This document shows, piece by piece, positions 1-64,000 of a DNA stretch of 64,000 bases. The position numbers and the translations under genes were made by a program. How positions within the stretch are numbered: the stretch's first letter is position 1; each line of letters begins with the position of its first letter. Below the pieces are notes generated by a model, which saw only the letters and a program-made list of their open reading frames with translations, was not told where the DNA came from and did no database searches. This stretch comes from Halolamina sp. CBA1230 (lineage in GTDB: Archaea; Halobacteriota; Halobacteria; Halobacteriales; Haloferacaceae). Location of the stretch: NCBI RefSeq assembly GCF_002025255.2, contig NZ_CP054587.1:2108001-2172000 (forward strand), read 5' to 3'.

Positions 1-262
1 GACCGACCTCCGGGACCGCATCGTCGTCGAGGAGACGTTCTCGGTCTCGGAGTTCGGCGCCCGGTACAACGCGCGGCAGGGCTCCGCACTGGGGCTGGCC
101 CACACCCTGAAACAGACCGCCCTGCTCCGCCCTTCCCACGCCTCCAGCGAGGTGCCGGGGCTGTACTTCACCGGCTCGTACACCACCCCCGGGATCGGCG
201 TCCCGATGTGTCTGATCAGCGGGCAACTGACCGCCGAGGCGATGAGCGACCGCGAAGCCTGA
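1..262 (+). CDS. crtD: Carotenoid 3,4-desaturase, C-terminal end (partial)
   Basis: The first in-frame codon is at base 2, and the reading frame is open from the window edge to TGA at 260-262. The last 86 residues resemble the C-terminus of CrtI/CrtD flavin amine oxidase-type desaturases: an ARYNARQGSALGLAHTLKQT stretch followed by LYFTGSYTTPGIGVPMCLIS, the conserved C-terminal flavin-binding segment. The stop overlaps the start of the next gene (TGATG), so the two are probably translated together. CrtD is inferred rather than CrtI because lyeJ and cruF follow directly, the arrangement known for bacterioruberin synthesis in Haloarcula. The N-terminal Rossmann domain is outside the window. Confidence 0.82.
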   Translation, partial: TDLRDRIVVEETFSVSEFGARYNARQGSALGLAHTLKQTALLRPSHASSEVPGLYFTGSYTTPGIGVPMCLISGQLTAEAMSDREA

Positions 263-1104
263 TGCTTGGCTACCTGCTGACGCTGTCGCGCCCGCGGTTC
301 TGGCTGTACACCGCCGGGCCCGTGCTCGTCGGCGTCGCCTACGCCGCCGACGCGGTGGGCGACCTGCTCGCGCCCCTTCCGGCCCTCCTCTTCTGCTACT
401 TCCTGCTCCCGGCGAACGTCTACCTCTACGGCGTCAACGACCGCTTCGACCGCGAGATCGACGCCGAGAACCCCAAGAAGGCGGCGGAGGGGAGCCCGGA
501 AGCGCGCTGGCGCGACTCGCCGGCGGTGACGGCCGTCGTCGCCGCCTCCGGAGCCGTGGGACTCGCACTGTTCCCGCTCACGCCCCGTGTCGCGTGGCCT
601 TACCTCGCGGGCTTTTTCGCGCTCGCGACCGCCTACAGCGCGCCGCCGCTGCGGTTCAAAGCCCGCCCGCTGCTCGACTCGCTCTCGAACGGGCTCTACC
701 TCCTCCCGGGCGCGGCCGCCTACGCCGCGCTCGCAGGTGTCCACCCGCCCGCGCCGGCGCTCGCCGGCGGCTGGCTCTGGACGATGGCGATGCACACCTA
801 CTCCGCGATTCCGGACATCGAACCCGACCGCGCGGCCGGGATCGAGACCACGGCGACCGTCTTGGGCGAGCGTCGAACGTACCGCTACTGCGGTGCCTGC
901 TGGACGCTCGCCGCGGTCGCGTTCGGCCTGCTCGACCCGCGGTTGGGTGCGCTGCTCGGGATCTACCCACTCTTCCTGCTCGCGACCGTCGGCGCCGGCG
1001 TCGACGTGGATCGGGCGTACTGGTGGTTCCCGGTCGTCAACGGCGTCGTGGGGATGCTGCTGACGTTCGGCGGCCTGCTCCGCCTCGTGGGGGTGCTCGC
1101 GTGA
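262..1104 (+). CDS. lyeJ: Lycopene elongase / 1,2-hydratase, UbiA prenyltransferase family
   Basis: A 280-residue polytopic membrane protein of the UbiA family. The first aspartate-rich motif, N59-D-R-F-D-R-E-I-D67, fits NDxxDxxxD; the second is the DIEPD after YSAIP. In Haloarcula the homologue adds C5 units to both ends of lycopene and hydrates them, the first committed steps to C50 bacterioruberin. ATG at 262 overlaps the crtD stop. An in-frame GTG at 208 would add 18 residues lying inside crtD and is rejected. The stop overlaps the GTG of cruF. Membrane location is inferred from the hydrophobic segments. Confidence 0.88.
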   Translation: MLGYLLTLSRPRFWLYTAGPVLVGVAYAADAVGDLLAPLPALLFCYFLLPANVYLYGVNDRFDREIDAENPKKAAEGSPEARWRDSPAVTAVVAASGAVGLALFPLTPRVAWPYLAGFFALATAYSAPPLRFKARPLLDSLSNGLYLLPGAAAYAALAGVHPPAPALAGGWLWTMAMHTYSAIPDIEPDRAAGIETTATVLGERRTYRYCGACWTLAAVAFGLLDPRLGALLGIYPLFLLATVGAGVDVDRAYWWFPVVNGVVGMLLTFGGLLRLVGVLA

Positions 1105-1958
1105 GCGTCGCCGCGTGGCTGCCCGACGACCCGGCGGACCGCCGCTCGTGGGAGACGGCGCTTTCGGAGCTGATCCGCGAGCACCGATTCACCATCGCGG
1201 TCGTGTTCCCCGCGGTGGGCGCGCTCTCGCTGATCGCCAGCGCGGAGTGGGCGCCGCTGCCGGACGTGCTCGCGTTCAACCCCCTGTTCGTGCTGACGGG
1301 CGTGCTGGTGATGCGCTCGCCGCTGATCGTCGGCGTGCTCCCGGTCGTCGACCGCCGCGCGGCGCTCGGCGCCGCGGCGCTGGCGGCGTACAGCTACGCC
1401 ATCGAGATAATCGGCGTCACCACGGGCTGGCCGTACGGCGCCTTCGAGTACGGCGTCTCGCTCGGACCGATGCTGGGCGGCGTCCCGATCGCGCTGCCCG
1501 TGTTCTTCCTCCCGCTGGTCGCGAACGCCTACCTGCTCTGTCTGCTCCTACTGGGGCCGCTCGCGGATCGTGCGCTCCCGCGGCTGCTCTCGGTGATCGC
1601 GCTGGTGCTCGCGATGGACGTGGTGCTCGACCCCGGCGCGGTCGCGCTGGGGTTCTGGGCGTACGGCGGCGGCGCGTTCTACGGCGTCCCCCTCTCGAAC
1701 TACGCGGGCTGGATGCTCTCGGCGACGGTCGCGGTGGTCGTCCTCGACGCCACGTTCGACCGGGCCGCGCTGCGCGCGCGGCTGGACGCCTGTGAGTTCG
1801 CGCTGGACGACATGGTGAGCTTCGTCCTGCTGTGGGGCGGCGTGAACGCCGTCTACGGCAACTGGATCCCCGTGCTGGTCGCCGCAGTCATCGGCGCCGG
1901 CCTGCTCCGGACGGACCGGTTCGACGCGGGGATGGTGCCCGGAGTCCGGGGCCGGTAG
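1101..1958 (+). CDS. cruF: Bisanhydrobacterioruberin hydratase (carotenoid 2',3'-hydratase family)
   Basis: A 285-residue protein with about seven hydrophobic segments, matching the CruF carotenoid hydratase family. Recognisable stretches are the TTGWPYGAFEYG segment and the LDPGAVALGFWAY segment. CruF adds the terminal hydroxyl groups in the last step of bacterioruberin synthesis. GTG at 1101 overlaps the lyeJ stop (GTGA), giving a tightly coupled crtD-lyeJ-cruF operon. It ends 13 bases before the convergent livF stop. Confidence 0.88.
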   Translation: MSVAAWLPDDPADRRSWETALSELIREHRFTIAVVFPAVGALSLIASAEWAPLPDVLAFNPLFVLTGVLVMRSPLIVGVLPVVDRRAALGAAALAAYSYAIEIIGVTTGWPYGAFEYGVSLGPMLGGVPIALPVFFLPLVANAYLLCLLLLGPLADRALPRLLSVIALVLAMDVVLDPGAVALGFWAYGGGAFYGVPLSNYAGWMLSATVAVVVLDATFDRAALRARLDACEFALDDMVSFVLLWGGVNAVYGNWIPVLVAAVIGAGLLRTDRFDAGMVPGVRGR

Positions 1959-1971
1959 CCTGCCCGGCGAC

Positions 1972-2676
1972 TCAGCCGCCGAGGAACTGGCGACGGACCG
2001 CCTCGTCGTCGAGCAGTTCGTCGCCGGGGCCCTCGTAGCGATTCTCGCCCTGAGCCAGCACGTAGCCGCGGTCACAGCGCCGCAGCGCCGCCCGGGCGTT
2101 CTGTTCGACCATCAGCACCGCCGTCCCGGCCTCGTTGACCTCGTCGATACGGTCGAACATCTCGGTCACCAGATCCGGCGCGAGCCCGGCCGAGGGCTCG
2201 TCGAGCAGGAGGAGGTCCGGATCGAGCATCAGCGCCGCCCCCATCGCCAGCATCTGCTGCTGGCCGCCCGAGAGCGTGCCGGCGCGCTGGTCGAGCCGCT
2301 CCTCCAGCACCGGGAAGCGGTCGTACACCGCCCGGAGTCGGTCCTGCGGGATCTCGTCCAGGGAGTACGCCCCCATCCGGAGGTTCTCCCGCACCGTCAG
2401 CGACGGGAACACGTTCTCGCTCTGGGGGACGTAGTTCAGCCCGTGGTCGATCACCGCCTCGGGAGGGAGGTCGTCGATGCGCTCGTCGCCGACCGTGATA
2501 CGGCCACCCTGCCGGTCGGCCAGCCCGAACACGGCCTTCATCGCGGTCGACTTCCCCGCGCCGTTCGGGCCGACGACGGCGACGTACTCGCCGTCGGCCA
2601 CCGTCAGATCCACGTCGAACAGGACCTGCAGGTCGCCGTAGCCGGCGTCGAGCCCGGCGACTTCGAGGAAGCTCAC
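1972..2676 (-). CDS. livF: Branched-chain amino acid ABC transporter ATP-binding protein LivF
   Basis: A 234-residue ABC ATPase with Walker A GPNGAGKST, the LSGGQQQMLAMGAALM signature, and Walker B LLLLDEPSAGLAP. The N-terminal pattern LEVAGLDAGYGDLQVLFDV and the length are those of LivF. GTG at 2676 is the start. It is the last gene of livJHMGF and lies 82 bases after livG; that gap is exactly spanned by a small open frame described separately. It should pair with LivG on the cytoplasmic face of LivHM and power uptake of leucine, isoleucine and valine or related amides. Substrate cannot be told from sequence. Confidence 0.92.
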   Translation of the reverse strand: MSFLEVAGLDAGYGDLQVLFDVDLTVADGEYVAVVGPNGAGKSTAMKAVFGLADRQGGRITVGDERIDDLPPEAVIDHGLNYVPQSENVFPSLTVRENLRMGAYSLDEIPQDRLRAVYDRFPVLEERLDQRAGTLSGGQQQMLAMGAALMLDPDLLLLDEPSAGLAPDLVTEMFDRIDEVNEAGTAVLMVEQNARAALRRCDRGYVLAQGENRYEGPGDELLDDEAVRRQFLGG

Positions 2677-2762
2677 CGCACCACCTCCGGCCGTACTCGG
2701 CGCCGTCCGCCGGTCGATCCCTCCCGGTCCGTCCCGTGACTCGCTGTCTCCTGCATACTCAT
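2673..2762 (-). CDS. Possible 29-residue coupling ORF between livG and livF
   Basis: An ATG at 2762-2760 overlaps the livG stop as ATGA. After 29 codons the frame closes with a TGA that overlaps the livF GTG start as GTGA. The peptide is polar and Arg/Glu-rich, without a recognisable domain. The double overlap would let ribosomes leaving livG pass directly to livF across an otherwise untranslated gap. It could equally be chance in GC-rich DNA. No homologue is known to me. Confidence 0.3.
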   Translation of the reverse strand: MSMQETASHGTDREGSTGGRRRVRPEVVR

Positions 2763-3514
2763 GTCCCCAGATAGGCGTCGATGACGCGCTGGTCCTCCAC
2801 GACGGTCGCCGGGTCGCCCTCGATCAGCACCGAGCCGCTTTCGAGGACCACCAGCCGGTCGACCAGCGCGGTCAGCGTCTCCAGTTCGTGCTCGATCACG
2901 ACCACGGTCATCCCCCCGTCGTTCAGCTCGCGGATATGCTCGCTGATCTCGTTGGTCAGCGTGGGGTTCACCCCGGCGAACGGCTCGTCGAGCAGGAGCA
3001 GCTCCGGCTCCAGCATCAGCACCCGCGCGAGTTCGAGCAGTTTCCGTTGCCCGCCCGAGAGCGCGCTGGCGTACTCGTCGGCCAGGTGGTCGAGCTCGAA
3101 CGTCTCGATCAGCTCGTCGGCGCGGGCCTCGACGTCACGCTCGACGGCCTGCATCCCGTCGCTCCGCAGCAGCGCCGGGATCGTGTGCTCGCCCGGCTGG
3201 TCCAGCGCGGCCAGCCGCACGTTCTCCCGGACGGTCATGGTGTCGAGCTGGCGGGTGTGCTGGAACGTCCTGACCAGCCCGCTCGTCGCCAGCGTCTCGG
3301 GCTGCTGGCCCGTCACGTCCTCGCCCGCGAAGGTGACGGTTCCCGCGTCGGGGTGGACGACGCCGCTGACGCAGTTGAACAGCGTCGACTTCCCGGCGCC
3401 GTTGGGGCCCATGACGCCGACGAGCTCGCCCTCGTCGACCGAGAGCGACACGTCGTCGAGCGCACGGAGCCCCCCGAACTCCTTGCTCAGCCCGTCGACG
3501 GCGAGCAGGCTCAC
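2759..3514 (-). CDS. livG: Branched-chain amino acid ABC transporter ATP-binding protein LivG
   Basis: A 251-residue ABC ATPase. Walker A is GPNGAGKST, the signature is LSGGQRKLLELARVLM, and Walker B is LLLLDEPFAGVNP followed by the H-loop VVVIEHELETL. The C-terminal VLIEGDPATVVEDQRVIDAYLG is typical of LivG. GTG at 3514 overlaps the livM stop (GTGA), which fixes the start; a much longer open frame upstream is only the shadow of livM. It forms the ATPase pair with LivF. Confidence 0.92.
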   Translation of the reverse strand: MSLLAVDGLSKEFGGLRALDDVSLSVDEGELVGVMGPNGAGKSTLFNCVSGVVHPDAGTVTFAGEDVTGQQPETLATSGLVRTFQHTRQLDTMTVRENVRLAALDQPGEHTIPALLRSDGMQAVERDVEARADELIETFELDHLADEYASALSGGQRKLLELARVLMLEPELLLLDEPFAGVNPTLTNEISEHIRELNDGGMTVVVIEHELETLTALVDRLVVLESGSVLIEGDPATVVEDQRVIDAYLGT

Positions 3515-4575
3515 GAGTCCACCCCCAGCTCCTTCGGGTCGCCCCAGATCCCGGCCGGCCGGTAGCGGATGACCAGGATCAGGATCAGCCCCACGGCGAC
3601 CAGCCGGAGCGCCGCGAAGTCGGCCGCGGACACCGGCGCCGCCTGGTTGGCGAACCGGGAGACCAGCCGCAGCCCCATGATGATCGCCAGCCCGCCCAGC
3701 ACGGCGCGGTGGTTCGCGGCGCCGCCGAGCAGCATCCCGATCCACACCGTCACGGTCACCTGGATGGTGAAGAACTCCGGCGAGATGGCGCCGTTGTACA
3801 GCGCGAACACGCCGCCGGCGAAGCCGGCGAGCGCCGCGCCGTAGACGAACGCCTGCATCTTGTAGGTGAACACGGGTTTGCCGACCGACCGGGTCACGAG
3901 CTCGTCGGCCCGGATCGCCCGGAGGACCCGCCCGTACGGCGCCGCCGTCAGCCGTGAGACGCCGGCGAACGCCAGCGCGGTCAGGCCGGCGAACAGCAGC
4001 AGCGTCGCGACCATCGTCGTCCCGTACTCGCCGATGGCCTGGTCCAGCGGCTGCGGGATCGAGAGGATCCCCGTCGAGCCGCCGAACACGCTCGAGACGT
4101 TGACCGTGATGCTGTGGAAGATCTCCGCGGCAGCCAGCGTGGCGATGGCGAGGAAGTCGTCCCGGAGCCGGATCGACGTCGACCCGACGAGCGCGCCGAC
4201 CGCGCCCGCGGCGACGACGGCTCCCACCAGCGCCAGCGGCCAGGGGAGCCCCAGGCTCGTCCCGGAGAACGACCCCTGTGCGGCCAGGATGCCGACGGTG
4301 TAGGCGCCGACCGCGAAGAAGACGACGTGGCCGAAGTTCACCAGCCCGGTGTGGCCGTACTGGAGGTCCAGCCCCAGCACGAGCATCCCGTACACCGCAA
4401 AGAGGATGCCGACCTCGACGAACACCGCGAGCGGGCCCGGAACCGTCGCCCGCAGCGGCGTCACCACGAACAGCAGCGACAGCGCGGCGAGGGCGACGCC
4501 GAGGACGGCCGCACGGTCGGCTTCGTCGTCCGGCAGGCGCGTCTCTAGCGCCGCGGGGAGGGTGAACCGACTCAC
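3511..4575 (-). CDS. livM: Branched-chain amino acid ABC transporter permease LivM
   Basis: A 354-residue permease with about nine or ten membrane segments. The N-terminal LDLQYGHTGLVNFGHVVFFAVGAYT is split here into its recognisable core YGHTGLVNFGHV, the LivM/BPD_transp_2 hallmark. Near the C-terminus, RYRPAGIWGDPKELG is the usual ending. It overlaps livH upstream and livG downstream by four bases each, so the operon is translationally coupled. It forms the membrane channel with LivH. Confidence 0.92.
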   Translation of the reverse strand: MSRFTLPAALETRLPDDEADRAAVLGVALAALSLLFVVTPLRATVPGPLAVFVEVGILFAVYGMLVLGLDLQYGHTGLVNFGHVVFFAVGAYTVGILAAQGSFSGTSLGLPWPLALVGAVVAAGAVGALVGSTSIRLRDDFLAIATLAAAEIFHSITVNVSSVFGGSTGILSIPQPLDQAIGEYGTTMVATLLLFAGLTALAFAGVSRLTAAPYGRVLRAIRADELVTRSVGKPVFTYKMQAFVYGAALAGFAGGVFALYNGAISPEFFTIQVTVTVWIGMLLGGAANHRAVLGGLAIIMGLRLVSRFANQAAPVSAADFAALRLVAVGLILILVIRYRPAGIWGDPKELGVDS

Positions 4576-5480
4576 GCCTCACGCACCTCCACACCGGCGA
4601 TACCGCTCGGTTTCACCAGCAACACGGCCACGAGCACGACGAACGCCATCGCCGAGGCGAGCCCGGTCATGCTCGACGGGAGGAACGCCGTCGAGAGGGC
4701 GACAACGACGCCGATGATGTACGCGCCGGCGATGGCGCCGTAGACGCTGCCCGCGCCGCCGAGGATGGCGGCGGTGAGTATCTGGAGGATCTGGCTGAAC
4801 CCCGTCGAGACGCTGACGTTGGTCTGGATCCCCAGCAGGACGCCAGTGAGCCCCGCGAGCACGCCCGCGAGCACCCAGACCCCGTCCCGGACGAACTGGG
4901 TGTCGACGCCGCGGACGCGGGCCAGCGCCTCGTCGTCGCTCATCGCTCGCATCGCGATCCCCACGTCGGTCCGGGTCAGCAGCGCGTGGAGCAGCACGAA
5001 CACGGCGACCGCACAGGCGACGACGACGAGGTGTTCGCTCGTCACGAACACGTTGCCGAGCAGGTCGACGGAGCCGACCGGGAGTTCCGGCAGCCCGTCG
5101 GTCCGGAACGTCGTGGTCGTCGTCTCGTAGTAGCGGGCGCCGCTGCCGGCGAACAGGCGGATGACGTTGCGCAGGACCAGCCCCAGCCCGATCGAGGTCA
5201 GCAGCATCGGCACCGGCCCGGTGTCGTTGATCGGCGTGAAGAACAGCCTCGCGAGCGCGAGGCTGACGACGCCGCCGCCGACCATCGCGAGGACGGCCGC
5301 CGCCGGCAGCGGGAGGAGGCCGGCCGCGAGGAACCCCAGGAACGCCCCGATGGTGAGGTACTCGCCGTAGGCGAAGTTGATCATGTTCACCACGCCGTAG
5401 ATGAGGGTGAACCCGATGGCCGCGATCGCGATGTACGACCCCGAGACCAGTCCGAAAACGACGTTCTGGGCCAGTCCCAT
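4572..5480 (-). CDS. livH: Branched-chain amino acid ABC transporter permease LivH
   Basis: A 302-residue permease. The N-terminus SGSYIAIAAIGFTLIYGVVN followed by MINFAYGEYL is the conserved LivH signature, and the cytoplasmic loop MRAMSDDEALARVRGVD is the family's ATPase contact region. About eight membrane segments are visible. It starts two bases after the livJ stop and overlaps livM by four bases. Confidence 0.92.
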   Translation of the reverse strand: MGLAQNVVFGLVSGSYIAIAAIGFTLIYGVVNMINFAYGEYLTIGAFLGFLAAGLLPLPAAAVLAMVGGGVVSLALARLFFTPINDTGPVPMLLTSIGLGLVLRNVIRLFAGSGARYYETTTTTFRTDGLPELPVGSVDLLGNVFVTSEHLVVVACAVAVFVLLHALLTRTDVGIAMRAMSDDEALARVRGVDTQFVRDGVWVLAGVLAGLTGVLLGIQTNVSVSTGFSQILQILTAAILGGAGSVYGAIAGAYIIGVVVALSTAFLPSSMTGLASAMAFVVLVAVLLVKPSGIAGVEVREA

Positions 5481-5482
5481 GT

Positions 5483-6763
5483 TCAGTACTCGTCCTCGGA
5501 GACGAAGTCACTGAGATCGGAGGCGGGGATGGTCTCCACCTGGCTGAACTCCCCGTTCTGTACCTCGTTGACCGCCACTGGCCCGATGACGTTCCCGAAG
5601 TTCGTGAAGTTCGTCGGCGTCGCCGCCCCGGTGTAGTTGATCGACTCGCCGTTGTCGAGCGCCTCCTTCCCCTCGGCGAACGTGGCGACCTCCGTCCCCT
5701 CGCCGCGGGAGACCGGGCCGAGGTTCCGCTCGATCGACTCCGGCGTCGCCTCGCCGGCGCGGTGGATCGCCAGCGCCGTGACGTTGATCGCGTCCCACGC
5801 CGGCGGCGTCCAGCCGTTGATTTCGGCGTCGCCGCCGCCCTGGTAGGCCTCTTCGAAGGTGTCGTAGCTCGGCCCGCTCCGGCTCGGGCTACACGCCCAC
5901 GCGCCCTCGAGCTGGTCACCCACCTGTTCGGGCAGGGAGTTCTGGGCCAGCGGGTCCGAGAGGATGGGCTGACGACCGTATTCGCCGTCGGCCCAGTCGG
6001 TCATGAGCGTGGTCGCGCTCTCCAGGGGCATGCTCACGGCGAAGGCGCTGAACTCCTCGCTGAACAGCCGTTCGAGCGCCGACTGGTAGCTCGACTCACC
6101 GAGGTTGACCTCCACCTGCGTGGCGACGGTGCCGTCGTTGTCCTCGTACGCCGTCCGGAACCCGTCGACCCAGCTGCGGGCGCCCTCGCTGGTGCCGTTG
6201 ATGATGCCGACCGTCCCGTGGTCCTGGTCGAGCGCGCGGAACGCCGCGCCCGCGGTGTGGACGGTGTCGCCGATGACGGTCCGCCAGATCCACTGGTCGT
6301 CCGAGATCTCCTCCGGCGTCCCCATGTCGCCTCCACGAGTGTCGAGATACGACGACCCCGGCCAGGGCGTGATCACGGGGGTCTCCTGCTCCTGCAGGAA
6401 ATCCCAGAGGGGGTTGATCTCGCTGGAGAACAGCCCCAGGATCGCGACGGCGTCGTCGTTCTCGATGAGCTGGGTCGTCACCGAGCGGGCCTCCTGTGGG
6501 TCCACGGCGGTGTCCCGGCGCACGACGTCCAGTTCGCGGTCGAGCGGGCCGCCGGCCTCGTTGATCATCTCCAGTGCCACGTCGGTCGCCTGCGAGACAC
6601 CCGGCTGGAGGAAGTCCCAGTCGCCGGTGAGGGAGGCCGGCTGCCCCAGCACGATGGTGTCGCCGTCGCCGCCGCCGAACCCGAGACAGCCAGCCGTCGC
6701 GACGATCGCACCGCCGCCCGTGGCTTTCAGGAACTGTCGTCGGTCTATGTTATCTGATACCAT
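5483..6763 (-). CDS. livJ: Branched-chain amino acid ABC transporter substrate-binding lipoprotein
   Basis: A 426-residue periplasmic-binding-protein-like receptor (Peripla_BP_6 type). The N-terminus carries a Tat motif (DRRQFLKATGG) and a lipobox TAGC, so the protein is probably exported folded and lipid-anchored outside the membrane, the usual haloarchaeal arrangement. The mature part starts with a Gly/Asp-rich spacer and then TIVLGQPASLTGDWDFL, the start of the first lobe. It is first in the livJHMGF operon, with a TATA element about 30 bases upstream, which suggests a leaderless transcript. Confidence 0.88.
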   Translation of the reverse strand: MVSDNIDRRQFLKATGGGAIVATAGCLGFGGGDGDTIVLGQPASLTGDWDFLQPGVSQATDVALEMINEAGGPLDRELDVVRRDTAVDPQEARSVTTQLIENDDAVAILGLFSSEINPLWDFLQEQETPVITPWPGSSYLDTRGGDMGTPEEISDDQWIWRTVIGDTVHTAGAAFRALDQDHGTVGIINGTSEGARSWVDGFRTAYEDNDGTVATQVEVNLGESSYQSALERLFSEEFSAFAVSMPLESATTLMTDWADGEYGRQPILSDPLAQNSLPEQVGDQLEGAWACSPSRSGPSYDTFEEAYQGGGDAEINGWTPPAWDAINVTALAIHRAGEATPESIERNLGPVSRGEGTEVATFAEGKEALDNGESINYTGAATPTNFTNFGNVIGPVAVNEVQNGEFSQVETIPASDLSDFVSEDEY

Positions 6764-6785
6764 TGCACTCTACCCTACGTGTTGT

Positions 6786-6800
6786 GCCGTATATATTGAT
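6786..6800 (-). promoter_or_regulatory. TATA-type promoter of the liv operon
   Basis: On the minus strand the sequence reads ATCAATATATACGG, with the AT-rich core centred about 30 bases before the livJ ATG. This is the normal distance for a haloarchaeal leaderless promoter. No operator was recognised next to it. Confidence 0.6.
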
Positions 6801-6862
6801 CGGCGGTCGAGGCCCCCGCGACGTGCGGTTCGGCCGGCTCAACTTCGGCCGAGTGGCGGTAG

Positions 6863-7042
6863 CTGTTCGACGAGGCCGGACGGATCTGGGTAAACCCCGC
6901 GTACGACCCCGACGGTACGTGGATGCGAGAGAGCCTCCGGGACCGCCACGGCGAGCGACTCGACCGACTTCGGGACGCCGGCGTCGCGGACGAGTATCTC
7001 GCGGACAGGAACGAGTCGCTCGACTGGTGGCCGCCGAACTAG
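6863..7042 (+). pseudogene. C-terminal remnant of an unidentified protein
   Basis: A 59-codon open stretch begins right after an in-frame TAG (6860-6862) and ends at TAG 7040-7042. Its translation looks like real haloarchaeal protein: RIWVNPAYDPDGTW, then an Arg/Asp-rich helix, ending in ADRNESLDWWPPN. The first ATG is only at 6923 (39 residues), with no promoter in sight, so it is more likely the tail of a gene that has lost its front. It overlaps the convergent crtB stop by three bases. I do not recognise the family. Confidence 0.4.
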
Positions 7043-7992
7043 GGCACCGGGAGCCGCCCGGTCGCTCGATGGAGGCGGTGGCCGGTGTCGTCGCTCGGGA
7101 TCGCGCTCACCGCGCGGAACACCGCGATGGGGTCGGGGCTGCGCTGCCACGCGATCCGTGCCCGCGCCGCCAGCCAGAGCTTCCGGGGCGTCGACAGCGA
7201 GGGGGCCGTCGACACCACGTCGTACCCCAGGTTCCGGATCAGTCGGTGGTGGTCGACGTAGAGGATCGCCGCCAGCAGCACCGGGAACTGGCAGTCCCTC
7301 GGCAGCAGTTCGATGCCCGCGACGCCGTCGCGGTACAGCGCCTCCGCCCGTGAGAGTTCGGCCTGGACCGCGCGGGCGACGTTCCCGTCGAACGCCAGCC
7401 GGGCGATCTGTTCGTGGCTGGCGCCGTGGGTCTCCAGGGTCTCCGCAGGGAGGTAGATCCGGTCGCGCTCGATCACGTCCTCGCGGACGTCCCGGACGAA
7501 GTTGGTGAGCTGGAACGCCTCGCCCAGCGCCGTCGCCGCCGGGAGCGCCCGCTCGGCGTGTTCGGGCGCCATCACGGCGGTCATCATCCGCCCGACGGCG
7601 GCCGCGGAGCCGTCCATGTACGTCCGGAGCTCGTCGTACGTTTCGTAGCGAGCCGTCTCCACGTCGGTCGCCATCGCGTCGACGAACGTGTTCACGTCCG
7701 ACGCGGGGATGCCGTGGCGCTCGCGGATCTCGGCGAACGCCGCGAGCACGGGGTCGTCGGTGGGCTCCTCGCCCAGCGCCGCCCGGCGGAACGACTCCAG
7801 GCGCTCGGCCCGCTCGGCGGGGTCGAGCTCGTTGTCGCCGTCGACCACCTCGTCGGCGACGCGGAAGAAGGCGTACAGCACGTACGTCGGGTGGCGCACC
7901 CGCTCGGGGAGAAAGCGCGTCGCGACGTAGAACGTCTTGCCCGTCTCGCGATGGATCCGTTTGCTGCGGGCGAGCTGTTGTCGTTCGACCAT
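7039..7992 (-). CDS. crtB: Phytoene synthase
   Basis: A 317-residue squalene/phytoene synthase. The first DxxxD motif is D47-E-V-V-D51 in the segment FFRVADEVVDGD, and the second is in NFVRDVREDVIERDRIYLP. It condenses two geranylgeranyl diphosphates to phytoene, the entry step to lycopene and bacterioruberin, so it feeds the crtD-lyeJ-cruF operon at the start of the window. The N-terminal SKRIHRETGKTFYVATRFLP is typical of archaeal CrtB. It is transcribed towards the liv operon. Confidence 0.93.
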   Translation of the reverse strand: MVERQQLARSKRIHRETGKTFYVATRFLPERVRHPTYVLYAFFRVADEVVDGDNELDPAERAERLESFRRAALGEEPTDDPVLAAFAEIRERHGIPASDVNTFVDAMATDVETARYETYDELRTYMDGSAAAVGRMMTAVMAPEHAERALPAATALGEAFQLTNFVRDVREDVIERDRIYLPAETLETHGASHEQIARLAFDGNVARAVQAELSRAEALYRDGVAGIELLPRDCQFPVLLAAILYVDHHRLIRNLGYDVVSTAPSLSTPRKLWLAARARIAWQRSPDPIAVFRAVSAIPSDDTGHRLHRATGRLPVP

Positions 7993-8078
7993 CGTGGGGG
8001 CGACACTCGGGGGGTAGGGAGCAGTCGCGTGACCGAACGATGGGTCCGGAGCGGCTTAACAGTGCGGCACAGTGGCAT

Positions 8079-8213
8079 TCAGTAGAACGTGTCCGCGCAG
8101 TCGAACACCACGCCGTGCTGGGGACAGACGTACTCGCAGTGGCGGTGGACCATCGGCTCCCCGCAGTGCGGGCAGGGGCGGCCGGGCGCGGTGGTCTCCT
8201 CGGCGTCGCTCAC
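8079..8213 (-). CDS. Small zinc-finger protein (HVO_2523-like)
   Basis: A 44-residue protein from GTG at 8213. It carries CPHC, then HRHCEYVCPQHG, a compact Cys/His zinc-binding set, after a short acidic N-terminus. In Haloferax volcanii the similarly small protein HVO_2523 lies next to crtB (HVO_2524), which matches this position 86 bases upstream of crtB on the same strand. Function is unknown. A longer in-frame extension to 8294 is rejected as unlike the family. Confidence 0.7.
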   Translation of the reverse strand: MSDAEETTAPGRPCPHCGEPMVHRHCEYVCPQHGVVFDCADTFY

Positions 8214-8303
8214 GGGTCGTCGTGGGCGCCCCACCGAGAAAGCAGTTTCGAGCGCCGTGCCACGGAGCGAACGCTTTCCCCCACGGAGCCCCACTTCGCG
8301 CGC

Positions 8304-9791
8304 ATGTACCGTCCGAGCCGGGAGCGATCGGTTGAGGCCGCCCTCGCGGCCGTCGCCGCCGTCGCGGGGTCGCTGCTCGCCGCCGGCAACACGCCGGCGT
8401 TCGTCGGCGCCGGCGCGGCCGCGGTCGTCCGGGACACGGCACCCGGGTTCGTCGCCGCGGTGGTCAGATCGCTCGGCGACCTCGCGCAGCCGCTGTTAGT
8501 GGCTGTCACGGGGCTTCTCCTGCTCGGTACGTACGCGGCAGCCACAGTGCTGGCTCGGCAGTACGCCGACGGTACCGCGCCTCGCACGGCGGCGACGCTC
8601 GCGCTCGCCGGCGGGGTCACGCTGCTGCTCACCGGGAGCCCCGTGAGCGCGCTCGGCGCGGGCGTCGCGAGTGCGGCGGTCGTTGTCGCGGCGACCCTCT
8701 CACTCGGCTCGGACCCGTCTGAGGACACCTCGCCGGCCCGTCGTCGCCTGTTGCAGGCCGGCGCTGCCACGCTCGCTGCGCTGGCGGCGAGTGCGGTCCG
8801 CCTCGGCGGCTCGGGCTCGTCGGGGACGGGCAGCCCCGAGCCGCCGGACCCGGCCGCCCAGTCGCTGCTCTCGACTGCAGAGACGCGCTCGCTCTCGCTG
8901 CCGAACGCCGACGGGCTGGTCTCGGAAGGGTTCTACACCGTCGACATCGCGACGGTCGCCCCGAACCTCGGCGGCGACTGGGAACTCACAGTCACCGGCG
9001 AGGTGCCCGAGGAGCGGTCGTTCAGCCTCTCGGAGCTCCGGTCGTTCGAGGGCGAACGGCGGTTCGTCACGCTGCGCTGTGTGAGCGACCGCCTGAACGG
9101 CGAGAAGATCGACACCGCGCTCTGGGACGGCGTGCCGATCGAAACCGTGCTCGACGCCGCCGACGCGCCCGAGAGCTGCTGTGTCACGCTCCACGCGGCC
9201 GACGACTACTTCGTCTCGTTCCCCCGTGAGGCGCTCGACCCCGGACTGCTGGCGTGGGGGATGAACGGCCGGCCGCTCCCGCGAGCCCACGGCGCGCCGG
9301 TCCGGACGCTCGTCCCGGGCCACTGGGGCGAGACCAACGCCAAGTGGCTCACGGAGATCGAGATCCGCGAGGAACCGGAGGACGGCTACTGGGAGCAGCG
9401 CGGCTGGGAGGGGACGGGCGAGGTGAACACGGTCGCCAAGCTCCACAGCACCACCGTTCAGGACGGGACGGTCCGGGTCGGCGGCCACGCCTACGCCGGC
9501 ACCCGCGGGGTCCGGGCCGTCGAGGTGTCGACCGACGGCGGCGACTCCTGGACCGAGGCGACGCTCTCCGACCCCTTACCGGGCGCGACGCCGCTCGACG
9601 CCGAGGAGCCCGACCCCGACGGTGAGGCCGTCGACGCGTGGCGCATGTGGGAACACGAGTACGAGGCGACCGACGAGCACGAGGTGGTGGTGCGGGCGGT
9701 CGACGGCGACGGGACCGTCCAACCCGAGGAACAGGGTGGGGCCTACCCCTCGGGTGCGACGGGGTGGGTCAGCGAGACGATCGCGGTCTGA
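8304..9791 (+). CDS. Membrane-anchored molybdopterin-dependent oxidoreductase (sulfite oxidase fold)
   Basis: A 495-residue protein. Residues about 10-140 hold four or so hydrophobic segments, followed by RRRLLQAGAATLAALAASAV, a twin-arginine-like hydrophobic stretch. The catalytic domain then runs from about 190 to 350. It includes LRCVSDRLNG, whose Cys259 is in the position of the molybdenum-ligating cysteine of the sulfite oxidase/YedY family, and RTLVPGHWGETNAKWLTEIEI. A C-terminal Mo-co dimerisation-like domain contains VRAVEVSTDGGDSWTEATL. The substrate is unknown. ATG at 8304 is chosen because upstream codons overlap the opposite zinc-finger gene. Confidence 0.82.
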   Translation: MYRPSRERSVEAALAAVAAVAGSLLAAGNTPAFVGAGAAAVVRDTAPGFVAAVVRSLGDLAQPLLVAVTGLLLLGTYAAATVLARQYADGTAPRTAATLALAGGVTLLLTGSPVSALGAGVASAAVVVAATLSLGSDPSEDTSPARRRLLQAGAATLAALAASAVRLGGSGSSGTGSPEPPDPAAQSLLSTAETRSLSLPNADGLVSEGFYTVDIATVAPNLGGDWELTVTGEVPEERSFSLSELRSFEGERRFVTLRCVSDRLNGEKIDTALWDGVPIETVLDAADAPESCCVTLHAADDYFVSFPREALDPGLLAWGMNGRPLPRAHGAPVRTLVPGHWGETNAKWLTEIEIREEPEDGYWEQRGWEGTGEVNTVAKLHSTTVQDGTVRVGGHAYAGTRGVRAVEVSTDGGDSWTEATLSDPLPGATPLDAEEPDPDGEAVDAWRMWEHEYEATDEHEVVVRAVDGDGTVQPEEQGGAYPSGATGWVSETIAV

Positions 9792-9871
9792 CCCCGAAAA
9801 ACCGCGTTTCGGCCTACGAACACCCGGAACCGGCGTGGGAGTTATCCCGACACGGAGTTAATTCAGCCGAC

Positions 9872-11263
9872 ATGGCACGGTCCGAGTCGCTCGGCCTCCT
9901 CCTCGACCAGGCGCAGGACAAGATCGCGCTGCTTTCGGAGGACGGCACGTTCACGTACGTGAACGCCGCGGCCGAGCGGATCCTCGGGTTCGAGCCCGAC
10001 GAGCTCGTGGGGGAGAACGCGTTCGAGTTCGTCCACCCCGACGATGTCGACGACGTCCGCGGCACGTTCGATCGGGCAGTCCGGAAGAACTCCTTCGCCG
10101 AGGAGACGGCGGCGTACCGCCACCGGTGCAGCGACGGCGACTGGGTGTGGCTGGAGAGCCGGATGTCGAACCTCACCGACGACCCGCTCGACGGCTACGT
10201 GGTCAGCTCGCGGGACGTGACCGACCGCGTGCGGGCCGAACGCGAGCGCGAGGAGACTGCCGCGCGGCTCGAGGAGATCGCGGCCGTCGCCAGCGACGTG
10301 CTCTGGATGTTCGACGCCGACTGGTCGGAGCTGCTGTTCGTCAACCCCGCCTACGAGGAGATCTTCGGGGGGTCGATCGAGGACGTCCGGGGGGACCCCG
10401 ACGCGTTCCTCGACGCGATCCACCCCGAGGACCGGCCGGCGGTCGTGGACGCGATGGGCTGTCTCTCGGCGGGCAACTCCGTCGAGATGGAGTACCGCGT
10501 CAACCCCGAGGCGGAGTACAAGCGCTGGGTGTGGGTGCAGGCCGAGCCGATCACGCGGGACGGCGAGGTGGTCCGGATCGCGGGGTTCGCACGGGACATC
10601 ACCGACCGCCGGCGGCGGGAGCGTCAGCTGGTCGTGATGGACAACCTCCTGCGGCACAACCTCCGGAACGACCTCAACGTCGTGCTCGGGAAGGCCGACA
10701 TCATCGAGGAGACGCTCCCCGAGGCGTCGGAGCACACCGCGATCATCCGTCGGGTGGGGAAGCAGCTCCTCCAGACCGCCGAGAAGGAGCGCAACGTCAT
10801 CGACCTGCTGACCGAGCAGCCGGGGCGCGAACGGATCGAGTTCCACGGGACGGTCGCCGAAAGCGTCGAGTCCGTGCGGGAGCACCACCCTGACTGCACG
10901 ATCGAGGTGGACGGACTCGAGCCGGCGGTCGTCCGCGGCCGGCCGGAGCTCGGGCTGGCCGTGATCGAACTGCTTGAGAACGCGGTCCAGCATGCCGACG
11001 GCGAGCCGTGGGTCCGAGTCAGCCTGCGCCGCGTCGGCGCCCACGCCGAACTCACCGTCGCGGACGACCACGCGCCGATCCCGGCGATCGAGGCGGACGT
11101 GCTGACCGGCGACCACGACATGACGAACGTCTACCACAGCAGCGGGCTGGGGTTCTGGCTCGTCTACTGGGCCGTCGAACTGTCGAACGGCCACGTCGCC
11201 GTCCACTCCGGGGACGACGGCAACCACATCACCGTCTCGGTCCCGCTGGATCGCGAACCGTAG
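9872..11263 (+). CDS. PAS-PAS sensor histidine kinase
   Basis: A 463-residue soluble kinase. PAS 1 covers about 10-125 (DGTFTYVNAAAERILGFEPD) and PAS 2 about 135-245 (ELLFVNPAYEEIFGGSIEDV). The phosphoacceptor region is LLRHNLRNDLNVVLG with His262, the haloarchaeal type of H-box. The N-box is ELLENAVQHAD and the G-box region SSGLGFWLVYWAVELSNGH. There are no membrane segments, so it senses an intracellular signal such as redox state or a ligand. No response regulator is adjacent. GTTATCCC about 28 bases upstream may be its promoter element, supporting ATG 9872. Confidence 0.85.
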   Translation: MARSESLGLLLDQAQDKIALLSEDGTFTYVNAAAERILGFEPDELVGENAFEFVHPDDVDDVRGTFDRAVRKNSFAEETAAYRHRCSDGDWVWLESRMSNLTDDPLDGYVVSSRDVTDRVRAEREREETAARLEEIAAVASDVLWMFDADWSELLFVNPAYEEIFGGSIEDVRGDPDAFLDAIHPEDRPAVVDAMGCLSAGNSVEMEYRVNPEAEYKRWVWVQAEPITRDGEVVRIAGFARDITDRRRRERQLVVMDNLLRHNLRNDLNVVLGKADIIEETLPEASEHTAIIRRVGKQLLQTAEKERNVIDLLTEQPGRERIEFHGTVAESVESVREHHPDCTIEVDGLEPAVVRGRPELGLAVIELLENAVQHADGEPWVRVSLRRVGAHAELTVADDHAPIPAIEADVLTGDHDMTNVYHSSGLGFWLVYWAVELSNGHVAVHSGDDGNHITVSVPLDREP

Positions 11264-11299
11264 CGCCGCCGGCGAAAAAGAACGGAGAACCGCGCTACC

Positions 11300-14200
11300 C
11301 TAACACTCGCTCCAGCCGCAGGACTCGCAGGTCTTGCAGCCTTCGGAGTAGTAGAGGCTCATCGAGCCACAGTCCGGACACTCCGGGCTCTCGCCCGAGG
11401 CGATCAGGTCGCTCGTCGCGTCGTCCTCGGTGGCGGCATCCGCGGCGCCTGCGGCGTCGTCGATGTCGACGTTCGTCGGCTCGCCCAGCGACTCGGCGGC
11501 CGCCCCGCCGTCGGTGGAGGGCTCGGCCGACTCCTCGTCGAGCTCGTCGATCGTCTGCTGCTGGGGGATCCCCTTGTCGATCTCGCCGTCGAGGTAGCGC
11601 CGCATCGCCGTCCCGATGGCGTCCGGGATCGACTGGATCTGCTCACCCTTGTCCCAGGCGACCTTCGGGCTGCGGATCCCCTGGAGTTCGCTGGCGACCT
11701 CCTCGGGATCGACGCCCGAGCGCAGCGAGGTGGAGATGGTCTTCGCCAGCGCCTCGGTGAAGGAGGCGGTGAACCCGCCGGAGTTGCCGATGTTGGCGAA
11801 CAGCTCGAACGGCTCGCCGGTCTGGGGGTCCTCGTTGATGTTGACGTACAGCTTCCCGTAGCCGGTGTCGATGCGCTGGGTGACGCCGTGGAGCACGTCC
11901 GGGCGCGGGCGCTTCCGGCCCAGCGGCGTCTCCTCGCCGTCGGCCTCGGCCAGCAGCTGCTCGACCTGCGTGTCGAGGGCGGCCTGGACGTCCTCGTTCT
12001 CGAGGAACCCTTCGAGCCCGCCGAACACCTCGGTGATCTGCTCGACGAGCGCCTCGGCGGCCTCGTCCTCGTCGGCGAACTCGGTGTTGTCGGCGCGGGT
12101 GGTGAGCACCTGCTTGCTGCGGGTGCCGTCGCGGTAGTAGGTGACGCCCTTGCCGCCGTTGTCGTACACGTACTCGAACGCCTCCTTGGCGTCGTCGACG
12201 CTGGCGTCGTTGGGCGCGTTGACCGTCTTCGAGATGGCGGAGTCGACGCCGGCCTGTGCGGCACACTGGATCGAGGCGTGCTGCTTGGCGCTCAGGTCGC
12301 CGGTGACCACGAACAGCTCGCCCAGCGCGTTGGGGACCGTCTCCAGCCCCTCGACGCCGTCGAACTCGTTGTTGGCCATCTGCTCCTGTGCCTCCTCCTT
12401 GACGGCCTGCACGTCGATACCGTTGTCCTCCAGGGCGCGCAGGAAGTAGTCGTCGAACTCGACGAGCATCTCGTCGCCCTGCACGTCGCCGGAGACGTTC
12501 TTGTAGTAGGCGACGTTGTAGATCGGCTCACAGCCGCCGGTCGTGTTGCCGATCATCGACGTCGTCCCGGTCGGCGCGATCGTCGTCGTGTTGTGGTTGC
12601 GAACCGGGTAGCCGTCTTCCCAGTCCTGCGGGTCCTCGCCGGTGTGGTGCTCGAACCAGTCGGGGTAGGCCGTCGGGTCGGCGTACTTCGAGTCGTCCCA
12701 GTCGGCGAAAGTGCCCCGCTCCTCGGCGAGCTCGTGGCTGGCGTCCTTCGACCCGTGGTTGATGTGGGTCATCAGCTGGCGGGCGATCTCGTCGGCGTCG
12801 TCGGTGCCGTAGCGCACGCCGAGCTGGATGTACAGCTGGGCCAGCCCCATCACGCCGAGGCCGATCTTGCGCATCTCCCGGACCTTCTGCTCGATCTCCT
12901 CGACCGGGAAATCCGACATCGTGACCACGTTCTCGAGGAAGCGCGTGCCGTAGGCGATGCGGTGGTCGAAGTCCTCCCAGTTCATCGCTTCGTCGAGGAA
13001 CGCCGACACCGCCTCCTCGTGGGAGTCGTACTCGTCTTCGTGCTCCTCGGACCAGACGCGCCAGTCCGGCGCGTCCTGTGCCGCGAGCGTGGAGAGGTTG
13101 ATGTGGCCGAGGTTACAGGCCTCGTACTCCTCCAGGGGCTGCTCGCCGCAGGGGTTGGTCGCGAGGATGCGGTGGTCGGGATGCTCCTCGACGTCGAAGG
13201 AGTGGCGCTTGTTGACGCGCTCGAGGTAGATCACGCCCGGTTCGCCGTTCTCGTGGGCGCCCTCGACGATCTGCTCCCAGAGCTCCTCTGCGGGCACCGA
13301 GAGCACCTCGCCGACCTCGACGTGCTCGCCGAGACCGAACATCTCGTACAGCTCCTTCGTCTCCGGCGTGGCGACGTGGGGCTCCTCCGTCCGGGGGTTG
13401 GTGAACGTGAACTCCTCGCCCTCTTTCAGCGCCTCCATGAACCCGTCGGTGACGCCGACGGAGATGTTGAAGTTCGAGAGGTGCCCCTCGACGGCGTTGC
13501 GAAGGTGTTCGGGCACGCGCCCCTCGTCGTCGATGAGCTCGCGGGCCTCCTCCAGCGCCTCCTGGAAGGAGTTGTGCGTGAAGTCGTCTGGGTCGTTCAG
13601 CCGCAGCGTGTTCGCCAGCGAGACGTCCTTGTTCTTGGCGTGGATGAACTGGATGACGTCGGGGTGCGAGACGCGCATGACGCCCATCTGGGCGCCCCGT
13701 CGGGCGCCGCCCTGGGCGATCGTCTCACACATCTGGTCGAACGTCCGCATGAACGTGATCGGGCCCGAGGCGATCCCGCCGGTCGAGCCGACGGCGTCGC
13801 CGTACGGGCGGAGCTTCCAGAACGCGTACCCCATCCCGCCGCCGGACTGGAACACTTCGGCGGCCTCCTTGGCCGTCTGGTGGATATCCGTGATGTCGTC
13901 GGCAGGAGAGTCGACGAAACAGGCAGAGAGCTGCTGGAGTTCGTCGCCCGCGTTCATCAGCGTGGGCGAGTTCGGCATGAAGGAGAGATCCGTCATCAGC
14001 GTCTCGAACTCCTCGCGGGTCTCCCGGACCGCGCCGGCGATCCCGTCGTCGAGTTCGGGGACGACGGTGTCGTAGGCGAACTTGTTGACGTTGTGTTCGG
14101 TGAGGACGGTCTCGGTGTCTGCCTCGGCGTCGAACCCTTTGCCGAACACCTCCTCGGCGAGCTCGTCGCGGCGCGGGTGGTCGGGCTTGAGCTGGTCGGG

Positions 14201-14449
14201 CGTGACCGTCACCTCGACGTCCCGGCGCTCGGCCTCGTACACCGCCTCGGCCAGCGCGATGTTCTTCGCAACGCGGGCGAACAGCTCCTCCTGGCTCTCG
14301 ACGACCTCGCCGTCGGCGTCCTTCCGGAGGTAGCGGGCCGGCAGGATGTTCTCGTAGGCGTTGTCGGTCAGCCGGTCCGCCAGCGTGTCGCCGTCGGTGC
14401 GCTTGATCGGAAGCGTCAGCTCGTCGGCGCCGAGGTCGGGCGTGCTCAC
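11300..14449 (-). CDS. nrdJ: Adenosylcobalamin-dependent ribonucleoside-diphosphate reductase (class II)
   Basis: A 1,049-residue class II ribonucleotide reductase that reduces ribonucleotides using the adenosylcobalamin radical. Visible are the first active-site cysteine in QLSACFVDSPADDI, the finger loop N432-P-C-G-E-Q-P-L439 with the following Cys, and APTGTTSMIGNTTGG in the C-terminal half of the barrel. The C-terminus carries CPDC and CKTCESCGWSEC, a cysteine-rich tail that may bind zinc or relay electrons. No intein interrupts it, although haloarchaeal nrdJ genes are a known intein site. The GTG at 14449 is preferred because PDLGADELTLPIKRTDG is the family's usual beginning; a 24-codon extension is open but unsupported. 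Confidence 0.92.
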   Translation of the reverse strand: MSTPDLGADELTLPIKRTDGDTLADRLTDNAYENILPARYLRKDADGEVVESQEELFARVAKNIALAEAVYEAERRDVEVTVTPDQLKPDHPRRDELAEEVFGKGFDAEADTETVLTEHNVNKFAYDTVVPELDDGIAGAVRETREEFETLMTDLSFMPNSPTLMNAGDELQQLSACFVDSPADDITDIHQTAKEAAEVFQSGGGMGYAFWKLRPYGDAVGSTGGIASGPITFMRTFDQMCETIAQGGARRGAQMGVMRVSHPDVIQFIHAKNKDVSLANTLRLNDPDDFTHNSFQEALEEARELIDDEGRVPEHLRNAVEGHLSNFNISVGVTDGFMEALKEGEEFTFTNPRTEEPHVATPETKELYEMFGLGEHVEVGEVLSVPAEELWEQIVEGAHENGEPGVIYLERVNKRHSFDVEEHPDHRILATNPCGEQPLEEYEACNLGHINLSTLAAQDAPDWRVWSEEHEDEYDSHEEAVSAFLDEAMNWEDFDHRIAYGTRFLENVVTMSDFPVEEIEQKVREMRKIGLGVMGLAQLYIQLGVRYGTDDADEIARQLMTHINHGSKDASHELAEERGTFADWDDSKYADPTAYPDWFEHHTGEDPQDWEDGYPVRNHNTTTIAPTGTTSMIGNTTGGCEPIYNVAYYKNVSGDVQGDEMLVEFDDYFLRALEDNGIDVQAVKEEAQEQMANNEFDGVEGLETVPNALGELFVVTGDLSAKQHASIQCAAQAGVDSAISKTVNAPNDASVDDAKEAFEYVYDNGGKGVTYYRDGTRSKQVLTTRADNTEFADEDEAAEALVEQITEVFGGLEGFLENEDVQAALDTQVEQLLAEADGEETPLGRKRPRPDVLHGVTQRIDTGYGKLYVNINEDPQTGEPFELFANIGNSGGFTASFTEALAKTISTSLRSGVDPEEVASELQGIRSPKVAWDKGEQIQSIPDAIGTAMRRYLDGEIDKGIPQQQTIDELDEESAEPSTDGGAAAESLGEPTNVDIDDAAGAADAATEDDATSDLIASGESPECPDCGSMSLYYSEGCKTCESCGWSEC

Positions 14450-14616
14450 TGCGCGCTCACCCCGTGTGGCCGAATGCGGGTCTCGTCGGTGGTGGGTAGA
14501 TCGAACATCTGTGACGGACAAGTCCTATTCCGTGGACCCCCATTAACCGTTTGGTTCCCGGTACGGTTGTAGTAGTACAACTCCATTTGTTCTCCCCGAG
14601 TGCTGTCGCTGGTCAT
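14446..14616 (-). CDS. Possible 56-residue ORF upstream of and overlapping nrdJ
   Basis: An ATG at 14616 opens 56 codons that close with a TGA overlapping the nrdJ GTG (GTGA). The peptide includes MELYYYNRTGNQTVNGG and a Pro/Thr-rich tail; no domain is recognised. If transcription starts upstream of 14616 it could act as a coupled leader. However, an AT-richer GGTTAATGGG near 14545 could be the nrdJ TATA element, which would leave this frame untranscribed. The remaining part of the 375-base gap between nrdJ and the next gene shows no other coding signal. Confidence 0.25.
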   Translation of the reverse strand: MTSDSTRGEQMELYYYNRTGNQTVNGGPRNRTCPSQMFDLPTTDETRIRPHGVSAQ

Positions 14617-14824
14617 AGTGTGAGGCGTGTTGCCGCCGTCGCGGCGTTCGTGTGTCGGTTGGGTAGCGGTCGGTATAACCTTGACCGAACCGCGGTGAAA
14701 CTGAAACCTGGTCGACGGGACCACGGGTACTTCACGTGGTTTTCGACCCGAACAGAAGGGGTGTTGGCGGCGAAGCGCGGCGCTGGCCGGCACCGTTTTG
14801 CCTCGTCGGACGGAACTTCTCGAC

Positions 14825-15244
14825 GTGTACGACGACGTACTACTCCCGGTCGCGCTCGGGGAGGCCGAGGAGGACCCGGCGATCGACCGGGCGCTGGACC
14901 TGGCGGATCGCTACGACGCAACCCTGCATCTCGTGAGTGCGGTCGATCCCGCGGTGTTCGATCCGATGACCGTCGAGGCGCAGAAGCTTCACGAGCTGCT
15001 GGGGGAGGAAGCCGAGGAAACCGTCGAGGCAGCTGCCGAGCGCGCCAGCGATCGCGGGCTCGACGTCGAGACTCGGACCGGTCGCGGCCCGGCCGCGGAG
15101 GTAGTCGTCGACTACGCCGAGGACGTGGACGTGGTGGTGATGGCGACGCACGGCCGCGAGGGGCTGGAACACGCGCTGCTCGGGAGCGTCACCGAGAAGG
15201 TCGTCCGTCAGTCCCCGGCGCCGGTGCTGACGGTCCCCCGGTAG
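14825..15244 (+). CDS. Universal stress protein, UspA family
   Basis: A 139-residue single-domain UspA protein from GTG at 14825 (YDDVLLPVALGEAEED). The C-terminal nucleotide-binding stretch is MATHGREGLEHALLGSV, where the first glycine of the G-2x-G-9x-GS pattern is alanine. The N-terminal TDGS usually seen after the first strand is also absent (PVALGE). ATP binding may therefore be altered. It ends directly before the truA ATG (TAGATG), so the two genes are co-transcribed. Confidence 0.85.
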   Translation: MYDDVLLPVALGEAEEDPAIDRALDLADRYDATLHLVSAVDPAVFDPMTVEAQKLHELLGEEAEETVEAAAERASDRGLDVETRTGRGPAAEVVVDYAEDVDVVVMATHGREGLEHALLGSVTEKVVRQSPAPVLTVPR

Positions 15245-16102
15245 ATGCGCGCGTTCAGGCTGGCCTACGACGGGCGGGAGTTCTACGGCTTCCAGCGACA
15301 GCCCGACGTGTCGACCGTCGAGGGGCGGCTGCTCGCCACGCTCGCCGCGGCGGGGGTCACCGACGAGGGCGAGACGCCGCCGGGGTACGCTGCGGCAGGC
15401 CGCACCGACGCCGGCGTCTCTGCGATTGCGCAGACGATCGCGTTCGAGGCTCCGGACTGGTGCACCCCTGCGGCGCTCAACGGCCGGCTCCCGGGGTCGG
15501 TCCGGGCGTGGGCCGCCGCCGACGTGTCCGACGAGTTCCACGCGACGCACTCGGCCAGCCGACGCAGCTACACCTACCACCTGCACGCGCCGGACGCGGA
15601 CGCCGGTCACGAATCGCACAGCGATTCGTTAGCCAACCAGAAATCTTCGATTTCTGGTGACGACGCTGCGCGCGAGGCCGCCGAGCGACTCTCCGGCGAG
15701 CACGACTTCCACAACTTCACCAGCGACGAGACGGGGACGGTCCGGGATGTCGAGGTGGGCGTCGAACGCGACGGGGAGTTCCTCGTCGTCACCGTCTCGG
15801 CGGGCGGGTTCCCCCGAGGGTTCGTCCGCCGGCTGGTGGGTGTGCTCGCGGAGGTCGCCGTCGACGGCCAGTCGCTCGCGCGGATCGACGAGGTGTTGAG
15901 CGACGAGTCGCTGCAGGGTGGCCGGGGCGTCCCGCGGATGCCGCCCGAACCGCTGGTGCTGACGGGCGTCGAGTACCCCGACGTGACGTTCGCGGTCGAC
16001 GAGGAAGCTATCGAGAGCGCCCGGGGCGTGTTCGGCCAGCGCCGCGCGGGCGCGCTGGAGCGCGTTCGCGTGACGGAGACGATACTCTCCGGGCTGGAGT
16101 GA
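15245..16102 (+). CDS. truA: tRNA pseudouridine synthase A
   Basis: A 285-residue TruA. The catalytic aspartate is in AAGRTDAGVSA, with the N-terminal FRLAYDGREFYGFQRQP and the later LSGEHDFHNFTSDE and GFPRGFVRRLVG motifs. It isomerises uridines at positions 38-40 of the tRNA anticodon stem. Between LHAPDAD and AAREAAERLSGEHDF lies an in-frame segment (about residues 122-138) encoded by two adjacent perfect hairpins that match an intergenic repeat elsewhere in the window. This looks like a repeat cassette absorbed into a surface loop. All catalytic motifs are intact, so the enzyme is probably functional. Confidence 0.92.
   Translation: MRAFRLAYDGREFYGFQRQPDVSTVEGRLLATLAAAGVTDEGETPPGYAAAGRTDAGVSAIAQTIAFEAPDWCTPAALNGRLPGSVRAWAAADVSDEFHATHSASRRSYTYHLHAPDADAGHESHSDSLANQKSSISGDDAAREAAERLSGEHDFHNFTSDETGTVRDVEVGVERDGEFLVVTVSAGGFPRGFVRRLVGVLAEVAVDGQSLARIDEVLSDESLQGGRGVPRMPPEPLVLTGVEYPDVTFAVDEEAIESARGVFGQRRAGALERVRVTETILSGLE
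15609..15658 (+). repeat. Double-hairpin cassette (module D) inside truA
   Basis: Hairpin 1 is ACGAATCGC / ACA / GCGATTCGT (15609-15629). Hairpin 2 is ACCAGAAATC / TTC / GATTTCTGGT (15636-15658). The stretch from GCCAACCAGAAATCT to GGTGACGACGC recurs on the minus strand of the intergenic element at 23803-23838 with one mismatch. The first stem differs between the two copies but pairs fully in both. It is translated in frame within TruA. Confidence 0.85.
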
Positions 16103-16139
16103 GTCCGTCCTTTTTGTCGCTGGGCAGTGTTGGGCCACC

Positions 16140-16397
16140 GTGATCCGGACACAGGTGTGCTGGGACGCGACGATTCGGATCGTCGTGGGCGCCGCCGTCG
16201 TCGGCGGGGGGCTGGTGGCGGCGGCGGCGCTGTTCGGGGTCGCGGTGATCGGCTGGCTGCTCGCGATCATGGTCGCGGCCCCGGCGACGCTGTTCGGGAC
16301 GTTCCTCGCCACGAAGGGGCTCTGGCTGGTGGTCGAGGCGGCGACCCGGGAAACCGTCGAGGGGGCGCCGCGGAGCGAGTCGCTGACCGAAGAGTGA
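16140..16397 (+). CDS. Small two-helix membrane protein
   Basis: An 85-residue protein from GTG at 16140. Two hydrophobic segments cover about 10-34 (IRIVVGAAVVGGGLVAAAAL) and 36-56, with an acidic C-terminus ending SLTEE. No family is recognised. It lies 37 bases after truA on the same strand and may be part of that transcript. Function is unknown. Confidence 0.65.
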   Translation: MIRTQVCWDATIRIVVGAAVVGGGLVAAAALFGVAVIGWLLAIMVAAPATLFGTFLATKGLWLVVEAATRETVEGAPRSESLTEE

Positions 16398-16480
16398 GCC
16401 GTCACGCGAGCGACGGTGTTCGGCACACCGAGCGATAGTTCGGGCGAACGCTTTTGCGAAAGCACGCGGTAGTAACGGTC

Positions 16481-16774
16481 ATGGCCGAACGGGAGAGCCG
16501 TCGCGTCGCTCACGACCTCATGAGCGAGCCCCATATCGCCGGACGTCGAGTCAGCGTCCGCCAGGTGTTCGCACTCGTCGAGAAGCGCGGTGTCGACCCC
16601 GAAACGGTCGCCGATCGGTTCGACCTCGACGTGGCGGACGTCTACCACGCCCTCGCGTACTACCACGACCATCCGCGCGAGATGAGCGAGGTCGAAGCCG
16701 AACGCGACGACGCGTTCGAAACGTTCCGGGAGTCGATCGACCGACCCGAGGACGTCGAACCCGACACCGCCTGA
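16481..16774 (+). CDS. DUF433 domain antitoxin
   Basis: A 97-residue protein of the DUF433 helix-turn-helix type: PHIAGRRVSVRQVFALVEKR, then the VADRFDLDVADVYHALAYYHDHP pattern that is typical of the family (core DVYHALAYYHDHP). DUF433 proteins pair with DUF5615 PIN-like nucleases, as in VapB45/VapC45. The next gene is such a nuclease, starting one base after this stop. It should neutralise the nuclease and probably autoregulate the operon. ATG 16481 is preferred over the ATG at 16454, because the conserved region starts shortly after it. Confidence 0.82.
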   Translation: MAERESRRVAHDLMSEPHIAGRRVSVRQVFALVEKRGVDPETVADRFDLDVADVYHALAYYHDHPREMSEVEAERDDAFETFRESIDRPEDVEPDTA

Positions 16775-16775
16775 G

Positions 16776-17120
16776 ATGGCCGAATGGCGGTTTCTCCTCG
16801 ACGAGAACGTCGACCCGAAGGTGGCAAACTACCTCGAGAAAGAGGATCTGTTCGCCGTCCACGTTCGGGAGACGGTCGGGCAGGGAGCAGACGACGAGGA
16901 CGACGTGCTCCCATACGCTCGAGAAAACGACCTCGTCGTCGTCACGAGCGACGTGAAAGACTTCGGTGCGATCCCGAGTGAGGCGCACGCTGGTGTCGTG
17001 CTGCTCTACGACGATACGATGCCCGCCTATCAGGTCGCGTCCGCGCTTCTCACGATGGTCGACGCGTATCCGAGTCGGGACGCGTTCGCAGGCCGGGAAG
17101 AACTCGACTCGTGGAGTTGA
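16776..17120 (+). CDS. DUF5615 PIN-like nuclease, predicted toxin
   Basis: A 114-residue PIN-like protein. RFLLDENVDPKVANYLEKE carries the first acidic residues, and VVVTSDVKDFGAIPSE the second acidic cluster, matching the DUF5615/Mut7-C-like fold. With the DUF433 gene directly upstream it forms a type II toxin-antitoxin pair. The RNA target is unknown. It ends 11 bases from the convergent M28 peptidase stop. Confidence 0.82.
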   Translation: MAEWRFLLDENVDPKVANYLEKEDLFAVHVRETVGQGADDEDDVLPYARENDLVVVTSDVKDFGAIPSEAHAGVVLLYDDTMPAYQVASALLTMVDAYPSRDAFAGREELDSWS

Positions 17121-17131
17121 ATCGACCCGCC

Positions 17132-18451
17132 CTACTCCCACCCCTCGGGCCACAGCGACGCCGCCTTCATCCCCGTCTCGAAGTCGAGCTCCCGGAACGC
17201 CTCGACCAGCTCCTCTTGCTCCAGCCGCTCGGCGTCGGTCGACGCCAGCTCGTCGACCAGTAGCGCGGTCAGCACGCCGTGTTCCCGGAGGTTCCGCTCG
17301 TCGACCTTGTCCCGCGTGTCGGCGTGGGTGTGCCCCCAGCCGCGGCCGCGCTCCCCGCTGTCGCTGTGGAGTTGGACCGACGGGACGCCCGCGCGGACGA
17401 ACGGCCACTGGTCGCTGAACGGGTGGGGGTCGGACTCCACCTCGATCGGCTGGTTCGCGCGTTCGCTCACGCGCTCGACGGCCGCGCCGGTCGACTCGGA
17501 GGTGTGGGTAAGCGCGACTAGGTCGCGGAACCGCCCGCCGCCGTCGACGTTCACCACCGCGGCGACGTCCTCCTTGTCGACCGACTCCGCGAGGTGTTCC
17601 GCGCCGAGTAGCCCCACCTCCTCGCAGCCGACGGCGACGACGCGCACGCCGCGGTCCAGTTCGTTCTCGGCCTCGCTGAGCAGGCGCGCGGCCGTGAGCA
17701 CCGTCGCGACGCCGCAGCCGTTGTCCAGCGCGCCCTCCGCGATGTCGTGGCCGTCGTAGTGGGCGAGCAGCAGGAGCTCCTCGTCCGTCTCGGGGCCGAG
17801 CCGTCCCTGCACGTTCTGGCTTTGGCCGGTCGTCGTCTCGGCGTCGACGGTGAGGCGGACGCTGGCGTCGTCCTCCGCGAATTCTGTCAGCCACGCGCCG
17901 GTCTCCTTGCTCACGCCGACCGCGGGCGCCTCGGCCTCGCGGCCGAACGTGAGCGACCCAGTCGGTGGTAGCTGGCCGGGGACGTGGTTGACGAACACGA
18001 ACGCCTCGGCGCCCTGGCCGATCGCGTAACCGAACTTCTCCATCCGGTGGATGAACCGGCCGCCCTCCGGCGTCGTGGTCGAGGCGACGACGACCTTCCC
18101 CTCGACGTCGAGGTCGTCGATCTCCTCGGGCGTGCCGTAGCCCGCGTCGACTAGTTCGCCCTCCACCTCGCCCGCCGGCGAGTACGGGAGCGCGACCGTC
18201 TCGAACTCCCGCTCGACCGGCCCGTGAACGCGGAGCGAGGAGTCGCCGCGCTGCCAGGCCTGCATCTCGAAGGGGTCCTGTTCGACCTCGCGGACGCCCG
18301 CGTCGCGGAACGCGTCGGCGACGACCTCGGCGGCCCGGGCCTCCCCTTCGCTCCCGCCCATCCGGCTCCCGATGGCGGTGAGGTCGGTGAGGAACTCCCC
18401 CGGCCGCTCGTCGGTCCACGTCCGCCCGATCGCGGCGTCGAATCCGTCCAT
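17132..18451 (-). CDS. M28 family zinc aminopeptidase
   Basis: A 439-residue peptidase. A PA-type insert lies around residues 100-200 (VEGKVVVASTTTPEGGRFI). The M28 metal ligands are visible in order: HYDGHD, GALDNGCG, CEEVGLLG, NVDGGG and GWGHTHADTRDK. It has no signal peptide, so it is probably a cytoplasmic exopeptidase. ATG at 18451 starts the conserved protein; a far longer open frame continuing upstream is the antisense shadow of pepF. Confidence 0.88.
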   Translation of the reverse strand: MDGFDAAIGRTWTDERPGEFLTDLTAIGSRMGGSEGEARAAEVVADAFRDAGVREVEQDPFEMQAWQRGDSSLRVHGPVEREFETVALPYSPAGEVEGELVDAGYGTPEEIDDLDVEGKVVVASTTTPEGGRFIHRMEKFGYAIGQGAEAFVFVNHVPGQLPPTGSLTFGREAEAPAVGVSKETGAWLTEFAEDDASVRLTVDAETTTGQSQNVQGRLGPETDEELLLLAHYDGHDIAEGALDNGCGVATVLTAARLLSEAENELDRGVRVVAVGCEEVGLLGAEHLAESVDKEDVAAVVNVDGGGRFRDLVALTHTSESTGAAVERVSERANQPIEVESDPHPFSDQWPFVRAGVPSVQLHSDSGERGRGWGHTHADTRDKVDERNLREHGVLTALLVDELASTDAERLEQEELVEAFRELDFETGMKAASLWPEGWE

Positions 18452-18595
18452 GCTCCGGCGTGTGTAAGCGCGACGCAAAGTCGTTCCGACCGGCGACGAC
18501 GCGCCCGCTCGGAAGCAGCAAGAACCGCCGAGGGACGCCGCTTCGCCGCCTGAAGTGCGAAGACTTACCACCTGATCCGACACTACGGACCCACG

Positions 18596-20395
18596 ATGAG
18601 TACCGTCCCCGAACGCGAGGATATCGAGGAGGAGTACAAGTGGGATCTGGCGTCGATCTTCCCCGACGAGGAGGCCTGGGAGGAAGCCTACGACGACGTG
18701 GAAGCGCGCATCGACGACCTGCGGGAGTACGAGGGTCGGGCGACTGAAAGCGCCGAGACGCTGGCCGAACTGCTCGAGCAGTACGAGGACGTGATGCGCG
18801 ACGTGTCGAAAGTCGCCGCCTACGCCCGCCTGCGCTCCGCCGAGGACACCCGGAACCAGGAGTACCAGGCGCTCGCCGCCAAGGCCGAGTCGCTGCAGTC
18901 CGACGCCTCCAGCGCGACCAGCTTCCTCGAACCCGAGCTCCAGGAGCTCGACTGGGAGGAGGTCGAGGCGCTGATGGACGAGGAGCCCGCGCTCGAGGAG
19001 TACGAGCACTACTTCGACGACGCGCTGCGGATGAAACCGCACACGCGCTCTTCCGAAGTAGAGGAGCTCCTCGCGGACCTCTCGGAGGTCACGGGCGCGC
19101 CGTCGGACATCTACGGGATGCTCTCGAACGCCGACCTCACGTTCCCCACCGTCGAGCAGCCCGACGGCGAGGAGGTAGAGATCACCCAGAGCAACTTCAC
19201 GAAGCTCCAGAAACACGAGAACCGCGAGTTCCGCCGCGAGGTGTACGAGCAGTACTACGAGACGTGGGACGACTACCGCAACACGGTCGGCACCGCCCTC
19301 CAGAACAGCACGAAGAAGGACGTGAAGCTCGCCGAGGCGCGGAACTACGACACCGCCCGCGAGGCCGCCCTCGACGACACGAACGTGCCGACCGAGGTGT
19401 ACGACACGCTCGTCGACACGGTCCACGACAACCTCGACTACCTCCAGCGCCACGCCGACCTGAAGCGGCAGGCCCAGGGCGTCGACGAGCTCGGGATGCA
19501 CGACCTCTACACCTCGCTCACCGGCGAGGAGGGGCCCGAGATCAGCTACGAGCAGGCCAAGGAGTGGGTCGTCGAGGCGGTCGAACCGCTCGGCGAGGAG
19601 TACCAGGCCCGGATGGAGCAGGGGCTGGAGAGCCGCTGGGTCGACGTGTACGAGAACCGCGGGAAGCGCTCGGGGGCGTTCTCCTCGGGGACGTACGACA
19701 CCCAGCCGTTCATCCTGATGAACTTCCAGGACGACGTGAACTCGATGTACACGCTGGCCCACGAGCTCGGCCACTCGATGCACTCCGAGCTCGCGAGCGA
19801 GGCCCAGCCCTGGCAGTACTCCAGCTACGAGATATTCGTCGCCGAGGTCGCGAGCACGGTCAACGAGACGCTGCTCACCCACTACCTGCTCGAGAACGTC
19901 GACGACGACGAGATCCGCGCCCACGCGCTGGATCAGTACCTCGAGCGGTTCCGCTCGACGCTGTACCGCCAGACGATGTTCGCGGACTTCGAGCAGCGCA
20001 TCCACGAGCGCGCCGAGGCCGGCCAGCCGCTGACTCCCGACACGTTCGACGAGATCTACGGCGACCTGAAGGAGACGTTCTACGAAAACGCCGACGTCGA
20101 CGACCTGATCGCCAAGGAGTGGATGCGCATCCCCCACTTCTACTACAATTTTTATGTGTACCAGTACGCCACCGGCATCTCGGCGGCGGTCGCGATCGTC
20201 GAGGAGATCCGCGAGGAAGGTGAGCCCGCGGCCGCGGACTACCGTGCGGCGCTCGAAGCCGGCGGCAGCGAGTACCCCATCGACGTGCTCGACATCGCGG
20301 GTATCGACATGACCAGCGCCGAACCGATCGAGTCCGCGCTATCGGTGTACGGCGACCGGCTCGAGGACGCCGCGGACCTGCTGGATCTGGCGTAG
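18596..20395 (+). CDS. pepF: Oligoendopeptidase F (M3B metallopeptidase)
   Basis: A 599-residue zinc metallopeptidase. The active site is H389-E-L-G-H393 in LAHELGHSMHSELASEAQ, with the downstream glutamate in EIFVAEVASTVNE. The N-terminus EEYKWDLASIFPDEEAWEEA is the family hallmark. It hydrolyses short peptides in the cytoplasm and fits with the PAN ATPase gene downstream and the M28 peptidase divergently upstream as a peptide-turnover cluster. A TATA-like ACTTACCAC lies about 30 bases upstream. Confidence 0.93.
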   Translation: MSTVPEREDIEEEYKWDLASIFPDEEAWEEAYDDVEARIDDLREYEGRATESAETLAELLEQYEDVMRDVSKVAAYARLRSAEDTRNQEYQALAAKAESLQSDASSATSFLEPELQELDWEEVEALMDEEPALEEYEHYFDDALRMKPHTRSSEVEELLADLSEVTGAPSDIYGMLSNADLTFPTVEQPDGEEVEITQSNFTKLQKHENREFRREVYEQYYETWDDYRNTVGTALQNSTKKDVKLAEARNYDTAREAALDDTNVPTEVYDTLVDTVHDNLDYLQRHADLKRQAQGVDELGMHDLYTSLTGEEGPEISYEQAKEWVVEAVEPLGEEYQARMEQGLESRWVDVYENRGKRSGAFSSGTYDTQPFILMNFQDDVNSMYTLAHELGHSMHSELASEAQPWQYSSYEIFVAEVASTVNETLLTHYLLENVDDDEIRAHALDQYLERFRSTLYRQTMFADFEQRIHERAEAGQPLTPDTFDEIYGDLKETFYENADVDDLIAKEWMRIPHFYYNFYVYQYATGISAAVAIVEEIREEGEPAAADYRAALEAGGSEYPIDVLDIAGIDMTSAEPIESALSVYGDRLEDAADLLDLA

Positions 20396-20451
20396 TCGAC
20401 GCTGCCGCGGCGCCGATTCGAACCCCGGACGAGGAGATTCCCCGACCCAAA

Positions 20452-20466
20452 GGCACATTTACGCCT
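20452..20466 (+). promoter_or_regulatory. TATA-like promoter element of the PAN gene
   Basis: CACATTTACGCC is centred about 29 bases before the ATG at 20489, consistent with a leaderless transcript independent of pepF. Confidence 0.45.
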
Positions 20467-20488
20467 ACCACCAAACCCGGACAGAGAG

Positions 20489-21715
20489 ATGTCACGCAGC
20501 CCGTCCCTTCCCGACCGTCCCCGGCTCGACCTGGATCCCGAGATGTCCCAGGCCGAGCGGCTGGAGGCGATCCGGGAACATTTCGAGCGGCTCGTTCAGG
20601 TCAACGAGGAGCTGAGCGAGCGCCTCCACGACGCCGAGGGTCGCAAGGAGGAGCTCAGTGAGGAGGTCGACCAGCTCAAACGCCGGAACGAGACGCTCAA
20701 AACGTCCTCGCTCTACCTCGCGACCGTCGAGGAACTGACCGAGGACGGCGTCGTCATCAAGCAGCACGGCAACAACCAGGAGGTGCTAACCGAGCTCTCG
20801 CCCGCGTTGCAGGGGGAGGTCGAGGCGGGCGACCGCGTCGCCATCAACGACTCGTTCTCGGTGCAGGAGCTGCTCGACGACGAGACCGACGCCCGGGCAC
20901 AGGCGATGGAGGTCGAGGCGTCGCCGGACGTGGTGTACGACGACATCGGCGGGATCGACGACCAGATCCGCGAGGTGCGCGAGGCCGTCGAGGACCCGCT
21001 GATCAACGCCGAGACGTTCCGCGAGGTCGGCGTCGAGCCGCCCAGCGGCGTGCTGCTCCACGGCCCGCCGGGGACGGGGAAGACGATGCTCGCGAAGGCG
21101 GTCGCCAACGAGACCGACGCGACGTTCATCAAGATGGCCGGCTCCGAGCTGGTCCGGAAGTTCATCGGCGAGGGCGCGCGCCTCGTCCGCGACCTGTTCG
21201 AGCTCGCCGCCGAGCGCGAGCCCGCCGTCATCTTCATCGACGAGATCGACGCCGTCGCGACCACGCGGACCGACTCGAAGACCTCCGGCGACGCCGAGGT
21301 CCAGCGCACGATGATGCAGCTGCTCTCGGAGATGGACGGGTTCGACGACCGCGGCGAGGTGCGGATCATGGCCGCCACGAACCGCTTCGACATGCTCGAC
21401 GAGGCGATCCTGCGCCCCGGCCGCTTCGACCGCCTCATCGAGGTGCCCAAGCCCGACGCCGAGGGACGCAAGCGCATCCTCGAGATCCACGCGTCCGACC
21501 TCAACCTCGCTGACGACGTCGACTTCGACCGGATCGCCGAGGAGCTGGAGGAGTACTCCGGCGCCGACATCGCCGCCCTCACGACCGAGGCCGGGATGTT
21601 CGCGATCCGCGACGACCGCGAAGTCGTCCGGCTGGAGGACTTCGAGGACGCCCACAAGAAGCTCGAGGAGGCCTCGGAGGAGGCGCCGACGACCGGCCCG
21701 GTCGCGTTCCAGTAA
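20489..21715 (+). CDS. pan: Proteasome-activating nucleotidase (PAN)
   Basis: A 408-residue AAA+ ATPase. Residues about 20-70 form an acidic coiled coil, then an OB domain, then the AAA module with Walker A at 192-199 (GPPGTGKT), Walker B VIFIDEID, and the arginine-finger region ILRPGRFDRLIEVP. PAN unfolds substrates and feeds them into the 20S proteasome. The C-terminus ends VAFQ, so the docking HbYX motif has phenylalanine instead of tyrosine. Haloarchaea often have two PAN paralogues; which one this is cannot be told. Confidence 0.93.
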   Translation: MSRSPSLPDRPRLDLDPEMSQAERLEAIREHFERLVQVNEELSERLHDAEGRKEELSEEVDQLKRRNETLKTSSLYLATVEELTEDGVVIKQHGNNQEVLTELSPALQGEVEAGDRVAINDSFSVQELLDDETDARAQAMEVEASPDVVYDDIGGIDDQIREVREAVEDPLINAETFREVGVEPPSGVLLHGPPGTGKTMLAKAVANETDATFIKMAGSELVRKFIGEGARLVRDLFELAAEREPAVIFIDEIDAVATTRTDSKTSGDAEVQRTMMQLLSEMDGFDDRGEVRIMAATNRFDMLDEAILRPGRFDRLIEVPKPDAEGRKRILEIHASDLNLADDVDFDRIAEELEEYSGADIAALTTEAGMFAIRDDREVVRLEDFEDAHKKLEEASEEAPTTGPVAFQ

Positions 21716-21721
21716 CGGCCG

Positions 21722-22069
21722 ATGAGCGCCGGCGGCGACCGTCCCTCGATCACTGGGAGCCGGCCGGCCCGCGGACTGGCGATGGCGGCGCTGCTGCTGT
21801 TTCTCGGCGTGCTCGTCGTGTATCTCGACCGCCCCGGCTACACCCCGCTCCGGCTGGCGCTGTTCGCCGTCCTCGGCGGCGTTGCCGTGCTGGGCACTGC
21901 TGGGGCCGTCACCGGGCGAGCGTGGCTCGCGGCCGTCGGCGCCGGGCTGCTGGCGCTGCTCGGACTGCCCCAGGCAGTGCTCTGGGTCTTCGTGCTCCCG
22001 ATGGCGGGCGTGCTTGCCGCGGCTAGCCTGCTGATCGCGCTGGACGACCGCACGGTCGAGGAACGGTAG
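21722..22069 (+). CDS. Membrane protein of unknown function
   Basis: A 115-residue protein with about four hydrophobic segments filling residues 20-107 and short hydrophilic ends. It starts six bases after the PAN stop and is probably co-transcribed with it. No family is recognised. Confidence 0.65.
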   Translation: MSAGGDRPSITGSRPARGLAMAALLLFLGVLVVYLDRPGYTPLRLALFAVLGGVAVLGTAGAVTGRAWLAAVGAGLLALLGLPQAVLWVFVLPMAGVLAAASLLIALDDRTVEER

Positions 22070-22099
22070 CACCACAAAGCGTTTCACGGCATCGACACG

Positions 22100-22564
22100 A
22101 TGCCGGGTATGGTCCCCGGTATCCTCCCCGACATCCTGCTGTTCCTGCTGATCCTGTGGCTGTTCGACGCCGTCGCCCTCTCGCTCGTGCTGCTCTCCGG
22201 CGCGGTCCGGCGGCTGTTTCGGGCGTGGCCGACCGACTACTTCGTCCCGAACTACCTCGTCGGGGCGACCGCGTTCGCGGCCACCCACCTGCTGTGGGTG
22301 CTGTTCCCCGTCGCGCTCCACGGCGGGAGTCTGGAGCGGAACGTGCTCGCCTGGCTCGCGGGGATGACGCTGCTGAACGTGGTGCTGTGGTGGGTCGCCG
22401 TCGCGATCGTGCTCCCGCTGCTCGGCCTCTGGAGCCCGAAGGAGGGCGACGAGTACGACGGCCGGATCGCACTGACGCTCGGCACGTTCACCTACGCCGT
22501 CGCGATCGGCGTGCTGGCGCTCGTCCTCGTCGTGGTCGTCATCGCGGTCGGGTTCCCGGGCTGA
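22100..22564 (+). CDS. Membrane protein, first of two tandem paralogues
   Basis: A 154-residue protein with about four membrane segments. It shares an ordered set of motifs with the next gene: LWLFDAVAL, then a PTD, NYLVG and TAFAATHLL series, then LPLLGLWSPKEGDEYDGRIAL and a terminal FPG. The two are clearly diverged tandem duplicates. Its position downstream of PAN and the preceding membrane gene suggests one operon. Function is unknown. Confidence 0.7.
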   Translation: MPGMVPGILPDILLFLLILWLFDAVALSLVLLSGAVRRLFRAWPTDYFVPNYLVGATAFAATHLLWVLFPVALHGGSLERNVLAWLAGMTLLNVVLWWVAVAIVLPLLGLWSPKEGDEYDGRIALTLGTFTYAVAIGVLALVLVVVVIAVGFPG

Positions 22565-22604
22565 CACCCGGAAGACACTTACCGGCCCCGTCGCCCATCT
22601 CCGC

Positions 22605-23042
22605 ATGGACCCGGTCGCCCTCCCCCTCCTGCTCGGCCTCTGGCTGTTCGACGCCGCCGCGCTGGCGCCGCTGCTGCTGTTCGGATCCACGAAACGGCTG
22701 CTCGACGCCGGCCCGACGGACAGTCGCGGGGCGAACTACCTCCTCGGCGTCACGGCGTACGCGGTCGTCCACGTCCTGGTCGCGTTCGCGCCTGGGATCG
22801 TCACCGGCACGGTCGGCGGCTGGTGGCTCGTGCTCGCGACGCCCGGACTGCTCGTGGCCGCGTGGGTCACACTGGGCGTGATCGTCCCGGCGCTCGGCTG
22901 GTGGGACCCCGCCGAACCGGACGGCTGGGACGGTCGCCTTGCCCTCGGCACCGTCGCCGTCGGCTACGTCGGCGCCCTCGCGGCGCTAGGGCTGTTCGCG
23001 CTCGTCGGACTGTTCGCCGTCTTCGCGCGCTACCCCGGCTGA
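22605..23042 (+). CDS. Membrane protein, second of two tandem paralogues
   Basis: A 145-residue protein with about four membrane segments, paralogous to the gene before it: LWLFDAAAL, PTDSRGANYLLG, TAYAVVHVL, VPALGWWDPAEPDGWDGRLAL and a terminal YPG are in the same order. The spacing between the two genes is 40 bases. Function is unknown. Confidence 0.7.
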   Translation: MDPVALPLLLGLWLFDAAALAPLLLFGSTKRLLDAGPTDSRGANYLLGVTAYAVVHVLVAFAPGIVTGTVGGWWLVLATPGLLVAAWVTLGVIVPALGWWDPAEPDGWDGRLALGTVAVGYVGALAALGLFALVGLFAVFARYPG

Positions 23043-23081
23043 GTCCGTAGCCCCTTTCTCCGCGCGGCGCCGATTTCGCCC

Positions 23082-23555
23082 GTGAGCAGCAGCATCCACG
23101 TCGTCATCGGCGCCGGCACCGGCCCGACCGAGAAGGCCGCCTACGACGCCGCGCTGGCCGACGCGAACCTCCACAACTACAACCTCGTCCCGGTCTCCTC
23201 GGTCGTCCCGGCCGACGCCGAGGTGGCCGCCGCCGAGCAGGCACCGGATCTCGGCCCGGCGGGCAACCGTCTCCACGTCGTGCAGGCCGAGTCGAGTGCG
23301 GTCGGCCCGGAGACCGTCGCCGCCGGCGTGGGTTGGGCGACCGGCCCCGGCCCGGGGCTGTTCTACGAGGCCGACGCCGAGTCCGAGACCGACGTGCAGG
23401 CGCGACTGGAGGCCGGGCTGGCGGCGGGGCGGGAGCTCCGGGAGTGGACGTTCGACCACGAGGAGACGCTGATCGAGTCCGCCGAGGCGGTGCCGGGGGA
23501 GCACACGTGTGTGGTGGCGGTGGCGGCGTACGGCGAGAGCGAACCGATCTGTTGA
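23082..23555 (+). CDS. pdaD: Pyruvoyl-dependent arginine decarboxylase
   Basis: A 157-residue proenzyme from GTG at 23082. The self-cleavage site is in NLVPVSSVVP (Ser39-Ser40), where serinolysis makes the pyruvoyl group on the larger subunit. GWATGPGPGLFYEAD is another family motif. It converts arginine to agmatine, which archaea need for the agmatidine modification of tRNA-Ile2 and for polyamines. Confidence 0.9.
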   Translation: MSSSIHVVIGAGTGPTEKAAYDAALADANLHNYNLVPVSSVVPADAEVAAAEQAPDLGPAGNRLHVVQAESSAVGPETVAAGVGWATGPGPGLFYEADAESETDVQARLEAGLAAGRELREWTFDHEETLIESAEAVPGEHTCVVAVAAYGESEPIC

Positions 23556-23656
23556 GTTTTCGGTCGATTTGTTGGAGGCGTGAACGGTGGTAGCCGTACA
23601 GTGAAAACGCAGTTCTGACTTGCTTCTACCGGCAGACGAGCGGATTGGATCAGTAA

Positions 23657-23682
23657 CGCCGTGAAAGCCCCTGCCCGCTCGG
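23657..23682 (+). repeat. Solitary end of module C
   Basis: GTGAAAGCCCCTGCCCGCTC at 23661, continuing to 23682, is identical to the left terminal repeat of the complete C element 66 bases downstream, in the same orientation. Between them is unrelated sequence. It may be the scar of a second C element that was lost or truncated. Confidence 0.6.
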
Positions 23683-23726
23683 AGTTAGTTCTGTGCTCTG
23701 AGTGGCTGGTCGGCGTCAACAACACC

Positions 23727-23895
23727 GTGAAAGCCCCTGCCCGCTCGGCTCGCGCGACTCGCTGCGCTCCTCGTCGGTCACTTCGTTCCCTCCTGCGGTG
23801 CTTGCGTCGTCACCAGAAATCGGAGATTTCTGGTTGGCAGACGAGAGCTTCGCTCTCGTCAACGTCGTGCTTCGCCGAGCGGGCAGCCCCTTTCA
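23727..23895 (-). repeat. Module C element, copy 1, with double-hairpin cassette
   Basis: A 169-bp element with 22-bp terminal inverted repeats. Read inwards both ends are TGAAAGnnnCTGCCCGCTCG plus GC, where nnn is CCC at one end and GGG at the other. On the minus strand it carries the D cassette (hairpins at 23812-23834 and 23840-23860) and then a core AAGCACCGCAGG...GAGCGCAGCGAGTCGC shared with copy 2 at 32479-32637. It adjoins a partial B element. It belongs to the 528-base gap between pdaD and the DUF2298 gene, which has no plausible coding sequence. Confidence 0.8.
23812..23860 (-). repeat. Double-hairpin cassette (module D) in C copy 1
   Basis: ACCAGAAATC / GGA / GATTTCTGGT (23812-23834), five bases, then GACGAGAGC / TTC / GCTCTCGTC (23840-23860). 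The first hairpin and its flanks are nearly identical to the cassette in truA; the second stem has a different sequence but pairs fully. Confidence 0.85.
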
Positions 23896-24034
23896 GCCCC
23901 ACCCAGACCGCACAGCCCACACGCCTCCCCAGCCGACTCGGTCGCTCACGTTCGTTCGCTCCCTCGTCCCTCGCGCTGAGACGCGGCATGAAGCCGCGCC
24001 CGCTTTCGCGCCACCGCACCGCCAGCGGTCAGAG
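23896..24034 (-). repeat. Partial module B element (right portion)
   Basis: On the minus strand it contains GTGGCGCGAAAGCG, a hairpin with arms CGCGGC and GCCGCG, the conserved GCGCGAGGGACGA, TCGGCTGGGGAGG (23924-23936) and GGGCTGTGCGGTC. These are in the order seen in the complete B elements at 35343 and 57190. The left half with its terminal repeat is missing. It joins C in the same order as at 32.4 kb, so B-right plus C may travel as a unit. Confidence 0.75.
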
Positions 24035-24083
24035 AGAGGGAAGCGTCCAGAAAGACCAAAACGATCCGCGTGTACCCACATCC

Positions 24084-26456
24084 ATGGAGTGGCTCCCCGT
24101 CCTCGCCTATCTCGTTCTCGTCGCGGCGTTCACGGCGATCGGCGCGCCCATCGCCGCCGCCCTCTTCCGGCACCTCCCCCGGAAGGGTGCGGCGTTCGCG
24201 CTCCCGACCGCGCTGGTCCCCTTCGCGATCCTGATCTTCTGGATCGGCCAACTCACGTTCGGCCTCCACACGCTCCTGATTGGGCTGGGACTCGTCCTCG
24301 TCGCCTCCGTCTTCGCGTGGCGTCGCGGCGCGCGCCCGGACTGGCCGGCGGTGGCGGCGATGTACGGCGTGTTCGCCGTCGGCTTCGGGATCATGCTCGC
24401 CTTCCGCGCGGCCGACCCCGCGATCACGCCGGCGGGGGGCGAGCAGTTCCTCCACTTCGCGCTGGTCAACGCGCTCGAGAGCGCCGAGGCGCTCCCGCCC
24501 GAGGACCCCTGGTTCGCCGGGAAGCCGCTGCGGTACTACTACGGCACCCAGCTCCAGGTCGCCAGCCTCTCAATGCTGACTGGAACCGCGATGCGCTACG
24601 GGTTCAACCTCGGCATCGCGACGTTCTACGGGATGCTGTTCGTCGTCGCCGCGGGCGTCGGCGGCGCCGTGGTCTCCCGCCGCGGCGGCTCGTTCCGCGT
24701 CGGCGGCGTCGCGGGTGCCTTCTTCGTCGCGCTCGGCGGCGCGGCGACGACCCCGATCCGACTGGCGACGCCGTACCTCCCCGACGCGGTCGACGGGATC
24801 GTCGAACAGGCCGCGTTCGGCTTCGTCGCCGAGCGGTTCGAAGGCGGCGACCTCGCGACGACCGTCGAGAACCTCTCCCAGCCGCTCGACTGGGGCTGGT
24901 GGTACACCCGCTACGTCGTCCCGGGGACGATCCAGGAGGTGCCGCTGTACTCCTTCGTGAAAGCCGACCTCCACGGCCACACGTTCGCGAACCCGTACGT
25001 CATGTTCGCGGCGGCGCTCGCCCTCGCCTACTACGTCACCCCCGCCGCCGAGCGGAAACGCCGGCTCGCGCTGGTGTTCGGCGGGCTCGGCGCCGTCGCC
25101 GGCCTGTTCGGCTTCATGAACACCTGGTCGCTCCCCACCGCCGCGGGGCTGGCAGCGCTGACTGTCGGCGCCGCCGACGCCCACCCCGCGACGCTGCTCC
25201 CCGACTCGCTCGCGAACCGTCTCCAGCCCGATTCGGCCCCCGAGAGCCGTGCCGAGTGGCTGGGCCACGAACTTTGGCGGGTCGCCCTCGCGGCGGTCGC
25301 CGCCGTGATCGTGCTCGCGATCGGGGTCGCGATCGCCTCGCCGTTCCTGATCTTCGGCCACGTGCCGAACAACGAGGGGATCGGGTTCCTCCCGCCGCGG
25401 AGCCCGCTGCCCGCGTTCCTCGTGCTGTACGGCGGGCTGGTGACCACGTTCGCGGCGTACGTCGCCACCCGCGGCTGGCCCGCGGTCGACGACATCCCGA
25501 CGCCGTGGCTCGGGGCGGCCGGCGTGCTCGCTCTCGGCGCCGTCGCCGCGGCGGCGCTGCTCGAGAACGTCGCCGTGCTGGCGCTGCTCGGCACGCTGAT
25601 CGTCGCCGGCTGGCTGCTCGTCCGCTCGGGGCGGGCCGGCTTCGGGATGGTGCTACTCGTCGCGGGCGCGGGGCTGCTCGCCGCGCTGGAACTGGCCCAC
25701 GCCCGCCTGCCGCTGATCGCCAACCCGCGCTGGAACACCTCGCTGAAGGTGGGTGTCCAGGCGTGGACGCTCGGCGCCGCCGGCGCGGCCGTCGCGTCGG
25801 TCGCGCTCCTCCGACACCACGGCGGGCGACTCGCGTCACAGGTCGAGGCACTGGGCGAGAACGTCCCGTCGTCGCCGGACTCCGGCGCGGCGTTGACCTC
25901 GACGCTGACGGTCCTGCTGGTCGTCGGCGTCCTCCTCACGACTGCGGTGTTCCCCGTGATGATGTTCGCCGCCGAGATTGGTGGCCCCGTCGCGGAAGGG
26001 AGCTACGAACCCTCCCTCGACGGGCTGAAAGCCGTCGAGAACTACCACGCCAACGAGTACGAGGCGCTGCGGTGGCTCGAGGACCGCTCGGGCCGGCCGA
26101 CGATCGTCGAGGCCCCCGGCAGTTCCTACGGCTGGACGAGTCCGGCGTCGACGTTCTCCGGCTTGCCGACCGTCGTCGGCTGGGACCACCAGGCCGAGTA
26201 CCGCGGCTCCGAGGCCTACGAGCGCCGAGTCGAAGACGTCGACGCGATCTACGCCGCCGACTGGGAGCGCGCGGCTCCCATGCTTTCGCGCTACGACGTG
26301 ACGTACGTCTACGTCGGCCCGAACGAGCGCGAGCGCTACGGCGACAAACTGCGCTCGTTCGACCGCGAGGCGTTCTCGGTCGCGTTCGAGGGCGGCGCGG
26401 TGACGATCTACGAGGTCGACCACGACGCCTTCCCGGAGTCGGACGGCGGCTCCTGA
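24084..26456 (+). CDS. DUF2298 (Chlor_Arch_YYY) polytopic membrane protein
   Basis: A 790-residue protein with well over ten membrane segments. The family-naming YYY is at 151-153 in KPLRYYYGTQLQVASLSM; FVKADLHGHTFANPYVMF and FGFMNTWSLPTAAGLA follow. The C-terminal extracellular-type domain includes RPTIVEAPGSSYGWTSPAST and DVTYVYVGPNERERYG. The architecture resembles lipid-linked glycosyltransferases (GT-C), so a role in surface glycan transfer is possible but unproven. ATG 24084 is chosen because the open frame upstream runs through the repeat region. Confidence 0.82.
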   Translation: MEWLPVLAYLVLVAAFTAIGAPIAAALFRHLPRKGAAFALPTALVPFAILIFWIGQLTFGLHTLLIGLGLVLVASVFAWRRGARPDWPAVAAMYGVFAVGFGIMLAFRAADPAITPAGGEQFLHFALVNALESAEALPPEDPWFAGKPLRYYYGTQLQVASLSMLTGTAMRYGFNLGIATFYGMLFVVAAGVGGAVVSRRGGSFRVGGVAGAFFVALGGAATTPIRLATPYLPDAVDGIVEQAAFGFVAERFEGGDLATTVENLSQPLDWGWWYTRYVVPGTIQEVPLYSFVKADLHGHTFANPYVMFAAALALAYYVTPAAERKRRLALVFGGLGAVAGLFGFMNTWSLPTAAGLAALTVGAADAHPATLLPDSLANRLQPDSAPESRAEWLGHELWRVALAAVAAVIVLAIGVAIASPFLIFGHVPNNEGIGFLPPRSPLPAFLVLYGGLVTTFAAYVATRGWPAVDDIPTPWLGAAGVLALGAVAAAALLENVAVLALLGTLIVAGWLLVRSGRAGFGMVLLVAGAGLLAALELAHARLPLIANPRWNTSLKVGVQAWTLGAAGAAVASVALLRHHGGRLASQVEALGENVPSSPDSGAALTSTLTVLLVVGVLLTTAVFPVMMFAAEIGGPVAEGSYEPSLDGLKAVENYHANEYEALRWLEDRSGRPTIVEAPGSSYGWTSPASTFSGLPTVVGWDHQAEYRGSEAYERRVEDVDAIYAADWERAAPMLSRYDVTYVYVGPNERERYGDKLRSFDREAFSVAFEGGAVTIYEVDHDAFPESDGGS

Positions 26457-26533
26457 GTGCGGCGCCGTGGGCGGGTCCCGGTCGGTTCCACCGTCGGTGA
26501 CTTTATCAGTGGATACCGCCAAAGACCGACGAG

Positions 26534-26908
26534 ATGAACGGGACTGATTTCGCCGGAGCTCCGGGTATCATGGGGGGATCGTCGACCGATATCGAGCTCT
26601 CCCCCGACGAGAAACGCGGGCTGCGGCGAGCCGTGGCGGGGATCGTCTCCCGTACCGAGTCCTACCTACCCGAGGGGTACGTCGTCGGCTCCGAACTCAC
26701 CTACGGCTCGGACGGGCCCGAGGCGACCGTCGCCGTCCGCCCGCCGGCGGGCCACCCCGTCAGCGCCGGGTTCCAGCCCGACGCCGACGACATCGAGGCG
26801 GGGCTCGACGACGCCGACCGCGACGAAGTGGCGAAGGGGCTCGCGGCCAGCGCTGCCGCACAGGTGATGTACGCGATGGGTGACGACCCGGTTCCGGTCG
26901 CACGGTAG
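26534..26908 (+). CDS. Conserved haloarchaeal protein (DUF5811-like)
   Basis: A 124-residue soluble acidic protein. LSPDEKRGLRRAVAGIV, LPEGYVVGSEL, ATVAVRPPAGHPVSAGF and RDEVAKGLAASAAAQV are segments I associate with a small haloarchaeal family named DUF5811. Function is unknown. It stands alone, with convergent infB 283 bases downstream. Confidence 0.65.
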   Translation: MNGTDFAGAPGIMGGSSTDIELSPDEKRGLRRAVAGIVSRTESYLPEGYVVGSELTYGSDGPEATVAVRPPAGHPVSAGFQPDADDIEAGLDDADRDEVAKGLAASAAAQVMYAMGDDPVPVAR

Positions 26909-26960
26909 ACGGTCGAAGTTCCGCGGTCACTTTTCGTGGGAATCAGCAGTTCGGAGCGAC

Positions 26961-27107
26961 GGTCGCTCGTCGGTTTGCTGCTACACGATCACGGCATCGG
27001 CTCCGTGCCGGCCGCCGACGCGGCCGGCCGGTCACTCGTCGGTTTGCTGCTACACGATCACGGCATCGGCTCCGTGCCGGCCGCCGACGCGGCCGGCCGG
27101 TCGCTCG
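26961..27107 (+). repeat. 69-bp tandem repeat, two full units plus a fragment
   Basis: Units at 26961-27029 and 27030-27098 differ at one base near the start; a third begins at 27099 and breaks off after nine bases. Each unit contains CACGGCATCGGCTCCGTG and CCGGCCGCCGACGCGGCCGG, both self-complementary. Downstream (27108-27190) are further dyads: ACACGATCACGGC-like sequence inverted as GCCGTGATCGGTGG, and two GCCGCGGC copies bracketing GCCGAGGC...GCCTCGGC. It fills the gap between two convergent genes, so it may act in transcription termination. Confidence 0.85.
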
Positions 27108-27191
27108 CCGTGATCGGTGGTACACAGCCGCGGCGTAGGCTCGATAGCCGAGGCATGGAGGCCTCGGCCGGTCGCTTGCCGCGGCTGGTTT

Positions 27192-29006
27192 TCACTTCCC
27201 CCAAAACGGATCGCGCTTCCGCATCTGTTCCAGATACGCGTTCAGCGCCTCACGTTCGTCCGCGGGGATCTCCTCTTTCAGCTCCTGTTCGAGGATCTTC
27301 GCGTGTTTCTCCGGCAGGTCGATCCAGAGCTCGTCGCCCTCCTCGATATCCCGACCCACGGTGGGGCCGTCGATGGCGATGCTGACCCGACTACCCGCGC
27401 GGGCCTCGTCGACGTCCTCGCCCTGCTCCTGCATCCCAGAGAGTTCGCCCACTCGGACCGACTCGCCGTCCTCGAACTTCGCGACGCGGCGGTTGTTCTC
27501 GATCGTCCCCGAGAGGATCTCGACGCCGACGACCGCGGGGTCGTTCTGGCGGAACGTGTGGTCCTCCAGGATGCGGAACCGGGCGGGGCGGTGGATCTTG
27601 TCCAGCACGGTCTCCTGCTGTTCGCGCTGGCGCTCCTCGACGAACGCCTCGTAATCCTCGACCAGCTGATAGATCACGTCGTGGTTGAACAGCCGCACGT
27701 CCTGCTGGTCGATCTCGCGTTCGGCGTCGGGCAGCACGTCGACGTTGAAGCCGAGGATCACGCGGTGCTCGGCCTCGTTGGCGGTGCTGGCGACCGCGAC
27801 GTCACGCGGCGCGACGTCGCCCACCTCCGCGCGGAGGATGGGGATCTCCGACTCCCGGAGCGCGTTGGCCATCGCCTCCAGGCTGCCGAGCGTGTCGGCT
27901 TTGACCACCACGCCCTCGTCGGCGGTGTCGACCTCGATCTCGGAGAGTTCCTCCTTGACCTCGCCGATCACGTCCTCCAGCGGCCGCCCGCGGACCACGC
28001 GGACCGGTGCGCCGGCCATCGCGTCGTCCAGATCGGGCGCCGCGAGCTTCACGCCGGAGGCAGCCTGCACCGAGTCGAGGCGTTCGAACTCCGCCTCGGT
28101 GCGGATCTCCGAGAGCGCCTTCGGGCGCAGTAGCGCGCGGACCTCCGTGACGATCGGGCTCTCGACGCCGCCGACGACGATCCGGTCGCCCTCCTCGATC
28201 TCGCCGTCGTACAGCACCACGTCCAGCGTGGCGCCGAACCCCTTCTCGTCTTTGACTTCGAGGACGGTCCCCTTCCCGGGGCCCTGGAGGTCGATCTCCA
28301 TCTCGTTTTTCATGTAGCGCTGGGAGAGCCCCATCAGCACCGCGAGCAGGTCGGGGATCCCCTCGCCCGTCATCGCCGAGACGGGGACGACGCCGATGTT
28401 CCCCTGGAAGTTCTGGACCCGCCAGTAGAGGTCCGCCGAGAAGCCGGCGTCGGAGAGCTGGCCGATGATCTCGTAGAGGTTCTCGTCCAATCGCTCGCGG
28501 GCGCGGTCGGTCTGGGCCTCGTAGGTCTGCTGGACCGGGGCGTCGGGCTGGGGGTTCCAGCCCGGCGTGGTGTCGATCTTGTTCGCGGCGACGACGAAGG
28601 GCGTGCCGGTGCGCTGGAGGATGTCCAGCGCCTCCTCGGTCTGGGGCTGGAACCCGTCGTTCACGTCGACGACGAGCACGGCGATGTCGGCGAGCGCGCC
28701 GCCGCGGGCCCGCAGCGTCGAGAACGAGTGGTGGCCCGGCGTGTCGATGAACAGCAGGCCGGGCAGGTCGAAGTCCTCGGCCATCACGAGATCGCCGGCC
28801 ATCGACGACACGGTGTCGAGCGGGACGGCGGTGGCGCCGATGTGCTGGGTGATGGCGCCGGCCTCGCCCTCGCTGACGGCCGAGCCGCGCACCTTGTCGA
28901 GCAGGCTCGTCTTCCCGTGGTCGACGTGGCCGAGCACGGCGACGATGGGCGTCCGGAGCGATCCGGGATCAGCGTCCGCGTCAGTGTCAGGGTTGGCGTC
29001 GGGCAT
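27192..29006 (-). CDS. infB: Translation initiation factor IF-2 (aIF5B)
   Basis: A 604-residue GTPase, the usual length for archaeal aIF5B. G1 is GHVDHGKT at 26-33; G3 is DTPGHHSF and G4 NKID. The C-terminal domains are complete. It promotes subunit joining and initiator tRNA placement. No intein is present. The start codon is close to a GATTTTCG sequence that may be part of its promoter. Confidence 0.95.
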   Translation of the reverse strand: MPDANPDTDADADPGSLRTPIVAVLGHVDHGKTSLLDKVRGSAVSEGEAGAITQHIGATAVPLDTVSSMAGDLVMAEDFDLPGLLFIDTPGHHSFSTLRARGGALADIAVLVVDVNDGFQPQTEEALDILQRTGTPFVVAANKIDTTPGWNPQPDAPVQQTYEAQTDRARERLDENLYEIIGQLSDAGFSADLYWRVQNFQGNIGVVPVSAMTGEGIPDLLAVLMGLSQRYMKNEMEIDLQGPGKGTVLEVKDEKGFGATLDVVLYDGEIEEGDRIVVGGVESPIVTEVRALLRPKALSEIRTEAEFERLDSVQAASGVKLAAPDLDDAMAGAPVRVVRGRPLEDVIGEVKEELSEIEVDTADEGVVVKADTLGSLEAMANALRESEIPILRAEVGDVAPRDVAVASTANEAEHRVILGFNVDVLPDAEREIDQQDVRLFNHDVIYQLVEDYEAFVEERQREQQETVLDKIHRPARFRILEDHTFRQNDPAVVGVEILSGTIENNRRVAKFEDGESVRVGELSGMQEQGEDVDEARAGSRVSIAIDGPTVGRDIEEGDELWIDLPEKHAKILEQELKEEIPADEREALNAYLEQMRKRDPFWGK

Positions 29007-29211
29007 CGAAAATCACCGAGAGAACGTCTCTTGGCTGAAGGGAGTCGGGGGCGCCAGTTACCTGTTTCGACTCTCCGCGGGCGTCGACGGACGCCGACGA
29101 GTTCCGAGAAGTCACGTCATCGAAACAGGAAGCCTGCCCTCCCGAGAGCAGGATACCCCGCGCCACCGTCGTGGGGTAACATTCAATGCGCCACAGCCTG
29201 TTTTGCTGCGC

Positions 29212-29457
29212 ATGGCCGATATACTCGCCGAGAACCTCTCGGGGAAGGCAGTCATGGGATCGGACGGCACCGAGCTGGGCATGCTGTACAACATCACGAT
29301 GGACCTCAAGACGGGCGAGCTCCACGATCTGCTGGTCTCGCCCAACGAGGACACCCCCCGCGGGAAGATCAACTTCGAGCGCGACGAGGGCGGCCGGTTC
29401 CGGGTGCCCGTCTCCCGGGTACAGGCCGTGAAGGACTACATCGTCATTCAACGGTAA
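29212..29457 (+). CDS. PRC-barrel domain protein
   Basis: An 81-residue single PRC-barrel protein: LSGKAVMGSDGTELGMLYNI then TGELHDLLVSP and a terminal VPVSRVQAVKDYIVI. Archaeal stand-alone PRC proteins of this size include the CdpB division proteins; I cannot say whether this is one. The next gene (nob1) starts two bases after its stop, so they form an operon. Confidence 0.8.
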   Translation: MADILAENLSGKAVMGSDGTELGMLYNITMDLKTGELHDLLVSPNEDTPRGKINFERDEGGRFRVPVSRVQAVKDYIVIQR

Positions 29458-29459
29458 GG

Positions 29460-29918
29460 ATGGAGGTCCTCGACACGTCCGCGTTCATCCACGAGTACCA
29501 CACCGAGGACGATCAGGTTTCGATCCCGCTCGTGAAGGAGGAGCTCGAGGGCGGGAACGAGTACCGCTTCGACGCGATGGAGGGCGCGGGGATGGAGCTC
29601 CACCTCCCCGCCGACGAAACCGTCGACCGCGTGCGCCGGGCCGCCGGCGAGACCGGCGACGCCGACGAGATATCCGAGACCGACACGCGCCTGCTCGCGA
29701 CCGCGTTCGAACTCAGCGCCACGCTCGTGACCGACGACTACGCGATGCAGAACGTCGCCGAGAAGCTCGACATCGACGTCCAGGTGATCGCCCGCGAGGG
29801 GATCGAGGAGGAGCGCGAGTGGACGTTCCAGTGTGCCGGCTGTGGCCGCGAGTTCGACGAGGACCGCGAGCGCTGCCCGATCTGTGGCAGCGATCTCACC
29901 CGCAAGAACCCCGCCTGA
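29460..29918 (+). CDS. nob1: rRNA maturation endonuclease Nob1
   Basis: A 152-residue protein with an N-terminal PIN domain (VLDTSAFIHEY; ETDTRLLATAFEL; LVTDDYAMQNVA supplies the later acidic residue) and a C-terminal zinc ribbon (CAGCGREF...CPICGSDL). Nob1 cleaves the 3' end of small-subunit pre-rRNA. ATG 29460 follows the PRC gene by two bases. Confidence 0.92.
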   Translation: MEVLDTSAFIHEYHTEDDQVSIPLVKEELEGGNEYRFDAMEGAGMELHLPADETVDRVRRAAGETGDADEISETDTRLLATAFELSATLVTDDYAMQNVAEKLDIDVQVIAREGIEEEREWTFQCAGCGREFDEDRERCPICGSDLTRKNPA

Positions 29919-29938
29919 TCTGTTCTCACTACCGACGA

Positions 29939-30649
29939 CTACGCCACCTGCCCGTACTGGATCGCGTACAGCGCGGCGTTGTAGCCGCCGTGAGCGACGG
30001 CTGGCACGATCAGGTTCCCAGTTCGCTCGTAGAGGTAGCCGAGCAGGATCCCCAGCAGAAAGGAGAACGCGACGTACGCCAGTGCGCCGCTGCCGCCGCC
30101 AATGTAATGCAGCGAGCCAAAGAGCGCGCTCGCGCCGACGATCGACGGCCACGGACCCCAGCTCTTGCGCAGTACGCCCTGCAGCCCGCCACGGACTAGC
30201 AGTTCCTCGGCCGGCCCGACGACCAGCAGCGAGACGGGGATCATCAGGAGGAAGTACGCCGGCGCGTGGACCTCCGGGTCGAGCGCGGGGTTCCGTGAGG
30301 GCGCCACGTCGATCAGCGAGAACGCCCACAGGATGGCGATCTGGCCGACGTAGAGCGCGACGACGGCGCCGATCGCGAGCAGCGCCTCGCGGCGGTCCGG
30401 CACGTCCCCGGAGAGCAGATCACGGTCGCCCGCGGCGACGACGAACAGCGCGACCGGGACGACGAAGCCGAGATACCGGACGACGGTGCTCGCGATCTGG
30501 TACGCCGTCGTCCTCTCCGCGACGCCCAGCGCCGGCGCGGCGCCGATCCACAGCGAACTGCCGAGGCTGAGACCGAGCACGCCCGCGAAGAACAGTGCGA
30601 TCGCCTGCCCGACCCGGAGGATTCGGGAGTTCGAGGACGACTCACTCAT
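29939..30649 (-). CDS. CPBP family intramembrane glutamic endopeptidase
   Basis: A 236-residue membrane protein with about seven segments. The CPBP (CAAX protease/ABI) motifs are in order: GPAEELLVRGGLQ (EExxxR), FGSLHYIGGG and AVAHGGYNAAL (HxxxN). It is an intramembrane protease of unknown substrate. ATG 30649 begins the conserved protein; the longer frame upstream is the shadow of pgi. Confidence 0.87.
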   Translation of the reverse strand: MSESSSNSRILRVGQAIALFFAGVLGLSLGSSLWIGAAPALGVAERTTAYQIASTVVRYLGFVVPVALFVVAAGDRDLLSGDVPDRREALLAIGAVVALYVGQIAILWAFSLIDVAPSRNPALDPEVHAPAYFLLMIPVSLLVVGPAEELLVRGGLQGVLRKSWGPWPSIVGASALFGSLHYIGGGSGALAYVAFSFLLGILLGYLYERTGNLIVPAVAHGGYNAALYAIQYGQVA

Positions 30650-30711
30650 CGCCCCGATCAAGCCGCTGCCCGGGCAAAGCGGTGACGGTCGGGCGTCGAC
30701 GCCGGGGGTCG

Positions 30712-31998
30712 CTACTCCACGACCAGTCGATCCTTCCCGCGGACCGCCTCGGCCTCCGCGAACTCCCCGCCGCCGAGCAGGCCGCGAGCCGCCTTCTTCC
30801 CCCACTCCACCGCTGGCTGGGTGAACGTCGAGAGCTCGGCGAGCTCGCCGTAGCAGATGCAGGCCGCCTCCATCCCGAACAGCAGTTCGCCCAGCCCCCG
30901 CTCGTCGACGCGGTCGATCTCGATCCGGACGTTCGGACAGTCGGCGGCCGTCAGGCTCGCCTCGGTCGCCTCGAACTCCGCGTCGAGCAGCGTGCCGAGC
31001 GACTGGCCGCCGAGGTAGGAGAGCCCTTCCAGATCGGTATCGGGGATCCCCTGGTCCTCGCGCTCGGTCGGTCGCACGAGGGTGACGAGCTTGTCCCGCG
31101 GGCCGGCGCGGTACAGCTGGACCTGTGAGTGCTGATCGGTCGCGCCGAGCGCGCGGGCGGGGGTCTGGCCCTGCCCGTCCTTGCCGAGGCTCTCGGCCCA
31201 CAGCTGGGCGAACCACTCCGCGAACGTCTCCAGTGACTCGGCGTAGGGCATGAACGCGTTCGTCAGCGCGCCGCGCTCGGCCAGCGCGTACGCCGTCGCG
31301 CCGTAGGCGTAGGCGGGCGAGTCGTACAGCGACCCCGCCAGCCGCTCGCGCTCGTCGGCGGCGCCCGCGAGCACGGCCTCGATGTCGTGGCCCTGGATCG
31401 CCGCCGCCGCCAAGCCGACCGTCGAGAGCACGGAGAAGCGGCCCGGCACGCCCTCCGGCACGTCGAGCGCGGGTAGGTCGTGCTTCTCGGCGAGGATCCG
31501 GAGGTTCCCCTCGGGGCCGGTGGTGACGAACGTCCGCTCGGTCCAGTCGACGCCCGCGGACTCCATCGCCTCGCGGACGACGAGGAAGTTCGACAGCGTC
31601 TCCGCGGTCGTGCCGGAGTTCGAGACGACGTTGACGGCGGTTCGGGAGAGGTCGAGCGAGTCGAGCAGGCGCGTGGTGTGTTCGGGGTCGACGTTGTCGA
31701 GGAAGTAGGCGTCGACGTCGCTCTCCAGCCCCTTGGCGAGCGTCGCGGCGCCGAGGGCGCTGCCGCCGATGCCGACCGTGAGGACGGCGTCGCTGTCCGC
31801 GAAGGGGGCGACGGCGCTCCGGATGCGCTCGGGGTCGGCGGTCTCGGGGAGGTTCAGCGATCGGTAGCCGAACTCGCGGTCGGCTATCCCGTCGGCGATG
31901 CGTTCGTGGGCCGCGGCCACGTCGGCGTCCAGTTCGTCGAGGGCGTCGCGGGTGAGTTCGGGGTCGCCGCCGAGTGCGTTGCCGATGTCGGTGCGCAT
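30712..31998 (-). CDS. pgi: Glucose-6-phosphate isomerase
   Basis: A 428-residue PGI of the short archaeal/Gram-positive type. The first SIS domain has LTVGIGGSALGAATLAKG and VNVVSNSGTTAETLSNF. The C-terminal domain includes the catalytic-region histidine in ATDQHSQVQLYRAGP. It interconverts glucose-6-phosphate and fructose-6-phosphate, needed for gluconeogenesis in haloarchaea. Confidence 0.93.
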   Translation of the reverse strand: MRTDIGNALGGDPELTRDALDELDADVAAAHERIADGIADREFGYRSLNLPETADPERIRSAVAPFADSDAVLTVGIGGSALGAATLAKGLESDVDAYFLDNVDPEHTTRLLDSLDLSRTAVNVVSNSGTTAETLSNFLVVREAMESAGVDWTERTFVTTGPEGNLRILAEKHDLPALDVPEGVPGRFSVLSTVGLAAAAIQGHDIEAVLAGAADERERLAGSLYDSPAYAYGATAYALAERGALTNAFMPYAESLETFAEWFAQLWAESLGKDGQGQTPARALGATDQHSQVQLYRAGPRDKLVTLVRPTEREDQGIPDTDLEGLSYLGGQSLGTLLDAEFEATEASLTAADCPNVRIEIDRVDERGLGELLFGMEAACICYGELAELSTFTQPAVEWGKKAARGLLGGGEFAEAEAVRGKDRLVVE

Positions 31999-32109
31999 GG
32001 ATGGAGTGGTGTGTGGCGGGCGGAAGTAGCTTCTGAGAGCGTTCGTGATGATTCGGTTCTCGAGTGTTGGATAGATAGATCGCAGACGGCATCCGGTTTG
32101 TTGACTGTT

Positions 32110-32244
32110 GGGACGGCTACGGTGACAGCAACAGCATCTCGATCGTTGGCTACTGGGACAGCAACCGTGACGGCAACAGCATCTCTATCGTCGACTTCTG
32201 GGACGGCTACGGTGACAGCAACAGCAGCTCGATGCATGACCACT
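32110..32244 (+). repeat. Module A: three 45-bp tandem units
   Basis: Units start at 32110, 32155 and 32200. Each carries GGGAC, then GTGAC(A/G)GCAACAGC and (A)TCTCGATCGT-like sequence. In one frame each unit reads as 15 codons of the type WDGYGDSNSISIVGY, with several synonymous differences, but there is no start and the frame closes just after the third unit. The last unit runs into the left end of module B. Similar units flank the B copies at 35 and 57 kb. The gap from 31999 to 32786 has no credible gene. Confidence 0.8.
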
Positions 32245-32470
32245 TGTGACCGCAGGGTGTCGGGCACGAGGCCCGACACAGCTCGGAGTCCCCACTCCTC
32301 CCCCCGCGCTCGCCGACCGCTGGCGAGCGCGAGGCGTCCACCGCCACCGCACCGCGGCCGAGGTGGCGCGAAGCAGGAGCGCCCTTCGGGGCGCGATCAG
32401 CGCGAGGGACGACTGAGTGAACGGAGTGAACGAAGGAGTCGGCTGGGGAGGTCCGTGGGCTGTGCGGTCG
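32238..32470 (+). repeat. Module B element, copy 1 (right terminal repeat lost)
   Basis: The left end is GACCACTTGTGACCGCA. Hairpin I is GTGTCGGGC / ACGAG / GCCCGACAC (32257-32279). CCTCCCC is at 32297-32303. Hairpin II has arms CGCGCTCGCC and GGCGAGCGCG (32305-32331). Then come the invariant CGAGGCGTCCACCGCCAC, GCGCCC TTC GGGGCGC, and TCGGCTGGGGAGG (32439-32451). The right end stops matching after TGCGGTCG, where C begins nine bases later. Confidence 0.82.
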
Positions 32471-32478
32471 GGCGGGGC

Positions 32479-32637
32479 TGAAAGGGGCTGCCCGCTCGGC
32501 GAGCGAGACGACGTAAGCACCGCAGGGAGCGAAGCGACTGAGGAGCACAGCGAGTCGCAGCCCGGGCGATTCCGAAGGAATCGCCAGCAGCCGGGCGGCG
32601 TCGCCGCCCGGCAACGCCGAGCGGGCAGGGGCTTTCA
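32479..32637 (+). repeat. Module C element, copy 2
   Basis: A 159-bp element whose 22-bp ends match those of copy 1 (left 32479-32500, right 32616-32637, inverted, differing at three central positions). The core AAGCACCGCAGGGAGCGAAG continues to GAGCACAGCGAGTCGCAG. A double-hairpin cassette lies after the core here but before it in copy 1, so the cassette and the core are separable parts. Confidence 0.8.
32565..32612 (+). repeat. Double-hairpin cassette in C copy 2
   Basis: GGCGATTCC / GAA / GGAATCGCC (32565-32585), four bases AGCA, then GCCGGGCGGC / GTC / GCCGCCCGGC (32590-32612). Two 9-10 bp perfect stems with 3-base loops and a short spacer repeat the architecture of the truA and 23.8-kb cassettes, although both stems have different sequences. 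Confidence 0.8.
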
Positions 32638-32786
32638 CGGTGTTGGGACACCTTCCTTCGGGAACGCTAGCAAACCCGAGACCAAAGCGAACAGCCATCC
32701 TTCTGCCGCACACACCAACTGAACCGAACCCGCAGAGAACGAATCAGCCCCGTCGGAGTTATCCCTCACCGCCCGAATCAACCCGT

Positions 32787-33251
32787 ATGTTCGACACCAT
32801 CGTCATCGCCACCGACGGCTCCGAGAGCGTCCAGCGGGCGGTCGACGTGGCGCTCGATTTCGCGGAGCAGTTCGACGCCGACGTGTACGCGCTGTTCGTC
32901 GTCGACGAGGGGCAGATCGAGTCCTCGCCCGAGAGCGTCCGCGAGGAGCTCCGTGCCGGACTGGAGGACGACGGCGAGGACGCCGTCGCCGACGTCGCCA
33001 CCCGCGCGGAGAGCGCCGTGACGACCGCCGTCCGGGAGGGCCGCCCCGCCGCGGCGATCTCCGACTACGCCCGCGAGGTCGACGCCGACGTGGTGGCCAC
33101 CGGCACACGCGGGCGCCACGGCGAGAACCGCTACCTGATCGGCGGCGTCGCCGAGAGCGTCGTGCGGCGCTGTCCCGTCCCGGTGCTGACCGTCCGGCAG
33201 TTGGAGGGCGAAGGCGAGGGCGACACGGACGCTGCCGAGTCCGCCGCGTAG
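32787..33251 (+). CDS. Universal stress protein, UspA family
   Basis: A 154-residue UspA with the full pattern: IVIATDGSESVQRAVDVAL at the start, and GTRGRHGENRYLIGGVAESV near the end, with a glycine in place of the usual serine of the last GS. An acidic tail follows PVPVLTV. ATG 32787 is preceded at about 27 bases by GAGTTATCCC, a likely promoter element, directly downstream of the repeat array. Confidence 0.87.
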   Translation: MFDTIVIATDGSESVQRAVDVALDFAEQFDADVYALFVVDEGQIESSPESVREELRAGLEDDGEDAVADVATRAESAVTTAVREGRPAAAISDYAREVDADVVATGTRGRHGENRYLIGGVAESVVRRCPVPVLTVRQLEGEGEGDTDAAESAA

Positions 33252-33331
33252 CGAGACCAGACGTGTCCGGGTTCGAGTGAGTTCTGTGACTTGCTGCTGT
33301 AGCGTCGGATCTTTTTCTCACAAGACAGATA

Positions 33332-33342
33332 GAGTTTTAATG
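33332..33342 (+). promoter_or_regulatory. TATA-type promoter of the secreted lipoprotein gene
   Basis: GAGTTTTAATGCAT lies 25-30 bases before the ATG at 33365 in locally AT-rich DNA, consistent with a leaderless or short-leader transcript. Confidence 0.5.
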
Positions 33343-33364
33343 CATACGATCTGTATGGGAAACA

Positions 33365-33895
33365 ATGAAGCGTCGTAATGTACTCCGAAGCGTGTCCGTG
33401 GCTGCTGGCACGGCTCTTGCCGGATGTTCGTCAGTCCCCGGATTTGGCGGGTCTGGAACGGTTCTAGGGCGAATCGAGGTAATCAACTACTCTTTCGAAC
33501 CGAATCAGATTCGGCTATCGGTAAAACGAGACGACGAAATTCTCCTTGACCGAGAGATTTCGCTGACTGCCATCGATAACGATGATGGGGGTGCGTGGAC
33601 GATCATTGATCCGGTTTGGTCGAACGAGAAGGGCCAGTACACCGTCCGTGCCGTTCACTACGGGAAAGACGATGATCGGGAAAGCGAAGATTGGGAATAT
33701 ACGTTCACGGAGAGAGATTACGAGCAGTACTACGGCGACAATCACGAGGACCCCGGCTGTGTCGGCGCCGTCGTGAAGGTCGGAAGCCTTTCTGAGGACG
33801 AAAACGGGACGATCGGAATCGGACCGACGTATATGGAGAACCCATGTGAACTGCCGGCGAACTTCAGCCCGGCGCAGGCGGTCGACGAGCACTGA
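33365..33895 (+). CDS. Secreted lipoprotein of unknown function
   Basis: A 176-residue protein with a Tat-like KRRNVLRSVSVAAGTALAGC signal and lipobox LAGC, so probably lipid-anchored outside the cell. The mature part is acidic and beta-rich in appearance (GRIEVINYSFEPNQIRLSV), with two late cysteines (DPGCVG and ENPCEL). Similar short haloarchaeal lipoproteins exist, but I cannot name a family. Its codons are noticeably richer in A/T than the genes on either side, which suggests acquisition or relaxed selection. Confidence 0.75.
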   Translation: MKRRNVLRSVSVAAGTALAGCSSVPGFGGSGTVLGRIEVINYSFEPNQIRLSVKRDDEILLDREISLTAIDNDDGGAWTIIDPVWSNEKGQYTVRAVHYGKDDDRESEDWEYTFTERDYEQYYGDNHEDPGCVGAVVKVGSLSEDENGTIGIGPTYMENPCELPANFSPAQAVDEH

Positions 33896-33972
33896 GCCGG
33901 CCTCGAATCGCGCCGATCGACCCGGAGGCGCGGTTCCACGCCGCTTTTACGCGCGGTGGGCGTCGCTCCGGT

Positions 33973-35160
33973 ATGGACGACGAACTCATCGAGACGAGCG
34001 AGCTCTCCCTGCACCGGCGCTCGCTGCTGCCTGGGAAGGGCTTCTTCTACCCCGACTCGCTGGCGGAGGATCGCACCGAGGAACGCATTCAGGAGGCCGT
34101 CGACGGCGCCGAAGCCGTCGTGATCACCGACTCCGACGCCGACGGCCTGGGCTGTGTCGCGCTGATCCGCGAGGCCCGCGACGCCGCGCTCGACGTGGCC
34201 CCCTTCGAGGAGGCGCTGGCCCAGGAGATGGCCGACGAGGAGCCGGACGAGGACGACGACGAGAAGGGCGAGGACGAGGAGCCACACGAGCGCTCGACGG
34301 TGGCGCTCGTCGCGTCGGGCCCGGGCGATATCGAGGAGTCGCTGGAGTTCGTCGCCGAGTACGTCGAGGAGGGGACGGACCTGTACGTCTGTGACATCTG
34401 CCCGGACAGCTACGAGTACATCGCCGACGACCTGGAGACGCTGGTCGAGCGCTGCGGCGAGGTGCGGTGGTTCGACCACCACCAGTGGGCCGACGAACTC
34501 GAGGCGAGCGTCCGCGCGGCGGGCGTCGACCTCGTGATCGGCGACAGCGAGGAGGAGTGTACGACCGACGTGGCGCTGCGCTCGCTCGACTACGCGTTCG
34601 ACGAGCGCTACGCCGAACTCGCGGAGGTCACGCGCGACCACGACCTCTGGCTGAAGCAGGACGAGCGCAGCGACGACCTCGCGGACTACGCCTACTGGAG
34701 CGGCCCGGAGGAGTACGCCACGGTCGTCGGCGAGTACGGCGCCGCGCTCCCGGAGACGGTGCTCGACTACGTCGACCACCGCCGCGTGGAGAAGGAGCGC
34801 CGTATCGAGGCCGCAGTTTCGCGGGCCAACGAGCGACAGATCGGCGACTGGACCGTCGGCGTCACGTACGGCCGCTGCTCACAGAACGAGGTCGCCGAGG
34901 CGCTGCGGGAGCAGGGCTGTGACGCCGCGGTGATCGTCAAACCCTCGGGGAGCGCGTCGATCCGGGGGTCGGAGGGGTTCGAGCGCTGTCACGAGGTTGC
35001 CGGGCAGGTCAACGGCGGCGGCCACCCGAAGGCGGCGGGCTGTAAGCCGGACATCTACGACGACATGCTGGACATGGCCCAGCACTGGACGACCGAGGGG
35101 CAGGCCGCGCGGACCGTGATCCGGCGCGCGTTCGAGGAGTTGGCTGAGGAGTCGGACTGA
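33973..35160 (+). CDS. DHH family phosphoesterase
   Basis: A 395-residue DHH/DHHA1 protein. VVITDSDADGLGC is motif I, WFDHHQWADE the DHH signature, EVTRDHDLW follows, and NGGGHPKAAG is the DHHA1 GGGH motif. A very acidic stretch at about residues 90-112 (EEPDEDDDEKGEDEE) interrupts the DHH domain. Candidate roles are RecJ-like nuclease or oligonucleotide/cyclic dinucleotide hydrolysis; sequence alone does not decide. ATG 33973. Confidence 0.85.
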   Translation: MDDELIETSELSLHRRSLLPGKGFFYPDSLAEDRTEERIQEAVDGAEAVVITDSDADGLGCVALIREARDAALDVAPFEEALAQEMADEEPDEDDDEKGEDEEPHERSTVALVASGPGDIEESLEFVAEYVEEGTDLYVCDICPDSYEYIADDLETLVERCGEVRWFDHHQWADELEASVRAAGVDLVIGDSEEECTTDVALRSLDYAFDERYAELAEVTRDHDLWLKQDERSDDLADYAYWSGPEEYATVVGEYGAALPETVLDYVDHRRVEKERRIEAAVSRANERQIGDWTVGVTYGRCSQNEVAEALREQGCDAAVIVKPSGSASIRGSEGFERCHEVAGQVNGGGHPKAAGCKPDIYDDMLDMAQHWTTEGQAARTVIRRAFEELAEESD

Positions 35161-35268
35161 TTTACAGGCTGTCGAGGCGAATGCCACGGGGCTTGACCCC
35201 GAGGCGGTTCACTCGGTGAGTGCCGTTCGGGAGCGCGCTCTTTTCGGGGATTGGGTTGATGGTGTCGA

Positions 35269-35342
35269 CGACCGCTACGGCAACAGCATCTCGATCGTTG
35301 ACTTCTGAGACCGCAACTGCGACAGCAACAGCATCTCGTTCG
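35269..35342 (+). repeat. Module A units, left flank of B copy 2
   Basis: Two diverged A units, containing GGCAACAGCATCTCGATCGT and GACAGCAACAGCATCTCGTT, lead into B. They read towards B, as at 32.1 and 57.1 kb. Confidence 0.65.
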
Positions 35343-35596
35343 TAGACCACTTGCGACCGCAGTGCGCCGGACACGAGGTCCGGCGCTGGAAAGGAGTCCC
35401 CAACCCTCCCCCCGCGTCGGCGACAGGTCGCCGACGCGAGGCGTCCACCGCCACTGCGGTCGCTGTCGGCGCGTGACGTGAGTCCCTCCGTGGACGAACG
35501 AGCGCGCGAGGGACGACCGACTGAGCGAAGCGAAGGAGGGAGTCGGCTGGGGAGGTCCGAGGCCTGTGCGTCGCGGTTGCGGTCGCAAGTGGTCTA
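35343..35596 (+). repeat. Module B element, copy 2 (complete, 254 bp)
   Basis: Perfect 19-bp terminal inverted repeats: TAGACCACTTGCGACCGCA at 35343-35361 and its exact complement at 35578-35596. Hairpin I is GCGCCGGAC / ACGAG / GTCCGGCGC (35364-35386). CCTCCCC is at 35405-35411. Hairpin II has 12-bp arms CGCGTCGGCGAC and GTCGCCGACGCG (35413-35438). CGAGGCGTCCACCGCCAC and TCGGCTGGGGAGG (35543-35555) are as in the other copies. It occupies the 565-base gap between the convergent DHH and DUF5807-like genes, with no coding sequence. Confidence 0.88.
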
Positions 35597-35676
35597 GCAT
35601 CGAGGAGCTGTCGCTGTCCCAGTTGTCAACGACCGAGACGCTGTTGCCGTCGCTGTCTGCGGTCGCTGCTCCACCC
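35597..35676 (-). repeat. Module A units, right flank of B copy 2 (inverted)
   Basis: On the minus strand it reads GACGGCAACAGCGTCTCGGT, then GTTGACAACTGGGACAGCGA, leading into the right end of B. It is the mirror image of the left flank, so A-B-A is a large imperfect palindrome. AAAACGCAGTTC directly beyond it also occurs at 23605, beside the other array. Confidence 0.65.
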
Positions 35677-35725
35677 TAAAACGCAGTTCCGGAACGACAG
35701 AACACCCCGAAAACCCGACCCCGAA

Positions 35726-36160
35726 CTACTCCTCGGAACGCGACCCAACGACCCACTTCTCGGAGTACGACTCCCCACACGAGCACTTCGCATACGCATG
35801 AATAACGTCGCCGTCGGCGTACATCCCGCCGACCTCCGGGTTTTCGGCCTCGGCGAACGCGAACACGTACTGGACCTCGTGCTCCTCACCGTCCCCTTCC
35901 GGACACTCACCACCGGCCAAATCGGCGTCGACGCTGCCGCCCTCGCCCATCGCCTCCTTCGCGAACCCCATCGCGTCCTGCCCGGTGCCGGCGTCGAACA
36001 GCTTCCGTCCCTGGTCACCGGGGCGGACGAGCACGACGCCGCCGTCGACCTCCTCGCCGGCGTCGGCCAGCTTCCCCGCCTCGTCCAACTGGTCCTCCGC
36101 GAGGAACAGCGCCACGTCCTCCAGCCGCTCGCCCGCGAGGAACTCCGAGAGTTTGCTCAT
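35726..36160 (-). CDS. Conserved haloarchaeal protein (DUF5807-like)
   Basis: A 144-residue acidic soluble protein with VDGGVVLVRPGDQGRKLFDA, an EHEVQYVFAFAEAENPEVGG segment, and a terminal AYAKCSCGESYSEKW that could bind metal through its two cysteines. I associate it with the haloarchaeal family DUF5807. Function is unknown. It lies downstream of rps6e on the same strand. Confidence 0.65.
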   Translation of the reverse strand: MSKLSEFLAGERLEDVALFLAEDQLDEAGKLADAGEEVDGGVVLVRPGDQGRKLFDAGTGQDAMGFAKEAMGEGGSVDADLAGGECPEGDGEEHEVQYVFAFAEAENPEVGGMYADGDVIHAYAKCSCGESYSEKWVVGSRSEE

Positions 36161-36200
36161 ACCCCGACGACGCGCCTGAACGGGAAAAACCGACCGCGTT

Positions 36201-36668
36201 TCAGTCGAGGTCGAACGGGTCGGCATCGTCGCTCCCACGACCGCCGTCCAGATCGCTCGCGATATCCTGCAACGACCCACCGGGACCGCTCGTGTCGCGG
36301 TAGAACGCCCGCTCGCCCGGCAGCCGGAGGCCATAGCGCTCGCCGGGGTCGATCTCGTCGACTTCGACGGGGTCGCCCTGTTCGCGCCCCTGTTCCTGCA
36401 ACCACTCGACCAGTCGGTTCGCCGCCCGGCCCGGGTCCCGGGCCTCGCTCTTGAGGTCGTACGCGCCACGGAGCAGGAACCCCGAGCGGTCATCCCGGAT
36501 CTCCGCGTGGTACTCCTCGCCGTCGACGACGACGCGGACGAACGAGCCGGGGTCGAGGGTCAGATCCGCCGGCAGTCGCAGGCAGGGCCGGCGCGTGCCG
36601 CCGCTGCGGGCGACTTCCGCCCGTTCGGTGCGAACGCTAGCGTGGTCGCTGGGGATGCGATCGGGCAT
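36201..36668 (-). CDS. Conserved haloarchaeal hypothetical protein
   Basis: A 155-residue protein starting MPDRIPSDHASVRTERAEVA. A beta-rich middle (SFVRVVVDGEEYHAEIRDD) is followed by a helical segment and an acidic tail. No family is recognised with certainty. It lies 18 bases after rps6e and probably shares its transcript. Function is unknown. Confidence 0.65.
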   Translation of the reverse strand: MPDRIPSDHASVRTERAEVARSGGTRRPCLRLPADLTLDPGSFVRVVVDGEEYHAEIRDDRSGFLLRGAYDLKSEARDPGRAANRLVEWLQEQGREQGDPVEVDEIDPGERYGLRLPGERAFYRDTSGPGGSLQDIASDLDGGRGSDDADPFDLD

Positions 36669-36686
36669 CGAAAATCGAGTGAGAAC

Positions 36687-37082
36687 TTACTCCTCGTCTT
36701 CGTCGGCGCCCTCGCCGAAGGCGGCGGCGACGTCCTCGTCGCCGACGACCTTGGCGTTGACCTGCGCGCTCTCCTCGCTGAACTCGGCGCCACGCACCGT
36801 GACGCGGCGGCGCTCGCCGTCCTTCTCGGGGTGGTAGCCGACGCCGCCCTCGAGCAGCAGCTCCTTCAGACTCGAGCCGGCGACGTCCTCCCGCATCGGT
36901 CGGCCGGCGGCGTCAGAACCGCCGGTCAGCTTCAGCGTCGACTCCGAGAGCCCGACGACGTCGCCGTCGACCTCCTCGCCGAGCGAGCGCCCGAGGAAGC
37001 GGTTGGCGTCCTGTCCGTCGACCTCCGTCTGGTACGTGGTCCCCGTGTCGGGGTCCGACACGACGAGCTTGAGTTCGGCCAT
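36687..37082 (-). CDS. rps6e: Small ribosomal subunit protein S6e
   Basis: A 131-residue protein with [36 protein letters not shown] and [17 protein letters not shown], the conserved S6e core, and the acidic tail common in halophiles. It is part of the archaeal 30S subunit. Confidence 0.95.
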
Positions 37083-37152
37083 ATGCGAAAATCTCGGCCG
37101 CGGCTGAAAAACACGTCGAAACCGCCCGTTCCGGCGCCCGTGGGCGACCGCG

Positions 37153-37647
37153 CTACGCCTCGCCCGGTAGCAGCGCCTCGGGCTGTCGCTGCACGAACAG
37201 CACGCGCTCGCTGTCGTCCAGCGGCCGGACGTACAGTCGGCTCTCGCCCGCGTCCTCGATCCGCAGCACCGTCTCCTCGGCGTCGTCGATCTCGTAGTAG
37301 ATCGGGATCAGCACCGCCCGGCCCGCGTCGGCGGCTTTCATCACGACGACGGCGAACACGACGCCGTTCGCTTGCGCGTTGTACGCCTCGTACTCGTCGA
37401 ACTCGGCGCCGTCGACGGCCTCCTGCACCGCCTCGAACTCGTTGCCCGGCACGAGCACGTCGAACCCCGTTCGGTCGTCCTCGTACCCCTCGTCGGTCGC
37501 CAGCCGCGGCAGCGGCGTCACCGCGCCGGGGCGGAGTTCGACGGTGTCCCAGCCCTCCTCCCGGAGCTCTGCCGCGGTGGCCTGCATGTCGTCGATGGTG
37601 TCGTCCCAGAGGTCGGTCATCCCCTCTAGCGGGTGTCCGGGGTCCAT
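37153..37647 (-). CDS. Conserved haloarchaeal hypothetical protein
   Basis: A 164-residue soluble protein from ATG 37647 ([20 protein letters not shown]). It includes [34 protein letters not shown] and [15 protein letters not shown] at 37668 would add seven residues; CTTTTCACC just upstream looks like a promoter element and argues for the shorter form. Similar proteins occur in many haloarchaea, but no function is known to me. Confidence 0.65.
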
Positions 37648-37731
37648 GCCCGGGTAACGGCCCGTCACGGGTGAAAAGGGTTCGCTTGCGGGACGCCAGC
37701 GCTTAACCCCCCGCCGCCCTCACTCGGGAGC

Positions 37732-38061
37732 ATGAGTGACGACGCCAGCCTCACCGACTTCGCGGGGAGTGGGGGCGGCGGGGACGACGCCGGCGACGGG
37801 GCGAACGATCTCGAGGACGAGCCGAGCGACGCCGAGGACGGAACGCCCGACCCGGACGACGCTCCGGACTCCGACGACTCTAGCGACGCCGAAACCGCCG
37901 AGGAACCCACCTTCACCTACACGTCGACGCCCGACGGCGCCGAGTGTGCATCCTGCGGCGCGGTGGTAGAGAAGCGCTGGCACGCGGGCGAGGGCGGGAC
38001 GACGGACGATCCGGATCTCGATCCGGACTCGCTGGTCTGTCCGGACTGTAAAGAGTGGTAG
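37732..38061 (+). CDS. Small acidic zinc-ribbon-like protein
   Basis: A 109-residue protein. Residues 1-60 are Asp/Gly/Ser-rich and probably disordered. The C-terminus has CASCGAVVEKRW and, 22 residues later, CPDCKEW, a two-CxxC zinc site. Many haloarchaea have such proteins; function is unknown. It converges with mutL, six bases apart. Confidence 0.7.
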   Translation: MSDDASLTDFAGSGGGGDDAGDGANDLEDEPSDAEDGTPDPDDAPDSDDSSDAETAEEPTFTYTSTPDGAECASCGAVVEKRWHAGEGGTTDDPDLDPDSLVCPDCKEW

Positions 38062-38067
38062 CGGTGA

Positions 38068-39735
38068 TTACTCCCGCTCGAACCCCGCAGCCAGCGTCTC
38101 CTCGGTCACACTGAGCACCGTCGGCCGGCCGTGCGGGCAGGCGAACGGCTGCTCGCACTGTCCCAGTCGCTCGACGAGCGCCTGTGCCTCCTCGGTTTCC
38201 AGCGCGTCGCCGGCTTTCAGCGACGGGTGACAGGCCAGATCAACCAGTGCGTCCTCACGAGCATCATCCGGATCGTCGCCGCTCGCGAGCGCCGCGAGGG
38301 TCTCACGGAACGCCCCCATGTCGGCGGGGCGACCCAGCGGCGCCGGGACCGACGAGAGCTTCACCGTCGTGCCGCCGAACGGCTCGGCGTCGAACCCTAG
38401 CGCCGCGAGTTCGTCGGCGTGCTCCTCGACGACCGCAGCCTGGGCGGGCGAGAGCGAGACCGTCTCCGGCGGCGAGAGCTCGGCGCGTTCGATCGCCTCG
38501 CCCGAAACGGCGGCCTGCAAGCGCTCGAAGTTCACTCGCTCGTGGGCGGCGTGCTGGTCGATCACGAGCAGGTCGTCGTCCTCGGCACAGAGAACGTACG
38601 TCTCGCGGAACTGCCCGACAACTTCCGCGTCGGCGAGCGCTGAGTCGTCCTGCTTCGGCGCGAGCGACTCCTCGAGTCCCATCGCGACCTCGCCGGAGCG
38701 CCGCAGGTCCGCGGTCGTGAGCGCGTCGTTCACTCCGGTCTCGACCGCCGCCTCGACCGCGTCGCGAGCTGAAAGTGCGACCTCCGCCTTCGCTGGGTGG
38801 ACGTTGGCGTCGACGGTCTCCGGCGGCAGCGACACCGAAACGACCACGATCGGGTGGCGGCCGTCGGGCAGCAGCGTGCCGTAGCCGCGTTCGACCGCGC
38901 GGCGGAGCCCCTCGTCGACGACCGGGCGGTCGTTGATCGCGGTCCGGAGGTGTGATCGATCCGCGCGTGTGGTCGAGGGGTAGGCGAGGATACCCTCGAC
39001 GTGGACGACCGATCCGTCCGCGTCGTCCGACAGCGTCGTCTCGTGGGTGAACGTCGTCGACCGCGCGGCGACGTGGCGGTCGTAGACGGCCGCGAGCGCG
39101 TCGGCAAAGGCGCCGCTGCCGGGCGTCTCGAACACCTCGCGGCCGTCGTGCTCGAGCGAGAACGACACGTCCGGGCGGGTCAGCGCGTAGCGCGCGACCA
39201 GTTCGGAGATCTTCGCGAACTCCGCGCCTTCGCCACCCAGCGACTCGCGGCGTGCGGGGCGGTCCGCGAACAGCTCCCGGACGATCACCGTCGTCCCGCG
39301 GGCGCGCCCAGCGTCGGACACCTCGATATCCCCGTTCTCGTCGACCACGAGCCGCGTTCCGGGCTCGCTCCCGTCGCTGGTGATCAGTTCGAGTCGTCCT
39401 GCATCGGCGATGCTCGGCAGTGCCTCGCCGCGGAAGCCGAGGCTCGTGGTCGCCGGCAGTTCGGCGGCGTCCCGGAGCTTGCTCGTCGCGTGGCGCTCGA
39501 CCGCGCGGGCGGCGTCGCCGCGGGCCATCCCGTGGCCGTCGTCGGCGACTCTGATCCGTTCGGTGCCGTCGCCGTCGACCTCGATTCGGATCGACTCCGC
39601 GCCGGCGTCGAGCGCGTTGTCCAGCAGTTCGCCGACGACCCGCGCGGGCCGGGTGATCACCTCGCCGGCGGCGATGCGGTCGACCGTCGCCTCGTCGAGG
39701 TGCTCCACGGTCCGCGGGTCGGCCTCGTCGCTCAT
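38068..39735 (-). CDS. mutL: DNA mismatch repair protein MutL
   Basis: A 555-residue MutL. GHKL ATPase motifs are ELLDNALDAG, VADDGHGM and TSLGFRGEAL. The endonuclease motif DQHAAHERVNFE is intact with Asp393, together with ACHPSLKAG and the C-terminal PFACPHGRPT. This is therefore a nicking-type MutL, as expected where MutH is absent. ATG overlaps the mutS stop (ATGA), so the pair is translationally coupled. Confidence 0.95.
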   Translation of the reverse strand: MSDEADPRTVEHLDEATVDRIAAGEVITRPARVVGELLDNALDAGAESIRIEVDGDGTERIRVADDGHGMARGDAARAVERHATSKLRDAAELPATTSLGFRGEALPSIADAGRLELITSDGSEPGTRLVVDENGDIEVSDAGRARGTTVIVRELFADRPARRESLGGEGAEFAKISELVARYALTRPDVSFSLEHDGREVFETPGSGAFADALAAVYDRHVAARSTTFTHETTLSDDADGSVVHVEGILAYPSTTRADRSHLRTAINDRPVVDEGLRRAVERGYGTLLPDGRHPIVVVSVSLPPETVDANVHPAKAEVALSARDAVEAAVETGVNDALTTADLRRSGEVAMGLEESLAPKQDDSALADAEVVGQFRETYVLCAEDDDLLVIDQHAAHERVNFERLQAAVSGEAIERAELSPPETVSLSPAQAAVVEEHADELAALGFDAEPFGGTTVKLSSVPAPLGRPADMGAFRETLAALASGDDPDDAREDALVDLACHPSLKAGDALETEEAQALVERLGQCEQPFACPHGRPTVLSVTEETLAAGFERE

Positions 39736-42422
39736 TCGTCCGTGACGCGGTTCTGGAGCTCCTGTAGGCGGTTCAACGCCTCGATGGGGGTGGTCCGAGC
39801 GAGGTCGAGCTCGCGGAGTTCGGCCGCGACCTCGTCGGCTTTGGCGCCCTCCGGCTCGGTTCCGGGCAGCGTCTGCTGGCCCGGGGGTGGGGAGGGGGCG
39901 GCGTCCGGATCGGACGGTTCGGAGCCCGCGCCGGCCTCCGCACCCGAATCGACGCCCGCGCCGTCAGTGGCGGCCTGCGTCGGTTCCGGCGCCGGGTCGG
40001 TCGTCGCCTCCGCAGCCGTCTCGTCGTCCTCGACCAGCTCCCGCGAGCGGTCGACGACTGGCTCCGGAACGCCCGCCATCCGTGCGACTTCGACGCCGTA
40101 CGAGGAGGAGGACGGCCCCTCGTCGACGCGGTGGAGGAACGTTACGTCGTCACCGTCCCGGATCGCGGTGAAGTGCAGATTGAACACCCGTTCGCGCTCG
40201 TCGGCCAGCGCGGTCAGGTCGTGGTAGTGGGTCGCGAACATCGTCCGGGCGCCGACCTCGTCGTGGAGGAACTCCGTCGCCGCGCGGGCGATCGCGAGGC
40301 CGTCGGCGGTGGAGGTGCCACGGCCAACCTCGTCCAGCAGCACCAGCGAGTCCGCGGTGGCGTCGTGGAGGATGTCCGTGAGTTCGCTCATCTCGCGCAT
40401 GAACGTCGACTGCCCGCCCGCGATGTCGTCGCTGGCGCCGACGCGGGTGAACACCCGATCCAGCACGGGCAGGTTCGCGGACTGTGCGGGCACGAACCCG
40501 CCCGCCTGCGCGAGCACGCAGATCAGGCCGACCTGCCGCATGTACGTCGACTTCCCGCTCATGTTCGGGCCGGTGACGAGCGCGACGCTGCCCGCGGGCA
40601 GTTCGGCGTCGTTGGGGACGAACTCCTCCTGGGCTTGTGCGACCACGGGGTGGCGCCCGGCCTCGATCTCGAGTGGCTGGTCGCCGTCGTGGAACGTGGG
40701 TCGGCAGAAATCCGGGCCGACGGCGACGGTCGAAAGCGAGAGCAGCGCATCGAGATCGGCGAGGTCGTCCGCGAGCCCCTGCAGGCGGTCCGCCGCGTCG
40801 GCGACCTCGGCGCGGACTTCACGGAAGATGTCGTACTCCAGCGCGTCGGCGCGCTCGGCGGCGCCCAGGATCTCGTCCTCGCGCCGGCGGAGCTCGGGCG
40901 TGACGAACCGTTCCGAGTTCTTCAGCGTCTGGCGCCGGCGGTACTCCTCGGGCACGTCGTCGAGGTGGCTGTCGGTCACCTCGATGTAGTAGCCGTGGAC
41001 CTGGTTGTGGCCGACGTCGAGGTTGTCGATCCCCGTCCGCTCGCGCTCCTTCGCTTCGAGGTCGGCGACCCACTCCCGCCCCTCGCGTTCGGTCGCGCGC
41101 ACCTCGTCGAGCTCTTCGTCGAACCCGTCGCGGATCACGCCGCCCTCGGTGATCTCCTGGGGCGGGTCCTCGGCGACCGCGCTCTCGATCAGCTCCCGGA
41201 TCTCCGCGAGTTCGTCGAGGTCGTCGCGGAGTCGCCCGAGGCGGTCGGAGTCGGCGTCCTCGAGCGCTGCCTTCAGCTCCGGCACGATCGCGAGCGTCCC
41301 GGCGACCGAGCGCAGGTCGCGGGCGTTCGCACGTTCGCGGGAGATCCGTGACACCAGCCGTTCGAGGTCGTATGCGGCGCCGAGTTCGTCGCGGAGCTCC
41401 TCGCGGAGGAGCGTCCGGGTCGACAGTTCGTCGACGGCGTCGAGTCTGGCTTCGATCGCCCGGCGGTCGACAAGCGGCCGGCGGAGCCACGACGCCAGCC
41501 GGCGGCGCCCCAGCGCACAGACCGTCTCGTTCACCGTCTCGAACAGCGTGTCGCCGTCGCGGTCGCCGCCCGCGCGGTTCTCGAACAGTTCGAGGCTGCG
41601 CAGTGCGGCGGCGTCCAGCCGCAGGCAGTCGGCGGGGTCGTAGCGCTGCACCCGCGAGACGTAGTCGAGCGGGCCGTCGTCGCCCTGCGTGTACTCGGCG
41701 TACGCCAAGAGGCCGCCCACCGCGCGGACCGCGACCGTCGCGAACCGATCCGGGTCGGCGTAGGAATCGAGCGTCTCCCGGGCTTCCTCGACGGTGAACG
41801 CGTCGCCGCCCCAGTCGGTGACCGGGCAGTCGGGATTTATCTCGGATGCGTCCGGGCCCGCGAGCAGTTCCGCGGGGCCGACGCGGGCGATCTCCTCGCG
41901 TGCGCCCGCTCGGTCGGCCACGGCGGCGACCCGACACTCGCCGGTGGAGACGTCGACGCTGGCGACCGCGAACTCCTCGCTCTCCTCGGCGCCGACGACC
42001 GCCGTCACGTACGTCGAATCCGGCGAGAGCAGTTCGTCGTCGACGACGGTGCCGGGGGTGATGATCTGGGTGACCGCGCGCTCGACGATCCCGTTGGTCT
42101 CGCTGGGGTCCTCGACCTGATCGGCGATGGCGACACGGTGGCCGGCGTCGAGCAGGCGTTCGACGTACTCCGCGGCGTTGTCGACGGGGATCCCCGCCGC
42201 GTCGTAGGTGCCCGTGGAGTCCTCCCGCTCGATCATCGTGAGCTCGCAGAGCCGGGCGACCTCCTCGGCGATCTCGCAGAACGTCTTGTAGAAATCCCCC
42301 ACCCGGAACAGCACGAGCGCGTCGTCGTGCTCCCGGCAGCGATCGACGTACTGCTGGAGCATCGGCGTGAGCTCGTCACGGCGCTCGTCGAGCTCCGTTG
42401 GGGGCCCGGTGACCGCAGACAT
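39732..42422 (-). CDS. mutS: DNA mismatch repair protein MutS
   Basis: An 896-residue MutS1-type protein: an N-terminal mismatch-binding domain, the connector, core and clamp, and an ATPase with Walker A GPNMSGKST and LVLLDEVGRGTSTADG. The mismatch-contact motif reads GDFYKTF, so the Phe-x-Glu glutamate is lysine (Phe44-Tyr45-Lys46). A long low-complexity Ala/Pro/Asp-rich stretch lies before the C-terminal helix. Mutants lacking mutS and mutL in Halobacterium salinarum reportedly keep a normal mutation rate, so the role in halophiles is uncertain. Confidence 0.93.
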   Translation of the reverse strand: MSAVTGPPTELDERRDELTPMLQQYVDRCREHDDALVLFRVGDFYKTFCEIAEEVARLCELTMIEREDSTGTYDAAGIPVDNAAEYVERLLDAGHRVAIADQVEDPSETNGIVERAVTQIITPGTVVDDELLSPDSTYVTAVVGAEESEEFAVASVDVSTGECRVAAVADRAGAREEIARVGPAELLAGPDASEINPDCPVTDWGGDAFTVEEARETLDSYADPDRFATVAVRAVGGLLAYAEYTQGDDGPLDYVSRVQRYDPADCLRLDAAALRSLELFENRAGGDRDGDTLFETVNETVCALGRRRLASWLRRPLVDRRAIEARLDAVDELSTRTLLREELRDELGAAYDLERLVSRISRERANARDLRSVAGTLAIVPELKAALEDADSDRLGRLRDDLDELAEIRELIESAVAEDPPQEITEGGVIRDGFDEELDEVRATEREGREWVADLEAKERERTGIDNLDVGHNQVHGYYIEVTDSHLDDVPEEYRRRQTLKNSERFVTPELRRREDEILGAAERADALEYDIFREVRAEVADAADRLQGLADDLADLDALLSLSTVAVGPDFCRPTFHDGDQPLEIEAGRHPVVAQAQEEFVPNDAELPAGSVALVTGPNMSGKSTYMRQVGLICVLAQAGGFVPAQSANLPVLDRVFTRVGASDDIAGGQSTFMREMSELTDILHDATADSLVLLDEVGRGTSTADGLAIARAATEFLHDEVGARTMFATHYHDLTALADERERVFNLHFTAIRDGDDVTFLHRVDEGPSSSSYGVEVARMAGVPEPVVDRSRELVEDDETAAEATTDPAPEPTQAATDGAGVDSGAEAGAGSEPSDPDAAPSPPPGQQTLPGTEPEGAKADEVAAELRELDLARTTPIEALNRLQELQNRVTDE

Positions 42423-42531
42423 GCCCGAAGGAGGGGGGCCGAGGCGGAAGAGCGTTACGCGAACGGCCGCGCTCGGTCGCGTCCACGCCAGGACCCAAAC
42501 TGCTTAGGTACGGAACTTACCCACTGGGCCC

Positions 42532-42945
42532 GTGTCAGAGGTACGTGCATCGATGGAGTCGAAATCCGCTTCGGGGGGAGTGGGGACTCTCGCCGACACG
42601 AACCGAGTCGTCGTCGTGGGGGAGAACAGCCGGAACGTCGGGCTGATGACCGACGCCCTCGCGGGCTACGAGGTCACCGCCGTGACGGCGCCGGCGGAGC
42701 TGAACCCCGTGCTGTCGGGGGCGCTGCCCGCCTGCGCCGTCGTCGTCGACACGGAGACCGTGACCGACGACGTGACCGCGCTCGTCGAGGGCGTGCTCCA
42801 GCGGGACCTGCCGGTCGTGCTGCTGGCAGGGGAGGCCTCGCCCGGTGTCCGCGAGGACGCCATCGCCACCGAGGGCGTGGTGTTCCGCGAGAAACCGCTT
42901 CGGAGCGCGGACCTCCGGGCAGCCGTACGCGACGCCGTCAACTGA
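42532..42945 (+). CDS. Receiver-like (CheY fold) protein lacking part of the acidic pocket
   Basis: A 137-residue protein from GTG 42532; ATG 42553 is an equally possible start. The pattern is that of a response-regulator receiver: [13 protein letters not shown] (strand 1, with GEN where DD is usual), [10 protein letters not shown] (the phosphoacceptor-site Asp present), [10 protein letters not shown] (Ala for Ser/Thr) and [11 protein letters not shown] (Lys-Pro kept). It may be a pseudo-receiver that cannot be phosphorylated normally. It has no output domain. Its stop overlaps the convergent engB stop by eight bases. Confidence 0.65.
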
Positions 42946-43561
42946 CGAACTGCAGGAGTTCGTCGCGCTTGGCGTCGCGGAAGCGCTGTCGGAGGGCCTC
43001 TTCCAGCGGCTCGATCGACCCACTTTTCGCGGTGATCGGACAGATCCTCTCTCGGTACTGCTGCCACGGCGGGAACAGTCCGAGCCTGTCACAGAGGTCG
43101 TCCAGCCGCTCGTCGCGGTCGTCGACCTTGTCCATCTTGTTCACCGCGACGATGGGGTCGATCCCAACGTCCTGCAGGAAGTGGAACATCTCCACGTCGT
43201 GGGGGATCTCGTCGTTGGAGCGGTGGCGGTCGATGATGTCGATCACCGCTTTCCCGTCGACGACCAGCACGCCCGCGAGGATCTTCTCGGCGTTCTCCTC
43301 GACGTAGCGCACCACGTCGGTCTTGATCTGTTCACGGTGTTGCTCCTCGACGCCGGACATGAAGCCAAAGCCCGGCAGGTCGGTGAACATGAAGTCCTGG
43401 CCGGCCCAGTCGTAGTGGTTGGGCTGGCGCGTCACCCCCGGCTTCCCCCCGGTGTCGAAGCTGTGGCCCGTCAGCTCCCGCATCAGGGTGGATTTCCCGA
43501 CGTTCGACCGGCCGACGAGGACGACCTCGTCCCCGCGGTCCGGTCGGCTCTCGAACGGCAT
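42938..43561 (-). CDS. engB: GTP-binding protein EngB
   Basis: A 207-residue TRAFAC GTPase. G1 is [10 protein letters not shown]3 [10 protein letters not shown] and G4 NKMDK, with the YihA/EngB order and length. In bacteria it assists large-subunit assembly; the archaeal role is presumed similar. ATG 43561 begins the conserved region. Confidence 0.9.
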
Positions 43562-43672
43562 GGGGAGTCGTAGCCGATTGCCGGGGTTAACGCTCACGGG
43601 TCGCCGTGCCGGGTCAGTAAACCGGATAAAGCGATAGGGAATAGCTCGGTACGGACTCGAAGGCGGCCGGCG

Positions 43673-44644
43673 TCAACAGGGATGGATCTCCTCACGAGGG
43701 AGCGTGATCCGGACCGCCTCCCCGACGCTCGGGGGATCCGCACTGAAGGCGTCGACCGTGACCCCGTCGAACGACAGCGTGACACGGTTGGTGGCGTCCT
43801 CGCGGACGACGCGTTCGACCGTGGCCCGAACGTCGCCCCCGTCGCCGTCGATCGTGATCGCCTCGGGGCGGATCGCCGCGTGATCGGCGGTGTCGAATCG
43901 GTCGTCGTCCAGGAGTGCCCGGAGTGACGACGACTCGGCGAGTTCGACGGTGTTCGCGCCCGTGAACGTCGCGACCGTCGGCGACGCGGGCCGCTCGAAC
44001 ACCTCCTCGGGTGTCCCGCGCTGGATCACCTCGCCGTCGATCATCACGACGATCCGGTCGGCGATCGCCCGCGCAGTCGTCCGGTTGTGCGTGATGTACA
44101 CCGCGGTCACGTCCGCGAGCACGTCCGCCAGATCGTCCCGGAGCGCCTGCCGCGTCGGTACGTCCAGCGCCGCCAGCGGTTCGTCGAGCAGCATCACCGA
44201 GGGGGTTATCGCGAGCGCCCTGGCGAGCGCGACCCGCTGTTTCTCCCCGCCCGACAGCGTCGGCGAGTACCTCTCGGCGAGGTCGCCGACCCCCAGCTCG
44301 TCGAGCAGCGCGTCGGCGTCGCGGGTCTGCTCGTGGTAGCGGGTGCCGTACTCGACGTTCTCCCGCACGGACATGTGCGGGAACAGCGCGTAGTCCTGAA
44401 AGACGAACCCGAACTCGCGGCGTTCGGGCGGAAGATCGTCCACCCGCCGCTCGTCGGTCCGGACCGTCCCCTCGTGAGCGTGGAAGCCGGCGACGGTCTC
44501 GAGTAGCAGTGTCTTCCCGCTCCCACTCGGGCCGAGGACGACGAGCGTCTCGCCGTCGTCGACGTCGAAGCCGGCGTCGACGGTGAACGCCTCCGCGCCG
44601 TCTGCGGTGAACGTCGCTCGCACGTCGGCGTGGAGATCCGTCAT
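43673..44644 (-). CDS. wtpC: Tungstate/molybdate-type ABC transporter ATP-binding protein
   Basis: A 323-residue ATPase. Walker A is GPSGSGKT, the signature LSGGEKQRVALARALAI, and Walker B VMLLDEPLAALD. The C-terminal regulatory domain (about 230-323) has the IRPEAITI motif typical of oxyanion importers. ATG overlaps the permease stop (ATGA). It belongs to a three-gene operon with binding protein and permease. Tungstate, molybdate or sulfate specificity is inferred from the binding protein. Confidence 0.82.
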   Translation of the reverse strand: MTDLHADVRATFTADGAEAFTVDAGFDVDDGETLVVLGPSGSGKTLLLETVAGFHAHEGTVRTDERRVDDLPPERREFGFVFQDYALFPHMSVRENVEYGTRYHEQTRDADALLDELGVGDLAERYSPTLSGGEKQRVALARALAITPSVMLLDEPLAALDVPTRQALRDDLADVLADVTAVYITHNRTTARAIADRIVVMIDGEVIQRGTPEEVFERPASPTVATFTGANTVELAESSSLRALLDDDRFDTADHAAIRPEAITIDGDGGDVRATVERVVREDATNRVTLSFDGVTVDAFSADPPSVGEAVRITLPREEIHPC

Positions 44645-45864
44645 ACGACGCCACCCCCGGCGGCGCCGTCGTCGGTGAGGTACCGAACGACGAGGAAGAT
44701 GACCGCCGAGACGCTCAGGAGGATGAACGCGACCGCGCCGCTCTCCGACAGCCCGCCTTGGAGGTAGGTGTTGTAGACGAACACCGGCGCGTGCTGGGCG
44801 GTGACCTGCTCGCCGGCGATCGGGTAGAAGAACGACACCGAGTAGGCGACGACCGCGACGGCGCCGAACTCCGAGACTGCTCGGGCCCACGCGAGCACGC
44901 CGCCGGTGACCATCCCCCGAACCGCCAGCGGGCCGAGGACCCGGCGGAACGTGTCCCACTCGCTCGCGCCGTGGATTCGGGAGGCGTAGCCCAGCCGGTC
45001 ATCGATCGATTCGAACGCCTCCCGGGTCGCGTTCACGGCGTAGGGTGCCGAGACGAATGCCATCGCCAGCACCATCCCCGCCATCTCCCCGAGGACGGAG
45101 ACGTTGGGGAACGCTCCGCCCTGCCCGAAGCCGAACAGGATGATGATGCCAGCGACCGAGTGGGGCACCACCAGCGGGAGGTCGACGAGGCTCTCGACGA
45201 ACGGCTGGCCGGGGAACCCCTTCGAGAGCAGGTACGCCAGCGGGACCCCGAGGACGAGGCTCAGAAGCGCCGCCAGCAGCGGGCCGTAGACGCCGAGGTA
45301 CAGCATCCGGTGGACGTCCGGATCGAGCAGCTTCTCCGCGACGATCCCGGGCTGCTGGCGCGCGACGAACAGGAACAGCGGGAGCCCGAGCGCCACCAAC
45401 AGCACGGTCCCGAGCGTCGCCGCCGCCACGGTGAACCCGCCGTCGTCGAGCACGAACGCCGTCGAGAGGATCGCCGCGGCGACGTAGTAGCCGTACCACG
45501 CGGGCGTCCCCGACACGACGTTCAGGATCCCCAGGACGAACGAGCCGATACCCGTGGGGTCGGCCGCGGCGACGACGCCGAACGCACCGACGAGCAGGGG
45601 CATCAGCAGGGCGCCGACGGCGTAGCCGGCGAGCAGGCTGCCGAACTGGAGCCCGAGCAGCTCGCCCGCCGAGCGGAACGACGGGCCGCGCTCGACGAGG
45701 TACGCGACGGCGGTCGCGCTGGCGACCATGAACAGGCCGTACCACGTCGGCCGGTCAGTCAGGTACGCCGCCGCGAAGGCGACCACCTGCAGGGCGCCGA
45801 AGCCGGCGACGGCGGCGCCGCCGACACGGGCCGACAGTCGGGCTCGGGCGGGTTCGCCACTCAT
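44641..45864 (-). CDS. wtpB: Tungstate/molybdate-type ABC transporter permease with N-terminal extension
   Basis: A 407-residue permease. Residues about 190-400 are a standard BPD_transp_1 domain with the ATPase-contact loop ASRIHGASEWDTFRRVLGPL and VPHSVAGIIILFGFG. The first 180 residues add about five extra membrane segments not found in the roughly 250-residue WtpB/ModB proteins. It is placed between the binding protein and the ATPase in one operon. Confidence 0.8.
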   Translation of the reverse strand: MSGEPARARLSARVGGAAVAGFGALQVVAFAAAYLTDRPTWYGLFMVASATAVAYLVERGPSFRSAGELLGLQFGSLLAGYAVGALLMPLLVGAFGVVAAADPTGIGSFVLGILNVVSGTPAWYGYYVAAAILSTAFVLDDGGFTVAAATLGTVLLVALGLPLFLFVARQQPGIVAEKLLDPDVHRMLYLGVYGPLLAALLSLVLGVPLAYLLSKGFPGQPFVESLVDLPLVVPHSVAGIIILFGFGQGGAFPNVSVLGEMAGMVLAMAFVSAPYAVNATREAFESIDDRLGYASRIHGASEWDTFRRVLGPLAVRGMVTGGVLAWARAVSEFGAVAVVAYSVSFFYPIAGEQVTAQHAPVFVYNTYLQGGLSESGAVAFILLSVSAVIFLVVRYLTDDGAAGGGVV

Positions 45865-45901
45865 GGTCGACTGGTGTAGCTCCGGAACATACCGCGCTGG
45901 C

Positions 45902-46975
45902 TCAGAGCTCCAGCGGCCCGAGCGACTCCTGGGCGCTGGCGACCTCCATCACTCGATCCGGGACGGCGTCTTCGCTGCTCGCAGGCACGACGACCGGATC
46001 GACGGGCTGGAGGCCTTTGTTCCGCAAGGCTTCGCGGCCGGGTTCGGTGGCGAAGTACCGAACCCACTGGGCACCGAGGTCGGGCGCTTCCGCCACGTCG
46101 GGAACGGTAACACCGTACGCGATCGGCGCACCCGTGAACGTCCCCGAGTCGGTCTCGACCTCCGCCTTCGCGTAGTGGTTCGCGTACTCCGAGGTCGCCT
46201 TCGAGAGGTCGACCTCGGGCTGCAGGTCGATGTACGGCATGTCCGCCGTGCTGGAGATCGACTGGTAGTAGAACGCGTAGTCCAGCCCCCCGCTTTTGAG
46301 CTGACCCTTCAGTTTCGTCTCGGTGCCCGTCGGGACGGTCGAGTTCTCACGGAGCTGCTGGTACGTCGACTCGTCGTACAGCCGTTCGCCGTCGAACTCC
46401 TCTTTCCCCAGTTGCTGGGTCATCACCGCGCGGTACCCGCCGGGGTCGACCGCCGGGTCCGCGTGGCCGACGGTGACGTCGTCCCGCGAGAGGATCTCCC
46501 ACCAGTTGTCCTTCGAGATCTCGTCGGCGCCAGGGGAGTCCTCGCGGTACTGGATCGACATCGCGTTGGTCGTGAAGATGGCGTACCAGCTTCCGTAGTC
46601 CGGGACGATCCGATCCCGGATGAGCCGGAAGTCCGAGACGCCGAGGACGCTGGCCGTCCGCCCCAGTTGGGTGATCTTCTGGGTGGAGGCGACCGACCCC
46701 TTGGCTTCCCGCGTCACGTCGACGCCGTACTCCTCCTCGAATTGCGGCTCAACGGCGCTGAACGGGGGGGCGAGCGATCCCGCGTGGAAGATGGTCATCG
46801 AGTCCGCCGGGGAGTCGCCGCTCCCGGTCTCGGTCCCGTTGCCGCCGCCGGTCTCGGTTCCGTCGCCGCCGTTCTCGGTCTCGGTGCCGTTGCCGCCGGT
46901 ACAGCCCGCGAGCCCGAGCGCCAATGCGGTTGCGCTACCTGCGAGGAATGACCTCCTCGTTCGTTGTTCTGTCAT
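45902..46975 (-). CDS. wtpA: Tungstate/molybdate-binding lipoprotein
   Basis: A 357-residue receptor. TRRSFLAGSATALALGLAGC is a Tat signal with lipobox LAGC, followed by a Gly/Thr/Glu linker. The WtpA hallmark TIFHAGSLAPPF opens the domain, and TVGHADPAVDPGGYRAVM matches the segment with metal-oxyanion ligands. MVMTEQ at 46981 is an alternative start; the TATA spacing favours 46975. It delivers the oxyanion to WtpB/C, which would supply the molybdopterin oxidoreductase at 8.3 kb or tungsten enzymes. Confidence 0.85.
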   Translation of the reverse strand: MTEQRTRRSFLAGSATALALGLAGCTGGNGTETENGGDGTETGGGNGTETGSGDSPADSMTIFHAGSLAPPFSAVEPQFEEEYGVDVTREAKGSVASTQKITQLGRTASVLGVSDFRLIRDRIVPDYGSWYAIFTTNAMSIQYREDSPGADEISKDNWWEILSRDDVTVGHADPAVDPGGYRAVMTQQLGKEEFDGERLYDESTYQQLRENSTVPTGTETKLKGQLKSGGLDYAFYYQSISSTADMPYIDLQPEVDLSKATSEYANHYAKAEVETDSGTFTGAPIAYGVTVPDVAEAPDLGAQWVRYFATEPGREALRNKGLQPVDPVVVPASSEDAVPDRVMEVASAQESLGPLEL

Positions 46976-46995
46976 AACCATAACGGCGTTGTTCT

Positions 46996-47010
46996 CTTAA
47001 TTGTATAACG
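46996..47010 (-). promoter_or_regulatory. TATA-type promoter of the wtp operon
   Basis: The minus strand reads CGTTATACAATTAAGAG with the AT core about 29 bases before ATG 46975. A clear haloarchaeal promoter. The divergent DUF389 gene has its own CCTATTTGCC about 28 bases before its GTG. Confidence 0.6.
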
Positions 47011-47085
47011 ATTGTGCTCTCGTCCATCGGCGGTGGCGTCCATCCCCACCGCCGCCTATTTGCCCGGTCCCCGAGAGACACAGCC

Positions 47086-48531
47086 GTGCGACTCGTACAG
47101 GTGATGATCCCCGCCGGGAAGCGCGAGGCCGTGCTCTCGGTACTGGACGAGAACGGGATCGACTACGCGCTGTCGGACGAGACCAGCGGCCGGCGATACA
47201 CCGCGCTGGTCTCGTTCCCGCTGCCGACCAACGCCGTCGAGCCGATCCTGGATCAGCTCCGCGAGGAGACCGGGATCGACCGCGACGCCTACACGGTGGT
47301 GCTCGACGCCGAGACGGTCGTCTCCGAGCGCTACGAGCGGTTGGAGAAGGAGTGGACCGAGGGGGAGGAGGGCGAACGCATCGCCCGGGACGAGCTGGTC
47401 ACGCGAGCGTCGGACCTCGCGCCGGACTGGATGCCGTTCATGGTGATGACGGCGGTCAGCGCCGTCGTCGCCACCGCAGGCCTGCTGCTCGACTCGCCGG
47501 CGGTCGTCGTCGGCTCGATGGTGATCGCCCCGCTGATCGGGCCGGCGATGGCGACCAGCGTCGGCAGCGTCGTCGACGACCGCGAGCTGTTCCTCCGGGG
47601 GATCAAACTCCAGGTCGTGGGCGCGCTGCTTGCGGTCGGGAGCGCGGTCGCGTTCGCGGCCGTGCTGCGGTTCGGGAACATCGTCCCGATGGGGGTCGGT
47701 GAGGTGTTCGCGATCGGCGAGGTGCGCGAGCGGCTCTCCCCGGGCGTCCCGTCGCTGGTGGTCGCTCTCGCGGCCGGGATCGCCGGCGCGCTCTCGCTCT
47801 CCTCGGGGGTCTCCTCGGCGCTGGTGGGCGTGATGATCGCCGCGGCGCTGGTGCCGCCGACCGCGGTCGTCGGCATCGGGATCGCGTGGGGGCGACCGGG
47901 CGCCGTCGTCGGCTCGGCGGTGCTTGTCGCGGTGAACTTCCTCTCGATCAACCTCGTCGCGCTGGCGACGTTCTGGTACCAGGGGTACCAGCCCGAGCAG
48001 TGGTTCCGGGTCGGCGAGGCCCGACAGGACACGATCAAACGTATCGGCGCGCTCGCGCTCGCGGTGCTAATCCTCTCGACGGTGCTTGCGGGCGCGACGT
48101 ACGCCTCGATGCAGCGCGCGGCGTTCGCGGACGACGCCCGCGCGGAGACGGAGGCGCTGCTGACCGAGGAGCCGTCGCTGTCGCTGGTGTCGTTCGAGGT
48201 CGAGCACGGCGCCGCGTTCCCGTTCCGGAGCCCCGAACGGGTGGTAGTCGTGGTCGGGCACGAGCCGGGCGTCGATCCGCCGCCGCTGGCCGACCGGCTG
48301 GCCGAACGGATCGACGCGATCGAGAACGGGCGTCTCGGGCTCGGAAGCGGCGAGAGCGTGCAGGTCGCGGTGCGGTACACCGCCGTCGAGACGGCGGGCG
48401 GTGCGTCGGGGAGCGACGCGTCGACGCCTCAGGCGTTACGGGAGGGCGGGATGTCGGGCTCCCAGTCGACGGCCTCGACGAGGCTGTCGAGCACGCCGTC
48501 GACGTTCTCGCCCTCGGTCACGCTCATGTAG
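47086..48531 (+). CDS. DUF389 membrane protein
   Basis: A 481-residue protein. The N-terminal 110 residues are a soluble ACT-like domain (VQVMIPAGKREAVLSVLDEN). Several membrane segments follow, with the family motifs VVVGSMVIAPLIGPAM and SSALVGVMIAAALVPPTA. A soluble C-terminal part comes last. GTG 47086 is the start. The reading frame does not close before the convergent nog1 gene but runs 103 bases antisense into its 3' end, so the last 35 or so residues (Ser/Thr-rich) are encoded opposite nog1. Function of DUF389 is unknown. Confidence 0.8.
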   Translation: MRLVQVMIPAGKREAVLSVLDENGIDYALSDETSGRRYTALVSFPLPTNAVEPILDQLREETGIDRDAYTVVLDAETVVSERYERLEKEWTEGEEGERIARDELVTRASDLAPDWMPFMVMTAVSAVVATAGLLLDSPAVVVGSMVIAPLIGPAMATSVGSVVDDRELFLRGIKLQVVGALLAVGSAVAFAAVLRFGNIVPMGVGEVFAIGEVRERLSPGVPSLVVALAAGIAGALSLSSGVSSALVGVMIAAALVPPTAVVGIGIAWGRPGAVVGSAVLVAVNFLSINLVALATFWYQGYQPEQWFRVGEARQDTIKRIGALALAVLILSTVLAGATYASMQRAAFADDARAETEALLTEEPSLSLVSFEVEHGAAFPFRSPERVVVVVGHEPGVDPPPLADRLAERIDAIENGRLGLGSGESVQVAVRYTAVETAGGASGSDASTPQALREGGMSGSQSTASTRLSSTPSTFSPSVTLM

Positions 48532-49394
48532 GCGTCCGCGTCGACGTCGGTCGACACGTCCGATTTGTTGCAGACGGTGACGACCGGCGCGTCGAAGCGC
48601 GCCTCGAGTTCGTCACGCAGTTCGAGCTGGGCGTCGAGCGGGTAGCCACACTGGCCGGAGGCGTCGACGACGAACAGCACGGCGTCGGCGAGGTGGCGCA
48701 GCGCGGAGACGGCCTGGGCCTCGATGTCGTTGCGCTCCTCCTCCGGGCGGTCGAGCAGCCCCGGCGTGTCGACGATCTGGTAACGGATCCGGTCGCGGTC
48801 GAAGTGGCCGACGTGGACCGCCGTCGTCGTGAACGGGTAGGACTCGATCGCGTTGCGCGCGTTGGTGACCGTGTTGACGAACGAGGACTTCCCCACGTTG
48901 GGGTAGCCCGCGACGACGATCGCCGGCTCGTCCGGGCGGATGTCCGGCAGCGTCTTGAGTTCGTCCCGGGCGTCGCCGACCGCGCGCAGGTCGTCCTCGA
49001 TCTCGTCCATGATGTCGGCCATCCGGGCGAACGCCTGTTTGCGGTGTTTCTTGGCGGTCTCGGTGTCCGAGTTCCGGATCTTCGAGGCGTACTCGTCGCG
49101 GAGCTGTTCGATCTGGTTGCCGGCCCAGGTCACCTCGCTGAGCGCCTGCCGCAGGCGGTCGACGTCGACGATGGCGTCGGCCAGTTCGTAGTAGAACGGG
49201 TCGACGTAGTCGAAGTCGGGCCAGGCGCCGGCCACGTTCTGGAGGTTGTCCGAGAGGATGTTCCCCGCCGTGCGCAGCATCGCTTCCTGTGCCTCGTAGG
49301 GGTCTTTCGCCCGCCCCGTCCGGGAGGCCCGGGAGAACGCCTTGTCGAGGAGTTCCTCCGACCTGGGCGTGGTCGGGAGATCTTCGAAAGTCAT
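48429..49394 (-). CDS. GTP-binding protein Nog1 family
   Basis: A 321-residue OBG/Nog1-type GTPase: an N-terminal helical domain of about 150 residues, then G1 AGYPNVGKSSFVN, the SYPFTTTAVHVGHF switch, G3 VDTPGLLDRP and G4 CNKSD. It is expected to act in large-subunit ribosome assembly. Upstream, TTTTTACGCGC sits about 31 bases from the ATG as a promoter candidate. Its 3' end overlaps the DUF389 gene. Confidence 0.9.
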   Translation of the reverse strand: MTFEDLPTTPRSEELLDKAFSRASRTGRAKDPYEAQEAMLRTAGNILSDNLQNVAGAWPDFDYVDPFYYELADAIVDVDRLRQALSEVTWAGNQIEQLRDEYASKIRNSDTETAKKHRKQAFARMADIMDEIEDDLRAVGDARDELKTLPDIRPDEPAIVVAGYPNVGKSSFVNTVTNARNAIESYPFTTTAVHVGHFDRDRIRYQIVDTPGLLDRPEEERNDIEAQAVSALRHLADAVLFVVDASGQCGYPLDAQLELRDELEARFDAPVVTVCNKSDVSTDVDADAYMSVTEGENVDGVLDSLVEAVDWEPDIPPSRNA

Positions 49395-49500
49395 CGATTA
49401 CGGGAGTGTAGCCGGCCAGCGCGTAAAAACGCGTCCGTTCGGGGAACGATCCCGTCGCGACGAACGGCGACGACTGGCCACACGAGACAGGAACGACCAA

Positions 49501-49632
49501 TCTATCACGATTTTACAGTACGAATACGGTAGTTATGACCTTATTATTTGCTATCTCTACCAATATTCACGACAGAAGTTTAGATACGCAAGCGAGTTAT
49601 TACGTACCACGAACTGCAGAGCTTCGACCGCA
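49501..49632 (+). promoter_or_regulatory. AT-rich control region of the amt operon
   Basis: About 130 bases that are strikingly AT-rich compared with all neighbours (TTATTATTTGCTATC and ACCAATATTC are examples). GAGTTATTACG at 49594-49604 sits about 33 bases before the ATG at 49633 and is the best TATA candidate. This fits a strong, nitrogen-controlled promoter, but I recognise no known operator. Confidence 0.5.
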
Positions 49633-49749
49633 ATGGACGAAACGAACGTAGCAGTTTTACCCGAAGAGCACGAAAGTTGTGCGGATATCTCTGGATTCAG
49701 TGCGTACTTCCGGCAGCAAATCGCGTCCGAGCACGGAGGTGATCGCTGA
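49633..49749 (+). CDS. Small 38-residue protein preceding amt
   Basis: ATG 49633 opens 38 codons. The acidic peptide has AVLPEEHESCADISGFSAYF and a single cysteine, and closes with TGATG overlapping the amt ATG. The likely promoter sits directly upstream of this ORF rather than of amt, so it should be translated first and coupled to amt. I know no homologue; it could be a leader peptide or a small regulator. Confidence 0.5.
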   Translation: MDETNVAVLPEEHESCADISGFSAYFRQQIASEHGGDR

Positions 49750-51284
49750 TGCCCGTCGAGCCGGCGGTCGCGGAGGGGATCAACACGGTGTGGGCGCTCG
49801 TGGTCGCGTTCCTGATCTTCTTCATGCAGCCGGGGTTCGCGCTGCTGGAGGCCGGGCAGGTCCGGGCGAAGAACGCGGGCAACGTGCTGATGAAGAACAT
49901 GACCGACTGGACGCTGGGCGTGCTGGCGTACTTCCTCGTCGGCTTCGGCCTCTCGGTGATCGTCGCCGCGCTGACGAGCACCTCGCCGCTCGACATCGTG
50001 GGCGCGTTCGCCTACGTCTCCGACTCGGGCGCCTGGATCGGCTGGCTGGTCGGCGCGGTGTTCGCGATGACCGCCGCGACGATCGTCTCCGGCGCCGTCG
50101 CCGAGCGGATGTCCTTCGGCGCGTACGTGTTCGTCGCGGCGGCGATGACCGCGGTGATCTACCCGGTCGCGACGGGGCTGACGTGGGACGGCGGCCTGCT
50201 GGCCGCGGGCGACAACCCCGGCTTCGTCGCGGACCTGATCGGCGTCGGCTACCTCGACTTCGCCGGCGCGACGGTCGTCCACATGCTCGGCGGGCTCGCG
50301 GGGCTGACGGCCGCGTACATGGTCGGCCCGCGCAAGGGTCGCTTCGACGAACACGGCAACAGCCAGCCGATCCCCGGCCACTCGATGCTGCTTGCGGTGC
50401 TGGGGACGCTGATCCTCGCGTTCGGCTGGTACGGGTTCAACGTCGGCACCTCGGCGATCTTCGACGGCAGCAACGAACTGCTGAGCGCCCAGCTCGGTCG
50501 CGTGGCGCTGAACACCACGCTCGGGATGGGCGCGGGCGCGCTGGCGGCGATGGCGATGTCGGCCTACCGCCAGGGGAAGCCCGACCCGCTCTGGACCGCG
50601 AACGGGCTGCTTGCGGGGCTGGTCGCGGTCACGGGTGCGGTCCCCCACGTGACGTGGTGGGGCGGGCTGATCCTCGGCGGCCTCGGCGGCGCCATCGTCC
50701 TCCCGACGTACCGCTTCGTCGTGGACGAACTCGGCATCGACGACGTCTGCGGCGTGTTCCCGGTCCACGGCGCCGCGGGCGCGCTGGGGACGATCCTGAT
50801 CCCTGTCTTCGGCGTCCAGGGCGGCTCCTGGGCGTTCCTCGGCGTCGATCAGCTGCTGATGCAGATCGTCGGCGTCGCGATCCTCGGAACGTGGGCGGTG
50901 GTCGGTACCGGGATCGCGTTGACGATCGCCGACGCGCTGTTCGGCCTGCGCGTGAGCGAGGAGGAGGAGGAGCTCGGCCTCGACGAGGGCGAACACGGCG
51001 TCTCGGTCTACCCCGAGTTCACCGGCGACGGCGCGCCCGAGCCGACGGTGACCGCCGACGGCGGGAGGCCGTCGCAGCCGACCGACGGGGCCGACGGCGG
51101 GCGCGTCGAGACCGACGGCGGTGTCCCGACCGGCGTCCCGATGGGCGAGCCGATTCCCGACCGCGACGGCTCTGCAGCAGGCGGCCGGACTTTGCCGCCG
51201 ACCGACGGGATCGTCGACTGCGGGAGCGCGCCGCCGGAGATCGCCGATGCGGACGACGCCAACGGAGGTGAGACCGATGAGTGA
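49749..51284 (+). CDS. amt: Ammonium transporter Amt
   Basis: A 511-residue Amt/Rh channel with eleven membrane segments. [20 protein letters not shown] is the family start; the twin pore histidines lie in ATVVHMLGG and [12 protein letters not shown]. After the last helix comes a long acidic Gly/Asp-rich tail (about residues 400-511), absent from typical Amt proteins. It overlaps glnK by eight bases. With GlnK it controls ammonium uptake under nitrogen limitation. Confidence 0.95.
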
Positions 51285-51627
51285 GGACGTGGAGCTGGTG
51301 ATGGCGGTCGTCCGGCGGGAGAAAGTCGGCGACGTGAAGGCGGCGCTTTCGGAGGTGGGTGCACCCTCGCTGACGGTGACGGAGGTCAGCGGCCGGGGCT
51401 CACAGCCCGCCAAGACCGAGCAGTGGCGCGGCGAGGAGTACACCGTCGACCTCCACGAGAAAGCCAAGATCGAGTGTGTGGTCGCGGACGTGCCCACGTC
51501 GGACGTGGTCGCCGCGATCTGCGACGCCGCCCACACCGGCGAGAAGGGCGACGGGAAGGTGTTCGTGCTCCCGGTCAGCCACGCGGTGCAGATCCGGACC
51601 GGGAAGGAGGGCCCTGAGGCGGTGTAA
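51277..51627 (+). CDS. glnK: Nitrogen regulatory P-II protein GlnK
   Basis: A 116-residue P-II protein. The T-loop [17 protein letters not shown] keeps the tyrosine (Tyr55) at the position modified in other organisms, and the C-terminus [22 protein letters not shown] is split here as [14 protein letters not shown] and VQIRTGKEG. Linked to amt, it should block the channel when nitrogen is plentiful and sense 2-oxoglutarate and ATP/ADP. It starts inside the amt coding sequence (ATGAGTGA). Confidence 0.95.
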
Positions 51628-51629
51628 CG

Positions 51630-52799
51630 CTACGGCTGGCGGGGGAGTTCCTGCCCGCTCAGCCCGGCGAGCCCGCCGCTCGTCTGGGAGATGTTGAACG
51701 CCATCACGAGGTCGGTCTGGGAGAGCAGCCCCACAAGGTTCCCCTCCTCGTCGGCGACGGGGAGGCGACCCGTGCGGTGGGACTGCATCGCGTCGAGCGC
51801 GTCCATCAGTTCGCTGTCGGGGTCGAGCGTGGGCGCGTCGTAGTTCATCACGTCCTCGACCAGGTAGGCGTCGCGTTCGACCTCGGGGATGGATTTGGTG
51901 TCCTCGAGCGTGACCATGCCGACGAACTCCCCGTTGCGCAGCACGGGGTAGCCGACGTGGCGGTCCTGCAGCATCCGCTGGATGAGTTCGGCGACGGTGG
52001 TCTCCTCGTCGACGGTTTTCAGCTCCTCGGCGGGCGTCATGATCTCCCGGACGGTGACGCCCTCGAACGCCGCCTTCAGCACGGTGCGCTGTGCCTCGCT
52101 CGAGGCGCCCATGTAGATGAAGAAGGCGACCGCGAGCAGGATCAGATCGAACCCGATCAGGCCGACGAAGCCCAGCAAGATCGCGAACCCCTTACCGACC
52201 GTCGCGGCGATCTGTGTCGCGCGGACGTGCGAGCGGTTCCGCGCGAGCAGCGCGCGCAACACCCGGCCGCCGTCCATCGGGAAGCCGGGAAGCATGTTGA
52301 ACGCCGCGAGCATCACGTTCACCAGCGCGAGGTAGCCGAGCACGAACTGGACCGCGGGGAGGCTCGCGGGTGTCACGACGAACGCGGCGTAGGAGACCAC
52401 CCCGACCGCGACGCTCACGATCGGCCCGGCGACCGCGACCGAGAACTCCTGTTTCCAGTCCTCGGGCATCTCCGTGAACTGGGCGACGCCGCCGAGCAGC
52501 CAGAGCTTGATCGAGTCGATCTCGAACCCGTAGCGCATCGCCACCAGCGAGTGACCCAGTTCGTGGAGCAGCACGCCCACGAACAGCCCGATCGCCGACG
52601 CCGTGCCGAGGATCCAGGGGGTGTTCCCCTCGGCCAGCGGCGCCTCGCCCGGCACGGTGGCGGGGAGGATCCCCAGGATCTCGACCCAGAACTCCACTTG
52701 CGAGCCGATCACCCACGCGAACAGCGGGAGCACGAGGAGGAACGTCACGTCGATCTTGATCGGGATGCCGTAGATCCGCCCGATCTGGAAACTGGCCAT
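51630..52799 (-). CDS. Site-2 protease (M50) with C-terminal CBS pair
   Basis: A 389-residue intramembrane metalloprotease: HELGHSLVAMRYG is the zinc site and NMLPGFPMDGGRVLRAL supplies the third ligand. About six membrane segments are followed by two CBS domains (VREIMTPAEELKTVDEE and VEDVMNYDAPTLDPDSEL), which may sense adenine nucleotides. Substrate unknown. It converges with glnK with two bases between the stops. Confidence 0.9.
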   Translation of the reverse strand: MASFQIGRIYGIPIKIDVTFLLVLPLFAWVIGSQVEFWVEILGILPATVPGEAPLAEGNTPWILGTASAIGLFVGVLLHELGHSLVAMRYGFEIDSIKLWLLGGVAQFTEMPEDWKQEFSVAVAGPIVSVAVGVVSYAAFVVTPASLPAVQFVLGYLALVNVMLAAFNMLPGFPMDGGRVLRALLARNRSHVRATQIAATVGKGFAILLGFVGLIGFDLILLAVAFFIYMGASSEAQRTVLKAAFEGVTVREIMTPAEELKTVDEETTVAELIQRMLQDRHVGYPVLRNGEFVGMVTLEDTKSIPEVERDAYLVEDVMNYDAPTLDPDSELMDALDAMQSHRTGRLPVADEEGNLVGLLSQTDLVMAFNISQTSGGLAGLSGQELPRQP

Positions 52800-52845
52800 G
52801 TGTTACGGTAGCGCGCCGCCGCAGGTAAATCGACTGGTCACCCCC

Positions 52846-53616
52846 CTACACCGCTTCGACGCGCTCGAACAGGTAGGTGCCGATCGCGACGGTGACGACC
52901 GAGGAGACGGTCAGCGCGGCGAGATCCAGCGCGAGGGGGTACGTCGAACTGCCCACCAGCACCGCCCGCAGGGCGTCGACGCCGTAGGTCAGCGGGTTCG
53001 CGAGCGCGAGCGCGCTCACGGGGCCGGGGAGGCTCTGGACCGGGTAAATCGCGCCCGAGAGGAAGAAGATCGGGAAGATCACGAACTGCACGACGAGGCC
53101 GAACCCCTCGCTGTCGCTGAACTGCGACGCCAGCGCGACGCCGAAGCCGACGAACGTCGTCGCGATCAGCAACAGCACGACGACCGCCATCGGCAGCGCG
53201 AGGAGGCTCCGGACCTCGAACCCCAGCGGGATCGAGAGCAGCAGGATCAGCGCCGCCTGCACCAGCGCGGTCGTCGACCCGCCGGCGATCCGGCCGAGCA
53301 CGATCGACGTGCGGCTGACGGGGGCGACGAGGATCTCCTTCAGGAACCCCACCTCCCGGTCCGCCAGGATCGACATCCCGGCGAAGGAGGCGCCGAACAG
53401 CATCGTGAACCCCACCATCCCCGGCACGAGGTACTGGAGGTAGTCGACGCCCTCGGGCAGGCCGGGGATCGCCGCGCCGCTGAAACCGAACCCGAGGAAG
53501 ACCAGAAACAGCAGCGGCATCGCGATCGAGCCGACGATCCGGGAGGGCGTACGCAGGAACCGCTTCAGGTCCCGGAGCCAGAGCGCGTAGATCGAGAGCG
53601 GATCGACGCGCCTCAT
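52846..53616 (-). CDS. ABC-2 type exporter permease
   Basis: A 256-residue permease with six membrane segments, of the ABC2_membrane/DrrB type: ADREVGFLKEILVAPVSRT is the characteristic cytoplasmic loop, and FFLSGAIYPVQSLP lies before the last helices. It overlaps the ATPase gene by four bases. It probably exports a lipid-like or drug-like substrate. Confidence 0.87.
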   Translation of the reverse strand: MRRVDPLSIYALWLRDLKRFLRTPSRIVGSIAMPLLFLVFLGFGFSGAAIPGLPEGVDYLQYLVPGMVGFTMLFGASFAGMSILADREVGFLKEILVAPVSRTSIVLGRIAGGSTTALVQAALILLLSIPLGFEVRSLLALPMAVVVLLLIATTFVGFGVALASQFSDSEGFGLVVQFVIFPIFFLSGAIYPVQSLPGPVSALALANPLTYGVDALRAVLVGSSTYPLALDLAALTVSSVVTVAIGTYLFERVEAV

Positions 53617-54617
53617 CGGTCACCCCCGACGGTTGCCTCGGCTTCCCGGCCCTCGCGCTCGCCCCCAGCGGCGTCGGCCTCGCGTTCGGCCATCGTCGCG
53701 CCGGTCAGCGAGAGGAACGCGGTTTCGAGGTTGGGCTCGCGCACGTCGACGGCGGTGACCGGCACGCCGGCGTCGTCGGCCAGTCGGACGAGATCCGCGA
53801 TCCGCTGGCGGCCGTGATCGACCGTCACGCGGAGGGTCGCGCCGTCCTGGGTGTACTCGCTGATCCACGACTGCGCGGCGAGTCGCTCCCGGAGCGCCGC
53901 CGTGTCGCCGTCGAATTCGAGACTGACCACGTCGCCGCCGATGGATTCGGTGAGCGCGTCGGGGGAGTCGATCGCCGCGATCTGCCCGTCGTCGACGACC
54001 GCCACACGGTCACAGAGCTGTTCGGCCTCCTCGATGTAGTGGGTGGTCAGCACGACCGAGACGCCGGCCTCCTCGTTGAGCCGGCGGATGTACTCCCAGG
54101 AGTCCCGGCGCGTGTGGGCGTCGAGCCCGGCCGTCGGCTCGTCGAGGAACAGGACCGCAGGCTCGTGGAGCAGGCCGCGGCCGATCTCCAGCCGGCGCTT
54201 CATCCCGCCGGAGTAGGTGCCGACGGGGTCGTCGCGCTCGTCCTCGAGCCCCACGAGGTCGAGGATCTCGTCGATCCGTTCCGCGCGTTCCTCGGCTCGG
54301 ATCCCGTACAGCCGGGCGTGGAAAGCGAGGTTCTCCGCGCCCGTGAGCTCCTCGTCGAGCGCCCGCTCCTGGAACACGATCCCGATACTGTTGCGGACCG
54401 CCGCGGTCTCGTCGACGATATCGTGGCCGTCGACGGTCGCCGCCCCCTCGGTCGGCTGGAGCAGCGTCACGAGCATGTTGATCAGCGTCGACTTGCCCGC
54501 GCCGTTGGGCCCGAGCAGGCCGAACAGTTCCCCCTCCTCGACGGTGAACGAGAGCTCGTCCACCGCGACGGTCTCGCCGAACCGCTTGGTGAGCCCGTCG
54601 ACATCTATCGCCGCCAT
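53613..54617 (-). CDS. Daunorubicin-resistance-type ABC exporter ATPase
   Basis: A 334-residue ATPase of the DrrA/CcmA group: Walker A GPNGAGKST, signature YSGGMKRRLEIGRGLLHEP, and Walker B VLFLDEPTAGLDAHTR. A C-terminal regulatory domain follows (LETAFLSLTG is the DrrA ending) with an acidic tail. It pairs with the adjacent permease. Substrate unknown. Confidence 0.9.
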   Translation of the reverse strand: MAAIDVDGLTKRFGETVAVDELSFTVEEGELFGLLGPNGAGKSTLINMLVTLLQPTEGAATVDGHDIVDETAAVRNSIGIVFQERALDEELTGAENLAFHARLYGIRAEERAERIDEILDLVGLEDERDDPVGTYSGGMKRRLEIGRGLLHEPAVLFLDEPTAGLDAHTRRDSWEYIRRLNEEAGVSVVLTTHYIEEAEQLCDRVAVVDDGQIAAIDSPDALTESIGGDVVSLEFDGDTAALRERLAAQSWISEYTQDGATLRVTVDHGRQRIADLVRLADDAGVPVTAVDVREPNLETAFLSLTGATMAEREADAAGGEREGREAEATVGGDR

Positions 54618-54709
54618 GTGAACGTGGCTGAATAAACGTTCAAGAGGGAAGTAGCTGCCGACAGCCGAACTGTGGCCGCTGCCCGACGTTCACTATCGCC
54701 GCATCCGGT

Positions 54710-55207
54710 TTACCGATCCAGATACTCCTGCTGGATCGCCACGACTTCCTCGGAGTCCCCACACTCGCTGTACCGCCGCAGCGGCTCCTCGTTGAGTTCG
54801 AGGAACGTCTCGCCCCAGGTGAACTTCGAGAGGATCTGCTCGGCCTGGGACTTCTCGCCGAGGATGACGAGGGCGCCCGCGAACGCCTCGACGGTCGTCA
54901 GCTGCATCGGTTTCCCGAAGTTCACGGGGTTTCCGGCGACGAGATACGGCAGCGCGCGGTGGTCGCCGTCGATGGTGAACTGCTTCTCGCCGGCGGACTC
55001 CCACGAGCAGTCGAGCGCGACCAGCGCGTGCTCGGCGGCCTCGCGGTCGGCGGGCGACAGCGCACGCTCGGCGTGGGGGTTGAGCACCACCCCGTACGGC
55101 GTCGCGCGGTCCGAGCGGTGGAGCTCCGCGAGGTCGAACCGCGCGAGCTTCCGGGCGGTGCATTTCTCGGGGTCGTCGTCGCCCTCGTAGCGAACGTGCA
55201 GGTCCAC
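54710..55207 (-). CDS. tsr3: rRNA aminocarboxypropyltransferase Tsr3
   Basis: A 165-residue DUF367/Tsr3 protein: [10 protein letters not shown], the [13 protein letters not shown] stretch, LDCSWESAG and [17 protein letters not shown] are diagnostic. It transfers the aminocarboxypropyl group from SAM to a hypermodified pseudouridine in small-subunit rRNA. GTG 55207 is the start. Confidence 0.92.
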
Positions 55208-55284
55208 ACCCCGCCTGCGCGCCGGAGCGCCAAATGCCCCCCGGAGACCGCCCCCTTCTTGGGGCCGCTGGCCGGACTGGGGGT

Positions 55285-55632
55285 ATGAGCGACACCGATC
55301 CGGTGGAGCGGTACTACGAGGCGGTCGACGCGATGGACGCCGACGGGCTCGCGGCCGTGCTCGCCCCAGAGTTCCGCCACGACCGCCCGGACCGGACCAT
55401 CGAGGGCCGCGACCGGTTCGTGGAGTTCATGATGGAAGAGCGACCCCGAACCGACACGGTTCACGCGGTGGACACGCTGTTCCTGCCCGAGGCCGCCGAC
55501 GACGCGCGCGGTCGGGAGGTCGCGGCCCACGGCCGGCTGTTCGCCGACGACGGGGAGGAGCTGTTCGCGTTCGTCGACCTGTTCACCGTCGCGGACGGGG
55601 AGATCGTCGATCTCCGAACGTTCACCAAATAG
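55285..55632 (+). CDS. SnoaL/NTF2-like protein
   Basis: A 115-residue alpha+beta cone-fold protein: [20 protein letters not shown] at the start, then [20 protein letters not shown] and [20 protein letters not shown]. It is a small polyketide-cyclase-like or ligand-binding protein; the substrate cannot be deduced. ATG 55285. Confidence 0.78.
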
Positions 55633-55635
55633 CGC

Positions 55636-57012
55636 TCAGTTCCCGTCACCAACCGCGCTCTCCCCGACCGGCTCCTGCCCCTCGACGACCTCCTGCCCGC
55701 CCATGTAGGGCTGGAGGGGTTCGGGGACGTCGACGGTGCCGTCCGCGTTCTGGTAGTACTCCAGGATCGCCACCAGCACGCGCGGGACGGCGACGCCCGA
55801 GCCGTTGAGCGTGTGGAGGTACTCCGCCGACTCGTGCTGTTCGGGGCGGTACTGGATCCCCGCCCGCCGGGCCTGGAAATCCCGGAAGTTCGACACCGAC
55901 GACACCTCGAGCCAGCGGCCGCCCTGCTCTGGGCCGTCCTCCATGTCGTCGCCGGGGGCCCACACCTCGATGTCGTACTTCTTGGCTTGCGTGAAGCCCA
56001 GGTCGCCCGTGCACATTTCGAGGATGCGGTAGGGGATCCCCAGCGCCTGCAGCACCGATTCCGCCTCCGAGACCAGTCCCTCGAAGCGCTCGTCGCTCTC
56101 CTCCGGGCGGACGAAGTTGACCAGCTCGACCTTGTTGAACTGGTGGACCCGGACGATCCCGCGGGTCTCGGTGCCGTGCTCGCCGGCCTCCTGCCGGAAG
56201 TTCGGCGAGTACGCCTGGTACTTCAGCGGCAGGTCGTCGTCGAGCAGGATCTCGTCGCGATGGAGGTTCGTGACGGGCACCTCCGCGGTCGGCAGCAGCC
56301 AGAGGTCGTCGTCGTCGTACGGCTCGTCGTGGCTGCCCTCGAGCCGGTAGGCGTCCTCGGTAAACTTCGGGAACTGGCCGGTGCCCTCCATCGACCTGCT
56401 GTTGACCGGGATCGGGGGGAACACGTCGGTGTACCCCTGATCGCGGTGAGTTTCGAGGAAGAACTGGATCAGCGCGTGTTCGAGGCGGGCACCCTCGCCT
56501 TTGGCGAAGTAGTAGCCGCCGCCGCTGACTTTCGCGCCGCGCTCGAAGTCGAGGATGTCCAGCTCCTCGCCGAGGTCGTAGTGCGGGGTGACCTCCTCGG
56601 GCAGGTCACGCAGGTCGTCGAACCCCTCGCGCCGGCGCTCGACGTTCTCGCTCTCGTCGGCCCCGCGGGGGACGTCGTCGTCGGGGAGCATCGGGATCCG
56701 CATCATGCGCTCCTCGAGTTCGGCTTCGAGTTCGTCGGCGCGGTCCTCCACGTCTTCGAGGCGTTCCTTGAGTTCGCTCGAGCGCTCGATGGCCTCCTCG
56801 GCTTCCTCCTCCTCGCCTTCGCGTTTGAGTTCGCCGATGGTTCGGCTGACCTCGTTGCGCTCGTGGCGGAGGTCGTCGCCCTCGGCTTTGAGTTCGCGCC
56901 ACTCGTCGTAGATCTCGAGGATCTCGTCGAGGTCGACGTCGTCGACGCCCTTCGCGTCGAGCGCGTCCCGGACGCGCTCGGGCTCCTCCCGGAGCGTCTG
57001 TCGGCTGATCAT
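55636..57012 (-). CDS. serS: Seryl-tRNA synthetase
   Basis: A 458-residue class II synthetase of the standard (bacterial-like) type. The N-terminal arm is a long acidic coiled coil (about 25-105). Motif 2 is SPNFRQEAGEHGTETRGI and motif 3 NGSGVAVPRVLVAILE. It charges tRNA-Ser. ATG 57012 is chosen; the open frame continues upstream only through the repeat region. Confidence 0.95.
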   Translation of the reverse strand: MISRQTLREEPERVRDALDAKGVDDVDLDEILEIYDEWRELKAEGDDLRHERNEVSRTIGELKREGEEEEAEEAIERSSELKERLEDVEDRADELEAELEERMMRIPMLPDDDVPRGADESENVERRREGFDDLRDLPEEVTPHYDLGEELDILDFERGAKVSGGGYYFAKGEGARLEHALIQFFLETHRDQGYTDVFPPIPVNSRSMEGTGQFPKFTEDAYRLEGSHDEPYDDDDLWLLPTAEVPVTNLHRDEILLDDDLPLKYQAYSPNFRQEAGEHGTETRGIVRVHQFNKVELVNFVRPEESDERFEGLVSEAESVLQALGIPYRILEMCTGDLGFTQAKKYDIEVWAPGDDMEDGPEQGGRWLEVSSVSNFRDFQARRAGIQYRPEQHESAEYLHTLNGSGVAVPRVLVAILEYYQNADGTVDVPEPLQPYMGGQEVVEGQEPVGESAVGDGN

Positions 57013-57189
57013 GGGCGGGGTTCTCGGTGATTCGGGAAAACCGTGTCGGGTCCGTGGGAGTGAGTTGCGGGCGTGGTCGTCGACTGCTGGGGCGGTAATC
57101 GCGGCGAGTACGGTGTCCGGATCGTCGGCTACCGTGACAGCAACGGCATCTTGACTGACAGCGACAGCAACAGCATCTCGTTCGTAGCA

Positions 57190-57436
57190 CACTTGCGACC
57201 GCAGGCTGCCGGGCACGAGGCCCGGCAGGGCGCCGAGTCCCCACCCCTCCCCCCGCGGCCGGCGACGATTGCCGGCCGCGAGGCGTCCACCGCCACCGCA
57301 CCGCCGCCGCGGTGGCGCGCGACGTGAGCCCCTCCGTGGGCGAACGAGCGCGCGAGGGATGAGCGACTGAGCGTAGCGAAGGAGCGAATCGGCTGGGGAG
57401 GTTCGAGGGCTGTGCGGGGCGGTGCGGTCGCAAGTG
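57190..57436 (+). repeat. Module B element, copy 3 (complete, 247 bp)
   Basis: Perfect 14-bp terminal inverted repeats CACTTGCGACCGCA (57190-57203 and 57423-57436). Hairpin I is CTGCCGGGC / ACGAG / GCCCGGCAG (57206-57228). CCTCCCC is at 57246-57252. Hairpin II has arms CGCGGCCGGC and GCCGGCCGCG (57254-57280). CGAGGCGTCCACCGCCAC and TCGGCTGGGGAGG (57389-57401) are conserved. Diverged A-like sequence lies on both sides (57130-57189; inverted 57437-57470). It fills the 549-base gap between serS and the next lipoprotein gene; no coding sequence is credible there. Confidence 0.87.
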
Positions 57437-57561
57437 GACATGCTTCGAGTCGCTGTCGCTGTACGGTCGAACCTCCGCAGAAAATCCCGAACCGAGAGCG
57501 ACCGTCGTCGTGGCCACGTCTTTCTCGCTGCTCCACGCTCAAAACCACCAGAAACGAACTC

Positions 57562-57957
57562 TCAGTCCTTCGGCGCGAAGAACACATCCAGCCCGTTGCG
57601 CGTGATCCGCACGTCGATCGTCCCCGTCCCGGTCACGTCGATGCGCTGGACGTCCTCGTAGGGCCCAGTCACGATGTGGACCCGGGTGGGGATCGGCTCC
57701 TCACCAGCGTCGGGCGAGGGTGCCACGTCCGGGATCAACTGCCGTGAACCGGGCGGGACCGTCCCCTCGAAGTCCGGTTCCGGTGGGTCGTCGGCGTCGT
57801 ACTCGGCGACGGGCGTCGCGGTCGCGGTCACGTCCCGCGCGCCGGAACTCCGGTTCTCGATCGCCATCTCGACCTCGTCGTTGGTGAGCGCCGTACAGCC
57901 AGCGAGCGCGACGACGACCGGGAGGGGCAGGAACGCGCGACGGGAGAGCGCCATCAT
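57562..57957 (-). CDS. Small secreted lipoprotein
   Basis: A 131-residue protein with SRRAFLPLPVVVALAGC, a Tat-like signal with lipobox LAGC. The mature part is acidic and probably a single beta-sandwich (VEMAIENRSSGARDVTATAT through IDVRITRNGLDVFF). No function is known. Confidence 0.75.
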   Translation of the reverse strand: MMALSRRAFLPLPVVVALAGCTALTNDEVEMAIENRSSGARDVTATATPVAEYDADDPPEPDFEGTVPPGSRQLIPDVAPSPDAGEEPIPTRVHIVTGPYEDVQRIDVTGTGTIDVRITRNGLDVFFAPKD

Positions 57958-58020
57958 CGTGGATCGGTGGTCGGGAGAGAAAACGGTTGTCGTCGCGGAC
58001 CGGCATCGGCTGGATATCGG

Positions 58021-58040
58021 ATAATAAAAAATTTACTTGG
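58021..58040 (+). promoter_or_regulatory. TATA-type promoter of the 29-residue ORF
   Basis: ATAATAAAAAATTTAC is the most AT-rich promoter-like sequence in this part of the window. It is centred about 35 bases before the ATG at 58065. Confidence 0.55.
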
Positions 58041-58064
58041 GCGAAAATAGAACGACTCTACGTT

Positions 58065-58154
58065 ATGAAGATCGATGGGTACACGCTACTGAGGTTGGTC
58101 GGCGTACTGATCGTTCTGTATCTCCTCGCTGCACAAGCACTCACGTTACTGTGA
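58065..58154 (+). CDS. 29-residue single-helix membrane microprotein
   Basis: ATG 58065 to TGA 58152-58154. A charged start (MKIDGYTLLR) leads into one hydrophobic helix (LVGVLIVLYLLAAQALTLL). The strong upstream AT-rich promoter and the lack of any other gene in the 284-base gap make expression plausible. No homologue is known to me. The remaining gap sequence shows nothing else. Confidence 0.5.
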   Translation: MKIDGYTLLRLVGVLIVLYLLAAQALTLL

Positions 58155-58241
58155 CTGCGATCTGTTGACAGAAGCTCCAGTTCTCGCCATCGTGTGGAGT
58201 CTGGTGCCGGCGTGCGGTCCCCCACTCGGCTGCGTTTCGCC

Positions 58242-60119
58242 CTACTCCTCGGGATGGGCCCACGTCATCGCCTCGCGGACGGCGTCCTTCCGGCCGATGA
58301 ACGTGACGCGGTCGCCGCGCTCGAGCGTGAAGTCGGCCTCGGGGACGAACGTTTCCCCGTCCCGGTAGACCAGCCCGATGAGACAGCCCTCCGGGAGTTC
58401 GGGTCCGATCTCCCGGATCGACTGGCCGATCAGTGGATCCGCGGTCACTTCGATCTCCTGCACGTCGCCGGTCTCGCCGATCCCCTGCATCCAGCCCGCC
58501 AGCGTGGGGCGTTCGATGTAGTCGTCCATCGCCTGTGCGGTGGCCATCGCCGGCGAGATGGTCCGCACGCCCAGCTCCTCGAAGGCGTCGACGTTCTCGG
58601 GGTTGTTCGTCCGCGCGATCACGCGGTCCGGCGAGAACTTCGACTGGGAGAGCTGGGAGATCAGCAGGTTCGCGTCGTCGTCGCCGGTCGCGGCGACGAT
58701 GATCTTGGCGTTGTCCGCGCCGGCGGACTGGAGCACCTCGGTGTCGGTGCCGTCCCCGGCGTGGACCGTGAACCCGGAGTCACGGACGCTCTCGAGCACT
58801 TCCTGGTTCTTCTCCACGATCACGACGTTCTCGCCTCGGTCTTCGAGGCGGGTCGCGAGCTCGCGCCCGACCGATCCGCCCCCGACGATGATGACTCGCA
58901 TGGGTATGACGTTGAGTTTCTCCGCGATCTGGCGGGCCAGTCCCGCCTCGAACAGCACGGTCAGCAGGATGGTCAGGAACACGGTGCCGACGAGCACGTC
59001 GGCGGCCTCGGGCATCCCGACCGCCTCGCTCCGGAGTTCGATGGCGAACAGCGTCGCCACCGACGCCGGGATGATCCCGCGCGGGCCGACGAAGCTCATG
59101 AACAGCTTCTCCTCCCGGGTGAACCGGTCGCCGACGCTGGAGACGAACACCAGCAGCGGCCGGAGCACCAGCGCGACGATAGCGACGACTGCGAGCTTCG
59201 GGAACAGCAGGTCGAGCACCACGCCGAAGTCGAGCAGCGCGGCCAGCGTGATGAACACGAAGGAGAGCACGACCAGCGTCACGTCGCCTTTGAACGCCGC
59301 GATATCCTCCTCGTAGGGGACGTCGGCGTTGCCGAGCAGCACGCCCGCGACCGCGACGGCGGCGACGCCGGCCTCGCTGGCGAGGTAGTTCGCGGCCGCG
59401 TAGGCGACGAGCGCGCCCGCGAGTACGAGCAGCCGGGCGTTCCGGGGGGCGTTCCCCGGCGAGAGGTCGATGTACTGCAGCGCGTAGTACACTACGGCGG
59501 CGACGACGACGCCGACGAACAGCCCGTAGGAGAACCGACGGACGAAGTCGATGACGATCGCGCTGGGGCCGGTGGCCGGGCTCGTGATGATGTTGAACAT
59601 CACGACCGCCGTGATCGCGGCGGTCACGTCGTTGACGATCCCCTCGGTGTCGAGCGCGACGCCGACGCGGTCCCGGACCGGGACGACGTCGAGGATGGGG
59701 GCGATGACGGTCGGGCCGGTCGCCACCAGCAGCGAGCCGACGAGGAAGGCGACCAGCCAGCCGACGCCAAGCAGGAAGTGGACGGCGACGGACGTACCCA
59801 CCAGCGCGATCAGGGCGCCGACGGTGACGAGGCGGAACGCCGTCTGGGGCGCCTCACGGATCTCGTCGAGCCGGAGGTGGAACGCGCCCTCGAACACGAT
59901 GATCGCCACCGAGAGCCCGACGATGGCCGTCAGCGCCGTGGTCCCGAACTCCTGGGGGTTGAGGAGGTTCGCCCCCTCCGGGCCGAGCAGGATCCCCGCG
60001 GCGATCAGGAACACGATGCTCGGGATGCGGAAGCGGTCCGAGAGCACCTGCGCGACCACGCCGATGCCGATGATGCCCGCGACGACCGCGATCAGCGCGG
60101 CCGCTTCCTCTCCGGCCAT
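58242..60119 (-). CDS. CPA1-type cation/proton antiporter with RCK (TrkA-N/TrkA-C) module
   Basis: A 625-residue protein. Residues about 1-400 hold the membrane antiporter domain, including LDTEGIVNDVTAAITAVVMF with the ND pair typical of CPA1 and FVGPRGIIPASVATLFAI. A Rossmann TrkA-N domain follows (VIIVGGGSVGRELATRL), then TrkA-C (LIGQSIREIGPELPEGC). It probably exports Na+ or K+ in exchange for protons, gated by a nucleotide bound to the RCK part. Confidence 0.9.
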   Translation of the reverse strand: MAGEEAAALIAVVAGIIGIGVVAQVLSDRFRIPSIVFLIAAGILLGPEGANLLNPQEFGTTALTAIVGLSVAIIVFEGAFHLRLDEIREAPQTAFRLVTVGALIALVGTSVAVHFLLGVGWLVAFLVGSLLVATGPTVIAPILDVVPVRDRVGVALDTEGIVNDVTAAITAVVMFNIITSPATGPSAIVIDFVRRFSYGLFVGVVVAAVVYYALQYIDLSPGNAPRNARLLVLAGALVAYAAANYLASEAGVAAVAVAGVLLGNADVPYEEDIAAFKGDVTLVVLSFVFITLAALLDFGVVLDLLFPKLAVVAIVALVLRPLLVFVSSVGDRFTREEKLFMSFVGPRGIIPASVATLFAIELRSEAVGMPEAADVLVGTVFLTILLTVLFEAGLARQIAEKLNVIPMRVIIVGGGSVGRELATRLEDRGENVVIVEKNQEVLESVRDSGFTVHAGDGTDTEVLQSAGADNAKIIVAATGDDDANLLISQLSQSKFSPDRVIARTNNPENVDAFEELGVRTISPAMATAQAMDDYIERPTLAGWMQGIGETGDVQEIEVTADPLIGQSIREIGPELPEGCLIGLVYRDGETFVPEADFTLERGDRVTFIGRKDAVREAMTWAHPEE

Positions 60120-60203
60120 CTACGGCACCTCGGCTGTCGCTGATTCGTTCGCCCTCACACGATAAGCGTCCGGTGGCGTCGGCTTAAACGTGGCTACCGC
60201 GGA

Positions 60204-62177
60204 CTACTCGTACAGCTCCTCGACCTCGTCGCCCCATCGGTCCAGGATCTTTCGACGTTTCTTCTTCATCGTCGGCGTCAGCAGGTCGTTCTCGGGGGTG
60301 AACTCCTCGGGCACCAGCCGGAACTGCTTGATCCGCTCGTGGCTCTCGAAGTCCTCGTTGATCCGCTCGACCTCCGCCTGTATCCGGTCGCGCACGCGGT
60401 CGTCGTGGCAGAGTTCGGCGTCGTCGTCGGGCAGGTCCAACCCCTCACGCTCGCCCCACGCTCGGACCGCGTCGAACGCCGGGACGATCAGCGCGCCGAC
60501 GAACTTCCGGCTGTCGCCGACCACCATCGCCTGCTCGATCAGTTCGTTGTCGGCGAACGCGTCCTCGATGGGGCCGGGCGGGACCATCTTCCCCGTCGAG
60601 AGCTTCATGAGCTGTTTGGCGCGTTCGCGGAACGTGATGTAGCCGTCCGGCCGGATCTCGACCACGTCGCCGGTCCGGAACCACGGCTCGCCGCCGTCGT
60701 CGGCCGCCTCGAACGCCTCGTCGGTCGCCTCGGGCTTCTCCCAGTAGCCGTCGGTGACGTTCGGGCCGCGGACGAGCAGTTCGCCCGTCTTCCCCTCGAT
60801 GTCGTCGCCCATCACGCCGATGGACTCGTCGAGTTTCGTCTCCACGTCGACGACCGGCGGGCCGATGGTGCCCGGTTTGGGGTCCTCGATGGGGTTGACG
60901 CTCACGACGGGCGCCGTCTCGGTGAGCCCGTACCCCTCCAGGATCGGGACCCCCATCCCGTGGAACAGCCGGCAGAGGTCCTCCGAGAGGCTGCCGCCGC
61001 CGGAGACGAAGAAGTCGACGTTGTCCCCCAGCGCCTCGCGGACGCTGGAGTAGACGAGTCTGTCGCCGATGTCGTGTTTCAGCGAGAGCAGGGTTCCCGG
61101 GCTCTCAGTGCGCTCGTACTCGCGGGCCACGTCGACGGCCCACTCGAAGATGCGCTGTTTGACGGGCGACTCGCTGGCCTGCTCGCGCACGGCGCCGTAG
61201 AGCTTCTCGTACACGCGCGGGACGCTGGTGAACGTCGTCGGCGCGATCAGCTTGAAGTCCTCCCGCAGCGTGTCCGGGCTCTCGGCGTAGGCGATGGTCG
61301 CCCCGCTCGCGAACATGAGGAAGTGGCCGGAGAGGCGCTCGAACACGTGGGCCAACGGGAGGAAGGAGAGCGCCGCCGTGTCGGTGTCGGTCGTCGGCAT
61401 GTCGGGGTCGCGGTCCGGCCGCGGGCCGAACCGCCGGTAGCACTGGTTCACGTTCGACCGGAAGTTCCAGTGGGTGAGCTCCACTCCCTTCGGCTGGCCG
61501 GTGGTGCCGGAGGTGTACACGAGGCTCGCGAGGTCGTCGCCGTCGCGCTCGTCGAGCCACCCCTCGTAGGCGTCCTCGTCGAACGCCTCGGCGCCGCGCT
61601 CGTGCAGGTCGCCCAGCGTGAGCACGTCGTCGCGGTCTCGCACCGCCCCCGCGGCACCGCTGCCGTCGGCGGGTTCGTCCATCACGACGATGAAGGAGAG
61701 ATCGAGTTCGTCCTCGACGTTCAGCACCGTCCGCAGCAGGTCGTCGTTCTCCACGACTACACCCTCGGAGCCGGCGTCGCCCAGCAGGTACTCGGTCTGG
61801 CTCTCGGAGGAGCCGCTGTAGACGGTGTTCACCACGCCGCCGGCGGCGAGCACGCCGAGGTCGCTGTGGGCCCACTCCATTCGCGTGTCGGCGAAGATCC
61901 CCACGCGGTCGCCGGCCTCGACGCCGAGATCGCGGAACCCGGCGGCGAGGTTGCGCACGATATCGCGGGTCTCCGCGTAGCGCAGGTCGGCGTAATCTCC
62001 TTGGGGCGCCTCAGGGATCACGTCCTCCGCGACCAGCGAGCGGTCGTAGATCCCCCCTTTGTAGCGCTGGGCCACCTCGTCGGCGTTGCGCTCGGCGCTG
62101 GCCTCGAACATCGCCGGCAGCGTGTCGTCGTCGATGACGGGGTGGTCGAACCCCCGCTCGGCCTCACGGATGTCCAT
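60204..62177 (-). CDS. Long-chain fatty acid-CoA ligase (AMP-forming)
   Basis: A 657-residue ANL-superfamily enzyme. The P-loop is LVYTSGTTGQPKGVELTH; GYGLTETAPVVSVNP and the TGDVVEIRPDGYITFRERAK motif follow, with the catalytic lysine of STGKMVPPGPIED. It activates fatty acids to acyl-CoA. ATG 62177 is supported by ACTTTATGG about 30 bases upstream. Confidence 0.88.
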   Translation of the reverse strand: MDIREAERGFDHPVIDDDTLPAMFEASAERNADEVAQRYKGGIYDRSLVAEDVIPEAPQGDYADLRYAETRDIVRNLAAGFRDLGVEAGDRVGIFADTRMEWAHSDLGVLAAGGVVNTVYSGSSESQTEYLLGDAGSEGVVVENDDLLRTVLNVEDELDLSFIVVMDEPADGSGAAGAVRDRDDVLTLGDLHERGAEAFDEDAYEGWLDERDGDDLASLVYTSGTTGQPKGVELTHWNFRSNVNQCYRRFGPRPDRDPDMPTTDTDTAALSFLPLAHVFERLSGHFLMFASGATIAYAESPDTLREDFKLIAPTTFTSVPRVYEKLYGAVREQASESPVKQRIFEWAVDVAREYERTESPGTLLSLKHDIGDRLVYSSVREALGDNVDFFVSGGGSLSEDLCRLFHGMGVPILEGYGLTETAPVVSVNPIEDPKPGTIGPPVVDVETKLDESIGVMGDDIEGKTGELLVRGPNVTDGYWEKPEATDEAFEAADDGGEPWFRTGDVVEIRPDGYITFRERAKQLMKLSTGKMVPPGPIEDAFADNELIEQAMVVGDSRKFVGALIVPAFDAVRAWGEREGLDLPDDDAELCHDDRVRDRIQAEVERINEDFESHERIKQFRLVPEEFTPENDLLTPTMKKKRRKILDRWGDEVEELYE

Positions 62178-62739
62178 AAGGTGCGCGTGAGTCGGGAGCC
62201 ACCATAAAGTTCCGTACACGACGGGGGGGTTGCTCGGGGTTGTGTCGGGCACGAGCGCGACCGGATCTAGCGCGCGCTGGACGCGATCGAAACCGCCACG
62301 TGATCGCTATTCCGCCTGAAACGCCCGATTCCGTCGGTCTCGCGGCGTCCTGACTGTTCGCTGACCGTACCGAGTCTCCGTCAGTGGAGAGACACGTCAC
62401 CAGCGTGTCCGTTCGGCCATCCAGCGAGCCCTGTGTCGGCCGTCGTCGACGCCGGTTCGACCACGTGAGTTCCGTTTCTCGGCGTTGTTCCCGGTATCGG
62501 GGTGAATCGCCGAAAACGACCGACAGAACCGGTTTTAGTGAGTGTCTCAAGGCCGGCTTGAGGCGCGGTCAGGGCGGGGCTGTGGGTTCGGGAGTGGTTC
62601 TCAGGGATGGTCCGAGACATTCAGGATATCTAACTGGTTAGGTCTGAATCGTGTCAGCCGAGTCATTACTACTTACAAAGGGGGGTATGTGGTGGATGAA
62701 GCGTTCCCGGGGCAAGCTCGGGGCGCGGAGACTACGACA
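62178..62739 (+). other. Intergenic region between acyl-CoA ligase and DUF1102 gene
   Basis: 562 bases without a supported gene. CTCAAGGCCGGCTTGAG near 62547 and CTAACTGGTTAG at 62630-62641 are short dyads; the second could be an operator. ACTACTTACAAAG near 62670 may be the promoter of the downstream gene, which would leave a leader of about 45 bases. Base composition falls towards the right. Confidence 0.4.
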
Positions 62740-63495
62740 ATGGAACGACGCAAGTTCATCGCTGGTCTGGGATCGCTTACCGCTGCTGGCGCGGCGGGTA
62801 TTGGTACGGGCGCGTTTACGAGTGTAACTGCGGAACGTGGTGTCAACGTTAACGTTGCGCCGGACGCTAACGCATACCTTGGACTTGACCAGATCTCCGG
62901 CGAACCTAATAGTCAAGATTACACCAGTATCAACGATGGCGAGCTCAAGCTCTTTGATACGGGAACTGTCGACGGTTCTGGTTTTAATCTCGATGCGGTC
63001 ACGTTAGTCGATAACCTATTTAAGATCAAGAACCAGTCAAGCCAGAAACAGTATGTTTGGCTTTCAGAGATTGGGGATCCGAATGGTCCTGCGGGCGGCT
63101 CGCAGTTCACGAGTGGTCAACGGCCTACGGGAATGTTCTTTGTCGGATTCTACGCACCAGGAGACCGCAGCGGGACTTGGGACGGGATAAGTTATGGTAG
63201 TTCGCCGGAGGATCCCAATAATCCGAATAACCGAGGCCCCGATCAACCGAACGACAAGCGACCGGCCGATGCGGCCCCATTTAATGGCAACGGTGAAGTG
63301 GAGCAGCCAAGCGGGGACAGGGCAGCTGCGGTAGGTATTGCCGCCGGAGACGAAGTCAAAGTCGGGATGGCCGTCGATACGACGATGGCTGGGCAGTGGA
63401 TTGATTCAGATGTTGAACTTTCGCCAGGGGATCTCCTTGATAGGGTGATCGTCAAATCGGTAGCTGATTCGGCCGATACCCCGGTAACTCTGTAG
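62740..63495 (+). CDS. Secreted DUF1102 protein, first of a tandem pair
   Basis: A 251-residue protein. The start RRKFIAGLGSLTAAGAAGIG is a twin-arginine signal, followed by GAFTSVTAERGVNVNVAPD, the family's usual opening. LFKIKNQSSQKQYVWLSEIG matches the second gene's LFRIENQGTQPVYVWLTEDG. DUF1102 proteins are exported and beta-rich, possibly cell-surface or filament-like subunits; function is unproven. Codon use is more AT-rich than upstream genes, suggesting an accessory region. Confidence 0.82.
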   Translation: MERRKFIAGLGSLTAAGAAGIGTGAFTSVTAERGVNVNVAPDANAYLGLDQISGEPNSQDYTSINDGELKLFDTGTVDGSGFNLDAVTLVDNLFKIKNQSSQKQYVWLSEIGDPNGPAGGSQFTSGQRPTGMFFVGFYAPGDRSGTWDGISYGSSPEDPNNPNNRGPDQPNDKRPADAAPFNGNGEVEQPSGDRAAAVGIAAGDEVKVGMAVDTTMAGQWIDSDVELSPGDLLDRVIVKSVADSADTPVTL

Positions 63496-63521
63496 GCCAC
63501 TTCCCCCACTCTTTCCATATG

Positions 63522-63597
63522 GAATTACTTGGCTGAGGTTTATCCAGTAATTCAACTTTCCCACGCTGGCGCACGGCGGTTCGATTCCGCCGGTGGG
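63522..63597 (+). other. Two stem-loops between the DUF1102 genes
   Basis: Stem 1 has arms GAATTACT (63522-63529) and AGTAATTC (63546-63553). Stem 2 has CCCAC (63560-63564) and GTGGG (63593-63597) enclosing CGGCGG TTCGATT CCGCCG. The inner hairpin has the stem length and 7-base loop of a tRNA T-arm (TTCGATT) and is followed by TTT. It could be a terminator, or a T-arm-like scar; no complete tRNA surrounds it. Confidence 0.55.
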
Positions 63598-63614
63598 TTT
63601 CCATTGAACAAATT

Positions 63615-64000
63615 ATGAAGCGACGGACCCTCCTCGCCGGCATCGGGTGGAGCGCAGCAACTGGCATCGTTGGAACTGGCGCGTTCACCAGCGTAAGCGC
63701 TGATCGCTCCGTCTCAGTTGAAATTGCTACCGATAGTAGCGCATACCTCGCTATGAGTGCTGTCCCGGGAAGCGGGAATTCCGACTATGTAGAGACACAG
63801 AATGGTGAGTTCTCCGCCGATTTTTCGGACAGCAATGACGACCTGCTCGGAGACGGTGTGAACCCCAACGCCGTGACGGCTATCGCGGATCTGTTCCGCA
63901 TCGAGAACCAGGGAACCCAGCCCGTCTACGTCTGGCTCACCGAGGACGGCGGTCGGAACGGCAGCAAACAGCACGCGTTCTACGTCGGTTCGTGGAGCGA
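63615..64000 (+). CDS. Secreted DUF1102 protein, second of a tandem pair (partial)
   Basis: The first 128 codons of a gene that leaves the window. KRRTLLAGIGWSAATGIVGT is a twin-arginine signal, and GAFTSVSADRSVSVEIATDS and LFRIENQGTQPVYVWLTEDG mirror the preceding gene. The pair is a tandem duplication. ATG 63615 follows the stem-loops by 17 bases. Confidence 0.82.
   Translation, partial: MKRRTLLAGIGWSAATGIVGTGAFTSVSADRSVSVEIATDSSAYLAMSAVPGSGNSDYVETQNGEFSADFSDSNDDLLGDGVNPNAVTAIADLFRIENQGTQPVYVWLTEDGGRNGSKQHAFYVGSWS

Follow-up and report, generated by a model that had tools for sequence, protein, structure and literature searches.

The bacterial ERIC and BOX repeats are intergenic elements of about 100-250 nt that covary and occupy sites conserved between related species, and the right-end region of IS605 serves, in other elements, as a single-stranded DNA (ssDNA) signal and as omega RNA. 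Among haloarchaea, the SMRs of Haloquadratum walsbyi end in inverted repeats that show no relation to known transposons, and they are frequently found together with other repeats; in the 'SwitchRepeats' of H. walsbyi, an identical position is occupied by two different repeats or by a single repeat in either orientation (PMC3119063). REP is described as a folded ssDNA hairpin that is recognised by an HUH protein (PMC8266576). The ssDNA of Streptomyces telomeres combines sheared purine pairing and GNA triloops with compensatory changes (PMC7205883).

Module B, analysed here starting from a 64-kb stretch of a Halolamina chromosome (the window), is a non-coding, intergenic, dispersed haloarchaeal repeat that is uncatalogued. 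A search of Rfam at gathering and relaxed thresholds gave no gathering-level match and no meaningful weaker one, and no description of the repeat was found in the papers searched. Like SMR and PATE, module B is short, non-coding, multicopy and haloarchaeal, and, in a comparison by description, it shows terminal repeats and a high copy number, as expected of an SMR; typical SMRs are highly sequence-conserved, whereas module B is about 20% diverged, covaries and is present in many haloarchaeal families. As with the SwitchRepeats, a different or inverted repeat can stand at the same position, here between species. REP/REPIN and BIME are also dispersed palindromic intergenic DNA, but module B differs from REP/REPIN (TnpA-REP, RAYT) in its length of about 250 nt, its several hairpins and its terminal inverted repeats, and instead of a 20-40 nt palindrome with a GTAG/CGTC tag it shows GTAG only in the left-end variants of some copies. 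From ERIC and BOX it is distinguished by a different sequence, its archaeal host and an alternating G.A helix. Sheared purine pairs, GNA loops and compensatory changes are shared with the palindromes of Streptomyces telomeres, which are terminal, belong to linear replicons and are protein-capped, whereas module B is interspersed in the chromosome.

Architecture of module B

The repeat ends in ACCACTTGYGACCGCAG and the reverse complement of ACCACTTGYGACCGCAG, and is composed of inverted terminal repeats, four hairpins (I-IV) and a long-range CCUCCCC/GGGGAGG clamp. A first-pass annotation of three copies had placed hairpin I at 32257, 35364 and 57206 around the loop ACGAG, and had described a hairpin II with partner arms in each; the arms of hairpin I lie exactly there in all three copies, and those of hairpin II were located at 32305, 35413 and 57254. 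The loops had also been taken as fixed, which holds insofar as ACGAG is common, but ACGGG, ACAGG, ATGAA, AGAGA and others occur across copies. That annotation lacked hairpins III and IV, and it had neither the long-range CCTCCCC/GGGGAGG pairing nor the short fourth copy. The features mapped in the window are the following:

32238-32470, plus strand: module B copy 1, from the left terminal repeat TGACCACTTGTGACCGCAG up to the junction with the TGAAAGGGGC element (CM R1 134 bits, 32289-32451)
32257-32279, plus strand: copy 1 hairpin I, GTGTCGGGC-ACGAG-GCCCGACAC, arms 32257-32265/32271-32279
32297-32451, plus strand: copy 1 clamp, CCTCCCC (32297-32303) with GGGGAGG (32445-32451)
32305-32331, plus strand: copy 1 hairpin II, CGCGCTCGCC/GGCGAGCGCG, arms 32305-32314/32322-32331, supported by covariation
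32379-32394, plus strand: core of copy 1 hairpin III, GCGCCC-TTCG-GGGCGC; hairpin III covaries
32408-32440, plus strand: copy 1 hairpin IV, Watson-Crick dinucleotides separated by three tandem G.A steps, triloop GGA
35343-35596, plus strand: module B copy 2, complete (CM R1 156 bits)
35364-35386, plus strand: copy 2 hairpin I, arms 35364-35372/35378-35386, loop ACGAG
35405-35555, plus strand: copy 2 clamp, CCTCCCC (35405-35411) with GGGGAGG (35549-35555)
35413-35438, plus strand: copy 2 hairpin II, arms 35413-35424/35427-35438, innermost pairs probably open
35469-35507, plus strand: copy 2 hairpin III, containing a tandem G.A step
35512-35544, plus strand: copy 2 hairpin IV, GAA triloop
57190-57436, plus strand: module B copy 3, complete, terminal repeats CACTTGCGACCGCA at 57190-57203/57423-57436 (CM R1 153 bits)
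57206-57228, plus strand: copy 3 hairpin I, arms 57206-57214/57220-57228, loop ACGAG
57246-57401, plus strand: copy 3 clamp, CCTCCCC (57246-57252) with GGGGAGG (57395-57401)
57254-57280, plus strand: copy 3 hairpin II, arms 57254-57263/57271-57280
57358-57390, plus strand: copy 3 hairpin IV, GTA triloop
23924-24051, minus strand: fourth, short copy, limited to hairpins III and IV and the GGGGAGG segment (CM R1 56.6 bits, E 2.8e-11)

The terminal inverted repeats of copy 2, TAGACCACTTGCGACCGCA, are 19 bp long and perfect (35343-35361/35578-35596). Copy 1 is without a right terminal repeat and joins the TGAAAGGGGC element instead; the fourth copy is also joined to this element, and is similar to the form found in other families.

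The surroundings of module B are themselves repetitive. A second dispersed hairpin element, GACTGAAAGGGGC...GGGGCTTTCA, is present in the window at 32470-32637 and, on the minus strand, at 23800-23900; in several copies of module B (L050, L082, L090, L093 and L134) it adjoins the right end or takes its place, and it does so in other families too (L173, L179). Arrays of 45-nt (and 27-nt) repeats, GACAGCAACAGCATCTCGATCGTTGGCTACTGG, lie upstream (window 32086-32244, 35270-35347 and 57131-57178), and either the inverse of these arrays or a CACTCCGCGGTCGTGTTCGCGG array lies downstream. Six copies of this genome (L071, L073, L086, L056, L089 and L052) carry inserted two-hairpin modules (e.g., ATCAGAAATCGGAGATTTCTGATTGGCAGACGAGAATCGAAGATTCTCGTC) within the stems of hairpins I, II, III and IV; the triloops of these modules are of the GNA type or its complement TNC. 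A closing stem beyond the terminal repeats was considered and dropped, because left and right flank types are unassociated (the same type in 5 cases, 6.3 being expected).

Covariation and the strand that folds

The first-pass annotation had read the paired substitutions as selection for a folded RNA or cruciform DNA and had proposed a covariation test over many copies. As three copies might mislead, such a test was carried out on 51 copies of the same genome, which holds about 53 full copies with strong covariation, using a G-test with APC correction against our own tree-aware, R-scape-like null (40 simulated alignments). Nine pairs reached E<0.05, seven of them helix pairs (one in hairpin I, column pair 44-52, and two in each of hairpins II, III and IV) and two of them neighbouring columns. 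The core alignment of 33 copies has both-side changes in 19 of 36 tested pairs, 98.2% paired cells (83.4% when shuffled) and a covariation score of 0.391, compared with 0.130 for shuffled pairs and 0.02-0.07 when partners were slid by 1-3 columns. At the loci common with the sister species, 142 of the 199 changed helix cells are pairing-preserving double changes. The clamp (helix 1) is paired in 99.6% of cells and is nearly invariant, so that covariation neither supports nor refutes it. A pattern search for hairpin I that allowed mismatches had too low a specificity for use.

Tandem sheared G.A pairs with a 5' pyrimidine and C(GNA)G loops both rank with the most stable features of DNA hairpins, and tandem sheared G.A pairs can also be formed by RNA. 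Hairpin IV has the consensus GAY-GA-NN-GA-NN-GA-NN-loop-NN-GA-NN-GA-NN-GA-RTC, in which the NN positions are paired, covarying Watson-Crick dinucleotides and the opposed GA steps make tandem G.A/A.G pairs, the outer steps being invariant in 49-51 of 51 copies. G or A occupies the G.A positions in 349 of 360 cells from two species, the cap is usually a GNA triloop, and length varies by 8 nt, which is one repeat unit. The same design is present in other haloarchaeal families, where 33 sequences follow the pairing string |||oo||oo||oo|| with few departures, with a paired fraction of 0.969 (0.678 when shuffled) and GNA in 24 of 28 loops. A genome pattern that fixed only the purines of hairpin IV, with no demand for pairing, gave 29 matches and none in the backwards control, and the free positions of these matches are 92.5% Watson-Crick, compared with 50% after shuffling.

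An artefact of chance or low complexity in a GC-rich genome could draw on the four-base period of GANN and on the fact that both strands fold well as RNA and as DNA (z about -7); the zero matches in backwards controls, and the occurrence of the exact hairpin IV motif in the window at full copies 1-3 only, each time on the plus strand, make it a negligible prospect. Folding energy was also tried as a strand test and discarded, since both strands fold equally well and the free energy is therefore uninformative on this point. The G.A pairs are informative: the opposite strand gives C.T mismatches, and therefore the folded molecule is one particular strand, the purine-rich one. The cruciform half of the earlier proposal thus fails, because both strands of a symmetric cruciform cannot form the same helices when hairpin IV needs G.A pairs on a single strand; for the other half, that a folded nucleic acid is under selection, the covariation gives strong support.

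Pure mutation bias would do without selection, with template switching in palindromes (quasi-palindrome correction) keeping hairpins perfect, and it could account for the paired changes seen in hairpins I and II, both of them perfect inverted repeats. It cannot preserve tandem G.A pairs while the intervening Watson-Crick pairs covary, since correction would convert G.A to G.C or T.A; hairpin IV contradicts it, and the one-strand G.A helix excludes palindrome correction as sole cause, leaving this explanation very improbable overall. Selection for a folded single strand, demonstrated here computationally, is a conclusion that we hold with high confidence.

Copy number and distribution

The genome has 3.47 Mb in four contigs, the main one, C1, being of 2.9 Mb. 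A core 14-mer has 52 sites (5 in the backwards control), all on C1, and a further 12 copies were found through hairpin IV, from which at least 60 copies are estimated on the chromosome. The terminal repeat pattern has 129 sites (21 in the control), all on C1 among the matches listed; the terminal repeats looked for in a MITE are present, and no transposon bearing them was found. Among named genomes, the strict core pattern matched only Halolamina (H. salifodinae, H. rubra and H. pelagica), and a covariance model of the core matched 74 of 195 genomes from the order, in 27 of 66 genera. In a sample of the phylum, each of the five genomes with a match came from this order.

An element that organises the chromosome, bound by nucleoid, replication or segregation proteins and needing extruded or unwound DNA, would agree with the confinement to the main chromosome in this genome (among the matches listed), with positions common between species and with the lack of an orientation rule. 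We consider it unlikely, given that plasmids of Halorussus, Halobaculum, Haladaptatus and Natrinema carry short homologous cores and that the distribution over genera is patchy.

The G.A helix pattern was also found in 24 contigs of IMG/VR, with the free positions paired in at least 16. In six AT-rich phage contigs (L211, L212, L213, L215, L217 and L231) the G.A hairpin directly follows a TTGACA-N17-TATACT-like promoter and is itself followed by a terminator-like hairpin; at L212:2391-2421(+), for instance, a 31-nt alternating G.A hairpin, ACGACCGAACGAGCGSAGCGAGTGAGGGAGT, precedes a terminator-like hairpin by about 40 nt. The promoter-linked hairpin is a candidate phage small RNA, judged from these sequence signals, and in the unrelated phage contigs the G.A helix is probably RNA. 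Its position behind phage promoters indicates that the helix design is usable in RNA too.

Shared loci and sequence turnover

Twenty of the 52 copies have both flanks syntenic with a copy in the sister species (genome G004), 16 in the same orientation and 4 inverted. Orthologous copies have an identity of 0.799 and shuffled pairs one of 0.793 (p=0.15), the DNA flanking shared loci is mostly 83-92% identical, and the extra two-hairpin modules differ between orthologues. The sites are conserved and the locus has no memory of its sequence; therefore, the site is inherited and its content, with occasional inversion, is either exchanged between sites or evolving very fast, two processes that are not fully separable at shared loci. 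Pairwise identity between copies never exceeds 91%, which gives no indication of recent bursts. Identities between blocks of the copies of this genome are uncorrelated except for the last two blocks (0.73), a correlation probably due to truncated copies. At the copy 2 locus, a divergent copy is present in G003 and none in G002, G005 and G006.

Clean empty sites with target duplications were sought, but intergenic DNA is too diverged between species for this, and the test of target duplications is affected by the flanks of module B, which are inverted 45-nt arrays with uncertain boundaries. Two copies of this genome (L063 and L064) together share both flanks of one sister-species copy (L155), as would be expected if recombination between dispersed copies had rearranged the region, to judge from the flanks.

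RNA or single-stranded DNA

Scored sites are convergent in 24 cases, tandem in 31 and divergent in 3, and module B sites thus avoid divergent promoters. The main rival to a DNA element is a structured non-coding RNA family, in which the plus strand of each or many copies would be transcribed and the folded RNA would be the product or a 3' UTR element. Covariation of this type, significant for a conserved fold, is what defines RNA families, hairpin III of copy 1 has one TTCG tetraloop, the helix follows promoters in the six phage contigs, and the phylum-level search depicts a lineage-restricted family. G.T pairs exceed A.C pairs weakly over all helices (59 vs. 38), mostly on account of hairpin IV (19 vs. 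5), an excess that favours RNA but fits ssDNA alike. Against RNA, none of 90 copies has a TATA-like box in the 100 nt that precede the left end, orientation is free with respect to genes and flips at shared loci, and 20 of the 31 tandem sites carry the element against the direction of both neighbouring genes (11 have the same orientation), so that read-through would copy the other strand. These features of orientation and promoter signal make a dedicated RNA less likely; terminal inverted repeats, the lack of locus memory, mosaic copies and the lack of an Rfam match also speak against it. A structured RNA family is thus a possible but rather doubtful reading.

Folded ssDNA is tentatively favoured over structured RNA, and a dispersed repeat of the REP/PATE/SMR kind, acting through folded ssDNA, has in our judgement an even chance of being the right description. 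According to this model, the purine-rich strand would fold alone, with the terminal inverted repeats closing the molecule, CCUCCCC/GGGGAGG clamping its core and hairpins I-IV projecting from it; the fold would act as ssDNA, exposed in replication or recombination, and would be recognised by a putative protein partner, and fixed intergenic sites may receive or exchange copies in this way, on the pattern of REP with TnpA-REP and of haloarchaeal PATE and SMR.

Neither a cognate transposase nor a cognate TnpA-REP was found for module B. Ten Y1 matches are present in this genome, of the IS605 type at the loci read, and tandem-G.A hairpins occur in the sense strand of the right ends of five IS605-type loci, three of this genome and two of others (L201-L203, L235 and L241), which belong to one group of haloarchaeal IS605-type elements. 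The resemblance of module B to IS605 ends is in helix design only: the motif is restricted to one IS605 group, and neither IS605 nor the IS605-related PATE, whose near-terminal palindromes resemble an IS605 end, has the terminal inverted repeats seen in module B. In addition, Y1 (IS200/IS605-type) transposase was undetected in four genomes (G027, G046, G053 and G056) that hold 6-14 copies of the family, and mobilisation by a Y1 transposase was therefore rejected as a firm claim.

Significance

Covariation is usually taken as proof of RNA; here the fold belongs to one strand, and its context argues no less for DNA than for RNA. More tentatively, and with a probability that we regard as rather low, module B could represent a new class of functional nucleic-acid element, haloarchaea-wide and seen independently in phages, with a recognition module made of an alternating Watson-Crick/tandem G.A helix and a GNA cap that would evolve by compensatory change as folded chromosomal ssDNA. 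The alternating G.A helix is a simple searchable signature (29 matches against 0 in the control, in one genome), making the protein partner, mobility and expression of the family testable in culturable haloarchaea. Module B would be a haloarchaeal counterpart of the bacterial REP/ERIC repeats.
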